DNA from: Enterobacter oligotrophicus
Lineage (GTDB): Bacteria > Pseudomonadota > Gammaproteobacteria > Enterobacterales > Enterobacteriaceae
Assembly (NCBI RefSeq): GCF_009176645.1
Contig: NZ_AP019007.1
Coordinates: 3,224,001-3,288,000 of the forward strand
DNA: 64,000 bases
Reading direction: 5' to 3'
This document shows positions 1 to 64,000 of the stretch, piece after piece. Under the pieces are notes generated by a model. The model searched no databases. It was given only the letters and a program-made list of their open reading frames with translations, and was not told where the DNA came from. Every line of letters begins with the position of its first letter. Position 1 is the first letter of the stretch. The position numbers were made by a program, and so were the translations under genes.

Positions 1-3
1 CAA
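1..3 (-). CDS. rpsT: Ribosomal protein S20, start codon only
   Basis: The window seems to begin exactly at the TTG start codon of rpsT, read on the minus strand. Upstream of it (plus positions 4-45) lies the leader known from E. coli, including the Shine-Dalgarno GGGAG at about 11-15 and the stretch GGGAGTTGGACCTTG that ends in the unusual UUG start. No other coding sequence is visible, so identity rests on the conserved leader, the matching promoter and the neighbour ribF. Confidence 0.6.
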
Positions 4-50
4 GGTCCAACTCCCAAATATGATCTATGTGGACAATTCAAAGGCCGAGG

Positions 51-79
51 AATATGCCCTCTATACCTTCTTTTGTCAA
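51..79 (-). promoter_or_regulatory. rpsT promoter (P2-like)
   Basis: On the minus strand there is a perfect -35 TTGACA (79-74), a 17-bp spacer and a -10 CATATT (56-51). It reads leftward into the rpsT leader, as the downstream rpsT promoter does in E. coli. Confidence 0.7.
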
Positions 80-102
80 TGGATTTGTGCAAATAAGCGC
101 CG

Positions 103-325
103 TTGATATGGCGACGCTACGTTACGTAGTGATGGCGCAGGATTCTACCAGCTTGTCGCTCATGAATACAGCTTTTCGGCACAAAAATCGCAGTTCGCGG
201 GCAGATTTTTTCGCTGTCAAAGGTCAGCGTGATGAAATCATTACGGCTTTCTGTTTTGCATGAACAATCGTCGGTTAACCTTAATCGCTGTACAAGGTAT
301 ACTTTGGCGATTTTCACTGTTTTGA
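103..325 (+). pseudogene. yaaY: yaaY-equivalent region, reading frame not intact
   Basis: E. coli annotates a 72-codon gene yaaY here. The matching frame is recognisable in two pieces: one from about 125 reads RSDGAGFYQL, and one ending at the TGA at 323-325 reads NRRLTL then GILWRFSLF. Between them the frame stops at a TGA around 230, and there is no ATG in the first piece. The stretch is best read as conserved promoter DNA between rpsT and ribF, not a protein gene. A different-frame ORF at 27-263 shows no relation to YaaY. Confidence 0.5.
275..303 (+). promoter_or_regulatory. Probable ribF-ileS promoter
   Basis: A -35-like TTAACC (275-280) and a -10 TATACT (298-303) are separated by 17 bp, 30 bp ahead of the ribF ATG. 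The match to consensus is 4/6 and 5/6. The position and surrounding bases agree with the promoter-bearing region ahead of E. coli ribF. Confidence 0.5.
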
Positions 326-332
326 GCCAGTC

Positions 333-1259
333 ATGAAGCTGATACGCGGCATACATAATCTCAGCAAAGCCCCACACGGGTGCGTGCTGACCATTGGTAA
401 TTTCGACGGCGTGCATCGTGGGCATCAGGCGCTGTTGCAGGGATTGCGCAAAGAAGGGGAGGCCCGCGGCCTGCCCGTTGTGGTGATGATTTTCGAGCCG
501 CAGCCGCTGGAGCTGTTTGCGGGCGAAAAATCACCTGCCCGTCTCACTCGCCTGCGCGAGAAGTTGCGCTATCTGGCAGAGTCCGGCGTGGATTACGTAT
601 TGTGTGTACGTTTCGATCGTCGCTTTGCCGCGCTGACAGCACAAAATTTCGTCAGTGACCTGTTGGTCAGACAGCTTGGCGTGCAGTTTCTCGCTGTGGG
701 GGATGATTTCCGCTTTGGCGCTGGTCGTCAGGGTGATTTCTTGCTATTACAGAAGGCTGGCCTGGAGTACGGTTTTGACGTCACCAGCGCAATGACCTTC
801 TGTGAAGGCGGCGTTCGCGTCAGCAGTACGGCGGTACGTCAGGCGCTGGCCGATGATGAACTGGATATGGCAGAAACCCTGCTGGGACATCCGTTCACCA
901 TTTCAGGCCGCGTGGTTCATGGCGATGCTCTGGGCCGCACCATAGGTTTCCCGACGGCGAATATCCCACTGCGCCGTCAGGTTTCCCCGGTTAAAGGGGT
1001 CTATGCGGTGGAAGTGGCAGGACTGGGCGATAAGCCGTTTTACGGCGTCGCCAACATTGGCACCCGTCCCACCGTCGCCGGTGTGCGTCAACAGTTAGAA
1101 GTGCACCTGCTGGACGTTGTAATGGACCTCTACGGTCGCCATATAGATGTAATCCTGCGTAAAAAAATACGCAACGAGCAGCGATTTGCTTCGCTGGACG
1201 AGCTTAAGGCGCAAATCGCGCGAGATGAATTAACGGCCCGCGAGTTTTTTGGGCTTTAG
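333..1259 (+). CDS. ribF: Bifunctional riboflavin kinase / FAD synthetase
   Basis: Makes FMN from riboflavin and ATP, then FAD from FMN and ATP, in the cytoplasm. The 308-residue protein (E. coli 313) has the N-terminal nucleotidyltransferase fold with the HxGH-like motif TIGNFDGVHRGHQ (residues ~21-33), and the C-terminal flavokinase domain with the GRTIGFPTAN loop at ~205-214. The ATG at 333 starts a protein beginning MKLIRGIHNLS as in E. coli. It is the first gene of the ribF-ileS-lspA-fkpB-ispH cluster, with ileS 45 bp downstream. Confidence 0.97.
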   Translation: MKLIRGIHNLSKAPHGCVLTIGNFDGVHRGHQALLQGLRKEGEARGLPVVVMIFEPQPLELFAGEKSPARLTRLREKLRYLAESGVDYVLCVRFDRRFAALTAQNFVSDLLVRQLGVQFLAVGDDFRFGAGRQGDFLLLQKAGLEYGFDVTSAMTFCEGGVRVSSTAVRQALADDELDMAETLLGHPFTISGRVVHGDALGRTIGFPTANIPLRRQVSPVKGVYAVEVAGLGDKPFYGVANIGTRPTVAGVRQQLEVHLLDVVMDLYGRHIDVILRKKIRNEQRFASLDELKAQIARDELTAREFFGL

Positions 1260-1304
1260 AACCGGCTTAACTGCCTACGTGATAAATACGGAACCGAGAA
1301 TCTG

Positions 1305-4120
<2,816 letters not shown>

Positions 4121-4121
<1 letters not shown>

Positions 4122-4621
4122 TGAGTAAAACTTTCTGTTCAACAGGACTGCGCTGGCTGTGGCTGGTTGTGGTGGTGCTGATTATTGATCTGGGCAGCAA
4201 GTTCCTGATCCTCCAGAACTTTGCTCTGGGGGATACGGTTCCGCTGTTCCCGTCGCTTAACCTGCACTATGCACGCAACTACGGCGCGGCGTTTAGTTTC
4301 CTTGCTGACAGCGGTGGCTGGCAGCGCTGGTTCTTCGCGGGTATCGCTATCGGTATCTGCGTCGTGCTGGCGGTGCTGATGTACCGCTCGAAGGCCACGC
4401 AAAAGCTGAACAATATCGCCTACGCGCTGATCATTGGCGGCGCGCTGGGCAACCTGTTTGATCGCCTGTGGCACGGCTTTGTGGTCGATATGATCGACTT
4501 CTACGTCGGCGACTGGCACTTCGCCACCTTTAACCTCGCCGATAGCGCAATATGCATCGGCGCGGCGTTAATCGTGCTGGAAGGCTTCTTGCCTAAACCC
4601 GCAGCGAAAGAGCAGGCGTAA
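4121..4621 (+). CDS. lspA: Lipoprotein signal peptidase (signal peptidase II)
   Basis: Inner-membrane aspartic protease that cuts the signal peptide from diacylglyceryl-modified prolipoproteins. The 166-residue protein (E. coli 164) has four hydrophobic segments (~12-30, 69-88, 96-113, 138-156). The catalytic aspartates are recognisable as D123 (in VVDMID) and D141 (in FNLADS). The start overlaps the ileS stop by one base. The gene is followed by a pair of REP palindromes instead of running straight into fkpB. Confidence 0.96.
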
Positions 4622-4629
4622 CAAAACCA

Positions 4630-4706
4630 GCCGGGTGACGCGTAGCGATCCCGGCCTACAGAATTTGTGGCCTCCCGTAGGCCCGGTAAGCGCAGCGCCA
4701 CCGGGC
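4630..4706. repeat. REP pair (BIME) between lspA and fkpB
   Basis: Two imperfect palindromes in opposite orientation: 4630-4659 (GCCGGGTG...CCCGGCCTAC) and 4677-4706 (GTAGGCCCGG...CCACCGGGC). The second form recurs in the araBAD region at 36454 and 37235. It lies inside a cotranscribed cluster, where such elements usually affect mRNA 3'-end stability. Confidence 0.85.
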
Positions 4707-4738
4707 AACAGGCGACTCAAAACAAGCGAGTAATTTGC

Positions 4739-5188
4739 ATGTCTAAATCCGTACAGAGCAACAGCGCGGTTCTCGTTCACTTCACGCTGAAACTGGATGA
4801 TGGCTCCACGGCTGAATCCACCCGCAATAACGGCAAACCGGCCCTGTTTCGTCTTGGCGACACTTCGTTGTCTGAAGGCCTTGAGCAGCAGCTTCTGGGC
4901 CTGAAAGAGGGTGAAAAAAAAGTGTTTTCACTGGAGCCGGATGCGGCATTTGGCGTGCCAAGCCCGGACCTGATCCAGTACTTCTCGCGTCGTGAGTTTA
5001 TGGATGCGGGCGAGCCGGAAATCGGGGCGATAATGCTCTTTACCGCTATGGACGGCAGCGAAATGCCTGGCGTGATCCGCGAAATCAACGGTGACTCCAT
5101 TACTGTTGACTTCAACCATCCGTTAGCCGGGCGTACCGTTCATTTTGATGTAGAAGTGCTGGAGATCGATCCGGCACTGGAGGCCTGA
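4739..5188 (+). CDS. fkpB: FKBP-type peptidyl-prolyl isomerase
   Basis: Cytoplasmic prolyl isomerase of the SlyD/FKBP class. The chosen ATG at 4739 gives 149 residues beginning [11 protein letters not shown], as in E. coli; a longer in-frame start at 4667 would run through the REP element and is unlikely. An FKBP half-domain (~residues 8-70) is split by an insert-in-flap (~75-120) with the GVPSPDL and FNHPLAG segments typical of SlyD relatives. The gene ends one base before ispH. Confidence 0.93.
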
Positions 5189-5189
5189 A

Positions 5190-6140
5190 ATGCAGATCCT
5201 GTTGGCTAACCCGCGCGGTTTTTGCGCCGGTGTAGACCGCGCTATCAGCATTGTTGAAAACGCGCTGGAGATTTATGGCGCGCCAATTTACGTGCGTCAC
5301 GAAGTGGTGCATAACCGTTACGTGGTCGACAGCCTGCGTGAGCGCGGCGCGATCTTCATCGAGCAGATCAGCGAAGTGCCTGACGGCGCGATCCTGATCT
5401 TCTCCGCGCACGGCGTCTCTCAGGCGGTGCGTAACGAAGCGAAAAGCCGCGATTTGACGGTGTTTGACGCCACCTGTCCATTGGTCACAAAAGTGCATAT
5501 GGAAGTGGCGCGCGCCAGCCGCCGTGGTGAAGAGTCGATCCTGATTGGCCATGCGGGTCACCCGGAAGTCGAAGGCACCATGGGCCAGTACAGCAACCCG
5601 GAAGGGGGCATGTATCTGGTTGAATCGCCGGAAGATGTCTTTACGCTGGATGTGAAAAACGAGGCCCGTCTGTCGTTTATGACCCAGACGACGCTCTCCG
5701 TTGACGACACCTCTGATGTGATTGACGCCCTGCGTCAGCGTTTCCCGAAAATTGTCGGGCCGCGTAAAGATGACATCTGCTACGCCACCACTAACCGTCA
5801 GGAAGCGGTGCGTGCGCTGGCGGAACAGGCGGATGTGGTGCTGGTGGTCGGCTCTAAAAACTCCTCTAACTCCAACCGTCTGGCCGAACTGGCGCAGCGA
5901 ATGGGGAAAGCGGCGTTTCTGATTGACGATGCAACGGATATCCAGGAAGCGTGGGTGAAAAACGCGACCTGCGTCGGCGTGACAGCGGGGGCTTCCGCAC
6001 CGGATATTCTGGTGCAGAACGTTATTTCCCGTCTGCAGGAGCTGGGCGGTGGCGAAGCGGTGCCGCTGGAAGGACGCGAAGAGAATATCGTCTTTGAAGT
6101 TCCGAAAGAGTTGCGTATCGACGCTCGTGAAGTTGAGTAA
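5190..6140 (+). CDS. ispH: 4-hydroxy-3-methylbut-2-enyl diphosphate reductase
   Basis: Last step of the MEP (non-mevalonate) isoprenoid pathway: reduces HMBPP to IPP and DMAPP using a [4Fe-4S] cluster. It has 316 residues, the E. coli length. The three cluster cysteines are at C12 (GFCAG), C96 (ATCPLV) and C197 (ICYAT), and the TTN motif follows C197. It closes the ribF cluster and is followed by a strong terminator. Confidence 0.97.
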
Positions 6141-6161
6141 CGCATCTTCAGGCTAACAAAC

Positions 6162-6189
6162 AAAGCCAGGCTCAATGCCTGGCTTTTTT
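6162..6189 (+). terminator. Rho-independent terminator after ispH
   Basis: Stem AAAGCCAGGC / GCCTGGCTTT around a TCAAT loop, running into six T residues (6184-6189). It insulates the core operon from the accessory island. Confidence 0.9.
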
Positions 6190-6223
6190 GATCCCCGCCA
6201 CACTCTAGTCAGTGCAATCGAAG

Positions 6224-6239
6224 GTTAATCGATTAATCT
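6224..6239. promoter_or_regulatory. LacI-type operator 1 (cupin isomerase promoter)
   Basis: GGTTAATCGATTAATC contains the perfect 12-bp palindrome TTAATCGATTAA (6225-6236) with the central CG dyad typical of LacI-family operators. The same 16-mer, with at most one change, is at 11978-11993 and 12100-12115. A -10-like TATTAT (6248-6253) follows, so a bound repressor would cover the -35 region. Confidence 0.75.
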
Positions 6240-6280
6240 GCTATGCTTATTATGTTGTTCTCCTCGGGCCGGAGACACAT

Positions 6281-6844
6281 ATGAAACCTGTTATTATCCA
6301 GCCGCCGCAGGTGGACTGGCTGACTGGCGCGTTCGCGCAAAGTAAGATCCTCAGTAAAACGACCCGCATTGCCGATCTGGCCGGTGTATTTGCCGACGTC
6401 AGCGCCTGGCAAGAATCCGATCCCCGACAAGCCGTTTATGACGTAGAGATGCTCGACAGCCAGACGAGTGAAGGTAACCTTTTTGCAGGTGTCACTCATC
6501 TTCATCCGGGCCGCGTTGGCAGTGAGTTCTTTATGACGCGCGGCCACTTTCATTCACGCCGGGAGCAGGGTGAAGTCTATTTTGGTCTGCGCGGGACGGG
6601 TTTTTTGCTGCTGCAACCGGAAAGCGGTAAAGCCTGTCTGGAATCCGTTAGTCCCGGTTCGGTACACATTATCCCCGGCTCTACCGCTCACCGGCTGATT
6701 AACACAGGCACGGCGATCCTCTCTGCGCTGGCGGTCTGGCCGACGATTGCCGGGCATGATTACGCCGCGCTGGCACAAGGTTTTTCGCTACGTGTGACCG
6801 ATGTTGAGGGCAAGATCCAGGTCCGTGAGGTGCAAAATGGCTAA
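6281..6844 (+). CDS. Cupin-type glucose-6-phosphate isomerase-like protein
   Basis: A 187-residue single-domain cupin resembling the archaeal phosphoglucose isomerase family (Pfam PF06560). Metal ligands fit the cupin pattern: H89, H91 and E98 in GHFHSRREQGE, and H137 in PGSTAHR. Their spacing is the same as the published ligands of the Pyrococcus furiosus enzyme (H88, H90, E97, H136). The THLHPGRVGSEFF segment just before the HxH is also typical. It probably interconverts an aldose-6-phosphate and a ketose-6-phosphate, but the substrate is unknown. ATG 6281 is preceded by CGGAGA at 6270-6275. It overlaps the next gene by 8 bp and is controlled through operator 1. Confidence 0.75.
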   Translation: MKPVIIQPPQVDWLTGAFAQSKILSKTTRIADLAGVFADVSAWQESDPRQAVYDVEMLDSQTSEGNLFAGVTHLHPGRVGSEFFMTRGHFHSRREQGEVYFGLRGTGFLLLQPESGKACLESVSPGSVHIIPGSTAHRLINTGTAILSALAVWPTIAGHDYAALAQGFSLRVTDVEGKIQVREVQNG

Positions 6845-7607
6845 CTACGGACTGGATATGCAGGTCCACCATCAGCCTCTCGGTTTTTCTTATGGCGACG
6901 ATGTGACGGGCCCGATGCCGGAGATCCGCCGTCTGGATCAGATCCGTGGCTCATTGCGCGATCCGCAGTGCGAGGGGCCTGAGGAGGTATATGCCATCGC
7001 TATGGACGTCGCGAGAATTCAGGATCGCGACGAGCTTAAGAAACGCATGCTGTTGTTTGGCGTGGTCACTTATGCCGCCGGACAGCTTGGAGATGAGCCT
7101 GTGCGCAGCCAGGGACACGTGCACCGCATCAGCCAGCATAGCGGCTGGTCGCCGCCGGAGCTGTACGAAATCTGGCAGGGCAGCGCCATTATTTATATGC
7201 AGGAACGGGTTGAAGATGACCCAGGACGCTGTTTTGCGGTCATTGCCCATGAGGGTGATAAAGTGCTGGTGCCGCCGGGCTGGGGCCATGCCACTATTTC
7301 TGCCAACCCGGATGTGCCGCTGACGTTTGGTGCCTGGTGCGATCGGGAATACGGTTTTGAATATGAAGCCGTGCGGGCGCATAAAGGGCTGGCCTGGTAT
7401 CCGTTAATGCAGGATCGGCAGGTTATCTGGCAACATAACCCACGCTATGCACCGGGGCGCTTACAGGCGATTACGCCTCGTGTGTATGAGGAGTTTGGCA
7501 TCACGGAGGAGCCGGTTTATCAGCAGTTTATTGCCGATCCGGCACGTTTTCAGTTTATTTCCCGGCCTGATAAGGTGGCTGGGCTGTGGCAGAATTTTCA
7601 TCCATAA
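6837..7607 (+). CDS. Second cupin isomerase-like protein, divergent
   Basis: A 256-residue protein related in fold to the preceding gene but longer and more divergent. The cupin ligands are visible as H94 and H96 (SQGHVHR), E108 (PPELYE) and H151 (GWGHAT). The HxH-to-Glu spacer is five residues longer than in the first cupin. An extra C-terminal section (~180-256) with RYAPGRLQ and YQQFIADP has no assigned role here. The start overlaps the upstream gene by 8 bp with GTGAGG as ribosome site, implying coupling and perhaps a heteromeric enzyme. It could be a phosphosugar isomerase or epimerase; the substrate cannot be read from sequence. Confidence 0.65.
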   Translation: MANYGLDMQVHHQPLGFSYGDDVTGPMPEIRRLDQIRGSLRDPQCEGPEEVYAIAMDVARIQDRDELKKRMLLFGVVTYAAGQLGDEPVRSQGHVHRISQHSGWSPPELYEIWQGSAIIYMQERVEDDPGRCFAVIAHEGDKVLVPPGWGHATISANPDVPLTFGAWCDREYGFEYEAVRAHKGLAWYPLMQDRQVIWQHNPRYAPGRLQAITPRVYEEFGITEEPVYQQFIADPARFQFISRPDKVAGLWQNFHP

Positions 7608-7609
7608 CA

Positions 7610-7630
7610 AAGGGGGCCATAGGCCCCCTT
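7610..7630. terminator. Hairpin between convergent operons
   Basis: A perfect 9-bp stem AAGGGGGCC / GGCCCCCTT with a 3-base loop lies between the stops of the cupin operon (plus) and the PTS operon (minus). U-tracts on both sides are short, so it is a probable bidirectional terminator, not a textbook one. Confidence 0.65.
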
Positions 7631-7639
7631 GCGAGTGGG

Positions 7640-8458
7640 CTAACCGGCGAAAAGACCCGTTGCCACCCCTGCGGCAGCCAGTACCAGCAGCAGGATCATT
7701 GCCTTAACGGGCGATACGCCACGTTTCGCCATTAAATACCAGGTGCTCAGTACCACCACCAGCGGCAATAGCTGCGGGAAGATCCCGTCGAGCATTTGCT
7801 GTACGTGGATGTTGACCCCGTCTTTGGTCACGAACTCAAGCCCGGTCCCCAGCTTCACATAGCTTGCCGCGACGCCACCCATCACGAATACGCCAAGCAG
7901 CGACAACGCCTCGCGCAGGCGGGCCGATTTGCTGCTCACCAGCATTTCAACAGAGCCGGAGCCCATCTGATAGCCCTTCAGGAACAGGAACCAGGAGCCA
8001 GGTATGATGATAGCCAGCCAGGCGACCGTGTAGAACAGCGGCCCCAGAATGTTGCCACCAGCCGCCAGCGCCATTCCGATGCTGAGCAGAATAGGGATCA
8101 GCATGCCAGGGATCATTGAATCTCCGATCCCGGCGATCGGCCCCATCAGGCCGACTTTCAGGGTGTTGATCGTTTCGCCGTCAATCGGGTCGCCGTTGGC
8201 CTTTTTCTCTTCCAGGCCCAGCGCCATACCGTTAACGATAGCGCCGATTTGCGGTTCGGTATTATAGAAAGAGGCGTGGCGGCGCAGCATCTCTTTGCGC
8301 TGTGCAATATCAGGGTAGAGCTTTTTTGCCACGGGCAGCATGCTCAGGCAGAAGCCGAACGATTCAAGTCGTTCAAAACTCATTGAAGAGAGGTTGTGCA
8401 TCATCCACGCCCGCCAGCAGCGACGCAGATCTTTACGGGTCAGTTTACGCTCTTCCAT
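7640..8458 (-). CDS. Mannose-family PTS component IID
   Basis: A 272-residue membrane subunit of a mannose/fructose/sorbose-type phosphotransferase system. The N-terminal half is amphipathic (KLTRKDLRRCWRAW, then the MHNLSSMSFERL segment typical of IID proteins). The C-terminal half holds hydrophobic stretches (~126-152, 186-206, 234-272). Together with IIC it forms the sugar channel. Its ATG overlaps the IIC stop. It is the last gene of the isomerase-IIA-IIB-IIC-IID operon. The sugar specificity of this family cannot be predicted from the subunit alone. Confidence 0.88.
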   Translation of the reverse strand: MEERKLTRKDLRRCWRAWMMHNLSSMSFERLESFGFCLSMLPVAKKLYPDIAQRKEMLRRHASFYNTEPQIGAIVNGMALGLEEKKANGDPIDGETINTLKVGLMGPIAGIGDSMIPGMLIPILLSIGMALAAGGNILGPLFYTVAWLAIIIPGSWFLFLKGYQMGSGSVEMLVSSKSARLREALSLLGVFVMGGVAASYVKLGTGLEFVTKDGVNIHVQQMLDGIFPQLLPLVVVLSTWYLMAKRGVSPVKAMILLLVLAAAGVATGLFAG

Positions 8459-9255
8459 CAGAATTCATCCTCGTCATCTGCTACCGGCGCAGAGGCAATA
8501 GCCTGTGGTGGCTCCGGCTTGTAGTTATAGTGGATCAGCGCCAGCAGCGCGCCAACAATGACCAGTGCAACCATGTTGAGCTTCAGGAACACAATGCAGA
8601 CGAAGCCCACCAGAAAGTAGATCAGCATGGTGTAGTTTTTGATGATCTGTTTCAGCAGGATAGCAATACCGACGGCAGGCAAGATCCCACCCAGAACGTT
8701 CATGGTGGAAAGCACCACTTTCGGCAGGCTGTCCATCACGCCGCTGATGTACTGCGCGCCAAAGTAGACCGCGATAAAGGTCGGTACAAAGCGCAAAACA
8801 AAGTTGGTTGCCTGCGGCCAGATGGCGCTGTTCAGGTAGATACCGCGCTCGTCACCACGCTCCAGCGCGTTATCGGCGCGGTGGTTCCAGAAGGAGTTGA
8901 GCACCATCATCGTGTTAAACAGAATCGTTCCGGCAATACCGATGGTTGCCGCCAGCGCGACCGCCACTTCCGGCCCTTTTCCGGAAAGAATACCCAGCGC
9001 GATGGCCGGATAAGCCACAAAATTCAGGTCGGCGGGCATTGAGCCGCCGGGCGTGACCATCGCGATATAGACCGCCTGAACCGCCACGCCAATCATGATC
9101 CCGGTTTTCACATCCCCGAGGATCAGGCCAACCAGCATGCCCGATACCAGAGGCCGGGTAATTAGATACCAGCCGCCAGTCAGGCCCAGGAGCCAGGGGC
9201 TGCTGAGCGCCCCCAGATAACAGAGCACGCCAATTAATGCCGCTTCGATAATCAT
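8458..9255 (-). CDS. Mannose-family PTS component IIC
   Basis: A 265-residue integral membrane permease subunit with six or more hydrophobic segments. It has the conserved TPGGSMPADLNF loop (~residues 68-79) and the GDVKTG segment near residue 47 typical of mannose-family IIC. It ends in a polar acidic tail (VADDEDEF). Its stop overlaps the IID start and IIB ends 10 bp upstream, so IIB, IIC and IID are tightly coupled. Confidence 0.88.
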   Translation of the reverse strand: MIIEAALIGVLCYLGALSSPWLLGLTGGWYLITRPLVSGMLVGLILGDVKTGIMIGVAVQAVYIAMVTPGGSMPADLNFVAYPAIALGILSGKGPEVAVALAATIGIAGTILFNTMMVLNSFWNHRADNALERGDERGIYLNSAIWPQATNFVLRFVPTFIAVYFGAQYISGVMDSLPKVVLSTMNVLGGILPAVGIAILLKQIIKNYTMLIYFLVGFVCIVFLKLNMVALVIVGALLALIHYNYKPEPPQAIASAPVADDEDEF

Positions 9256-9265
9256 TGTCCGCTCC

Positions 9266-9760
9266 TTATTTCAGTTTTTGTCGGGCATCCTGCCAGCTGT
9301 AACTACTGGCATCAGGAACCAGACGAAACTCGATTAAATGGCCCTGTGCGTTCAGCCAGTCAAAAGCCTCGATCTCCTGAGCATTGACCGACTGATTGGG
9401 GCCAATCGTGGTGGTATCTGCACGTGCGCTCATCGGGCCGACGTTAATTTTGCCGTTGCTGTTTTTCAGGCTGATCCCGGCCTGCTCGATGCGCTGCAGG
9501 GTAAGAGGCGATTTGCCGATGACGAAATAACGCTTGTCGCTGGCAATGACCTTCGGCAGTTTTTCTATCGCCGTTGCGGTATCAAAAAGCCACACTTTGG
9601 TGTCGGAGACGGCCCCTTTCATGACGGAAGAGAGCAGGGGATCGGCCGCGACAGCATCATCAATGGCCACGATACCGTCGCAGGGCAGCTCTTTGGCCCA
9701 GCGTGTGACGAGCTGCCCGTGGATCACGCGGTCGTCGATGCGTACAAAAGAAATGCTCAT
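9266..9760 (-). CDS. Mannose-family PTS component IIB
   Basis: A 164-residue cytoplasmic phosphocarrier. The phosphorylated histidine is H14 in RIDDRVIHGQLV, the signature of mannose/sorbose-type IIB domains. It passes phosphate from IIA to the incoming sugar at the IIC-IID channel. Unlike E. coli ManX, IIA and IIB are separate proteins here, as in sorbose-type systems. Confidence 0.9.
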   Translation of the reverse strand: MSISFVRIDDRVIHGQLVTRWAKELPCDGIVAIDDAVAADPLLSSVMKGAVSDTKVWLFDTATAIEKLPKVIASDKRYFVIGKSPLTLQRIEQAGISLKNSNGKINVGPMSARADTTTIGPNQSVNAQEIEAFDWLNAQGHLIEFRLVPDASSYSWQDARQKLK

Positions 9761-9770
9761 AGCGGGTTCC

Positions 9771-10199
9771 TCAAAATTCGTCGGATTGTTCGGCAGAAGC
9801 GGGAGAAGCCACCACCAGCGTGGGTTGAGTGAGCGTTAACAGCAGGCTGGCTGCGGCGTTAACCTCGTTAAGGGCGTGGATCTCGTCGGCTTGTAACAGC
9901 ATCGGCAGATTGACCCCGCCCAGCACGGCCACTGGCGGAGAAGTCTTCGCGGAAAAGGCCCAGGTGCAGGCTACATTCCAGGGCGTACCGCTTTGCATAT
10001 CGCACAGCACCAGTACACCATCGGCATGTTCAGAGGCCTGAGCCAGTACCGTCGCGAAGTCCTGCCTGAAGCCTTCTATGCCCGCCTCACCGGTCAGCGT
10101 AACGGCGAAACAGTAAGGTAACTCGCCGACGATCATGTTGGCGGTTTCCAGCATTGCTTTTGCCATCGGCCCGTGTGACGCCACAATTACGTTAATCAT
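9771..10199 (-). CDS. Mannose-family PTS component IIA
   Basis: A 142-residue cytoplasmic phosphocarrier with the active histidine at H9 (IVASHGPMA). The conserved acidic loop is CDMQSGTPWN (~66-75), equivalent to the ManX Asp67 region. It accepts phosphate from HPr and gives it to the adjacent IIB. It sits 2 bp after the isomerase-like gene, so uptake and intracellular isomerisation are made from one mRNA. Confidence 0.9.
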   Translation of the reverse strand: MINVIVASHGPMAKAMLETANMIVGELPYCFAVTLTGEAGIEGFRQDFATVLAQASEHADGVLVLCDMQSGTPWNVACTWAFSAKTSPPVAVLGGVNLPMLLQADEIHALNEVNAAASLLLTLTQPTLVVASPASAEQSDEF

Positions 10200-10201
10200 C
10201 G

Positions 10202-11950
10202 TTACCCCCTGACCCAGGCTTTTACCGTTGCGAGTTGCTGTCCTTCACCTTTTCCCCATGGCGTAATGCGGTACTCCCCCACGGCGGCCGGGATGATGAA
10301 TGTCTCGGCGTAATGCACGACGAAAGGCTCAAATGCACCGCTTGGGCTGTCAACGCGCGCTTCGTCGCCTTCAACCAGATTGAGCACGTTAACGCCACCT
10401 TCTGTGTGATGCGTGACCGGGCCGCTAAACCAGTGGCGGCGCGTTTCAATAAATTCCCGTTCGTGCAGGCCGGTACGTTCTTCGCGCCAGCTTTCACCTT
10501 CGGCAACCGGTTCAATACGGTTTACCAGATGTTCGTTCACCCACTGTGTATCGCGCTGCCAGTCGATAACCTGTTCGCCGTGGTCAAGATGCACCGGACG
10601 CGGTAACCCATCCATCCCCAGTCGACCCCAGTCCCAGAGCTTGAAGGTGAAAATGTAAGGCGTGGCGCTGATCTCAAGCACCATGGTGCCGGACCCGGAG
10701 CAGTGCACGGTGCCCGCCGGGATCAGGAAGTGGTCGTGTTTTTTGGCCGCAATCTGATTCACAAAGCGCGCGTCGTCGAACGGTTTCTCGCCGCGTGCCG
10801 CCTGGCGCAGATCGTTCAGCATGGCTTCAGGTTCGGTGCCGGTTTTGGTGCCGAGATAGACGACGGCACCCGGTTCGGCGTCGAGAATGTAATAGCTCTC
10901 ATCCTGGGTGTAATGCATGCCAAACTGCTGCTGGATGTACTCCGTTAATGGATGCACCTGAAAACTCAGGTTCTGCCCCCCAACGGTGTCGAGGAAATCA
11001 AAGCGGATCGGGAATTCTGCCCCGAAGCGTGCGTGAACCTTTTCGCCCAGTAGCGCGCGAGGCTGCAGAAGCACCAGGTCCTGAGAGGGGATCTCGATCC
11101 GAACGTCGCCAAACCGCATCAGCAGGCTGTTTTCCTCGGGCACGCAGTCAAAACACCATGCGTAGTTAGGCTTCGCTGGATCGAGATCGAATCGTTGTTT
11201 CATCCACTGTCCGCCCCAGACGCCGGGATCGAAGAATGGCACCACGCGGAACGGTTGTTGCGTTGTCTGCTGCAGCCCTGCACGCAGCGCCTCGCCGCTG
11301 ACTGCCGCCGGTGCGTTGGCAACGGTGGTATCCAGCAAATAATCGCAGCGTTTAAGCAGGGGCGTTTTATGTCGGTCAAAAACACGCCATTCGATGAAAA
11401 AAGCACGCTTGTAGCGGCGGAGTATGTCTTCATGCTGATTTTCCACGCCCCAGTTGCCAAGCTCGCCTGCGCGCATACGCTGCTGGATTTCCCAGCGCGG
11501 TAAATCCGCATACACCAGCACATCACCAGGGTGTACCAGTGCGGCACCTGGCCCGTAGACAATGACCAACCCGGAGGTGACATCCGCTACCTGCTGTTGC
11601 AGCGCGGCTAATGCGTGGCTGTCAAAAAATTCCGCAAGCTGGTGGCAGGAGAGTACGCCAAAGACGCGGTCATCCGTCAGGTTACGGTCCAGTAGGGCGT
11701 TGAGCGCCTGCACGTCATGGCGGGCGGTTTCAGCGTTTATCCGCACTGCGTCGCCCAACTGCACGAACAGGTTTTGCTCCAGCTCATCAAGACGAACGCC
11801 GGGATAACAATCAATAACCAGTACCGTTTTTTGGGTAAGGTGAATCCTGGTGTTAAGCGCAGCAATAATGTCGTTCCACCCGCGCCAGGCGTGGGTATCG
11901 AAGCCCCGAACGGTGACTTCCGGGTATTTGTTATAGAAGGTACTTTTCAT
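10202..11950 (-). CDS. Class I mannose-6-phosphate isomerase with extra N-terminal domain
   Basis: A 582-residue protein, well above the roughly 390 of E. coli ManA. Residues ~237-582 match class I phosphomannose isomerase: FFDPGVWGGQW (~239-249), metal ligands Q331 and H333 (FQVHP), E351 (TQDESYY) and H416 (PAGTVHC). Residues 1-235 form a separate alpha/beta domain. It contains KTVLVIDCYPG (41-51) where a P-loop would stand but no GxxxxGK[ST], and a late segment (YKRAFFIEWRVFDRHK, 180-195) reminiscent of uridine-kinase or phosphoribulokinase-type proteins. That resemblance is my inference. It is the first gene of the PTS operon, preceded by CGGAG, and is controlled through operator 2. Probable role: converts the imported sugar phosphate towards fructose-6-phosphate. 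Confidence 0.75.
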   Translation of the reverse strand: MKSTFYNKYPEVTVRGFDTHAWRGWNDIIAALNTRIHLTQKTVLVIDCYPGVRLDELEQNLFVQLGDAVRINAETARHDVQALNALLDRNLTDDRVFGVLSCHQLAEFFDSHALAALQQQVADVTSGLVIVYGPGAALVHPGDVLVYADLPRWEIQQRMRAGELGNWGVENQHEDILRRYKRAFFIEWRVFDRHKTPLLKRCDYLLDTTVANAPAAVSGEALRAGLQQTTQQPFRVVPFFDPGVWGGQWMKQRFDLDPAKPNYAWCFDCVPEENSLLMRFGDVRIEIPSQDLVLLQPRALLGEKVHARFGAEFPIRFDFLDTVGGQNLSFQVHPLTEYIQQQFGMHYTQDESYYILDAEPGAVVYLGTKTGTEPEAMLNDLRQAARGEKPFDDARFVNQIAAKKHDHFLIPAGTVHCSGSGTMVLEISATPYIFTFKLWDWGRLGMDGLPRPVHLDHGEQVIDWQRDTQWVNEHLVNRIEPVAEGESWREERTGLHEREFIETRRHWFSGPVTHHTEGGVNVLNLVEGDEARVDSPSGAFEPFVVHYAETFIIPAAVGEYRITPWGKGEGQQLATVKAWVRG

Positions 11951-11977
11951 CTGTTCACTCCGTTATCGTTATAATAA

Positions 11978-11993
11978 GATTAATCGATTAACC
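11978..11993. promoter_or_regulatory. LacI-type operator 2 (PTS operon promoter)
   Basis: GATTAATCGATTAACC is operator 1 read on the other strand, base for base. On the minus strand it lies just upstream of a -10-like TATTAT (plus 11971-11976) and so sits between the -35 and -10 regions of the PTS operon. Confidence 0.75.
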
Positions 11994-12008
11994 TTGTTAT
12001 GGAAGAGT

Positions 12009-12025
12009 GGTTAACGCGATTAACC
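12009..12025. promoter_or_regulatory. Extra inverted half-sites between operators 2 and 3
   Basis: GGTTAA and TTAACC half-sites flank a 5-bp centre (CGCGA) instead of the 4-bp centre of the main operators. It may be a weaker or decoy site for the same regulator; this is based only on half-site identity. Confidence 0.35.
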
Positions 12026-12064
12026 CGGCACTCTGCGCAGGAAAGCGGATTTTCTGGCGGGGAG

Positions 12065-12080
12065 TGTGAACCGCTTCACA
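12065..12080. promoter_or_regulatory. CRP-binding site
   Basis: TGTGA-N6-TCACA, a perfect match to the core CRP consensus, in the divergent control region between the PTS operon and the LacI-type gene. Its centre is about 41 bp before a plausible start for the regulator and about 110 bp from that of the PTS operon. Confidence 0.8.
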
Positions 12081-12099
12081 GGGAATGAGGCAAAATTCA

Positions 12100-12115
12100 G
12101 GTTATTCGATTAATC
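12100..12115. promoter_or_regulatory. LacI-type operator 3 (regulator gene)
   Basis: GGTTATTCGATTAATC differs by one base from operator 1 and lies 24 bp ahead of the regulator ATG. This implies autoregulation. Confidence 0.7.
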
Positions 12116-12138
12116 TGTGAAAGGAAAAAGGAGGAACA

Positions 12139-13146
12139 ATGACGACTATTACGCTGGCGCAGGTCGCAGAACGAGCAGGCGTATCGACCGCCACGGTGTC
12201 GATGGTGCTGCGAAACCGTGGGCGGATCTCTCAGGCCACCAGGGAAAGGGTGCTGAAAGCAATTGATGATTCCGGCTATGTTTACAATCAGACGGCGGCA
12301 AACCTGCGTAACCGCAGCAGTAACCAGGTTGGGCTGCTTTTGCACGATATAACAAACCCTTTTTACGGGGAAATGACCGCCGGGCTAAGCCATGAGATGG
12401 AGCGCCACGACATGCTGCTGTTTCTGGCAAACAGCGAAGAATCCGGCGAGCGGCAGCAAAAATTCGTCGATTCGTTGATGCGAAATAACGCCTGCGGCAT
12501 GGTGCTCTGTGCCGCCCGTGAAACGCCGCGCTCCTTTTTTGACAGTCTGAAGCGACGCAACATTCCTGCCATTATGGTTGTACGTCCGGTCAACGATCCG
12601 GATTTTGATTTCGTCGGGACCGACAACTTTCTTGGCACCCAGATGGCGACCGCGCATCTGCTTAAACTTGGACACCGCCATATCGCCTTTATTGGCGGGA
12701 GTCAGCATTCGGGTACACGCGCACAGCGTATCGGCGGTTTTACCAGTAAGCTGCTTGAAAATGGCCTGTCGGCAGATCCTCGCTGGGTTATCACCAGCCA
12801 GGCGAGCCAAAGCGACGGCGCACGCGTGGCCGAAAATTTATTCCGCCAGTATCCGGAGATCACCGCCGCAGTCTGCTATCAGGATATTGTCGCGCTGGGG
12901 GTAATGCAGGCGCTACGCAAACTGAGACGTGAACCCGGACGCGATTTTGCCCTGGTCGGTTTCGACGATATCACCGAGGCGGCGCTGGTCCAGCCAGGGC
13001 TTACGACCGTTTCGGTGGCGGCGAAAGAGATAGGTCGTAAAGCCGGAGAGCTTCTCTTCAGCCGAATTCAGGGGAATAACGAGCCGCCGAAACGCATCAT
13101 TCTGCCTCCGGCACTGGTAGTCAGAGAATCATGCGGTTTCGTTTAG
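12139..13146 (+). CDS. LacI-family transcriptional regulator of the PTS island
   Basis: A 335-residue repressor. The N-terminal helix-turn-helix (~residues 4-25, TLAQVAERAGVSTATVS) is followed by the hinge region. A periplasmic-binding-protein-like effector domain runs from ~60 to 330 (GLLLHDITNPFYGEM and FVGTDNFLGTQMATAHL are typical). The start has a strong AAGGAGG at 12128-12133. It is divergent from the isomerase/PTS operon. The three copies of the TTAATCGATTAA-type operator at the island's promoters are its likely targets. The effector is probably the sugar or sugar phosphate handled by the island. Confidence 0.88.
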   Translation: MTTITLAQVAERAGVSTATVSMVLRNRGRISQATRERVLKAIDDSGYVYNQTAANLRNRSSNQVGLLLHDITNPFYGEMTAGLSHEMERHDMLLFLANSEESGERQQKFVDSLMRNNACGMVLCAARETPRSFFDSLKRRNIPAIMVVRPVNDPDFDFVGTDNFLGTQMATAHLLKLGHRHIAFIGGSQHSGTRAQRIGGFTSKLLENGLSADPRWVITSQASQSDGARVAENLFRQYPEITAAVCYQDIVALGVMQALRKLRREPGRDFALVGFDDITEAALVQPGLTTVSVAAKEIGRKAGELLFSRIQGNNEPPKRIILPPALVVRESCGFV

Positions 13147-13259
13147 TATGTCTTTTACTGATAACGGCTTCGGTTTCACAGTAAATTCTAATTATGGGTG
13201 TTTTTAGTGGCAGCCCGTGACAGGGCTGGTTACTCTGAAAACGATTTACATAAAGTTAA

Positions 13260-14096
<837 letters not shown>

Positions 14097-14150
14097 GATT
14101 TATTACCCATCGTGATGTGGTTATTGCAGTCGTAATCTATTGATTGCATA

Positions 14151-14173
14151 GGGCAATATTTTATTGCCCTTTT
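14151..14173 (+). terminator. dapB terminator
   Basis: Perfect 8-bp stem GGGCAATA / TATTGCCC (14151-14158, 14162-14169), a TTT loop and a following TTTT. Confidence 0.9.
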
Positions 14174-14551
14174 ATTTTTCCTGTTTTAAGTTATTTTTTG
14201 TTTATATTGCTCATAAAGAATAGTTTTCTCTCTTTTTTGTGTTGCGGTAATGTAAATTTTGACCATCTGGTCCACTTTTTACTGCGCTCTGTCTTTCTTT
14301 TCCATTAAACTCACTGCGCAAGCGTTTCCTGCGGTGATTTACCTGATCTTTTTACCGCTTAATTCGCATTACTGATTCCAGGCTCGCAAAAGAATAAGCA
14401 AAATCACTGTTTTTGAGTTGACTTTTACCCTCCTAATCCCCAGAATGCCGCCGTTTGCCAAAAATCCGCTGGCAACACATTTGCATTGATTCATGGCATA
14501 GTTATGAATTAATATGCAAATAAAGTGAGTGAATATTCTCTGGAGGGTGTT
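14174..14551 (+). promoter_or_regulatory. carAB control region
   Basis: A 378-bp non-coding stretch. A PurR-like site is at 14316-14331 (core CGCAA-N-CGTTT). Promoter P1 has TTGACT at 14418-14423, a 17-bp spacer and CAGAAT at 14441-14446. Two 18-bp ARG boxes are at 14502-14519 and 14523-14540, 3 bp apart and overlapping the downstream promoter P2. This matches the known E. coli carAB arrangement of pyrimidine/purine-controlled P1 and arginine-repressed P2. 14174-14310 is AT-rich and shows no gene. Confidence 0.8.
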
Positions 14552-15700
14552 TTGATTAAGTCAGCGCTATTGGTTCTGGAAGACGGAACCCAGTTTATCG
14601 GTCGGGCCATAGGGGCAACAGGTTCGGCGGTTGGGGAAGTCGTTTTCAATACTTCAATGACCGGTTATCAAGAAATCCTCACTGATCCTTCCTATTCCCG
14701 CCAAATCGTTACTCTTACTTATCCCCATATCGGCAATGTCGGCACCAATGCGGCTGACGAAGAATCCTCTCAGGTACATGCGCAAGGTCTGGTCATTCGT
14801 GACCTGCCGCTGATTGCCAGTAATTTCCGCAATACCGAAGATCTCTCTTCTTACCTGAAGCGCCATAACATCGTGGCGATTGCCGATATCGATACCCGTA
14901 AGCTGACGCGTCTGCTGCGCGAGAAGGGTGCCCAGAACGGCTGCATCATCGCGGGTGATAACCTGGATGCAGCGCTGGCGCTTGAAAAAGCGAAAGCCTT
15001 CCCCGGCCTGAACGGCATGGATCTGGCGAAAGAAGTGACCACAACAGAAGCCTACAGCTGGACCCAGGGGAGCTGGACGCTGGAGGGCGACCTCCCGGAA
15101 GCGAAACCGGAGAGCGAGCTGCCGTTCCATGTTGTCGCTTACGATTTCGGTGCCAAGCGCAATATCCTGCGCATGCTGGTGGATCGCGGTTGCCGCCTGA
15201 CGGTGGTTCCGGCGAAAACCTCTGCTGAAGAGGTACTGAAGATGAATCCGGATGGCATCTTCCTCTCCAACGGCCCTGGCGACCCGGCACCGTGCGACTA
15301 CGCTATCGACGCCATCACATCCTTCCTGGAAACCGATATCCCGGTATTCGGTATCTGCCTCGGCCATCAGCTGCTGGCGCTGGCGAGCGGTGCGAACACC
15401 ATTAAGATGAAGTTTGGTCACCACGGTGGCAACCACCCGGTGAAAGACATCGATAACAATACGGTGATGATTACCGCGCAGAACCACGGGTTTGCCGTGG
15501 ATGAGGCCTCCATGCCGGCTAACCTGCGCGTCACGCACAAGTCACTGTTCGATGGCACCCTGCAGGGTATCCATCGTACCGATAAGCCCGCGTTCAGCTT
15601 CCAGGGCCACCCTGAAGCCAGCCCAGGCCCGCACGATGCCGCGCCGCTGTTCGATCACTTCATCGAACTTATCGAGCAATACCGTAAGACCGCTAAATAA
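14552..15700 (+). CDS. carA: Carbamoyl-phosphate synthase small (glutaminase) subunit
   Basis: Releases ammonia from glutamine and channels it to CarB for carbamoyl phosphate, shared by arginine and pyrimidine synthesis. The TTG at 14552 gives 382 residues beginning [12 protein letters not shown], as in E. coli, with Shine-Dalgarno TGGAGGGTG at 14541-14549. An upstream in-frame start at 14525 would fall inside an ARG box and is rejected. The class I amidotransferase nucleophile is C269 in GICLGHQ, and the HPE of the triad is in FQGHPEAS near 352-355. carB starts 18 bp downstream. Confidence 0.97.
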
Positions 15701-15718
15701 TCAGGAGCCGAAAAGACA

Positions 15719-18943
<3,225 letters not shown>

Positions 18944-18948
18944 GTTCA

Positions 18949-18979
18949 AATACCCGGTGGCGCACCGTCACCGGGTATT
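18949..18979 (+). terminator. Hairpin after carAB
   Basis: An 11-bp perfect stem AATACCCGGTG / CACCGGGTATT with a 9-base loop, followed by a pyrimidine-rich CTTCCCCTCTT. Confidence 0.75.
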
Positions 18980-19082
18980 CTTCCCCTCTTAAGAACCTTC
19001 TGGTTTTCCATCCGCTTTCAGTCAGTTAGCCTAAAATTGTTAGGTCGATAACGAAATTCAACTGAAAAGCAGGGGAAACACC

Positions 19083-19316
19083 ATGCGAAATAAACTTTTT
19101 ATCACCTCAATTCTGGCTGCCACTGCACTGTTTACCGTTGCGGGCTGTTCTTCTAATCAGGCTGTGAAAACCACCGATGGCCGCACCATTGTCACCGACG
19201 GTAAACCGCAGGTAGATGACGATACTGGCCTGGTATCGTACAAAAATGCGGAAACTGGCCAAACTGAACAGATTAACCGCGATCAGGTGAAATCGATGGG
19301 TGAGCTGGACAACTAG
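19083..19316 (+). CDS. YgdI/YgdR-family small lipoprotein
   Basis: A 77-residue predicted lipoprotein. The signal peptide ends in the lipobox TVAGC with acylated C22. The mature ~55 residues (TTDGRTIVTDGKPQVDDDTGLVSYKN) match the small SH3-like DUF903 family of E. coli YgdI and YgdR. The function of the family is unknown to me. A good ribosome site (GCAGGGGAAA) precedes the ATG. It stands alone between carB and kefF, where K-12 carries the caiF/cai/fix/yaaU genes. Confidence 0.85.
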   Translation: MRNKLFITSILAATALFTVAGCSSNQAVKTTDGRTIVTDGKPQVDDDTGLVSYKNAETGQTEQINRDQVKSMGELDN

Positions 19317-19354
19317 TTCAGATTTCTGACCGTAGCCCGTCAATAATATTCACT

Positions 19355-19419
19355 ATTAGCCTGCTGAATTACTGACTACACTCTTTTGGTAAAAGAGCGC
19401 AGTAAAACAACAGGCTAAT
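19355..19419 (+). promoter_or_regulatory. Inverted repeat in the kefF leader
   Basis: ATTAGCCTG (19355-19363) and CAGGCTAAT (19411-19419) are perfect inverted repeats. A smaller hairpin CTCTTTT/AAAAGAG (19381-19397) lies inside the loop. The distal arm ends two bases before the kefF ATG and covers the place of the ribosome site, so folding could limit kefF translation. Confidence 0.45.
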
Positions 19420-19421
19420 CA

Positions 19422-19952
19422 ATGATTCTGATAATTTATGCGCATCCATACCCGCAGCACTCGCATGCGAACAAGCGGATGCTCGAACAGGTAAGGACGC
19501 TTGAAAACGTAGAGATACGTTCCCTCTATCAACTCTATCCCGATTTTAATATCGATATCGCCGCCGAACAGGAGGCGCTCTCCCGTGCCGATCTGATTAT
19601 CTGGCAGCATCCGATGCAGTGGTACAGCACGCCGCCGTTACTGAAGCTGTGGATCGACAAAGTCTTTTCTCACGGCTGGGCATACGGACACCACGGTAAC
19701 GCGCTGAAGGGCAAAAGCCTGATGTGGGCCGTGACCACCGGGGGCGGTGAAAGTCATTTCGATATTGGCTCCTTCCCCGGATTTGACGTGCTGGCGCAGC
19801 CGCTACAGGCGACGGCGCTCTACTGCGGCCTGAACTGGCTGCCGCCTTTTGCGATGCACTGTACGTTTGTTTGCGATGATGAAACCTTGCAGGCGCAGGC
19901 GCGTCACTACAAACAACGCTTACTTGAGTGGCAGGAGACGCACAATGGATAG
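19422..19952 (+). CDS. kefF: KefC ancillary quinone oxidoreductase
   Basis: A flavodoxin-fold FMN protein of 176 residues. It is needed for full activity of the KefC potassium efflux system and also acts as a quinone/electrophile reductase. Visible marks are the N-terminal [19 protein letters not shown] segment, the [19 protein letters not shown] segment (~64-82) and the [10 protein letters not shown] substrate loop (~106-115). It overlaps kefC by 8 bp, a coupling found in E. coli. Confidence 0.95.
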
Positions 19953-21810
19953 CCATACGCTGATACAGGCGCTGATTTACCTCGGTGCGGCGGCACTGAT
20001 CGTGCCCGTGGCGGTACGCCTGGGTCTGGGCTCCGTGCTGGGCTATCTGATTGCGGGTTGTGTTATCGGGCCGTGGGGATTCCGCCTGGTGACGGATGCC
20101 GAGTCGATTCTGCATTTCGCCGAAATTGGCGTGGTGTTGATGCTGTTTGTGATTGGTCTGGAGCTTGATCCACAGCGCCTCTGGAAACTGCGTGCCTCGG
20201 TGTTTGGCGGTGGTGCGCTCCAGATGCTGGCCTGTGGTCTGCTGTTGGGCGGTTTCTGTATCCTGCTCGGTATGGAGTGGAAAGTTGCAGAACTGATTGG
20301 GATGACGCTGGCGCTCTCCTCCACGGCAATCGCCATGCAGGCGATGAACGAACGTAACCTGACGGTTTCGCAGATGGGGCGCAGTGCGTTCTCGGTTCTG
20401 CTGTTCCAGGATATCGCTGCCATTCCGCTGGTGGCGATGATCCCGCTGCTGGCAGCAAGCGGCGCGTCAACGACGCTGGGCGCTTTTGCGCTGTCGGCGT
20501 TAAAAGTTGCCGGTGCGCTGGCACTGGTTATCCTGCTGGGCCGCTACGTGACCCGTCCACTGCTGCGGTTCGTTGCGCGTTCTGGCCTGCGCGAAGTGTT
20601 CAGTGCCGTTGCCTTGTTCCTGGTGTTCGGTTTTGGTCTGCTGCTGGAAGAGGCCGGGCTGTCGATGGCGATGGGGGCGTTCCTGGCGGGTGTGCTGCTG
20701 GCAAGCTCTGAATATCGTCATGCGCTGGAAAGCGATATCGAGCCGTTTAAGGGGCTGCTGCTGGGGCTGTTTTTCATCGGCGTCGGGATGTCTATCGACT
20801 TCGGCACGCTGGTGACGCATCCGCTGCGGATCATCATCCTGCTGGTGGGCTTCCTGGTCATTAAAATGGTGATGCTGTGGCTGATTGCGCGGCCATTGAA
20901 AGTGCCGAATAAACAGCGTCGGTGGTTCGCCGTGCTGCTGGGGCAGGGAAGTGAGTTCGCATTTGTGGTCTTTGGTGCGGCGCAGATGGCCGATGTACTC
21001 GATCCTGAGTGGGCGAAAGCATTAACGCTGGCTGTGGCGCTGTCGATGGCGGCAACGCCTGTCCTGCTGGTGCTGCTGACGCGCCTGGAGAAAACAGGCA
21101 GTGAACAGGAGCGCGAAGCCGATGAGATCGACGAAGAACAGCCGCGCGTGATCATCGCCGGGTTTGGTCGCTTCGGGCAGATCACCGGACGTTTACTGCT
21201 CTCAAGTGGCGTCAAAATGGTCATCCTCGACCACGATCCCGACCACGTGGATACCCTGCGTAAATTCGACATGAAAGTGTTCTACGGCGATGCGACTCGC
21301 GTCGATCTGCTGGAGTCAGCAGGTGCGGCGAAGGCTGAGGTGCTGATCAACGCCATTGATGATCCACAAACCAGCATGCAGATGGTCGAACTGGTGAAGG
21401 CGCATTTCCCGAACCTGACGATTATTTCGCGTGCGCGCGATGTGGATCACTATATCCAGCTGCGTCAGGCGGGCGTTACGGCACCAGAGCGTGAAACCTT
21501 CGAAGGTGCACTGAAATCGGGCCGAATGGCGCTGGAAAGCCTGGGGCTGGGGGCGTATGAAGCGCGTGAACGTGCCGATTTGTTCCGCCGTTTCAACACG
21601 GAAATGGTGGAAGAGATGGTCGCGATGGCGGCAAGTACCGCGTCCGAACGTGCCGCGGTCTTTAAACGCACCAGCGCGATGCTGACGGAAATCATCAACG
21701 AAGACCGCAACCATCTGTCGCTGGTTCAGCGTCACGGCTGGCAGGGAACGGAAGAGGGCAAACACACCGGCAATCCGGAGGATGAACCGGAGAGTAAACC
21801 CTCTGCGTGA
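19945..21810 (+). CDS. kefC: Glutathione-regulated potassium-efflux system protein
   Basis: Inner-membrane K+/H+ antiporter gated by glutathione adducts, acidifying the cytoplasm for protection from electrophiles. ATG 19945 gives 621 residues (E. coli 620) starting [10 protein letters not shown]. The N-terminal ~380 residues hold 12 or so hydrophobic segments of the CPA2 family. A linker is followed by an RCK/TrkA-N domain with the Rossmann motif [11 protein letters not shown] (~400-410). An earlier in-frame start at 19849 lies within kefF and is rejected. Confidence 0.96.
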
Positions 21811-21891
21811 AGTGGTGTTGCCAGCAATATTAAAAAATTTCTGTTTCTTTACTCTGCCGCCAGTCGACGAAAGATTATGCTTTCCGTATAG

Positions 21892-22404
<513 letters not shown>

Positions 22405-22410
22405 GCGATT

Positions 22411-22435
22411 TTCCCTCTCCCACGGGGAGAGGGAA
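22411..22435. terminator. Hairpin between convergent folA and apaH
   Basis: An 11-bp stem TTCCCTCTCCC / GGGAGAGGGAA with a 3-base loop, 7 bp after folA and 8 bp before the apaH stop on the other strand. The same CCCTCTCCC/GGGAGAGGG unit is found at 42584-42604 between another convergent pair. It probably acts as a bidirectional terminator. Confidence 0.7.
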
Positions 22436-22442
22436 TAAATCA

Positions 22443-23291
22443 TCAGGAGGCTACGGCCTCACTTTCCCCTAAATCCAGCTGTCGGTTGGACGGCTGCACG
22501 AAGTACGTTTTATCTTCCCAGCGTAAGCAGGTCAAATCTCCGCCCCAGCAGCATCCGGTATCAAGACCATAAATGCCTTCCGGCGTGCCTTTTCCTTCAA
22601 GCGAAGCCCAGTGACCGAACACCACGCTGTACGCGTTGGTCACCGGCCCTGGAATAGCAAACCAGGGTTTGAGTGGCGCTGGTGCGTTCTCCGGCGTGTC
22701 TTTGCAGTACATATCCAGTTGCCCGTTCGGGAAACAGTAACGCATGCGGGTAAAAGCGTTCGTGATAAAACGCAGACGCGCCAGACCGCTGAGATCTTCG
22801 CTCCAGTTGTTCGGCATATCGCCGTACATGGCATCGAGGAAGAACGGGTAGGAGTCGCTCGCCAGCACCGCTTCAGCGTCGCGCGCGCAGGTCTTTGCCG
22901 TGTCGAGATCCCATTGCGGGGTAATCCCGGCGTGGGCCATCACCAGCTTTTTCTCTTCGTCAATTTGCAGCAGCGGCTGGCGACGCAGCCAGTTAAGCAG
23001 CTCATCGGCGTCCGGCGCTTCCAGCAATGGCGTAAGGCGATCTTTCGGCTTATTACGGCTGATCCCGGCATACACGGCCAGCAGATGCAGATCGTGATTG
23101 CCCAACACCATGCGCACGCTGTCGCCCAGTGATTTGACGTAGCGCAGCACGTCCAGGGAGCCTGGACCACGCGCCACTAAATCACCCGTCAGCCAGAGAG
23201 TGTCCTTACCGGGGGTAAAGTCGACCTGTTTTAATAATGCGATCAGTTCATCGTAGCAACCGTGAACGTCGCCAATCAGATATGTAGACAT
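22443..23291 (-). CDS. apaH: Diadenosine tetraphosphatase (symmetrical)
   Basis: Hydrolyses Ap4A to two ADP and also removes NpnN caps from RNA. The ATG at 23291 gives 282 residues beginning [15 protein letters not shown]. The metallophosphatase motifs GDVHG (7-11), [10 protein letters not shown] (~36-45) and GNHD (~63-66) are present. An upstream in-frame extension would start inside apaG and lacks family similarity. It is the last gene of the lptD-surA-pdxA-rsmA-apaG-apaH series. Confidence 0.96.
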
Positions 23292-23295
23292 TAGA

Positions 23296-23673
23296 TTAAT
23301 GAATGAGTGTAGGAACGGCGAGACGGAACACAGGAATAGCAATGCGGAAGGCATTACCATCGACGTCGACCATTTCATAATGGCCTTGCATGGTGCCCAG
23401 CGGCGTCTCAATTACCGCGCCGCTGGTGTACTGGTACTCTTCGCCAGGCGCGATATGGGGTTGTTCACCGACCACACCTTCCCCCTGGACTTCAATTTCA
23501 CGGCCATTGCCGTTAGTGATAAGCCAGTAGCGCCCGAGCAGTTGCACAGGCATCCGCCCCAGATTGCGAATGGTCACGGTGTAGGCAAAAACAAAACGCT
23601 CTTCGTCCGGTGAGGACTGGGATTCAACATAGACGCTTTGTACGTGAACACAGACGCGGGGCGAATCAATCAT
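23296..23673 (-). CDS. apaG: ApaG/CorD family protein
   Basis: A 125-residue single-domain protein with a fibronectin-III-like beta sandwich (residues ~10-120: [17 protein letters not shown], then GEEYQYTSG). It is linked in enterics to cobalt/magnesium resistance, but its biochemical role is uncertain. It lies 3 bp after rsmA and 4 bp before apaH, so it is cotranscribed and probably cotranslated. Confidence 0.95.
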
Positions 23674-23676
23674 GGC

Positions 23677-24498
23677 TTAACTCTCCTTCGGCGGTGCATT
23701 TTCGCTGATGTAATTAGCCAGCTTGCAGTATTGCTCTACGGAAATGTTTTCTGCACGCATTGCCGGATCAATACCCAGCTCCGCTAACACCTCAACGGTA
23801 AACGAATTGCTCAGGCTGTTACGGATCGTTTTACGGCGCTGGTTAAAGGCTTCTGTCGTAATGCGGCTCAATACGCGCAGCTCTTTGACCGGGTACGGTT
23901 TCGTTTTATGCGGCACAAGACGCACAACCGCAGAATCCACTTTTGGCGGCGGCGTGAACGCAGATGGCGGTACTTCGAGTACCGGGATCACGTTGCAGAA
24001 ATATTGTGCCATCACGCTTAAACGACCATACGCTTTACTGTTCGGTCCTGCAACCAGGCGGTTAACAACCTCTTTTTGCAACATGAAGTGCATGTCGGCA
24101 ATGGCATCAGTATAGCTAAACAGGTGGAACATCAGCGGGGTGGAGATATTGTACGGCAGGTTGCCGAATACGCGCAGCGGCTGGCCCATTTTTTCTGACA
24201 GTTCGCCAAAGTTCATGGTCATGGCATCCTGCTGATAAATCGTCAGCTTTGGACCGAGGAACGGATGCGTTTGCAGGCGCGCGGCCAGATCGCGGTCCAG
24301 CTCGATAACGGTCAGTTCGTCAAGGCGTTCGCCTACTGGCTCGGTCAGTGCGGCAAGACCCGGCCCGATTTCGACCATCGCCTGGCCTTTCTGCGGATTA
24401 ATCGCAGACACGATACTGTCGATCACGAACTGATCGTTGAGAAAGTTTTGCCCGAAGCGTTTACGGGCTAAGTGGCCCTGATGGACTCGATTAGTCAT
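23677..24498 (-). CDS. rsmA: 16S rRNA m6-2A1518/m6-2A1519 dimethyltransferase
   Basis: Dimethylates two adjacent adenines near the 3' end of 16S rRNA, late in 30S assembly; loss gives kasugamycin resistance. It has 273 residues (E. coli KsgA 273). The SAM-binding motif [12 protein letters not shown] (~41-52) and the catalytic NLPYNIS motif (~112-118) are present. Its start overlaps the pdxA stop by 4 bp. Confidence 0.97.
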
Positions 24499-25481
24499 TG
24501 AGTGTTAACAATCATTTTGATGGCGAGATTAAGCGCCGTAATAAAACTGCCGACATCCGCTTTCCCCTGGCCTGCCAGATCCAGCGCAGTACCGTGGTCA
24601 ACGGACGTTCGAATAAAGGGTAAACCGAGGGTGATATTCACGCCGCGGCCAAAGCCCTGGTATTTTAGCACGGGCAGGCCCTGATCGTGGTACATCGCGA
24701 GCACGGCATCGGCATTATCCAGGTATTTGGGCTGGAAAAGGGTATCTGCAGGCAGTGGCCCGCTGAGGTTCATCCCCTTCGCCCGCATTTCATTGAGCAC
24801 CGGAATGATGGTGTCGATCTCTTCTGTTCCCATATGCCCGCCTTCACCGGCATGCGGGTTCAGGCCACAGACCAGCACGTGCGGCTGTTTAATGCCAAAT
24901 TTGGTCTGCAGGTCATGATGCAAAATCCCGATGATTTCACGCAGGAGTTCAGGGGTGATGGCATCCGGAATTGCCTTAATGGGCAGATGCGTGGTTACCA
25001 GCGCAACGCGCATCGCTTCTGTCGCCAGCATCATTACCACTTTCGGGCTGTGCGAGCGTTCTTCGAAGAACTCGGTATGCCCGGTAAAGGGAATACCGGC
25101 ATCGTTGATAACGCCCTTATGCACGGGGCCGGTGATCAACGCCGCAAACTCACCGTTCAGACACCCATCACAGGCACGTGCCAGCGTCTCGACAACGTAG
25201 TGACCGTTTTGCGTGCTGAGCTGGCCCGGTACGACAGGCGTGCGAAGCGGGACGGACAGAAGAGTGAGCGTCCCCGCCTGCTGCGGCACAGGCAGCTGGC
25301 CTGCAACGTAGGGGAGCAGCGTTAAAGGCAGACCGAGCATATTTGCCCGGTCCTGTAACAGTGTTGCATCTGCGCAGACGACCAGTTCTACCGGCCAGTT
25401 CTGTTGGGCGAGCTGGACGACAAGGTCGGGACCAATCCCGGCGGGTTCGCCGGGAGTGATAACAACACGATGCTGTTTCAT
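24495..25481 (-). CDS. pdxA: 4-hydroxythreonine-4-phosphate dehydrogenase
   Basis: NAD-dependent oxidation and decarboxylation step of the DXP-dependent pyridoxal 5'-phosphate pathway. It has 328 residues (E. coli 329). [11 protein letters not shown] (~9-19), GHTEFF (~134-139) and [10 protein letters not shown] (~208-217) include the zinc-ligand regions. It overlaps surA upstream by one base and rsmA downstream by 4 bp. Confidence 0.97.
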
Positions 25482-26767
25482 TAGTTGCTCAGCACTTTCA
25501 CGTAAGCGCTGGCACGCTGTTCCTGCATCCAGGTTGCCGCTTCTTCAGAGAATTTACGGTTAAACAGCATGCGGTACGCTCTGTCTTTCTGCGCCGCGTC
25601 GGTTTTATCCACGTTGCGGGTATCCAGCAGTTCAATCAGATGCCAGCCGAAGGAAGAGTGCACAGGTGCGCTCAACTGGCCTTTGTTCATCTTCATCAGT
25701 GCGTCGCGGAAAGCCGGATCGTAGATATCAGCCGCTGCCCAGCCCAGATCACCGCCCTGGTTAGCAGAGCCTGGGTCCTGAGAGAACTCTTTTGCGGCGT
25801 TAGCAAACGAGGTTTTCCCGCTCTTAATATCTGCAGCGATCTGTTCCAGCTTCGCACGCGCCTGGTCGTCAGTCATGATCGGTGACGGTTTCAGCAGGAT
25901 ATGACGAGCATGAACTTCCGTAACGGAGATGCTCTGGCTCTGGCCGCGCAGATCGTTCACTTTCAGAATGTGGAAGCCCACACCTGAACGAATTGGGCCG
26001 ACAATATCGCCTTTCTTCGCCGTACTCAGCGCCTGAGCAAAGATGGACGGTAACTCCTGAATACGACCCCAGCCCATCTGGCCGCCTTTCAGCGCCTGCT
26101 GGTCAGCAGAGTAGGTGATCGCCAGTTTACCGAAGTCACCCCCGTTACGCGCCTGATCGACAATCGAGCGCGCCTGGTTTTCCGCGTCAGCAACCTGGTC
26201 GGAACTTGGATTTTCCGGCAGTGGGATCAGGATATGGCTCAGGTTCAGCTCCGTGCTGGCATCGTTCTGATTACCCACCTGTTTTGCCAGCGCATCCACT
26301 TCCTGAGGCAGGATCGTGACGCGGCGACGCACTTCATTGTTACGCACTTCAGAGATCAGCATCTCTTTGCGGATCTGATTACGGTAAGTCGCGTAGTTGA
26401 TGCCATCATAGGCCAGGCGGCTGCGCATCTGGTCCATGGACATGTTGTTTTGCTTTGCGATGTTAGCGATCGCCTGATCGAGCTGCTCGTCAGAGATCTT
26501 CACACCCATTTTCTGACCCATCTGCAGGACAATCTGATCCATGATCAGACGTTCCAGGATCTGGTGGCGCAGGGTTGCATCATCAGGAAGCTGCTGACCT
26601 GCTTCGCCCGAGTTGAGCTTCACAGATTTCATCAAACCGTCAACGTCACTTTCAAGCACGACGCCGTTGTTAACCACAGCTGCGACTTTATCGACAACCT
26701 GGGGTGCCGCGAAGCTGGTATTCGCAACCATAGCGACACCGAGCAGCAGCGTTTTCCAGTTCTTCAT
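25481..26767 (-). CDS. surA: Periplasmic chaperone and peptidyl-prolyl isomerase SurA
   Basis: Escorts outer-membrane beta-barrel proteins across the periplasm to BAM. It has 428 residues, as in E. coli. A signal peptide (cleaved after FAA near residue 21) is followed by the N-domain and two parvulin-type domains (~175-275 and ~285-385; HILIPLP and HILLKPS start them). A C-terminal helix packs on the N-domain. The neighbouring lptD product is itself a main client. Confidence 0.97.
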
Positions 26768-26820
26768 ACTTTTTCCATTTCAATTAACCGCAAAGCGGAT
26801 TACGTTGTAAATCAAGCACA

Positions 26821-29178
26821 TTACAAGGAACTGCGGTACGGCAGAATGTTCGAGCGCAGCATCTGCTGCGTGCCCAGACCATAGTTGGAACTCAGGCCGC
26901 GCAACTCGACATTAAAGCCAATCACGTTATCGTATTTGCTCTGATTGTTGTCAGTATCCCAGCCGTTCAGCTTACGTTCATAGCCGACACGAATCGCATA
27001 ACAGCAGGAGTTATATTGCAGACCTAACATCTGGTCGGCAGGTTTACTGGTGTTGGTGTCAAAGTAGTAAGCACCTACGATTGACCAGCGATCGGCGATT
27101 GGCCAGCTTGCTGCTCCACCCACCTGCGAAATCCCGTCTTTGTACTGTTCTCTGGTCGCATAGTTTGGCAGTGTTGCCTGAATATATTCCGGGCTGGCAT
27201 AACGGTACGTCAACTGCACCAGGCGATCTTCATCGCGGCGATATTCAATGGCAGTACTGCTCGTGGCGACATTATTGAGTCGCGTATCGTACTGCACACC
27301 GCCACGTAAGCCCCACCGGTCGGCCATACGCCAGTAGGTGTCACCTGCCCATACCAGTGATCCCGTTTTGTTGTCTTTCTCCCAGTTAATGTTGTCATCA
27401 CCGGTACGAGACTCGGTGAAATAGTAGATTTGACCAACAGAAACGTTAAAACGTTCAACGGCAGCGTCATCATAGACACGTGTTGTGACGCCAGTCGTTA
27501 ACTGGTTAGCAGAGGCAATACGGTCAAGACCACCATAGGTGCGGTCGCGGAACAGGCCGCTATAGTCAGACTGCAGGAAAGAGGAGTCGTAGTTCTGAAT
27601 TTTGCTTTGATCGCGATAAGGCACATACAGATACTGCATACGTGGTTCGAGCGTCTGGGTATATCCATCAGCAAGGAGACCCATATCGCGCTCGAAGATC
27701 AGCTTTCCGTCCATCTTGAACTGAGGAAGAGTACGGTTTACTGATTCCTCAAGATCATTCGCATTGTTCGGATTCGAGTTGTAATTATCAATATTTTTCT
27801 GCTGATAGTGAGTCGCCATCAGCTTGGCTTCAGTGTTCAGACTTGCCCAGTCGTTCGACCACGGTAAGTTGATGGTTGGTTCAAGGTGAACACGGGTAGC
27901 TTCCGGCATGTCCGAGTTAGTGTTGACGAAGTGGACCGCCTGGGCGTAAACACGGGTATCAAACGGACCTACGTCATTCTGATACCAGTTAACATCCAGC
28001 TGCGGCTCTGCGCCGTAAGTGCTTCTCGTCTGGTTGCTAAAGACCTGGAACTGCTTGGTCGATACCGTGGCGTTAAAGTTCTGAATAGCGTAGCCGACGC
28101 TGAATTTTTGCGTGGCATAACCGTCCGTACTGGAACCATATTTTGTGTCAAAGTCGTTGAAGTAGTACGAATCGCTGACTTTGGTGTAGTCGACGTTAAA
28201 ACGCCAGACCTGATCCATTACGCCAGCGTGACGCCAGTAGTAAAGCCAACGGTGTTTATCACCTTCGGTCGGATGCTCATCCTGGAAGACTTTATCTGAC
28301 GGCAGGTAATCCAGCTCCATCAGACCTGTACCCGCCTGGGTCAGGTAACGGAACTCGTTCTCCCACATGACGTTGCCACGCTTGTGGATATAGTGTGGCG
28401 TGATGGTCGCGTCCATGTTGGGCGCGATGTTCCAGTAGTACGGCAGGTAGAACTCAAAGTAGTTTGAGGTGCTGTACTTGGCATTCGGGATCAGGAAGCC
28501 TGAGCGACGTTTATCGCCCACCGGAAGCTGCAGGTAAGGGCTGTAGAAAACAGGCACCGGGCCGAGTTTGAACCGGGCGTTCCAGATCTCCGCAACCTGC
28601 TCTTCACGGTCGTGGATAACTTCACTTCCCACCACGCTCCAGGTATTTGACCCCGGCAGGCACGATGTGAAGGAGCCATTTTCCAGAATCGTATAGCGGT
28701 TTTCGCCGCGCTGTTTCATCAGATCTGCGTTACCACGCCCCTGACGGCCTACCATCTGGTAGTCACCTTCCCAGACGTTAGTATCTTTAGTGTTCAGGTT
28801 TGACCAGGCTTTCGGACCTTTCAGGATGACCTGATTGTCGTCATAGTGCACATTACCCAGCGCATCGACCGTACGCACAGGCTCGGCCGCACCTTCCGGT
28901 TGCTTCTGGTGCAATTGCACTTCATCTGCCTGCAGGCGGCTGTTGCCCTGGTTAATATCAACACTGCCCGTAAAAGTGGCATTGTCAGGATAATTACCTT
29001 TTGCGCTGTCGGCGTTGATGGTGACCGGCAAGTCATTGGTATCGCCTTTCACCAGTGGGCGATTGTAGCTTGGGACGCCAAGCATACACTGCGAGGCGAG
29101 ATCGGCTGCCAGCCCCTGGTGGCTATACAGGGCGGAGCCAATCATTGTGGCCAGGAGGGTGGGGATACGTTTTTTCAT
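26821..29178 (-). CDS. lptD: LPS-assembly outer-membrane protein LptD
   Basis: With LptE it inserts lipopolysaccharide into the outer leaflet of the outer membrane. It has 785 residues (E. coli 784). A signal peptide ends near residue 24, then an OstA/jellyroll periplasmic domain (~40-200) and a 26-strand barrel. The four cysteines that form the nonconsecutive disulfides are visible: one near residue 32 (SQCML), one near 174 (TSCLPG) and the CC pair near 725 (YNSCCYA). It is the first gene of the surA operon. Confidence 0.97.
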
Positions 29179-29418
29179 ACGTTGTATTTTAGTGTTCCGT
29201 CATCAGTGGCTACGGCTTACAAACGCTCAGAGACTATCTTACTCATCATCGCAGTGCCAGCGTTAATCCTGCCCGTTTGCGTGCCAGAGTGTTAGGCTCG
29301 CTATCGAATGACGAGTATGATAATGCAAATTATAGGCGATGTCCCTCAATTGACCGTGGCTCGACCACTGTAATGATGGCGTTACGTCGAACCAGGAACA
29401 TGATTATTCGGGGAGTAT

Positions 29419-30237
29419 ATGCAGTATTGGGGTAAAATAATTGGCGTTGCGTTCGCAATAATGATGGGAGCCGGGTTCTGGGGGATCGTACTCGGCCTCA
29501 TTATCGGCCATATGTTTGATAAAGCACGTAGCCGCAAAATGGCGTGGTTCGCCAACCAGCGCGAGCGTCAGTCCCTCTTTTTCTCCACTACCTTCGAGGT
29601 GATGGGGCATTTAACTAAATCAAAAGGGCGCGTCACCGAAGCCGATATTCAGATCGCCAGCGTGTTTATGGATCGTATGAACCTGCACGGCGAGTCTCGC
29701 GTGGCAGCGCAAAACGCGTTTCGTATCGGTAAAGCTGATAACTATCCGCTGCGTGAAAAAATGCGCCAGTTCCGCAGCATCTGCTTCGGACGTTTTGATT
29801 TAATTCGGATGTTTCTGGAGATCCAGATTCAGGCGGCCTTCGCTGACGGTTCACTTCATCCTAATGAACGGGATGTTTTATACGTCATTGCTGAAGAGCT
29901 GGGGATCTCCCGCATGCAGTTCGACCAGTTCCTGCGCATGATGCAGGGCGGCGCACAGTTTGGCGGTGGCTACCAGCAACAGCAATCCTCCGGTGGCGGC
30001 TGGCAGCAGACGCAGCGTGGCCCGACGCTGGAAGACGCCTGCAATGTGCTTGGCGTGAAGCCCTCCGATGATGCCACAACCATTAAACGTGCCTATCGTA
30101 AGCTAATGAGCGAACATCACCCGGATAAACTGGTAGCAAAAGGCTTACCGCCAGAGATGATGGAGATGGCGAAGCAAAAAGCGCAGGAAATTCAGAAAGC
30201 CTACGAGCTTATAAAAGAGCAGAAAGGTTTTAAATAG
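29419..30237 (+). CDS. djlA: Membrane-anchored DnaJ-like co-chaperone
   Basis: Type III J-protein that works with DnaK and modulates Rcs envelope-stress signalling. It has 272 residues (E. coli 271). One N-terminal transmembrane segment (~7-30) contains several glycines. A TerB-like helical domain (~50-185) is followed by a Gly/Gln-rich linker ([15 protein letters not shown]). A C-terminal J domain carries HPD at ~236-238 (SEHHPDKL). It diverges from lptD. yabP/yabQ, which follow in K-12, are missing. Confidence 0.96.
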
Positions 30238-30240
30238 AAA

Positions 30241-30270
30241 AATGGCCCGATGATTCGGGCCATTTTTTTA
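30241..30270. terminator. Bidirectional terminator djlA / rluA
   Basis: A 10-bp perfect stem AATGGCCCGA / TCGGGCCATT with a TGAT loop. It is flanked by T-run on the plus strand (30265-30270) and by A-run (TTTT on the minus strand) on the other side, so it serves both convergent genes. Confidence 0.9.
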
Positions 30271-30927
30271 GAAGTCCGCCGGCGCGTTAAACGTCATCGC
30301 GTTGCCGAAAACTGGATGGGTAATGGTCAGCGTCTGAGCATGAAGCTGCAGGCGCGGCGCTAACGCCAGCGCTTCCGGGGGGGCATAAAAGCGATCGCCC
30401 AGAATGGGATGACCCATTGCGAGCATATGCACACGCAACTGATGCGAGCGCCCGGTAATGGGCTTAAGCAGGACGCGGGCGGTGTTATCCGGCGCATACT
30501 CCAGCACCTGATACTCGGTTTGCGCCGCCTTACCGGTTTCATAGCAGACTTTTTGCTTTGGCCGGTTCGGCCAGTCGCAAATCAGCGGTAAATCCACCAG
30601 ACCTTCTTCGTTTTCCGGGTGTCCCCATACGCGCGCGACGTACTGCTTTTTCGGCTCACGCTCACGGAACTGACGCTTCAGTTCGCGTTCTGCCGCTTTA
30701 TTCAGAGCCACCACAATCACGCCGCTGGTTGCCATGTCGAGGCGATGGACAGATTCAGCTTGCGGATAATCGCGCTGAATACGCGTCATCACGCTGTCTT
30801 TATGTTCCTCAAGACGCCCAGGCACGGACAACAGGCCGCTCGGCTTATTGACCACCATAATATGTTCATCCTGATACAGGATGACCAGCCAGGGTTCCTG
30901 AGGGGGATTGTAGGGCTCCATTACCAT
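30268..30927 (-). CDS. rluA: Dual-specificity rRNA/tRNA pseudouridine synthase
   Basis: Isomerises U746 of 23S rRNA and U32 of several tRNAs. It has 219 residues, as in E. coli. The catalytic aspartate is D64 in HRLDMATSG (61-69). The conserved RSHQLRVH motif is near 160-167. It is immediately downstream of rapA (12-bp gap). Confidence 0.97.
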   Translation of the reverse strand: MVMEPYNPPQEPWLVILYQDEHIMVVNKPSGLLSVPGRLEEHKDSVMTRIQRDYPQAESVHRLDMATSGVIVVALNKAAERELKRQFREREPKKQYVARVWGHPENEEGLVDLPLICDWPNRPKQKVCYETGKAAQTEYQVLEYAPDNTARVLLKPITGRSHQLRVHMLAMGHPILGDRFYAPPEALALAPRLQLHAQTLTITHPVFGNAMTFNAPADF

Positions 30928-30939
30928 CTTGCGCTCCGC

Positions 30940-33846
30940 TTACTGATGCGTCACAACGATAAGACGCAGGGCATCCAGACGCCAGCCAGCCTGGTCCAGA
31001 CTTTCCAGCACCTGCTGACGGTTGCTTTCAATCGCGGCCAGCTCATCGTCACGGATGTTCGGGTTCACCGCTTTTAACGCTTCCAGACGAGAAAGCTCTG
31101 CTGAAAGTTTTTCGTCGGCTTCGTTGCGCGCAGCATCAATCAGCGTGCGGGCGGCTTTTTCAATCTGGTTTTCACCCAGTTGCAGAATGGCATGCACGTC
31201 CTGCTGTACTGCGTTGACCAGTTTACTGCCGGTATGACGGTTCACTGCGCTCAGTTGGCGGTTGAAGCTCTCGAACTCGACTTGTCCGGCGAGGTTGGTG
31301 CCGTTTTTGTCCAGCAGCAGACGCACCGGCGTTGGCGGCAGGAAGCGGGTGAGCTGCAGCTGTTTAGGTGCCTGGGCCTCCACAACGTAGATCAGCTCAA
31401 CCAGCAGCGTCCCTACTGGCAGCGCCTTGTTTTTCAGCAGCGAGATGGTGCTGCTGCCGGTGTCGCCAGAGAGGATCAGATCCAGACCGTTACGGATCAG
31501 CGGATGTTCCCAGGTAATAAACTGCGCGTCTTCGCGGGACAGCGCCACATCACGTTCAAAGGTAATGGTGCAGCCATCTTCCGGCAGGCCTGGGAAATCT
31601 GGCACCAGCATATGATCGGACGGCGTCAACACGATCATGTTCTCGCCACGGTCATCCTGGTTGATCCCGACGATGTCGAAGAGGTTCATCGAGAAGCTGA
31701 TCAGGCTGGTGTCATCATCTTGTTCTTCAATGCTTTCAGCCAGTGCCTGCGCTTTCTCCCCACCGTTGGAGTGGATCTCCAGCAGGCGGTCACGGCCCTG
31801 TTCCAGCTGGGCTTTCAGTGCATCATGTTTCTCGCGGCAGGATTTGATCAGCTCGTCAAAGCCGTCGGTATTTTCTGGCGCGGCCAGGTAACCGATCAGA
31901 TCGCCATGGACCTGATCGTAAATGGTGCGGCCGGTCGGGCAGGTGTGTTCAAACGCGTCCAGACCTTCATGGAACCAGCGCACCAGAACGGACTGGGCGG
32001 TCTTTTCCAGGTAAGGGACGTGGATCTGAATATCATGCGCCTGACCAATACGATCCAGACGACCGATACGCTGCTCCAGCAGGTCCGGGTTAAACGGCAG
32101 ATCGAACATCACCAGGTTGCTGGCGAACTGGAAGTTACGGCCTTCAGAGCCGATTTCAGAACACAGCAGAACCTGCGCGCCGCTGTCCTCTTCACCGAAC
32201 CAGGCCGCTGCACGGTCGCGCTCAACGATGGACATCCCTTCGTGGAACACGGCAGCGCGAATACCTTCGCGTTCGCGCAGAACCTGTTCCAGCTGCAGCG
32301 CGGTGGCAGCTTTGGCGCAGATTACCAGTACCTTCTGAGAACGGTGCGCGGTGAGATAGCCCATCAGCCACTCCACGCGCGGGTCGAAGTTCCACCAGGT
32401 GCCGGTATCGCCTTCAAATTCCTGATAAATCTGTTCCGGGTAGAGCATGTCGCGCGCGCGCTCTTCCGCGGATTTACGCGCACCCATAATGCCGGAGACT
32501 TTAATCGCCGTCTGATACTGGGTTGGCAACGGCAGCTTGATGGTGTGCAGCTCGCGTTTCGGGAAACCTTTCACGCCGTTACGGGTGTTACGGAACAGCA
32601 CGCGGCTGGTGCCGTGGCGATCCATCAGCATGTCGATAAGTTCTTTACGCGCGGACTCCGCGTTATCGCTATCGCTGTTGGCCGCCTGCAGCAGAGGCTC
32701 AATATCCTGCTCGCCAATCAGATCGCTCAGGGTGTTCAGTTCGTCATTAGAAAGGCGGTTGCCCGCCAGCAGCAGCGCGACGGCATCGGCAACGGGACGG
32801 TAGTTTTTCTGCTCTTCAACAAACTGCTCGAAATCATGGAAACGGTTTGGATCGAGCAGGCGCAGACGGGCGAAGTGGCTCTCCAGACCCAACTGCTCCG
32901 GCGTAGCGGTCAGCAGCAGGACGCCTGGCACACGCCCGGCAAGCTGCTCGATCGCCATGTATTCGCGGCTTGGCGCATCTTCGCTCCAGACCAGGTGGTG
33001 CGCTTCGTCGACCACCATCAGATCCCATTCGGCATCGCACAGGTGCTCAAGGCGCTGTTTGCTGCGACGCACGAAGTCCAGAGAGCAGATCACCAGCTGT
33101 TCGGTTTCAAACGGGTTGTCGGCATCGTGCTGCGCTTCGGCATAGCGCTCGTCGTCGAACAGGGAGAAGCGCAGGTTAAAGCGGCGCAGCATCTCGACCA
33201 GCCACTGGTGCTGCAGGGTTTCAGGAACAACAATGAGTACACGCTCAGCCGCGCCAGAGAGCAGCTGTTGATGCAGGATCATCCCCGCTTCAATGGTTTT
33301 CCCCAGGCCCACTTCGTCGGCCAGCAGCACGCGAGGCGCATGGCGACGGCCCACATCATGGGCGATATTCAGCTGGTGGGGGATCAGGCTGGTGCGCTGG
33401 CCGCGCAGGCCGCTCCACGGCATACGGTACTGTTCGCTCTGGAACTTACGTGCGCGATAGCGCAGGGAGAAGCGATCCATACGGTCGATTTGCCCGGCAA
33501 ACAGGCGGTCCTGTGGCTTACTGAAGACCAGTTTGCTGTCGAGCAGCACTTCACGCAGGATGACATTGGCTTCGTCAGTGTCCAGACGCGTACCAATGTA
33601 GGCGAGCAGTCCATTCTCTTCTTTTACGTCTTCAACCTTGAGCTGCCAGCCGTCGTGGCTGGTCACGGTGTCTCCCGGATTGAACATCACGCGGGTTACA
33701 GGGGAGTCATTGCGAGCGTACAGGCGGTTTTCACCGGTGGCAGGGAAAAGGAGGGTAACCATACGTGCGTCTACCGCAACCACGGTTCCTAATCCAAGTT
33801 CGCTTTCTGTATCGCTGATCCAGCGTTGACCAAGTGTAAAAGGCAT
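30940..33846 (-). CDS. rapA: RNA polymerase-associated recycling ATPase RapA
   Basis: Swi2/Snf2-family ATPase that binds RNA polymerase and promotes its recycling after transcription. It has 968 residues, the E. coli length. N-terminal Tudor-like domains occupy ~1-110. Walker A is [12 protein letters not shown] (~176-187), the DEAH box is VVDEAHHL (~278-285), and a helicase C-terminal domain follows (~490-640). On the opposite strand an 870-codon open frame runs without support and is a composition shadow. Confidence 0.97.
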
Positions 33847-33975
33847 ATGTGTTCGGCTCTAATCTTTAATTGCAGGCAATAGTTCGACCACCGTCGAAAA
33901 AAGACGGTCATCGAAAAATGGGTCCGGGAATGGAAAGGGCGCTATGGTACTGGATGGCAGCGATTTCGTCACGCG

Positions 33976-36333
33976 TCAAAATAGGCCAAGTTGCCCTGTC
34001 ACTAGTGTAGCAAAGTCATCGTCAATGAACGGTAAAATTCCCTCCGCGACCGGCTGAAGCTGACGCGTCAGGTAGTGATCGTAATCGAGCGGCGAGTGTT
34101 GATAATCAACGGGTTCCGGGCCGCTGGTGGTCCAGACATATTTGATGGTGCCACGGTTTTGATACTGCGGCGCACGGCCACGGCGCACGTTCTCTTCATC
34201 GGCCAGGCGCGCGGCGCGCACGTGCGGCGGCACGTTACGCTGATACTCCGCCAGCGGGCGGCGCAGGCGTTTGCGATACACCAGTTGGTCATCCAGCTCA
34301 CCGGCCATCAGGCTGGCAATGGTTTCGCGCACGTAGTCCTGATAAGGCTCATTGCGGAACACGCGCAGATAGAGCGTTTGCTGGAACTGCTGCGCCAGCG
34401 GGGTCCAGTCGGTGCGTACTGTCTCCAGTCCTTTAAACACCATCCGCTGTTTATCACCTTCCTGAATCAGTCCTGCATAGCGCTTTTTACTGCCCTGATC
34501 GGTGCCGCGAATGGTCGGCATTAAAAAGCGGGCGAAATGGGTTTCAAATTCCAGTTCTAACGCGCTGGTTAACCGCTCTTTTTGCAAATTTTCGCGCCAC
34601 CAGTCGTTCACGAAAGCGACCAGCGCTTTACCGATTCGCGCGGCATCCTCTTCGGAGTGGGTGCCTTTCAGCCACACAAACGTAGAGTCGGTATCGCCAT
34701 AAATAACGTCATAACCCTGAGATTCAATCAGTGCTTTGGTCTGGCGCATGATGTCGTGCCCGCGCATGGTGATGGACGACGCCAGACGCGGATCAAAAAA
34801 GCGGCAGGCGCTGGTGCCCAGCACGCCGTAAAAGGCGTTCATGATGATTTTCAACGCCTGCGACAGCGGCTTGTTGCCATGCCTTTTCGCCTCGTCGCGA
34901 CCGTGCCAGATTTGCCCCACGATCTCCGGCAGGCAGTGTCTTTCACGTGAGAAGCGCGCGCCGAGAAAGCCTTCGGTGCTGTGTGCGTCATCCGGCTGCG
35001 CCATGCCTTCCACCAGCCCCACCGGATCGATGAGGAAGGTACGGATAATCGACGGGTAGAGGCTTTTATAATCCAGTACCAGTACAGAGTCATACAGCCC
35101 CGGACGGGAATCCATCACATAGCCGCCGGGGCTGGCCTGGGGCGGCACATCACCCAGATTGGGGGCAACATAACCCGCCCGGTGCATACGCGGGAAATAG
35201 AGATGGCTGAACGCCGCGACAGAACCGCCATGCCTGTCTGCTGCCAGGCCGTTCACCGTGGCGCGCTCCAGCAGGAACGGCATGATCTCGGTTTTGTGGA
35301 AAATCTGCGTGACCAGCTCGCAATCTTTCAGGTTATAGGTGGCGAGCGCCGGTTTGTCTTCGTTAAAGCGCCGGTCGATCTCGTCCATTCTGTCCCACGG
35401 GTTGTCGATGGATTTGCCCTCGCCAAGCAGCTCCTGCGCCACCGCTTCCAGCGAGAAAGAGGAGAAGTTCCAGAACGCGGATTTCAGCGCCTCGATGCCA
35501 TCGATAATCAGCCGACCATTGGCCTGCGCGAAGAACACACCGTTTTTAAAGCCGTGCTCACGCCACTCCAGCTCGCTATTGCCGCGCCCCAGCATCAGTG
35601 GAATGCGGTAACGCTCGGCGTGTTTTTGCAGCACGCGGAGGTCGAACTGCACCACGTTCCAGCCGATCAGCACGTCCGGATCGTAGTCGGCAAACCACTG
35701 GTTAAGTTTTTCCAGCAGTTGCGGGCGGCTGTTGACGTATTCAAGCCGGAAATCCAGCGCGGAGGCATCGCCGTTTGGCGGCCCGAGCATATAGACAACC
35801 CGATCGCCGCAGCCTTCCAGACCAATGCAGTAGAGTTCGCCGTGGCGGGTGGTTTCGATATCCAGCGACACCCATTTCAGCGGCGGGCGGTAGTGCGGGC
35901 TGGGCTTCAGGCGTGCATTTACGATCCTGCCATTTTGTGCGGTGCCATCGACCCAGACGGGTGCGGTGATAAACCGCTCCATCAGGAAACGCTCCGGCGG
36001 GCGAATATCGGCTTCATAGAGCGTGACGCCCGCTTCGCGTAGCAATTTTTCATAGCGCATCAGCTGGCGATGGGCGCGACAGTACAGGCCGTATACCGGC
36101 TGGCGGTGGAAATCTTTCAGCGCAAGCGGGGTAACGCGCCAGTGATTTTCGCCGCGCAGGAGCTGCTTCACTTTCTCGACGTGAGCTTCAGGAATAAATG
36201 CCACGGATTCCTGCGGCGGCAGCGTAACGTTTAGCGGGCCGTTGTCCGTTGCCAGCCAGAATTCAACCTCGGTGCCCTGAGGGGTATCCCGCCAGTGTCG
36301 GGTCAGTAAAAAGCCTTCTTGCGCCTGCGTCAC
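33976..36333 (-). CDS. polB: DNA polymerase II
   Basis: SOS-induced family B polymerase with 3'-5' proofreading, used in replication restart and lesion bypass. It has 785 residues (E. coli 783). The exonuclease motif [11 protein letters not shown] is near 152-162. The polymerase motifs are DYKSLYPS (~419-426) and [10 protein letters not shown] (~544-553). A LexA box lies ahead of it. Confidence 0.97.
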
Positions 36334-36353
36334 GCCGTTATCCCATAAAACAA

Positions 36354-36378
36354 AACCAGGCCTGATTATAGCCTGGTT
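36354..36378 (-). promoter_or_regulatory. Hairpin in polB leader
   Basis: An 8-bp perfect inverted repeat AACCAGGC / GCCTGGTT around a 9-base loop, between the LexA box and the polB start, so it would be in the mRNA leader 21 bases before the ATG. Its effect on translation is unknown. Confidence 0.5.
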
Positions 36379-36390
36379 AAGGGTATTTTG

Positions 36391-36406
36391 CTGGGGTTTT
36401 ATACAG
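36391..36406 (-). promoter_or_regulatory. LexA (SOS) box of polB
   Basis: Read on the minus strand: CTGTATAAAACCCCAG, matching CTGT-N8-ACAG at seven of eight conserved bases and closely resembling the E. coli polB box. It is 58 bp ahead of the polB start. Confidence 0.85.
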
Positions 36407-36416
36407 TGCCGGTTTT

Positions 36417-36483
36417 GCCGGATGACGCTGCGCTTATCCGGCCTACAGATCCCGCAGGCCCGGTAAGCGCAGCGCCACCGGGC
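36417..36483. repeat. REP pair downstream of araD
   Basis: Palindromes 36417-36446 (GCCGGATGAC...CCGGCCTAC) and 36454-36483 (GCAGGCCCGG...CCACCGGGC) in opposite orientation, just after the araD stop and before the polB LexA box. Confidence 0.9.
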
Positions 36484-36489
36484 GATGAT

Positions 36490-37185
36490 CTACTGCCCGT
36501 AATAGGCCTTCGCGCCGTGCTTGCGCAGGTAATGCTTATCCAGCAGGGTTTGCTGCATATCTGGCAACTGCGGTGCCAACTGGCGGCAGAAAATCCCCAT
36601 ATAGGCGACTTCTTCGAGCACGATGGCGTTATGCACCGCGTCTTCCGCGTTTTTACCCCAGGCAAACGGGCCGTGAGAATGTACCAGCACGCCGGGCATC
36701 TGCGCCGCGTCGATACCCTGCTTTTCGAAGGTTTCGACAATCACGTTACCCGTTTCCCACTCGTACTCACCGTTGATCTCTGCATCGGTCATCAGACGTG
36801 TGCAGGGAATGGTGCCATAGAAGTAGTCCGCATGCGTGGTACCGGTAGCCGGAATGGACTGACCTGCCTGCGCCCAGATGGTCGCGTGACGCGAATGGGT
36901 ATGTACGATGCCGCCGATGGTCGGGAATGACTGATACAGGAGGCGGTGAGTCGGCGTATCGGAAGAGGGCTTTTTCGTGCCTTCGACCACTTCACCCGTC
37001 TCGATGCTGACTACCACCATATCGTCTGCGGTCATTACCGTGTAATCCACGCCCGAAGGCTTGATCACGAACACGCCTTTTTCCCGGTCAACGGCGCTGA
37101 CGTTACCCCAGGTCAGGGTCACAAGGTTATGTTTTGGCAGCGCCAGGTTGGCTTCGAGTACCTGACGTTTGAGCTCTTCTAACAT
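36490..37185 (-). CDS. araD: L-ribulose-5-phosphate 4-epimerase
   Basis: Third step of L-arabinose catabolism, giving D-xylulose-5-phosphate for the pentose phosphate pathway. It has 231 residues, as in E. coli. It is a class II aldolase fold with the zinc ligands in [11 protein letters not shown] (H95, H97) and VHSHGPF (~168-174). It is the last gene of araBAD, separated from araA by a REP pair. Confidence 0.97.
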
Positions 37186-37198
37186 TGTTGTCTCCAGT

Positions 37199-37264
37199 GC
37201 CGGATGGCGCTTCGCTTATCCGGCCTACAGGATCGTAGGCCCGGTAAACGCAGTGCCACCGGGC
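37199..37264. repeat. REP pair between araA and araD
   Basis: Palindromes 37199-37228 and 37235-37264 in opposite orientation fill nearly all of the 89-bp gap inside the operon. They are closely similar to the pair at 36417-36483. Confidence 0.9.
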
Positions 37265-37274
37265 ATTCCGTGCT

Positions 37275-38777
37275 TTAGCGTTTTGAACCGTAATAGACTT
37301 CATTCCAGCGCAGCGCGTCTTTAAAGGCGGGCAGGCGGGTATCGTTATCAATCACGGTCAGCTCGATGTCGTGCAGCTCGGCGAACTGACGCATGTCGTT
37401 CAGATCCAGCGCGTGGCTAAACACGGTGTGGTGCGCGCCACCGGCCACAATCCAGGCTTCTGACGCGGTTGGCAGGTCTGGCTGCGCTTTCCACAGGGCG
37501 TTGGCGACCGGCAGTTTTGGCAGGGAATGTGGCGTTTCAACCGCATCCACACAGTTCACCAGCAGGCGGAAACGATCGCCCAGGTCAATCAGACTGGCGT
37601 TGATAGCCGGGCCGGTGCGGGTGTTGAAAATCAGACGTGCCGGGTCGGCTTTCCCGCCAATGCCGAGGTACTGCACGTCGAGGATCGGTTTCTCTTCGAC
37701 GGCAATAGAAGGACACACTTCCAGCATGTGCGAGCCGAGCACCAGATCGTTGCCGTTCTCGAAGTGGTAGGTGTAGTCCTCCATAAAGGAGGTGCCGCCC
37801 TGCAGACCGGTTGACATCACCTTCATGATGCGAAGCAGAGCGGCAGTTTTCCAGTCGCCTTCGCCCGCAAAGCCGTAGCCCTGCTGCATCAGGCGTTGTA
37901 CTGCCAGGCCCGGCAGCTGTTTCAGGCCGTGAAGATCTTCAAACGTGGTGGTGAAGGCGTGGAAACCGCCCTGTTCCAGGAAGCGCTTCATACCCAGCTC
38001 GATGCGCGCCGCATCCAGCACGTTCTGGCGCTTATCACCGTTGATTTGTGCTGCGGGCGTCAGGCGGTAGCTGCTTTCATACTCATCCACCAGCGCGCTC
38101 ACGTCGCCATCGCTGATGTCATTGACCACCTGCACCAGATCGCCCACAGCCCAGGTGTTCACCGAGAAGCCGAACTTGATCTGCGCGGCGACTTTATCGC
38201 CGTCGGTGACCGCCACTTCACGCATGTTGTCGCCAAAACGCACCACTTTCAGGTGGCGGGTGTCCTGCTTAGAGACCGCCTGACGCATCCAGGAGCCAAT
38301 GCGTTTTTGCGCATGCCGATCCTGCCAGTGACCCGTCACCACGGCGTGTTGTTGACGCATACGCGCGCCAATGAAGCCGAACTCACGGCCGCCGTGCGCG
38401 GTCTGGTTCAGGTTCATAAAGTCCATGTCGATGCTGTCCCACGGCAGGGAGGCGTTGAACTGGGTATGGAACTGCAGCAGCGGTTTGTTGAGGATCGACA
38501 GGCCGTTGATCCACATTTTGGCTGGCGAGAAGGTGTGCAGCCACACCACCAGCCCGGCACATTTGTCGTCGTAGTTCGCATCGCGGCAGATGTGAGTGAT
38601 CTCATCCGGCGTGGTGCCCAGCGGTTTCAGGACCAGCTTGCACGGCAGTTTGGCTTCTGCGTTCAGCGCGTTAACCACGTGCTCCGCGTGTTTCGTTACC
38701 TGTTGCAGCGCTTCCGGCCCGTACAGATGCTGGCTGCCAATCACAAACCACACTTCATAATTATTAAAAATGGTCAT
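37275..38777 (-). CDS. araA: L-arabinose isomerase
   Basis: Converts L-arabinose to L-ribulose in the cytoplasm with Mn2+. It has 500 residues, as in E. coli. Typical segments are [15 protein letters not shown] near the N-terminus and [15 protein letters not shown] (~306-320), which bears one of the active-site glutamates. It is the middle gene of araBAD, 10 bp after araB. Confidence 0.98.
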
Positions 38778-38787
38778 TATCGTGTCC

Positions 38788-40497
38788 TTAATGAGTCAGG
38801 GTTGCCGTAGTGTCCGCGGTGCTTTTGGCCGGGGCGGCGACAGGGAGATAGTGAAGCTCGGCGCTTTTTGCCCATTGCTGGTAGCGCTGATAAAGTTGTT
38901 CAAAGCGTTGCGCCTGCTGAGCACGCGGCTGGAGGGTGCTTTCGACGGCGCTTGCCATATGCTGCTGCGCGGTGGGGATATCCGCATGGACGCCTGCGGC
39001 CACGGCAGCGAAAATTGCGGCACCCAGCGCACAGCACTGATCGGAAGCCACAATCTGCAGCGGACGGTTCAGCACGTCGCAGCAGGCCTGCATGATCACC
39101 GGGTTTTTGCGGGCGATACCGCCAAGCGCCATCACGTTGTTTACGTCGATACCTTGCCCGGTGAAGCACTCCATAATGGCGCGTGCGCCGAATGCGGTTG
39201 CTGCAATCAGGCCACCAAACAGCGCAGGCGCATCGGTTGCCAGGTTGAGATCGGTAATGACCCCTTTCAGGCGCTGGTTGGCAAACGGCGTGCGGCGACC
39301 GTTAAACCAGTCCAGCACCACCGGGAGGTGATCAAGTGACGGATTTTTTGCCCAGGCTTCGGTGAGCTGCGGCAGAAGCTGTTTTTTGCTGTCGGCAATC
39401 TGGTTTTTCAGTTCAGGATGCGCCGCCGCCAGCTGGTCCAGCGGCCAGCCGAGCACGCGGCCAAACCAGGCGTAGATATCGCCAAACGCGGACTGACCGG
39501 CTTCCAGGCCGATAAAGTCCGGCACCACACTGCCGTCCACCTGGCCGCAGATGCCTTTCACCGCACGGTCACCGACGGTCGTTTTATCCGCCGTCAGAAT
39601 GTCGCAGGTAGACGTGCCGATGACTTTCACCAGGGTATTGGGCTGAGCGCCCGCGCCGACCGCGCCCATATGGCAGTCAAACGCGCCACCCGAAATCGCC
39701 ACGTTCTGCGGCAGGCCCAGTCGCGTTGCCCACTCTTTACAGAGCGTACCAACCGGGATATCGGCGGTAAAGGTGTCGGTAAACAGCGGATATTTCAGGC
39801 TTTTGTTGATGATCGGATCGAGGTCATCGAAGAACGTTGCCGGAGGCAGGCCGCCCCAGCTTTCATGCCACAGGGATTTATGCCCGGCGCTACAGCGGCC
39901 ACGGCGGATGTCCTGTGGGCGAGTGGTCCCGGAGAGCAGCGCCGGAACCCAGTCGCACAGCTCAATCCAGGATGCGGCCGCCTGTGCAACTGCTGCGTCC
40001 GCACGCGTGACGTGGAGAATTTTGGCCCAGAACCATTCACTGGAGTAAATGCCGCCAATGTAGCGCGAGTAGTCGGTTTTGCCTGGCTGATGGCATAAAC
40101 GGGTGATCGCTTCAGCTTCTTCGACGGCGGTATGATCTTTCCACAGCACGAACATAGCGTTCGGGTTGTCGGCAAATTCAGGGCGCAACGCCAGCACGCG
40201 GCCTTCCGCATCTACTGGCGCAGGCGTTGAGCCGGTACTGTCGACGCCAATGCCGACAATCTCAGCACGCTGCGCGTCAGTCAGTTCTGCCAGCACGGTT
40301 TTGATCGCCGCTTCCATCGACTCAATGTAATCACGCGGATGGTGGCGGAACTGGTTGTTTGGCGCATCGCAGTAGCGCCCCTCTTGCCAGCGCGGATACC
40401 ACTCAACGCTGGTTGCTATCTCCTGGCCGGACGTACAGTCCACTGCCAGTGCGCGAACCGAGTCGCTGCCAAAATCGAGGCCAATCGCAATTGCCAT
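38788..40497 (-). CDS. araB: L-ribulokinase
   Basis: Phosphorylates L-ribulose to L-ribulose-5-phosphate. It is a FGGY-family kinase of 569 residues (E. coli 566). The N-terminal [13 protein letters not shown] phosphate loop (~5-17) and a C-terminal ATP-domain segment [14 protein letters not shown] (~455-468) are visible. It is the first gene behind P-BAD and starts 34 bp after the -10. Confidence 0.98.
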
Positions 40498-40531
40498 GGT
40501 GTTGCTCCATCAGAAAAACGGGTATGAAAGA

Positions 40532-40561
40532 ACATTAGAGACTGGGGGCGAAAATCGTCAG
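40532..40561 (-). promoter_or_regulatory. araBAD promoter
   Basis: On the minus strand: -35 CTGACG (40561-40556), an 18-bp spacer, and -10 TAATGT (40537-40532). The E. coli promoter has the same -35, the same spacer length and TACTGT as -10. The -35 abuts the I2 half-site. Confidence 0.85.
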
Positions 40562-40595
40562 GCAGGAACCGCTAATCTTATGGACTAAATTGCTG
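40562..40595 (-). promoter_or_regulatory. AraC sites araI1 and araI2
   Basis: I1 (40595-40579) reads CAGCAATTTAGTCCATA and I2 (40578-40562) reads AGATTAGCGGTTCCTGC on the minus strand. They are adjacent direct half-sites as in E. coli, with the TCCATA and TAGCGG cores kept. Confidence 0.85.
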
Positions 40596-40608
40596 TTGCA
40601 ATGAAAAG

Positions 40609-40624
40609 TGTGACGCTGTGCAAA
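40609..40624. promoter_or_regulatory. CRP site of the ara control region
   Basis: TGTGA-CGCTGT-GCAAA lies 14 bp from I1 between the divergent araB and araC promoters, with the same sequence context as E. coli (a TGTGA arm and a weaker GCAAA arm). Confidence 0.8.
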
Positions 40625-40789
40625 TATTCAATGTGGACATTTCTGCCGCACTTATAGACACTTTTGTTACTGCTCATCTGCCGGTGCTGGCGGAGAAATC
40701 AGGGGGAAAGGCTGAATCATGGCGGACGTAAAAGAGGCGTGATGCTTTTTGGATCTTTGCGCAGGCCATTTTTATACGGCTTTTAACGA

Positions 40790-40806
40790 TATGGACAATT
40801 GGTTTC
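40790..40806 (+). promoter_or_regulatory. araO2 operator
   Basis: TATGGACAATTGGTTTC matches E. coli araO2 and is in the araC leader. It starts 211 bp from the start of I1 in the same orientation, close to 20 helical turns, as needed for AraC looping. The 130 bp between the CRP/P-C region and O2 is poorly conserved, and araO1 cannot be placed confidently there. Confidence 0.8.
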
Positions 40807-40834
40807 CTTCAGGACCGTTGGGAGAATTGAATCT

Positions 40835-41680
40835 ATGGCCGAAACGCAAAACGATCCCTTACTGCCGGGCTACTCGTTTAATGCCCATCTGGTGGCGGGG
40901 CTGACCCCTATCGAAGCCGAGGGTTACCTCGATTTTTACGTTGACCGACCGCTGGGGATGAAAGGGTATATTCTGAACCTCACCGTGCGGGGAGAGGGGG
41001 TCATTAAAAATCACGATCAGCAGTTTATCTGCCGCCCCGGCGATATGCTGTTGTTTCCACCGGGGGAGATCCACCACTACGGCCGCCATCCGGAGGCCAA
41101 AGAGTGGTATCACCAGTGGGTCTACTTCCGCCCGCGCGCCTACTGGCAGGAGTGGCTCTCCTGGCCTGCGATATTCGCCCATACCGGTTTTTATCGCCCG
41201 GATGATGTTCACCAGGCACAGTTCCGCGAGCTGTTCGCGCAGATTATTGAGGCGGGGCAGGCAGGGGGGCGCTATGCCGAACTGCTGGCGATCAACCTGC
41301 TTGAACAGTTACTGCTACGCCGCATGGAGGCGATTAACGAATCGCTCAACCCACCGCTGGATAACCGCGTGCGTGATGCCTGCCAGTACATTAGCGATCA
41401 CCTGGCCGACAGCCAGTTTGATATCGCCAGCGTTGCACAGCATGTTTGCCTCTCACCGTCACGTTTGTCGCACCTTTTCCGCCAGCAGCTGGGCGTCAGC
41501 GTGCTGAGCTGGCGCGAGGATCAGCGTATCAGCCAGGCGAAGCTGCTGCTCAGCACCACCCGAATGCCCATTGCCACCGTGGGGCGTAACGTGGGCTTTG
41601 AAGATCAGCTCTATTTTTCCCGCGTGTTTAAAAAATGCACCGGAGCCAGCCCCAGCGAATTCCGTGCAGGATGTGAATAA
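40835..41680 (+). CDS. araC: Arabinose operon regulator AraC
   Basis: Dual repressor/activator that loops DNA between O2 and I1 without arabinose and activates P-BAD with it. ATG 40835 gives 281 residues starting [12 protein letters not shown]; the longer frame from 40799 would overlap O2 and is rejected. The cupin-like arabinose domain (~10-170) includes the [13 protein letters not shown] segment. The C-terminal two-helix-turn-helix domain (~180-280) is nearly the same as in E. coli. It ends at FRAGCE, lacking the ~11-residue tail of the 292-residue K-12 protein. Confidence 0.97.
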
Positions 41681-41808
41681 ACGGTAAAAAAAGATAAACA
41701 AACAGGTGAACTCAGAACGCGCCCTGTAAACTATTCAGACAATTGATGCCTTGACGCGGCGCAGGGCGCTAAGCAGAATCCCTGATTCGTTTTCTGACTG
41801 GAATAGTT

Positions 41809-42576
41809 ATGCAGGCATTGCTGGAACATTTTATCACCCAGTCCGTTATGTACTCGCTCATCGCCGTGGCGCTGGTGGCGTTTCTGGAATCGCTGGCGCT
41901 GGTCGGGCTGATTTTGCCCGGTACGGTGATGATGGCGGGACTGGGCGCGCTGATTGGCAGCGGTGAAGTTAATTTCTGGCAGGCGTGGATGGCCGGGATT
42001 ATCGGCTGTTTACTGGGCGACTGGATCTCTTTCTGGCTGGGCTGGCGCTTTAAGAAACCGTTGCACCGCTGGTCGTTCATGAAAAAGAACAAAGCGCTGC
42101 TGGATAAAACCGAACATGCGCTGCATCAGCACAGCATGTTCACGATCCTCGTGGGCCGCTTTGTCGGGCCAACGCGTCCGATCGTGCCGATGGTGGCCGG
42201 GATGCTGGATCTGCCCGTCGCGAAATTTGTGGTGCCGAACATTATCGGCTGTGTCTTCTGGCCGCCGTTCTATTTCCTGCCGGGGATTCTGGCCGGTGCC
42301 GCTATTGATATCCCGGCCGATGCGCAAAGCGGCCAGTTTAAGTGGTTATTGCTGGCAACGGCACTGCTGCTGTGGCTGGCGGTATGGCTCTGCTGGCGGT
42401 TATGGCGCAGCGCCAAAGCGAATGTCGATCGCCTGACGCGCTACCTTCCGCGCTCGCGCTTGCTGTGGCTCGCGCCGTTGACGCTGGGCGTGGCAATAGT
42501 GGCGCTGGTCGCACTGATTCGCCATCCGCTAATGCCGGTGTACGGTGAGATCCTGTTGAAGGTGGTGAGCCGTTAA
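41809..42576 (+). CDS. yabI: DedA-family inner-membrane protein
   Basis: A 255-residue polytopic protein (E. coli YabI 254) of the DedA/SNARE-associated family, implicated in phospholipid recycling and envelope homeostasis. Family motifs are the ESLALVGLILPGT start (~25-37), GDWISFWLG (~68-76) and GRFVGPTRPIVPMVAGM (~108-124). Its exact transport role is not established. It converges on thiQ. Confidence 0.93.
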   Translation: MQALLEHFITQSVMYSLIAVALVAFLESLALVGLILPGTVMMAGLGALIGSGEVNFWQAWMAGIIGCLLGDWISFWLGWRFKKPLHRWSFMKKNKALLDKTEHALHQHSMFTILVGRFVGPTRPIVPMVAGMLDLPVAKFVVPNIIGCVFWPPFYFLPGILAGAAIDIPADAQSGQFKWLLLATALLLWLAVWLCWRLWRSAKANVDRLTRYLPRSRLLWLAPLTLGVAIVALVALIRHPLMPVYGEILLKVVSR

Positions 42577-42583
42577 GGTATTT

Positions 42584-42604
42584 CCCTCTCCCACCGGGAG
42601 AGGG
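42584..42604. terminator. Hairpin between convergent yabI and thiQ
   Basis: A 9-bp stem CCCTCTCCC / GGGAGAGGG with a 3-base loop, then GGGTGAGGG. It is the same unit as at 22411-22435. It is probably a bidirectional terminator or an intergenic palindromic repeat family member. Confidence 0.65.
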
Positions 42605-42618
42605 CCAGGGTGAGGGCA

Positions 42619-43320
42619 TCAGACCGCACGAATGCCTAACAGTGAAGATGCCCCCGCTTTACCACTAAGCAGTTCTTCTGTTTCGCCATCCCACAAAATG
42701 CGCCCCTCCGCGATCACCACCGAACGTGGCGCGATGCGTGCGGCATCTTCGATACTGTGCGACACCATCAGCATCGTAAGCTGCTGGCGGCGGCAGATAT
42801 CCTGCACCAATGCCAGCATTTCCTGACGTAACGCGGGATCGAGCGCAGAGAAGGGTTCATCCAGCAGCAGAACCGGTTGTTCGCGCACCAGGCAGCGCGC
42901 CAGCGCCACACGCTGACGTTGCCCGCCGGAAAGCTCGCCCGGCAGCCTGTCGAGAAAGTCGGTTATCCCCATTTGCGCGGCAATGAGCTCCAGCTTTTCG
43001 CGCTGGGCATTGTTCAGCTTGAGTCCCGGATGCATCCCCAGGGCGATGTTTTGTCTAACCGTAAGATGATTAAACAGGTTGTTTTCCTGAAACAGCATCG
43101 ACACCGGACGTTTCGCGGGCGGCGTGCGGGTATGGTCGTGGTTTTCAATCACGATCGCCCCGCTTGCCGGTTGCAGAAAACCGGCAATTAGATTGAGCAG
43201 CGTGCTTTTTCCTGCGCCGCTTGGGCCAAGCACCGCAATCATCTCACCCTGGCGGACGGAGAGGGTAAAACGCATCGGCAGATGCCGGTAAAGCCAGGTC
43301 ACATCAATCAGTTTTAACAT
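42619..43320 (-). CDS. thiQ: Thiamine ABC transporter ATP-binding protein
   Basis: Energises ThiBP import of thiamine, TMP and TPP. The ATG at 43320 gives 233 residues beginning MLKLIDVTW (E. coli 232); a longer frame reading into thiP is rejected. Walker [10 protein letters not shown] (~32-40), signature LSGGQRQR (~128-135) and Walker [13 protein letters not shown] (~147-158) are visible. It overlaps thiP by 17 bp. Confidence 0.96.
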
Positions 43321-44914
43321 CACGCCCCGGAAGTTTTTCGATAACGGTAAATAACGCAAAGCACAGCAGCAGCAGTAACAGCGCAGTAACGGCACCGTCC
43401 TGGCTGCGGTAAGAGCCAATCTGTTGATACAGCCAGAACGGCAGCGTGCGGAAATCTTCATTGCCGAAGAGCGCCACCACGCCAAAATCACCGATCGAGA
43501 GCACGCAGGCAAACGCCAGCGCTTGTGCCAGCGGGCGTTTCAGGGCGCGTAGCTCCACAACCTTTAACCGTTGCCAGCCCTGCATTCCCAGAGACTGACA
43601 CAGCAAAATGTAGCGGTTGTTCACGTCGCGCATCGGGTTTTCCAGCACTTTGAGTGCGTAAGGGATGGCCATCAGGGCGTTGGTGAAAATGACGATGCCG
43701 TCGGCGTTTTCCGGCAGGCCGATGGTGCTGTTGAACAGTAAAAAGAAGCCCGTCGCCAGGACGATGCCCGGCATCGCCAGGATCAGCATCCCCGTCAGCT
43801 CCAGCGTTTGCCCGGCTTTACGGGCGTGGCGGGCGTAGAGTTCACGGCTGCTCCATAAAAGCATCATGGTCAGTATGACGCATAGCAACCCGGCGGCCAG
43901 CGCAATCCGCAGCGAGGTCCAGGTCGCTTGCCAGAGGACTGGCTGTTGCAACACGGACACCAGATTGAGGTTCAGCCCATCGACGATGACCGCCATCAAT
44001 GGCGGGAGCAACAGCAACAGCGCCAGCACGATAAGAAAAACATCGGTGATGCGGCTGTGCAGGCTGTCCTGCGGATCGCGCCAGCCTGCGATTTGATTGC
44101 TGCCTGGTGGAATCGCTTTGCTTAATCGCTGGCTCAGCAACACCAGCGCAAGGCAACAGACCATCTGCACCATCGCCAGCAACGCCGCACGGCCAGGGTC
44201 ATAGTCGTAACTTAACGCCTGATAAATTGCCAACTCAATGGTGGTGGCCTGCGGCCCGCCGCCGAGAGAAAGCACGGTGGCAAAGCTGGCGAAGCAGAGC
44301 ATGAAGATCAGCGCGGCGACGGGCGGGATCTGACGTCGCAGCCATGGCCATTCGACAAAACGGAAGAACGACCAGCCGCGCATGCCGAGCTGGGCGGCAA
44401 TCTGACGTTGTTCGCCGGGGATATTCTCCAGCGCCTGCAAAAAGAGCCGTGTTGCCATCGGCATGTTGAAAAAGATGTGCGCCAGCAGAATGCCCTTCAG
44501 CCCGTAGGGGGAGAAGGTCCACTCCAGACCTAAAGACGCAAAGAGTGAGGCCAGCCAGCCCTGACGACCATACACGCTCAAAATACCGAACACTGCCACC
44601 AGAACGGGCAGGATCAGCGTCATAGCGCACAGACGGAGAAGCGCCTGCCTGCCGGGAAAACGCCTGCGGTAAAGCGATCTGGCGAGGAAAATGGCCGGGA
44701 TCACCGACAGCAGCGCGGAGAGAAATGCCTGCCAGAAAGAGAAGCGAACTACGTGCCAGAGATAACTGTCGTGCCAGAGTGCGGGCACGTCACTTTCTGG
44801 CGCGTTAAACCACAACGCAAGAAATGCGCCCAGACTGACCGCCACCATCAGGATGGCGGCGAGCAGCCCAGGTATTAACCAGCCGGGAATCAGCGGCTGA
44901 CGGCGCGTTGCCAT
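43304..44914 (-). CDS. thiP: Thiamine ABC transporter permease
   Basis: A 536-residue inner-membrane permease with about twelve hydrophobic segments and two copies of the ABC-transporter EAA-type loop ([20 protein letters not shown] near 190 and [18 protein letters not shown] near 440), so it is a fused double permease. It overlaps thiB by 25 bp and thiQ by 17 bp. Confidence 0.96.
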
Positions 44915-45873
44915 TCACTTACCCATGCTGCACGCTGCGTGGCGACCTGCTGCGGCGTAAATTCCAGCGACGTTTGCGGTTTGGTCAATTGGTCGAAGCC
45001 TGCTGGCAGCGTCACGTTGGTCACCGGGTACATCCAGTTGCCTGTCGGGATCGCATTCTGGAACGCCGGGGAGACCATAAATTTCAGGAACTTCTCGGCC
45101 AGCTCCGGCTGTTTACTGGCGGCAGTGCGCGCAGCCACTTCTACCTGAAGGTAGTGGCCTTCAGCAAAATTGGCGGCGGCGTAGTGGTCTTTCTTCTCAG
45201 CGATAATGTGGTAGGCCGGGGAGGTGGTGTAGCTCAGCACCAGGTCGCTTTCTCCTTTCAGAAACAGACCGTAGGCTTCGCTCCAGCCTTTGGTGACGGT
45301 CACGGTTTTGGCCGCCAGCTTCTGCCAGGCTTCCGGCGCGTTATCTCCGTAAACTTTCTGCATCCATAACAGCAGCCCTAAGCCAGGCGTACTGGTACGC
45401 GGATCTTCATAGATCACGCGCCATTTCTGGTCGCTTTCGACCAGCTCTTTCAGGCTTTTCGGCGGGTTTTTCAGCTTATTTTTGTCATAGACGAAAGCAA
45501 AGTAGCCGTAATCGAACGGGACAAAGGTATCGTTTTTCCAGCCACCAGGGACGTTAACGGCATCTGCCGCCACGCCGCTTTTGGCGAACAGTTTGGTTTG
45601 CGTGGCGGCTTCCAGCAGGTTGTTGTCCAGCCCAAGCACCACATCGGCTTTGCTGTTTTTCCCTTCCATGCGCAGACGGTTAAGCAGCGAGACGCCATCT
45701 TCCAGCGCCACGAACTTCAGCTCGCAGTTGCAATCAGCTTCAAAGGCTTTTTTAACCACCGGGCCAGGGCCCCAGTCTGCGGAGAAGGAGTCGTAGGTGT
45801 AGACCGTCAGAACGGGCTTAGCAAAAGCAGGCAGCGCAAACAGCGCCAGCAGGGGAAGACATTTTTTTAACAC
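44890..45873 (-). CDS. thiB: Thiamine-binding periplasmic protein
   Basis: Periplasmic receptor for thiamine and its phosphates. A GTG start at 45873, preceded by GAGGTG, gives 327 residues beginning MLKKCLPLLALF, the E. coli length. An upstream ATG would add 16 residues with no family match and would sit in the riboswitch leader. The signal peptide ends near residue 18 (AFA|KPVL). The mature protein starts with LTVYTYDSF. It is the first gene of thiBPQ. Confidence 0.96.
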   Translation of the reverse strand: MLKKCLPLLALFALPAFAKPVLTVYTYDSFSADWGPGPVVKKAFEADCNCELKFVALEDGVSLLNRLRMEGKNSKADVVLGLDNNLLEAATQTKLFAKSGVAADAVNVPGGWKNDTFVPFDYGYFAFVYDKNKLKNPPKSLKELVESDQKWRVIYEDPRTSTPGLGLLLWMQKVYGDNAPEAWQKLAAKTVTVTKGWSEAYGLFLKGESDLVLSYTTSPAYHIIAEKKDHYAAANFAEGHYLQVEVAARTAASKQPELAEKFLKFMVSPAFQNAIPTGNWMYPVTNVTLPAGFDQLTKPQTSLEFTPQQVATQRAAWVSEWQRAVSR

Positions 45874-45905
45874 TTTGCACCTCAAAGTTGAGTGGCAAAG
45901 GATTT

Positions 45906-46000
45906 TGAGCGACAGCCTCAAATCCCTTCGCCGGCGTTATCCGGATCAGGTTCGACGGGTATTATCTCAGCGCACATCAGTGATGCAGCACCCCGTTGAG
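45906..46000 (-). ncRNA. TPP riboswitch (thi box) / SroA leader RNA
   Basis: On the minus strand, the ~95-nt leader of thiB holds the THI element: ACGGGGTGC at the 5' side, CTGAGATAATACCCG (45969-45955), CGAACCTGATCCGGATAA and CGCCGGCGAAGGGA. These form the P1-P5 fold that binds thiamine pyrophosphate and represses thiBPQ when thiamine is ample. The E. coli counterpart accumulates as the small RNA SroA. Confidence 0.95.
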
Positions 46001-46041
46001 AACGGCAGTATTGTAATGATTTGGTGAATATTACGAAAGTG

Positions 46042-47697
46042 TTATGGTTCCGGCGGCGCAAACCAGGCGGATTTAAAATCAAACCAGCCCAGCGTATTCA
46101 TCCGCAAACCGCGCATACTGCGCTGGCCCTGAATCATCAGCCAGTGGTGGATCAACGGCACGATGGCCTGTTCGGATAACAGCTGCTGGCACCACGCGGC
46201 CAGGTTCATCTCACCCGCACGCCACTGGGTGGCGTCCTGTTGCCAGTCACGGTTGATACAGCGCTGGATCAGCGGCACCTCATACAGATGCGAAAAGAGC
46301 GAAAAATCGAGCGGCAGAGTAAAGTTGGCGCTGTTTAACCAGATATCGCTGACGATATCGCCGCGATGCCATTCATCATAGTCCACTTCCTGGATTTCCA
46401 GCGTCACCCCAACGGCCGCCAGCAGTTTGCTCATGATCCTGGCAATAAAACGGTGTTCGACATGCTCCCGGTAAAACGTGAGGGTGATGGATTCCAGCCC
46501 CGCGGGCTTTTCAGCCTGCACCGGTCGGGCGTGGTGCCAGCGAGGAAGCAGACCGTACGCCGGGAACCAGAAGGTTTGATATTGCTCTTCTGCGTGGTAG
46601 ATCAGGTTTGCGGGGGCGAGAATGTGGCTGATCCATTTGCGGACCTCGTGGTTTGCGCCGCGATGGGTGCGGCTATCAAAAAGCAGATAATAACAGCCCT
46701 CTTCAAGGCGGCTCTCAACCGCTTTTTCACCGGTAGTGGGGCCTTCCAGCGTCAGCCCAACGCTGAGCTCTTCATTGATATCCGGTAACACCCAGACGTT
46801 CACTTCATCAATCAACGCCCGGTAGCCAAAGTAGTCGTCAAAGGCACGGATTTTTAACTGATTATTGTTATTGCGTGAAACGGAATAGGGGCCGGTGCCG
46901 ATGGGCAGGCTGGCAAAATTGTTCAGCGATTCCCACTCGGCGGGCAAAATCATCGACGGTACATAGCCCAGCAGCCAGGGAAGCCATTTGTCTGGCTGCG
47001 AAAGCTCGATATCCAGCGTCCAGGCCGTCGGCGAATGAATATGCGTGATGTGCGAGTAGAGCGGCAGCGTGCGGGCGCGCTCTAAAGACACGATGACGTC
47101 GCGCATATCCAGCTCGCGGCCGTGGTGAAAATGAATGCCAGGACGTAAAAAGAAACGCCAGTGAAGGGGGGACAGCTGCTGCCAGTGGTGCGCGATATCC
47201 GCTTCGAGTTCCCCGTTTTCCTCATTTATCCGCGTCAGCCCGCTGAAGATTTGCCGCGCCATATGTGTTTCAGAACGACGTAATGCCGTGCCGGGTAACA
47301 GATTTTTCATTGGGCGGTAGTAGACCACCCGCAGGATATGGCGTCCCTGGCGAAAACTTCGCCCGAGATGAGAGACCAGCATCTGGCGCACTGCCGCTTT
47401 ATCGCCCACCAGTTGTACCAGCTGATCGATGCGATCCTGCTCCAGCAGATCTTCCGCTCGCTGTTGTTGCAATGCCAGCCCGGTATACAGGAAGGTCAAA
47501 CGTGAACGCTTGCCGCGTCCCGCCTCGGCCTCCCAGTTGAGCCAGCCCTGCTGCTGCATGGTGTTGAGCAGCGTGCGCATATGCCGACGCGAACAGTTGA
47601 GCAGGTCAGCCAGTTCGTTCAGCGTGGTCTCCTGCGATTGCCCCTCGCAGCATTGCCACAGGCGGATAAATTGTTGTTGCAGACGACCGGAAGGCAT
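46042..47697 (-). CDS. sgrR: Transcriptional activator of sgrS
   Basis: Activates sgrS-setA when glucose-phosphate or analogues build up. It has 551 residues, as in E. coli. The N-terminal winged helix ([18 protein letters not shown], ~25-42) is followed by a solute-binding-protein-like (SBP_bac_5) domain from ~160, probably sensing a small sugar metabolite. It is divergent from sgrS, with only 67 bp between them. Confidence 0.95.
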
Positions 47698-47728
47698 AAA
47701 AGAGGAACTCCTGACAAAAAATCAGCAA

Positions 47729-47757
47729 TTTATTTATCCCTATATTAAGCCAATAAT
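47729..47757 (+). promoter_or_regulatory. Probable sgrS promoter
   Basis: A -10 AATAAT (47752-47757) is placed 7 bp before the expected RNA 5' end (GATGAAGC at 47765). A weak -35 TTTATT is at 47729-47734. A poor -35 fits an activator-dependent (SgrR) promoter. Confidence 0.5.
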
Positions 47758-47764
47758 TCTTCCC

Positions 47765-48010
47765 GATGAAGCGAGGAGGTAAATTATGAAGAGGTCTACC
47801 GCACGTCAGTTTTATCAGCACTATTTTTCAGCGACACAAGGTGTGTCCTGGCTGGCCCGCCAGTGTGCAGAGCAACGGCTGAAAATGCTGGAAGATCTGA
47901 TGCAGTGGGACGTTACGAAACCGACCTCTTCTCGCTAACTCGCCTCGATCATGTGTGACTGAGTATTGGTGCTAATCACCCGCCAGCAAAATGTTTTTGC
48001 TGGCTTTTTT
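47765..48010 (+). ncRNA. sgrS: SgrS small RNA
   Basis: Dual-function sRNA induced by sugar-phosphate stress. The 5' end GATGAAGC and the 3' portion match E. coli. The ptsG-pairing seed GTGTGACTGAGTATTGGTG is at 47953-47971. The ATCACCCGCC stem and a terminator CCAGCAAAA/TTTTGCTGG with TTTTTT (47983-48010) follow. With Hfq it represses ptsG and manXYZ mRNAs. Its 5' half encodes SgrT. The length (~246 nt) slightly exceeds the 227 nt of E. coli because the SgrT part is longer. Confidence 0.93.
47786..47938 (+). CDS. sgrT: Small protein SgrT, PtsG inhibitor
   Basis: A 50-residue peptide coded within sgrS that blocks glucose uptake through PtsG. It has a strong ribosome site GCGAGGAGG, then ATG at 47786. 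It is 7 residues longer than K-12 SgrT: a basic KRSTA-type N-terminal extension precedes the conserved RQFYQHYF and LMQWD segments. It ends 14 bp before the pairing seed, so both functions are separate on the RNA as in E. coli. Confidence 0.9.
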   Translation: MKRSTARQFYQHYFSATQGVSWLARQCAEQRLKMLEDLMQWDVTKPTSSR

Positions 48011-48057
48011 CGTTTACTATTCACCCAATTTCGATTCGCTTTCACAAGGACTTGCGC

Positions 48058-49236
48058 ATGCTCTGGTTGATGACGATGGGGCGACGCCTGAACGGCGTGT
48101 ATGCCGCTTTTATGCTGGTGGCCTTCATGATGGGCGTGGCGGGGGCGCTGCAGGCACCGACGCTCAGTCTGTTCCTCAGCCGTGAAGTGGGAGCGCAGCC
48201 GTTTTGGGTTGGCCTGTTCTACACCGTCAATGCCATTGCCGGTATCCTCGTCAGCCTGTGGCTGGCAAAACGATCCGACAGTCAGGGTGACCGTCGTAAG
48301 CTGATCCTGTTTTGCTGTGCCATGGCTGTCGCTAATGCGCTGCTGTTTGCGTTCAATCGTCATTACCTGACGCTTCTCACCTGCGGAGTGCTGCTGGCGT
48401 CTCTGGCGAACACTGCCATGCCGCAGCTGTTCGCGCTGGCGCGTGAATATGCCGACAGTTCAGCGCGGGAAGTGGTGATGTTTAGCTCGGTGATGCGTGC
48501 GCAGCTCTCGCTGGCGTGGGTGATCGGCCCGCCGCTGGCGTTCATGCTGGCGCTGAATTACGGCTTTACTGCTATGTTTTCCATCGCCGCCGGGATTTTT
48601 GCCATCAGCCTCGCGTTGATTGCCTTTGCGCTGCCGTCGGTGGCGCGGGTTGAGCAGACGACGGATAAACCCATTACGCATGTCAGCGGCTGGCAGGATA
48701 AGAATGTCAGGATGCTGTTTATCGCCTCCACGCTGATGTGGACCTGCAACACCATGTACATCATCGATATGCCGCTGTGGATCAGCAGCACACTGGGTTT
48801 GCCGGATAAGCTCGCGGGGATTTTAATGGGCACCGCTGCCGGGCTGGAAATCCCGGCGATGATACTGGCGGGGTATTACGTTAAGCGCTTCGGCAAGCGA
48901 AGGATGATGGTAACTGCCGTGGCGGCGGGCGTGCTGTTCTATTTTGGCCTGATTTTCTTCCACAGCCATACGGCGCTGCTGGCGCTGCAGCTGTTTAACG
49001 CTGTATTTATCGGGATTGTCGCCGGGATTGGGATGCTCTGGTTCCAGGATTTAATGCCGGGTCGGGCAGGCTCAGCCACCACGCTCTTTACCAACAGTAT
49101 TTCAACGGGAGTGATTCTGGCCGGTGTGATTCAGGGCGCGCTGGCGCAAAGCTACGGACATGCGCCAGTGTACTGGGTGATTGCTGCGATCTCTGTTATG
49201 ACGTTACTGCTGACGTGTCGTGTGAAAGATGTCTGA
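48058..49236 (+). CDS. setA: Sugar efflux transporter A
   Basis: Major-facilitator sugar exporter that relieves sugar-phosphate stress. ATG 48058 with AAGGA at 48045-48049 gives 392 residues, the E. coli length. Twelve hydrophobic segments are expected. The RSDSQGDRRK cytoplasmic loop between TM2 and TM3 is present. It lies 47 bp downstream of the SgrS terminator and can be expressed by read-through from sgrS. Confidence 0.95.
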   Translation: MLWLMTMGRRLNGVYAAFMLVAFMMGVAGALQAPTLSLFLSREVGAQPFWVGLFYTVNAIAGILVSLWLAKRSDSQGDRRKLILFCCAMAVANALLFAFNRHYLTLLTCGVLLASLANTAMPQLFALAREYADSSAREVVMFSSVMRAQLSLAWVIGPPLAFMLALNYGFTAMFSIAAGIFAISLALIAFALPSVARVEQTTDKPITHVSGWQDKNVRMLFIASTLMWTCNTMYIIDMPLWISSTLGLPDKLAGILMGTAAGLEIPAMILAGYYVKRFGKRRMMVTAVAAGVLFYFGLIFFHSHTALLALQLFNAVFIGIVAGIGMLWFQDLMPGRAGSATTLFTNSISTGVILAGVIQGALAQSYGHAPVYWVIAAISVMTLLLTCRVKDV

Positions 49237-49289
49237 TTCTGGAAGGCGGCTTCACGAAATTCACTGACTTTCTGACAGGCTCTGAGAAG

Positions 49290-49452
49290 GAGCATAGAGT
49301 GCGTGGCGGGTGCTTGAGGCTGTTTGCCTCAGGCTTTCGCAAGAGGCAAACAGTGGAGAGTCCCACATCAAAAAACTGATGGGGAGGCTAACTTCACAAC
49401 CCACATTGCGAGGTTAGTCTCTTCATTGCCGAAAAGCAATAAGGAGGCTGGA
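49290..49452 (+). promoter_or_regulatory. Structured leader of a Hok-type toxin mRNA
   Basis: Three inverted repeats precede the toxin. An 11-bp stem CTGTTTGCCTC/GAGGCAAACAG is at 49320-49330 and 49343-49353. GAGGCTAAC/GTTAGTCTC is at 49384-49392 and 49413-49421. ATTGC/GCAAT is at 49425-49440, just before AAGGAGG. The GCGGGTGCTTGAGGC start is characteristic of hok/sok loci. A Mok-like in-frame upstream extension could start at the TTG at 49324. A Sok antisense promoter could not be placed with confidence. Confidence 0.6.
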
Positions 49453-49605
49453 ATGCCAAAACATACTCTGCTGTTAGGTTTGTTTCTGATCTGTACGACG
49501 TTGTTGATCTTCACCTGGATGGTTCGCGACTCGCTGTGTGAGTTGCATTTCAGACAGGAGAAAACAGAGCTGGCGGCAGTGTTGGCCTACGAAGCAAAAC
49601 GTTAG
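49453..49605 (+). CDS. Hok/Gef-family type I toxin peptide
   Basis: A 50-residue membrane peptide with a hydrophobic segment (~5-24, ending TLLIFTWMV). The Hok hallmarks are a mid-helix Cys (C17), R-x-SLCEL (~25-31) and a C-terminal AAVLAYEAKR. Such peptides depolarise the inner membrane and are silenced by a Sok antisense RNA. It is placed between setA and leuD, where E. coli K-12 has none. The ribosome site AAGGAGG is strong. I cannot tell whether the locus is still expressed. Confidence 0.85.
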   Translation: MPKHTLLLGLFLICTTLLIFTWMVRDSLCELHFRQEKTELAAVLAYEAKR

Positions 49606-49666
49606 CGGTATTGGCGGGGGAAGTTCCCCGCCTCTCCAGAGTGGTCAAGCCTCAACGCACCCTTAT

Positions 49667-49693
49667 CAATGGCCCGCAGGATGCGGGCCATTG
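49667..49693 (-). terminator. Hairpin after leuD
   Basis: A 12-bp perfect stem CAATGGCCCGCA / TGCGGGCCATTG with a 3-base loop, directly after the leuABCD stop. It lacks a clear U-tract on the minus strand. Confidence 0.65.
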
Positions 49694-49696
49694 CAT

Positions 49697-50302
49697 TTAG
49701 CCCATAAACGCAGGCTGTTTTTTCTCGTAAGCGGAGATAGCCTCTTCGTGCTGCAGCGTTAAGCCAATACTGTCCAGCCCGTTTAGCATGCAGTGGCGGC
49801 GGAACGCGTCAATGCTGAAGCTGTAGGTCTTATCACCGGCTTTCACCACTTCCGCTTCCAGATCCACCTCAAACGACATACCCGGATTCGCCTGTACCAG
49901 CGTAAACAGCTCGTCGACCTGCGCATCGCTCAGCGTTACCGGCAACAGCTGGTTGTTAAAGCTGTTGCCGTAGAAGATATCCGCGAAGCTCGGAGCAATA
50001 ACGACCTTAAAACCGTAGTCGGTCAGCGCCCAGGGGGCGTGCTCACGCGATGAGCCGCAGCCGAAGTTTTCGCGCGCCAGCAGGATGGATGCGCCTTTGT
50101 ATTCCGGGAAGTTCAGGACGAATTCCGGGTTAGGCACTTCACCTTTATCGTCCAGGAAACGCCAGTCGTTAAACAGGTGTGCGCCAAAACCCGTGCGGGT
50201 CACTTTCTGCAAAAACTGTTTAGGGATGATGGCATCCGTATCGACGTTAGCGGCGTCCAGTGGAACAACCCGGCCCGTATGTTGGGTAAATTTCTCTGCC
50301 AT
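49697..50302 (-). CDS. leuD: 3-isopropylmalate dehydratase small subunit
   Basis: With LeuC it isomerises 2-isopropylmalate to 3-isopropylmalate in leucine synthesis. It has 201 residues, as in E. coli. It is an aconitase swivel domain with [14 protein letters not shown] (~80-93). Last gene of leuABCD, 10 bp after leuC. Confidence 0.97.
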
Positions 50303-50312
50303 GATTGTCTCC

Positions 50313-51713
50313 TTATTTCAGGCTGCGAATATCGGCGAAATGGCCGGTGACTGCCGCAGCGGCGGCCATTGCCGGGCTGACCAGATGGGTACGCCCACCA
50401 CGGCCCTGACGGCCTTCAAAGTTACGGTTACTGGTAGAGGCACAACGCTCGCCGGGGTTCAGGCGGTCGTTGTTCATGGCCAGACACATGGAGCAGCCCG
50501 GCAAGCGCCACTCGAAGCCCGCTTCGATAAAGATCTTATCCAGACCTTCGGCTTCCGCCTGGGCTTTCACCGGACCGGAACCCGGTACAACCAGCGCCTG
50601 TACGCCGGGAGCCACTTTACGGCCTTTGGCAATCTCTGCCGCGGCGCGCAAATCTTCGATACGGGAGTTGGTACAGGAGCCAATAAACACTTTGTCGATC
50701 GCGACGTCAGTCAGCGGCACGCCGGGTTTCAGCCCCATATAGGCCAGTGCTTTTTCCGCGCTGGCGCGTTCGACCGGATCGGCGAAGGAAGCCGGGTCCG
50801 GAATGATATCGTTAACGGATATGACCTGGCCGGGATTCGTTCCCCAGGTGACCTGCGGCGCAATCTCTTCCGCCTGCAGAGTGACAACGGTATCGAAGGT
50901 TGCGCCTTCATCCGTTTTCAGGGTTTTCCAGTATTCTACCGCTTCAACAAAATCGTTGCCTTTTGGCGCGTGCAAACGATCCTTCACATAGTTGAAGGTG
51001 GTTTCGTCCGGTGCCACCAGGCCCGCTTTGGCTCCCATCTCGATGGCCATGTTGCACAGGGTCATTCGACCTTCCATGCTCAGCGCCTGAATGGCGTCGC
51101 CGCAGAACTCGACCACGTGGCCGGTGCCGCCTGCACTGCCGGTTTTGCCGATAATCGCCAGTACAATGTCTTTAGCCGTAATGCCTGGTGCCGCTTTGCC
51201 TTTGACCTCAATCTTCATGGTTTTGGCACGGCCCTGCTTCAGGGTCTGCGTTGCCAGAACATGTTCAACTTCAGAAGTACCGATACCAAACGCCAGCGCA
51301 CCAAACGCGCCGTGAGTGGCGGTATGGGAGTCACCGCAGACGATGGTCATGCCTGGCAGAGTAATGCCCTGCTCAGGCCCCATCACGTGAACGATGCCCT
51401 GATACGGGTGGTTCAGATCGTACAGTTCAACGCCAAATTCATTACAGTTCTTAATCAGCTCCTGCATCTGGATGCGCGCCATTTCACCGGACGCATTGAT
51501 ATCTTTGGTCTGGGTGGAAACGTTGTGATCCATCGTCGCGAAGGTTTTACGCGGCTGACGCACCGGACGCTTGTGCGCACGCAGCCCGTCGAATGCCTGT
51601 GGTGAGGTCACTTCGTGCACCAGATGCCTGTCGATATACAGCAGTGGGGTTTCGTTTGGTGCCTCGTAGACAACGTGCGCATCAAACAATTTTTCATATA
51701 ACGTTTTCGCCAT
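50313..51713 (-). CDS. leuC: 3-isopropylmalate dehydratase large subunit
   Basis: Catalytic subunit carrying a [4Fe-4S] cluster. It has 466 residues, as in E. coli. Cluster cysteines are in GSCTNSR (~346-352) and in CSMCLAM (~406-412). Substrate motifs [16 protein letters not shown] (~128-143) are typical of the aconitase family. Two bases separate it from leuB. Confidence 0.98.
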
Positions 51714-51715
51714 GA

Positions 51716-54378
<2,663 letters not shown>

Positions 54379-54426
54379 GGGTTAGGTCCTTGTCTGTCTT
54401 AGGGCGCCTTGCTACGAGCATAAAAA

Positions 54427-54448
54427 AACCCGCGCAGTGGCGCGGGTT
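54427..54448 (-). terminator. leu attenuator terminator
   Basis: A 9-bp stem AACCCGCGC / GCGCGGGTT with loop AGTG (plus-strand reading), followed on the minus strand by seven T residues. It lies between leuL and leuA and is the terminator arm of the leucine attenuator. Confidence 0.92.
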
Positions 54449-54469
54449 CTTAGTGTTACTGGTGACGAT

Positions 54470-54556
54470 TCAACGCTGAATTTCGCCCGCCAGTCTACCG
54501 CGCACAGTGAATGCGTTTAGTAGTAGTAGACCGGTGAAACGAAGGGTGCGAATCAT
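54470..54556 (-). CDS. leuL: leu operon leader peptide
   Basis: A 28-residue leader (ATG at 54556) reading MIRTLRFTGLLLLNAFTVRG and ending EIQR. Four consecutive leucine codons are all the rare CTA, as in E. coli. Ribosome stalling there when Leu-tRNA is low prevents the downstream terminator from forming. A second ATG a few codons upstream is out of frame. Confidence 0.92.
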   Translation of the reverse strand: MIRTLRFTGLLLLNAFTVRGRLAGEIQR

Positions 54557-54590
54557 GAATCATGCTCCAGTTAAATACGTTATGCTTTTA

Positions 54591-54619
54591 GTGGTACTGG
54601 ATACGGAGATTCATGTCAA
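54591..54619 (-). promoter_or_regulatory. leuLABCD promoter
   Basis: On the minus strand: -35 TTGACA (54619-54614), a 17-bp spacer containing GTATCCAG as in E. coli, and a weak -10 TACCAC (54596-54591). It is 35 bp ahead of the leuL start. Confidence 0.65.
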
Positions 54620-55177
54620 CCCCTGCCGGGTAAAAACGAGCCTGGCCGTGTGCTGGTGCCGGGCATCAGCTTTAGCTAATTGTGCTGGATTTTTCGTTTG
54701 AGACCGATTTAATTGCCTGCGCCCGGAGTGGCTATTCATTTCTGGAATGATTTAAATATAATTAGTATCAATTCAACATAATTTGTTTATTGTCGCGCTG
54801 CGAAATAAAATGTTTTTGATTTCATTAATTTATAGATGTCGTGAATAGTTTAACGGTGCATGGCAGGGGCATTATGATATCAGATTGTTAACCCACGAAC
54901 ATGGCCTGGTATTAATAGTTTAATAATACTTAAGTCATCATTAACCTGAAGGGAGATTGTTTATTTGTCTGGTTTATGGTTTCATGCCAACCCTAATGTT
55001 ATTGTTATCATTTGAACCGATTTTTAACGCTTCATCACGAAGATGCGAAATGTAATCTTTTGATGGGGTGTTCTTTATATTTTCCGAATTTTAAATAATT
55101 CTCTTTCGCTGGTTGTATATGCATGGTAAATCATATTTTTCGAACTTATTACTGTACTTTGGCAAAGGGAGTTTAGC
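54620..55177. promoter_or_regulatory. AT-rich leuL-leuO divergent control region
   Basis: About 560 bp without a credible gene. It is strongly AT-rich compared with the neighbouring coding DNA (for example 54750-54870 and 55070-55150). In E. coli and Salmonella the corresponding stretch is silenced by H-NS and bound by LeuO in the ilvIH-leuO-leuABCD relay. No exact site is assigned. Confidence 0.6.
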
Positions 55178-56140
55178 GTGACAGTGGAGTCAGAAATGCC
55201 AGAAAATAATATTAATCAACCTCAGTCCTATGACGGGGTTAAACCTCAGTTACGCACAGTGGATCTCAATCTGTTAACCGTGTTTGACGCGGTTATGCAG
55301 GAGCAGAATATTACGCGCGCGGCCCAATCGCTTGGCATGTCACAACCGGCCGTGAGTAACGCCGTGGCCAGGCTCAAGGTCATGTTTAATGACGAATTGT
55401 TCGTTCGTTATGGGCGGGGGATACAACCCACTGCGCGTGCATTCCAGCTTTTCGGTTCAATTCGCCAGGCGTTACAACTGGTACAAAATGAGCTGCCAGG
55501 TTCGGGTTTTGAACCCTTAAGCAGCGAGCGTGTTTTCCATCTTTGTGTTTGTAGCCCGTTAGATAATTATTTAACTTCTGTTATATACAACAAAGTTGAA
55601 GAGATTGCGCCGAATATTCACCTGGTATTTAAATCATCATTAAATCAGAACACCGAGCATCAGCTTCGTTATCAGGAAACTGAGTTTGTTCTGGGATACG
55701 AAGAGTTTCGTCGTCCGGAGTTCTCCTGTGTGCCGCTGTTTAAAGATGAAATGGTTTTAGTCGCCAGTAAAAAACATCCGCGTATGAATTCTCCTTTGCG
55801 TGAAAGTGATGTTTATAGTGAACAGCATGCCGTTGTTGCTCTCGACAGATATGCTTCATTCAGCCAGCCGTGGTATGACACCGCAGATAAACAAGCCAGC
55901 GTCGCTTATCAGGGCATGGCGATGGTGAGCGTATTAAATGTTGTCTCTCAGACCCAGCTTGTCGCCATAGCGCCGCGCTGGCTGGCAGAAGAGTTTTCTG
56001 ACCAGCTTAACCTGCAAATTCTGCCATTGCCGCTCAAGCTAAATAGCCGCACCTGTTACCTTTCCTGGCACGAAGCGGCTGGCCGCGATAAGGGGCATCA
56101 ATGGATGGAAGAGTTGCTTGTTAGCGTTTGCCGTCGGTAA
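55178..56140 (+). CDS. leuO: LysR-type regulator LeuO
   Basis: Global regulator and H-NS antagonist. A GTG start at 55178 with AAAGGGA at 55164-55170 gives 320 residues (E. coli 314); an ATG at 55196 would give a 314-residue version. The N-terminal winged helix ([23 protein letters not shown], split ~46-68) is almost unchanged from E. coli, and the effector domain follows. It diverges from leuLABCD and precedes ilvIH. Confidence 0.93.
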
Positions 56141-56148
56141 ATCTACCG

Positions 56149-56190
56149 GGATAAATCGCATCAAGGTGTGCGATTTATCCTGCTATTTTT
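56149..56190 (+). terminator. leuO terminator
   Basis: A 12-bp perfect stem GGATAAATCGCA / TGCGATTTATCC (56149-56160, 56169-56180), then a TGCTATTTTT tail. Confidence 0.88.
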
Positions 56191-56519
56191 AGGTATCTCA
56201 ATATATTCTTCTGCGTGAATTTTTTTTGGTGTAACCCGTACACTCAAAAATAGATGATTTCCTGAATCTTCTCACTTTTAAGCGATGAATTATTATCGCC
56301 AGCTCTTATTCCAGAGGAATTCACCATAACCCTCCGTGATGCCTGCTTTTTCTTCTTTATTTAGCGTTTGCCTTTCCCGGTTTGCTAATTGCCTGCCTTA
56401 TAACGAGCGGTTAAGGTAACAATCACTCTGCAAAATATAAGATGGGTTCAACCCTGTCAGAAGACGGCGTGGAAATGAATTCTGCTGCCCGTCTATAACA
56501 AAAAGCCTGGAGGCAAAGC
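56191..56519 (+). promoter_or_regulatory. ilvIH upstream region
   Basis: About 330 bp with no gene. In E. coli this interval holds several Lrp sites and the ilvIH promoter. Here it is AT-rich up to ~56400. GAAGACGG (56460-56467) and CCGTCT (56489-56494) could pair in the leader. Individual Lrp sites are too degenerate to call. Confidence 0.5.
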
Positions 56520-58244
56520 ATGGAGATGTTGTCTGGCGCGGAAATGGTCGTCCGATCGCTTATCGATCAGGGCGTGAAGCAAGTATTTGGCTATCCCGGA
56601 GGCGCGGTCCTCGACATTTACGATGCACTCCACACGGTGGGTGGTATTGATCATGTGTTAGTTCGCCACGAGCAGGCGGCTGTACATATGGCTGACGGGC
56701 TGGCGCGTGCAACCGGTGAGGTGGGCGTTGTGCTGGTCACATCTGGCCCAGGGGCAACCAATGCCATTACCGGGATCGCCACGGCGTATATGGACTCTAT
56801 CCCGCTGGTCATTCTTTCCGGGCAGGTTGCAACCTCGCTGATTGGGTACGATGCGTTCCAGGAGTGTGACATGGTGGGGATTTCTCGCCCTGTCGTTAAG
56901 CACAGTTTCCTGGTGAAGCAAACGGAGGACATTCCGGGGGTACTGAAAAAAGCCTTCTGGCTGGCGGCGAGCGGACGTCCAGGCCCTGTCGTTGTCGATC
57001 TGCCGAAAGATATTCTGAACCCGGCGAATAAGCTCCCTTACGTCTGGCCGGAATCCGTGAGCATGCGCTCCTACAACCCGACGACGCAAGGGCATAAAGG
57101 TCAGATTAAGCGCGCGCTGCAAACTCTGCTGGCGGCCAAAAAACCGGTTGTCTATGTGGGTGGCGGCGCAGTGAACTCAGCATGCGAAGCACAATTGCGC
57201 ACGCTGGTTGAAAGGCTAAATCTTCCTGTGGCATCGTCGCTGATGGGGCTGGGCGCATTCCCGGCCACGCACCGTCAGGCGCTGGGCATGTTGGGTATGC
57301 ATGGCACCTATGAAGCCAACATGACGATGCACAATTCTGATGTAATCTTCGCCGTGGGCGTGCGTTTTGACGATCGAACGACCAATAACCTGGCAAAATA
57401 TTGCCCGAATGCAACAGTGCTTCACATCGATATCGATCCGACGTCTATCTCTAAAACCGTTCCGGCCGATGTCCCGATCGTGGGTGATGCCCGACAGGTG
57501 CTGGATCAGATGCTTGATCTGCTGGCACATGAGACGGCCTCCCAACCGCTGGATGAGATCCGCGACTGGTGGCAACAGATTGAACAGTGGCGTGGGCGTC
57601 AGTGCCTGAAATACGACACGCAAAGTGAAAACATCAAGCCACAGGCGGTGATCGAGACTATCTGGCGTTTGACGAAAGGCGACGCGTATGTGACCTCTGA
57701 CGTGGGCCAGCATCAGATGTTTGCTGCGCTTTATTACCCGTTTGATAAACCGCGACACTGGATCAACTCCGGTGGGCTGGGGACGATGGGCTTTGGTCTG
57801 CCCGCTGCACTGGGCGTGAAACTGGCGTTACCGAATGAAACCGTGATCTGCGTGACGGGTGACGGCAGTATTCAGATGAATATTCAGGAACTGTCTACGG
57901 CGCTGCAGTATGAGCTGCCGGTGCTGGTCCTGAACCTGAATAATGGTTACCTCGGCATGGTGAAGCAGTGGCAGGATATGATTTACTCCGGTCGTCACTC
58001 TCAGTCGTATATGACGTCACTGCCGGATTTTGTCCGCCTGGCCGAGGCTTACGGTCATGTCGGCATGCGCGTAACCGAGCCTGCAGAGCTTGAAGCAAAA
58101 CTCAGTGAAGCGCTTGAGCACGTCAAAAACAATCGCCTCGTTTTTGTGGATGTTATCGTCGACGGCGCAGAGCACGTTTATCCGATGCACATACGCGGTG
58201 GTGGTATGGACGAAATGTGGTTAAGCAAAACGGAGAGAACCTGA
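56520..58244 (+). CDS. ilvI: Acetolactate synthase III large subunit
   Basis: Valine-sensitive, TPP-dependent first common step of branched-chain amino acid synthesis. It has 574 residues, as in E. coli. The catalytic glutamate is E47 in RHEQAA. The TPP motif [10 protein letters not shown] is at ~446-455, and the FAD-binding middle domain is present. ATG 56520 follows GGAGG. ilvH starts 1 bp after the stop. Confidence 0.97.
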
Positions 58245-58245
58245 T

Positions 58246-58737
58246 ATGCGCCGGATATTATCTGTATTACTGGAAAACGAGTCAGGCGCATTGTCCCGCG
58301 TCATCGGGCTTTTTGCACAGCGCGGCTACAATATCGAAAGCCTGACCGTGGCACCGACCGACGATCCGACGCTGTCGCGTATGACCATCCAGACCGTCGG
58401 TGACGCCAAAGTCCTTGAGCAGATCGAAAAACAACTGCACAAGCTCGTCGATGTGTTGCGCGTCAGTGAACTGGGGCAGGGCGCTTACGTTGAGCGAGAA
58501 GTTATGCTGGTGAAAATCCAGGCCAGCGGCTACGGCCGTGAAGAGGTCAAACGCAACACGGACATCTTCCGCGGACAAATTATCGACGTTACACCTTCTA
58601 TATATACTGTGCAGCTTGCCGGAACGAGCGACAAGCTGGATGCTTTCCTGGCCTCTGTGCGGGATGTGGCAAAAATTGTTGAAGTCGCGCGTTCGGGGGT
58701 CGTTGGCCTTTCACGTGGCGATAAAATCATGCGTTAG
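58246..58737 (+). CDS. ilvH: Acetolactate synthase III regulatory subunit
   Basis: Binds valine and tunes IlvI. It has 163 residues, as in E. coli. An N-terminal ACT domain (~2-76, [22 protein letters not shown]) contains the valine site, and a C-terminal domain follows. Operon end, followed by a terminator. Confidence 0.97.
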
Positions 58738-58761
58738 TTGTCAAAAAGGTTCGCCTCTTTC

Positions 58762-58791
58762 AGCCCGGTCATCAAAGCCGGGCTTTTTTTT
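58762..58791 (+). terminator. ilvIH terminator
   Basis: Stem AGCCCGG / CCGGGCT (58762-58768, 58778-58784), followed by a run of T to 58791. Confidence 0.92.
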
Positions 58792-58916
58792 GTGTAATCA
58801 GCCGACAACGCAGATAAAAGCGGTTGCCGCGAAGGCTTTTCTGCGTTTAGATGTTAAAAGATTTAACCATAACCCTGACAAGGCCATGGACTCTTTTCTT
58901 TTTTTGAGGGGCAATT

Positions 58917-59921
58917 GTGAAACTGGATGAAATCGCCCGGCTAGCCGGCGTGTCACGAACTACGGCCAGCTATGTGATTAACGGTAAAGCAAAGCAGTAC
59001 CGTGTCAGCGATAAGACCGTTGAAAAAGTCATGGCGGTGGTTCGTGAGCATAACTACCATCCGAATGCTGTCGCAGCCGGTTTACGTGCCGGACGCACCC
59101 GCTCTATTGGTCTGGTGATCCCAGACCTGGAAAACACCAGCTATACCCGTATCGCCAACTACCTTGAACGTCAGGCTCGCCAGCGCGGCTATCAGTTACT
59201 GATCGCCTGTTCGGAAGACCAGCCAGACAACGAAATGCGTTGCATTGAGCATCTGCTTCAGCGTCAGGTTGATGCGATCATCGTCTCCACCTCTTTACCG
59301 CCGGAGCATCCGTTCTATCAGCGCTGGGCAAACGATCCGTTCCCGATTGTGGCGCTGGATCGGGCGCTGGATCGTGAACATTTCACCAGTGTAGTGGGTG
59401 CCGATCAGGACGATGCAGAAATGCTGGCTGCTGAGCTGAGAACTTTCCCGGCTGAAACGGTGCTGTATCTTGGTGCGTTGCCGGAGCTTTCTGTGAGCTT
59501 TCTGCGCGAACAGGGGTTCAGGACGGCCTGGAAAGACGATCCGCGTGAAGTTCACTATCTTTATGCCAACAGCTATGAACGTGAAGCCGCAGCGCAACTG
59601 TTCGAAAAATGGCTGGAAACGCATCCCATGCCGCAGGCCCTGTTCACCACCTCGTTTGCGTTGTTACAGGGGGTGATGGATGTGACGTTACGTCGTGACG
59701 GAAAGCTGCCGTCCGATCTGGCGATTGCGACGTTTGGGGATAACGAGCTACTCGATTTCCTGCAATGTCCTGTGCTGGCTGTTGCTCAGCGCCATCGCGA
59801 CGTTGCTGAACGCGTGCTTGAAATTGTGCTCGCGAGCCTTGATGAGCCACGTAAACCGAAACCGGGGCTGACTCGCATCAAACGTAATCTCTATCGTCGC
59901 GGCATTTTGAGCCGTCACTGA
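58917..59921 (+). CDS. cra: Catabolite repressor/activator Cra (FruR)
   Basis: LacI-family regulator of glycolysis and gluconeogenesis that responds to fructose-1-phosphate. A GTG start at 58917 behind GAGGGG gives 334 residues, as in E. coli. The helix-turn-helix is [19 protein letters not shown] (~2-20). The effector domain begins around [15 protein letters not shown] (~63-77). It is distinct from the island regulator at 12139. Confidence 0.97.
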
Positions 59922-59931
59922 ATAAATGGCA

Positions 59932-59956
59932 GGGGTAGCGAAGCTGCCCCATTTTG
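59932..59956 (+). terminator. cra terminator
   Basis: An 8-bp stem GGGGTAGC / GCTGCCCC (one G-U pair) with a GAA loop, then ATTTTG. Confidence 0.75.
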
Positions 59957-60440
59957 TAAAAAACGTGGAAAGATAATTCCCGGAGAAAAATTAGGATAAT
60001 TCTTTAGGAATTTTACCCTGCTCTTAGTCTTAATTCGTATTGCCCTTTTAAATCATCGTTAAAAGAAAATTCATCTGCTTTTTAAACAGCGTTTATGTAT
60101 TATTTTGTTACAAACGTCATTCAGATGATGAATATTCAGACGTTTTTCCATTCTCCCTCTTAACCTGCCAGCCTGCTTGTGTGTTCAGGCGTCCCCGTCA
60201 TGAAACTGGCGCTGTTATCCCCTGCGAATATGTCTTAAAATGCTGCCCGCGTCGCAAACTGACACTTTATATTTCCCTGCGATGATATTGAGTGAGTCTT
60301 AACGCTCGTGTGCATATTCGGTTTTTTTCTTACAAATATTCATAACGTTAATTTTGCCTCGCCAGTTGTGCAGTTATTAATCAGGTCGGGATATCTTCGT
60401 AAATAGCGGGCTTTCGGGTCTGTATAGCGACAGTCCTGGC
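59957..60440. other. Non-coding gap between cra and the mra promoter
   Basis: About 480 bp with no credible gene on either strand. 59970-60130 and 60260-60370 are AT-rich. I see no tRNA, repeat or convincing sRNA terminator in it. A long gap at this place is also known from E. coli. Confidence 0.6.
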
Positions 60441-60470
60441 TTGACAAGGTTTTCCCTCGCTCCGTAAACT
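60441..60470 (+). promoter_or_regulatory. mra (dcw cluster) promoter
   Basis: A perfect -35 TTGACA (60441-60446), an 18-bp spacer and a -10 TAAACT (60465-60470), as in the E. coli mra promoter that drives much of the dcw cluster. Confidence 0.8.
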
Positions 60471-60478
60471 CCTTTAGG

Positions 60479-60502
60479 TGGGAATTTGTGGGTTAAAGTG
60501 GT
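60479..60502 (+). promoter_or_regulatory. MraZ-binding repeats
   Basis: TGGG at 60479, TGGG at 60489 and TGGT at 60499, spaced by exactly 10 bp. This is the TGGG-N6 repeat bound by MraZ just downstream of the mra promoter for autorepression. Confidence 0.8.
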
Positions 60503-60521
60503 GAGGAGGGGTGAGGCTGGC

Positions 60522-60980
60522 ATGTTCCGTGGAGCAACGTTAGTCAATCTCGACAGCAAAGGGCGTTTATCGGTGCCAACCCGATACCGCGACCGGCTGA
60601 TTGAGAACGCTTCAGGTCAAATGGTTTGCACCATTGACATCAACTCCCCCTGCCTGCTGCTTTACCCTTTGCCTGAATGGGAAATTATTGAGCAAAAGCT
60701 GTCGCGACTGTCGAGCATGAACCCGCAGGAACGCCGCGTGCAGCGGCTGTTATTGGGACATGCCAGTGAGTGTCAGATGGATAGTGCAGGGCGATTACTG
60801 ATTGCGCCTGTGTTGCGGCAACATGCCGGTCTGACCAAAGAAGTGATGCTGGTCGGGCAGTTCAACAAGTTTGAACTGTGGGACGAAACGACCTGGTATC
60901 AACAGGTCAAGGAAGATATCGACGCTGAGCAGTCTGATTCCGCGACATTATCGGAACGGCTGCAGGACTTGTCTCTATAA
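60522..60980 (+). CDS. mraZ: Transcriptional regulator MraZ
   Basis: DNA-binding repressor of the dcw cluster, related to AbrB. ATG 60522 gives 152 residues beginning [16 protein letters not shown]. Two SpoVT/AbrB-like halves start at residues ~5 and ~80, each with a DxxGR motif (DSKGRLS, DSAGRLL). A longer in-frame start at 60486 lies in the operator repeats and is rejected. Confidence 0.96.
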
Positions 60981-60982
60981 AT

Positions 60983-61924
60983 ATGATGGAAAATTATAAA
61001 CATACAACGGTGTTGCTGGATGAGGCCGTTAACGGCCTGAATATTCGTCCGGACGGCATCTACATTGATGGCACTTTTGGTCGCGGTGGTCATTCGCGTC
61101 TGATCCTCTCTCAGCTTGGAGCGGAAGGACGCCTGCTGGCAATCGATCGCGATCCGCAGGCGATTGCCGTTGCGCAAACCATCGATGACCCACGCTTTTC
61201 CATCGTGCATGGACCTTTCTCTGCGCTCGCGGATTACGTTGCCGAGCGCGGTCTGACGGGCAAGATCGACGGGATTCTTCTCGATCTTGGCGTCTCTTCA
61301 CCCCAGCTTGATGACGCCGAACGCGGTTTCTCCTTTATGCGCGATGGTCCGCTGGACATGCGTATGGACCCAACGCGCGGTCAGTCTGCTGCAGAGTGGT
61401 TACAAACCGCTGACGAAGCGGATATTGCCTGGGTGATCAAAACCTTCGGCGAAGAGCGTTTTGGCAAACGCATTGCACGCGCCATCGTTGAGCGTAACCG
61501 TATTGAGCCGATGACCCGCACCAAAGAGCTGGCAGAGGTTATCGCGGCAGCAACGCCGGTGAAGGATAAGCACAAACATCCCGCGACCCGTACCTTCCAG
61601 GCGGTTCGCATCTGGGTAAACAGTGAACTGGAGGAAATAGAGCTGGCGCTAAAAAGCTCGCTCGACGTGCTGGCCCCAGGTGGGCGGTTATCCATCATCA
61701 GCTTCCATTCGCTGGAAGACCGCATTGTGAAACGCTTTATGCGTGAACAAAGCCGCGGTCCTCAGGTTCCTGCGGGGTTGCCGATGACGGAAGAACAACT
61801 CAGGAAGCTGGGTGGCCGTCAGTTGCGAGCATTAGGCAAGTTGATGCCGGGCGAAGAAGAGGTGGCAGAGAATCCACGTGCCCGTAGTTCAGTGCTGCGT
61901 ATTGCAGAAAGGACGAACGCATGA
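60983..61924 (+). CDS. rsmH: 16S rRNA m4C1402 methyltransferase
   Basis: N4-methylates C1402 of 16S rRNA in the P site. It has 313 residues, as in E. coli. The SAM motif [10 protein letters not shown] is at ~28-37. It lies 2 bp after mraZ and overlaps ftsL by 4 bp, inside the dcw cluster. Confidence 0.97.
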
Positions 61925-62286
61925 TCAGCAGAGTGACAGAAACCCTCAGCAAAGTTAAGGGATCGTTAGGAAGCAACGAGCGCCATGCCTTGCCTGGCGT
62001 GATCGGCGACGATCTTTTGCGGTTCGGGAAACTGCCACTCTGCTTGTTCATTTGCATCATTGTGACGGCAGTAACGGTGGTCACCACGGCCCACCACACC
62101 CGTTTATTAACTGCGCAGCGCGAACAGATGGTACTGGAACGCGATGCGCTGGATATTGAATGGCGAAACCTGATCCTGGAAGAAAACGCGCTCGGCGATC
62201 ACAGCCGGGTTGAACGGATCGCAACGGAAAAGCTGCAACTGCAGCATGTTGATCCTTCGCAGGAAAATATCGTAGTACAAAAATAA
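61921..62286 (+). CDS. ftsL: Cell-division protein FtsL
   Basis: Bitopic divisome protein that with FtsB and FtsQ activates FtsWI. It has 121 residues, as in E. coli. A cytoplasmic N-terminus is followed by one transmembrane segment (~38-57, rich in I, V, T) and a periplasmic coiled coil (~60-100) with heptad leucines. It overlaps rsmH by 4 bp. Confidence 0.96.
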
Positions 62287-62301
62287 GGGAAAACGCGACG
62301 C

Positions 62302-64000
62302 ATGAGAGCAGCGGCAAAAACGCTAAAACCAAAACGTCAGGAAGAACAGGCCAACTTTGTCAGTTGGCGTTTTGCGTTGCTTTGCGGCTGCATTTTACTG
62401 GCGCTGGGTTTCCTGCTGGGACGCGTGGCCTGGTTGCAAATCATCGCCCCTGACATGCTGGTTCGCCAGGGTGACATGCGCTCTCTTCGCGTCCAGGAAG
62501 TGTCCACGTCTCGTGGGATGATCACCGACCGTTCCGGCCGTCCGCTGGCGGTGAGCGTGCCGGTGAAGGCGATCTGGGCCGATCCGAAAGAGCTGCACGA
62601 TGCAGGGGGCATTACGCTGGATAACCGCTGGAAAGCGCTTTCTGATGCCCTGAAAATGCCGCTGGATCAGCTGGCCTCCCGCGTTAACGCCAACCCGAAA
62701 GGGCGTTTTATCTATCTCGCGCGTCAGGTGAACCCTGACATGGCGGACTACATCCGAAAACTGAAACTGCCGGGGATTCACCTGCGTGAGGAATCACGTC
62801 GTTACTATCCTTCCGGCGAAGTAACTGCTCACCTCATTGGCTTCACCAACGTCGATAGCCAGGGGATTGAGGGCGTTGAAAAGAGCTTTGATAAGTGGCT
62901 CACCGGTCAGCCGGGCGAGCGTATCGTGCGTAAAGACCGTTATGGCCGCGTCATTGAAGATATCTCTTCCACGGACAGCCAGGCCGCGCACAACCTGGCG
63001 CTGAGCATTGATGAACGTTTGCAGGCGCTGGTGTATCGCGAGCTGAACAACGCTGTCGCCTTTAACAAGGCGGAATCCGGCAGCGCCGTGCTGGTGGATG
63101 TCAGCACGGGCGAAGTGCTGGCGATGGCCAACAGCCCGTCTTATAACCCGAACAACTTCACAGGCACCGCGAAAGATGCGATGCGTAACCGGGCGATCAC
63201 GGACGTGTTCGAACCGGGATCTACCGTAAAACCGATGGTGGTGATGACGGCGCTACAGCGCGGCATCGTCAACGAAAGTACCGTTCTGAATACGATCCCT
63301 TACCGCATTAACGGCCATGAAATCAAAGATGTGGCCCGTTACAGCGAACTGACCCTGACCGGGGTCTTACAGAAGTCGAGTAACGTCGGTGTTTCAAAGC
63401 TGGCGTTAGCGATGCCGTCCTCAGCGTTAGTAGAGACTTACTCACGTTTTGGGCTTGGAAAGGCGACCAATTTGGGGTTGGTCGGAGAACGCAGTGGCTT
63501 ATATCCTCAAAAACAACGGTGGTCTGACATAGAGAGGGCCACCTTCTCTTTCGGCTACGGGCTAATGGTAACCCCGTTACAGTTAGCGCGAGTCTACGCA
63601 ACGATCGGCAGCTATGGCGTCTATCGCCCGCTGTCGATTACCAAAGTTGATCCACCGGTTCCGGGCGAGCGTATCTTCCCGGAATCTATCGTTCGTACCG
63701 TCGTCCATATGATGGAAAGCGTGGCGCTGCCGGGCGGCGGTGGCGTGAAGGCGGCGATCAAAGGCTATCGCATCGCGATTAAAACCGGTACGGCGAAAAA
63801 GGTGGGGCCGGATGGCCGCTACATCAACAAATACATTGCCTATACCGCAGGCGTTGCGCCTGCAAGCAATCCGCGTTTTGCGCTGGTGGTCGTCATTAAC
63901 GATCCACAGGCGGGTAAATACTACGGCGGTGCCGTCTCCGCACCTGTGTTCGGGGCTATCATGGGCGGCGTATTGCGCACCATGAACATTGAACCGGATG
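62302..64000 (+). CDS. ftsI: Penicillin-binding protein 3, 3' end beyond window
   Basis: Septal peptidoglycan transpeptidase, partner of FtsW. ATG 62302 starts an open frame to the window edge: 566 codons, about 22 short of the 588 of E. coli. One N-terminal transmembrane segment (~24-42) is followed by a pedestal domain (~60-230). The transpeptidase motifs are SxxK at S307-K310 (GSTVKP), SxN at S359-N361 and KTGT at 494-497. The residues after V332 (NTIPYRIN) show no insertion of the kind linked to aztreonam/avibactam resistance. Confidence 0.97.
   Translation, partial: MRAAAKTLKPKRQEEQANFVSWRFALLCGCILLALGFLLGRVAWLQIIAPDMLVRQGDMRSLRVQEVSTSRGMITDRSGRPLAVSVPVKAIWADPKELHDAGGITLDNRWKALSDALKMPLDQLASRVNANPKGRFIYLARQVNPDMADYIRKLKLPGIHLREESRRYYPSGEVTAHLIGFTNVDSQGIEGVEKSFDKWLTGQPGERIVRKDRYGRVIEDISSTDSQAAHNLALSIDERLQALVYRELNNAVAFNKAESGSAVLVDVSTGEVLAMANSPSYNPNNFTGTAKDAMRNRAITDVFEPGSTVKPMVVMTALQRGIVNESTVLNTIPYRINGHEIKDVARYSELTLTGVLQKSSNVGVSKLALAMPSSALVETYSRFGLGKATNLGLVGERSGLYPQKQRWSDIERATFSFGYGLMVTPLQLARVYATIGSYGVYRPLSITKVDPPVPGERIFPESIVRTVVHMMESVALPGGGGVKAAIKGYRIAIKTGTAKKVGPDGRYINKYIAYTAGVAPASNPRFALVVVINDPQAGKYYGGAVSAPVFGAIMGGVLRTMNIEPD

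Follow-up and report, generated by a model that had tools for sequence, protein, structure and literature searches.

A predicted LacI-type regulon combining a divergent mannose-family PTS with three isomerase-like proteins in Enterobacter oligotrophicus

Eight genes at positions 6190–13146 of the window, the 64,000-nucleotide stretch of the Enterobacter oligotrophicus genome analyzed here, probably constitute one predicted regulon under a single LacI-type repressor. We favor, with a probability of about 0.55, a CRP-activated, LacI-repressed regulon that degrades a manno-configured hexose; the simplest candidate is D-mannose or a close derivative giving rise to mannose-6-phosphate. Import and C6 phosphorylation would fall to the mannose-family PTS (IIA-IIB-IIC-IID), the isomerase-like protein PMI-582 would convert mannose-6-phosphate into fructose-6-phosphate, and two cupins, GPI1 and GPI2, would connect fructose-6-phosphate and glucose-6-phosphate. 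LacI would repress all three transcription units, its own gene included, until a phosphorylated intermediate accumulates. An earlier sequence-only reading had already proposed that the PTS makes a sugar 6-phosphate for which isomerization alone leads to fructose-6-phosphate, and the gene content fits this proposal.

ORF calling and Pfam/NCBIfam profiles located all eight genes that had been listed previously (two cupins, a PMI-like protein, IIA to IID and a LacI regulator). They are flanked by ispH (ending at 6140) and dapB (starting at 13275), and the features of the locus are as follows.

6223..6238, + strand: LacI-type operator GGTTAATCGATTAATC before the cupin pair (pattern search), centered about 50 bp 5' of the start codon
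6281..6844, + strand: GPI1, GPI-type cupin 1, of the cupin phosphoglucose isomerase type (Pfam GPI, 70.9 bits; cut-off 20.7)
6837..7607, + strand: GPI2, a second, more distant GPI-type cupin (Pfam GPI, 64.5 bits; cut-off 20.7)
7610..7630, no strand: G+C hairpin AAGGGGGCCATAGGCCCCCTT between the converging operons, from its sequence the probable terminator of both
7640..8458, - strand: PTS IID, mannose family (above the Pfam cut-off; pocket region divergent)
8458..9255, - strand: PTS IIC, mannose family (above the Pfam cut-off; pocket region divergent)
9266..9760, - strand: PTS IIB, mannose/sorbose family (above the Pfam cut-off)
9771..10199, - strand: PTS IIA, mannose family (above the Pfam cut-off)
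10202..11950, - strand: PMI-582, 582 residues, class I mannose-6-phosphate isomerase-like (alignment to a solved PMI)
11978..11993, - strand: LacI-type operator before the PMI-PTS operon (pattern search)
12065..12080, no strand: perfect CRP-type site TGTGAACCGCTTCACA (pattern search)
12100..12115, + strand: LacI-type operator before lacI (pattern search), 122 bp from the PMI operator
12139..13146, + strand: lacI, LacI-family regulator gene (profile match)

The GPI1 and GPI2 genes overlap by 8 nt. The palindromic operator pattern has six matches in the window (three sites, both strands) versus 0.37 expected, and at one mismatch or fewer the three cluster sites are the only ones in the 4.48-Mb genome. 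As in LacI-controlled catabolic regulons, a shared palindromic operator is thus present at all units, the regulator gene included, and the site before lacI predicts autoregulation. The CRP-type site, which is the sole match with up to one mismatch in the 64-kb window, sits between the divergent promoters of the PMI-PTS operon and lacI. The regulator itself barely reaches the cut-off of the MalI subfamily (NCBIfam PRK10014, 310.1 bits versus 310), and mal genes are absent from the cluster. PMC4052901, on LacI regulons, names mannose regulators in passages from which this cluster is absent.

Conservation was analyzed in 80 loci that were fetched via the PMI isomerase and rank highest among at least 588 confirmed ones (34 gammaproteobacterial and 46 others, with numbers prefixed by L). 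To score presence, the whole fetched stretches, which reach 21.7 kb, were searched by tblastn using one or a few reference sequences for each family. Co-occurrence in other genomes, which the sequence-only reading had proposed to check, is seen in the gammaproteobacterial loci: all 34 carry lacI, 29 the PTS, 25 cupin 1 and 23 cupin 2. At least two operators (up to three mismatches) lie between lacI and PMI in 32 of these 34 loci, and their spacing, taken from first to last where there are three sites (L035 and L040), is always 112, 121–123 or 130–132 bp. An operator with up to two mismatches precedes GPI1 in 23 of the 25 gammaproteobacterial loci that have this gene. The best CRP-type match is perfect in 15/34 and has no more than one mismatch in 26/34. 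Gene co-occurrence and conserved operators in relatives led us to reject chance co-location.

Since operators and their spacing are kept in gammaproteobacterial relatives, the cupin pair looks co-regulated with the PTS operon. The sequence-only reading had named evidence against such co-regulation as its own refutation; one operator type precedes both units, and the idea that the cupins are unrelated to the PTS operon was rejected on this ground. A weaker form of the idea, in which the regulator is all that links the PMI-PTS operon to the cupin pair and each handles its own sugar, is very unlikely. In four enterobacterial loci (L021, L022, L028, L032), lacI-PMI-PTS is indeed retained while the fetched stretch shows no cupin. 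However, the operator before GPI1 is nearly always retained, and a cupin is linked to PMI in 15 of the 46 non-gammaproteobacterial loci, where a LacI of the cluster type was not found. Of these 46 loci, 14 have cupin 1, 11 have cupin 2 and 10 have both (Fisher p 2e-6, kinship ignored).

The cluster had also been described as standing in place of rihC. This gene seems absent from the genome, because the sole nucleoside-hydrolase match lies away from the cluster, next to genes that, judged by eye, resemble glt ABC components. Replacement does not describe all relatives: a rihC-like ORF (by eye) adjoins the cluster in L020 and L024, and ORFs of 304–317 residues, recognized by length and place, occupy the rihC position in L010, L011, L012, L014, L023, L026 and L047. 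An origin from E. coli was rejected, since a blastn search of 5,426 E. coli genomes with the PMI gene came back empty. Plasmids as the usual home of the cluster were rejected as well; the matches in the plasmid collection are distant (78 records, best 69%). Locus L023 is labeled E. coli; as complete E. coli genomes have no match, this label may be wrong.

By alignment, PMI-582 is a divergent class I mannose-6-phosphate isomerase. It consists of a catalytic part (approximately residues 229–456) and an extra N-terminal domain (approximately 1–220), for which a degenerate P-loop kinase would be a guess that we do not claim. The whole protein has no Pfam or NCBIfam match at E≤0.001. This qualifies the earlier description of a two-domain PMI-like protein. 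Against Pfam PMI_typeI_cat the C-terminal part scores 18.2 bits, below the curated cut-off of 22, but it matches the solved PMI 1qwr (E 7e-12; profile 2.3e-13). Pairwise comparison with the genome's own ManA gives a 41-column match only. NCBI names relatives of PMI-582 class I PMI. The long PMI is widespread, with at least 8000 matches (8000 of 8000 scored candidates at E≤0.001). Residues Q331, H333, E351 and H416, which we take to be the zinc ligands, were placed by alignment to 1qwr (Q-x-H also to the genome's ManA) and are invariant in all 40 aligned sequences, the window included; 1qwr carries a lysine where PMI-582 has the ligand glutamine. Lys437, also present in 40/40, occupies the position of the arginine in TYR of 1qwr, presumably a catalytic residue, and the aligned PMI 1zx5 lacks an arginine there, too. 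The lysine and the Pfam score below the cut-off weigh against the reading favored above.

Both GPI-type cupins pass the Pfam GPI cut-off and have no NCBIfam match. GPI1 aligns over nearly its full length to a solved cupin-type PGI (residues 11–183 of 187 to 1j3p, E 7e-38) and keeps the metal-ligand motif GHFH...E...H; it likely interconverts fructose-6-phosphate and glucose-6-phosphate. Compared with the cupin-type PGIs, GPI2 is longer and remote (best single-sequence E 7.5e-7), with a retained GHVH...E...H motif whose residues H94, H96, E108 and H151 are invariant in 17/17 sequences, the window included. It probably performs a C1-C2 isomerization like GPI1, perhaps on the other aldose or anomer. 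A search of 369 genomes from the class, nearly all of which belong to other families, found GPI2 in the window genome only, along with a remote paralogue there. Class I PMIs belong to the cupin superfamily, and Pfam names a PMI "cupin domain", so the view that the isomerases represent two unrelated folds is doubtful.

The genomic context of PMI-582 is mannose. Neighbor clustering, which took in 53 of the 80 loci, placed a ROK-kinase cluster within 7 kb of PMI in 28 of the 53 far loci (tblastn detects ROK in fewer, 18/80) and GH38-type clusters, typed by representatives, near PMI in 20 of the 53 (16 + 4). Of the 20 plasmid records listed, 11 were opened, one of them without annotation; GH92 lies near PMI in five of the ten annotated records, one of which also has GH76 and another GH38. 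In Bacteroidota, GH92, GH76 or GH38 genes and ROK sugar kinases occur near PMI-582 relatives, and a ROK-PMI fusion was found beside a GH92 gene. These alpha-mannan-type loci likewise have a long PMI and carry a ROK kinase and GH92 with GH76 or GH38, but they would handle a free sugar with a kinase where the cluster has a PTS, and a GPI cupin is not annotated there.

Within the gammaproteobacteria, GH38 and mannosylglycerate-type PTS genes follow a cluster-type operator in three enterobacterial loci of the 34 (L016, L019 and L020). Aeromonad and Photobacterium loci with an orthologous LacI have an MngB-like GH38 (L038) and an MngA-like PTS (L035). Those relatives of MngA and MngB that were scored fall below the equivalog cut-offs (PTS 427 and 445 of 763; GH38 634 and 655 of 1138), and thus probably serve another mannoside than mannosylglycerate. 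In the window cluster, ORFs and profiles reveal neither MngA nor the GH38 MngB, and the regulon has no mannosidase gene, which weighs against the mannose reading.

These neighbors raise the alternative that the PTS imports a mannose glycoside or a modified mannose, from which a hydrolase outside the regulon, for example at an mngAB-like locus, frees mannose-6-phosphate. In addition to the operator-linked genes of the relatives, the genome itself harbors two mngAB-like loci distant from the cluster, in both of which a GH38 gene adjoins a PTS gene. However, these GH38 proteins are only 31–38% identical to those of the relatives compared, the genome-wide search gave no operator match (up to two mismatches) near either gene, and 27 of the 34 gammaproteobacterial loci have no GH38 match in the fetched stretch. 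We regard this alternative as quite unlikely.

The mannosidase/ROK context of PMI-582 indicates mannose, contrary to the earlier suggestion that the isomerases point to a rare hexose, and a rare hexose is not required by the cluster. Nor do three isomerases by themselves argue for stepwise epimerization: if all of them carry out ordinary C1-C2 isomerization, their reach is limited to a single aldose pair with its ketose, and three such enzymes alone do not indicate C3 or C4 epimers. Characterized GPI- and PMI-type enzymes perform C1-C2 chemistry. For cupin PGI, this chemistry is described in PMC12965863. We therefore consider it unlikely that the sugar taken up by the PTS is an uncommon aldohexose, or a hexose changed at C3 or C4, which the three cupin isomerases, one acting beyond C2, would epimerize stepwise to fructose-6-phosphate. 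The cluster-type operator before GH38 genes in relatives also speaks against this alternative.

Several observations nevertheless favor it. GH38 is found in 5/40 loci with a cupin versus 17/40 without, an anti-association (p 0.005, kinship ignored). GPI2 occurs in 5 of 395 Bacteroidota genomes, the centre genome included, and all five loci (L105, the centre genome, and L109–L112) carry PMI-582 in the fetched stretch, with a sugar porter in 5/5, ROK in 4/5 and GPI1 in 3/5. A broader version is more doubtful again: the long PMI, GPI1 and GPI2 would form a conserved three-cupin module that starts from an uncommon hexose-6-phosphate, or from mannose-6-phosphate altered at C3/C4, and reaches fructose-6-phosphate by stepwise epimerization, coupled to a PTS with a reshaped pocket in Enterobacterales and to a porter and ROK in Bacteroidota and Bacillota, with GPI2 as a new isomerase. 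The PMI tree was built by a quick method from 67 rows, with 18 of 64 inner branches unsupported; it omits L057, L058, L066, L078 and L085, whose gene was missed or split by the ORF caller, as well as nine near-identical gammaproteobacterial loci, and includes the window. In favor of the mannose reading, GPI and GH38 neighborhoods interleave on it (starred branches force 10 and 8 label changes, respectively), hence there is no single PMI clade for cupin loci. Against that reading, both labels cluster more than they do after shuffling (2 and 0 of 500 shuffles, respectively, gave values as low), and are thus partly inherited.

The PTS also bears on the uncommon hexose. All four domains exceed their Pfam cut-offs and none of the four subunits reaches an NCBIfam subfamily cut-off; IIC and IID align with 6k1h, a mannose PTS of solved structure (E 9e-23 and 2.8e-48, respectively). 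In IIC, the aspartate of LDEFQF (6k1h, 7xno) is replaced by glycine (TGGWYLITRPL). In IID, the asparagine of N-[FY]-ERM is replaced by serine (SFERL), and GDP[IV]FW by GDSMIPG. This divergent pocket region is kept in 29 IIC and 33 IID aligned sequences of the cluster type, the window included, which favors an uncommon substrate; as controls, the same genome supplied one IID and one ManY-like IIC, a further IIC being too short. According to PMC10783117, PtnC D25 and PtnD N28 lie near the sugar pocket, and the altered positions would correspond to these residues. Judging from the alignments, the PTS departs from ordinary mannose/glucose systems at positions near the pocket. Also in favor of an uncommon hexose, pgi, manA and a ManXYZ-like PTS are already present in this genome, so that a plain mannose system would be redundant.

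Our preferred reading, a regulon for a manno-configured hexose, resembles E. coli ManXYZ and ManA, in which a mannose-family PTS likewise supplies mannose-6-phosphate to a class I PMI. The cluster differs in its separate IIA and IIB, its own LacI repressor, the long PMI with an extra N-terminal domain, the two GPI cupins and the altered pocket motifs. In the parts of the open-licence literature covered, no published substrate was found for the cluster or an orthologue. It appears to be an undescribed relative of known sugar-uptake systems, not a new kind of machinery. Because PMI, GPI1 and GPI2 recur as a set across several phyla, they may represent a reusable entry into glycolysis, one that would come on top of pgi and manA. 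The conserved operator offers a handle on the inducing sugar, and hence on the substrate of an undescribed subgroup of mannose-family PTS.

The genes of interest lie between ispH and dapB in the 4.48-Mb, single-contig genome, and are arranged as follows:

6223, operator GGTTAATCGATTAATC before GPI1
6281–6844, plus strand, GPI1, a phosphoglucose isomerase (GPI)-type cupin
6837–7607, plus strand, GPI2, a second GPI-type cupin, overlapping GPI1
10202–11950, minus strand, PMI-582, a 582-aa phosphomannose isomerase (PMI)-like protein, in an operon with the mannose-family PTS genes IIA, IIB, IIC and IID, convergent to the cupins
11978, operator GGTTAATCGATTAATC before PMI-582
12065–12080, perfect CRP-type site between the two divergent operators
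12100, operator GGTTAATCGATTAATC before lacI
12139–13146, plus strand, lacI-type gene, divergent from the PMI-582 operon

The cluster is real and conserved. Apart from PMI-582, every product of the cluster is backed by a Pfam profile: both cupins, all four PTS subunits and the regulator. Against NCBIfam, the cupins had no match, the PTS subunits matched below cut-off only, and the regulator scored 310.1 with the MalI subfamily (cut-off 310). Full-length PMI-582 had no match at E≤0.001 in either collection. Its residues 229–456 match the solved PMI 1qwr, and the C-terminal part searched alone gave a sub-threshold PMI match. Residues 1–220 (11291–11950) had no Pfam family above cut-off; several blocks of this region are nearly invariant in an alignment spanning several phyla.

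A sample of 295 genomes from the family gave matches to PMI-582 in 46 (E≤0.001). Thirty-six matches, window included, are strong (E of 4e-187 or better; two partial), and the remaining 10 weak ones are probably ordinary PMIs. The genus is represented by two more genomes, one with the protein and one lacking it, and relatives with 52–62% identity occur in Bacillota, Bacteroidota, Spirochaetota, Verrucomicrobiota and other phyla. A record titled Escherichia coli (L023) carries the cluster; blastn of the PMI gene against complete E. coli genomes gave no match.

With up to three mismatches, GGTTAATCGATTAATC has six matches on both strands of the window against 0.37 expected. Genome-wide, no site beyond the three in the cluster has one mismatch or fewer, and up to two mismatches add just two operator-like places, both weaker. 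Nowhere else in the 64 kb does the CRP-type pattern match with fewer than two mismatches. At least two operators (≤3 mismatches) separate lacI and PMI in 32 of 34 γ-proteobacterial loci, the exceptions being L041 (one) and L036 (none). Their distances fall at 112 (one locus), 121–123 (20 loci) and 130–132 (11 loci), steps of about one helical turn, a spacing that fits cooperative binding or looping; plain descent may be an alternative cause. The sequence-only reading had named separate regulation of cupins and PTS as evidence that would count against it. Since an operator precedes GPI1 in 23 of 25 loci (all but L036 and L042), the cupins and the PTS operon appear to share their regulation, and the cluster is probably one regulon.

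The neighbors of PMI, typed through Pfam matches of cluster representatives, have a mannose context. Among 53 distant loci, the most frequent neighbor is a ROK kinase (28 loci); a GH38-type protein is a neighbor in 16, a separate MngB-like GH38 cluster in four more, and GPI cupins in 12. Ten annotated records contain ROK proteins (seven), GH92 (five: Hymenobacter tibetensis, H. volaticus, Parabacteroides, Spirosoma and Flammeovirga), GH76 (one) and GH38 (one). On a Flammeovirga plasmid (L117:4978–7638), ROK kinase (residues 8–264) and a long PMI (from residue 342; 36% over 562 alignment columns with the window PMI) are fused into a single 886-aa protein; a sugar porter comes next, and GH92 lies two genes further along. 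In three enterobacterial loci (L016, L019, L020), an operator copy precedes two genes, one for a mannosylglycerate-type PTS (in L019 an ORF of 314 aa) and one for a GH38 protein, the latter running off the fetched stretch in L016. Orthologous LacI and PMI stand together with GH38 and other-family PTS genes in loci of Photobacterium and aeromonads. Because of this context, the ROK–PMI fusion and the operator-linked GH38 and PTS genes, mannose-6-phosphate is the likely substrate of PMI-582 (probability about 0.8). The rare hexose proposed from sequence alone is possible, but is not the best reading.

That the PTS imports a rare sugar rather than mannose stays a live possibility mainly because of pocket-region residues. 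IIC and IID of the cluster both have matches in 6k1h, a solved mannose PTS. According to PMC10783117, mutations at Lactococcus PtnC D25 and PtnD N28 map very close to the probable sugar pocket; these positions appear to correspond to Gly in IIC (29/29 aligned cluster-type sequences, window included) and Ser in IID (33/33, window included), as against Asp and Asn in one same-genome control each. The PTS substrate may thus be other than plain mannose. Elsewhere the genome carries pgi, manA and further PTS genes of the mannose family, among them a ManXYZ-like set.

GPI1 closely resembles archaeal-type PGI, metal motif included. The more distant GPI2 has this motif in all 17 aligned sequences, window included. 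In the best 80 of at least 588 PMI loci, GPI1 occurs in 39, GPI2 in 34 and both in 33; they co-occur in 10 of the 46 non-γ loci (p = 2e-6, kinship ignored). Five of 395 Bacteroidota genomes, centre genome included, have GPI2, all with PMI-582 and a sugar porter in the vicinity, four with a ROK gene and three with GPI1. A Vibrio locus, one aeromonad locus and a Deinococcus plasmid carry an AGE-family epimerase/isomerase gene, and GPI2 was not found in these loci, a pattern that fits a C1–C2 aldose–ketose or C2-epimer reaction. GH38 is rarer beside cupins (5/40 loci with a cupin vs 17/40 without, p = 0.005; γ-proteobacteria p = 0.06, distant loci p = 0.09; kinship ignored), which counts against a simple mannose story. 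On the PMI tree, cupin and GH38 labels are more clustered than shuffled ones, but they interleave with many changes, so the tree gives no clear indication that PMI has two substrates.

Several other arrangements were observed. Near C1:1316351 of the window genome (L103:206–3614), genes for a glucose-family PTS EIICB, a further GPI-type cupin of 280 aa (256.6 bits with Pfam GPI) and two proteins, one with a SIS domain and one of the OMPdecase/HUMPS family, stand in a row, which looks like a PTS supplying a hexulose-6-phosphate isomerase/synthase pair. Two further GH38 genes of this genome (L099, L100), 31–38% identical to GH38 proteins of the compared relatives, each adjoin a fructose-type PTS gene. 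In Superficieibacter, the PTS operon and the cupins are separated by genes (L016:14452–17154) for a PTS IIC of the cellobiose family and for a GH1 glycosidase. Two similar proteins lie side by side upstream of PMI at L070:5809–7702, the first with a RibD_C match; L076 has a pair resembling them by eye. Aldose 1-epimerase-family genes adjoin the cluster in Vibrio (L036:8496–9386, Pfam match) and Photobacterium (L035:5931–6791, by eye).

Taking mannose-6-phosphate as the likely substrate, the PTS would import the sugar and phosphorylate it at C6, as its family suggests, and PMI-582 would convert mannose-6-phosphate to fructose-6-phosphate, a step with strong contextual support. Cupin PGIs are described in PMC12965863 as metal-dependent and specific for glucose-6-phosphate and fructose-6-phosphate; by similarity, GPI1 would convert fructose-6-phosphate to glucose-6-phosphate, and GPI2 probably catalyzes a similar reaction. 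The sites suggest repression by LacI and activation by CRP. The cluster is a new variant on a known theme, a mannose-family PTS with isomerases.
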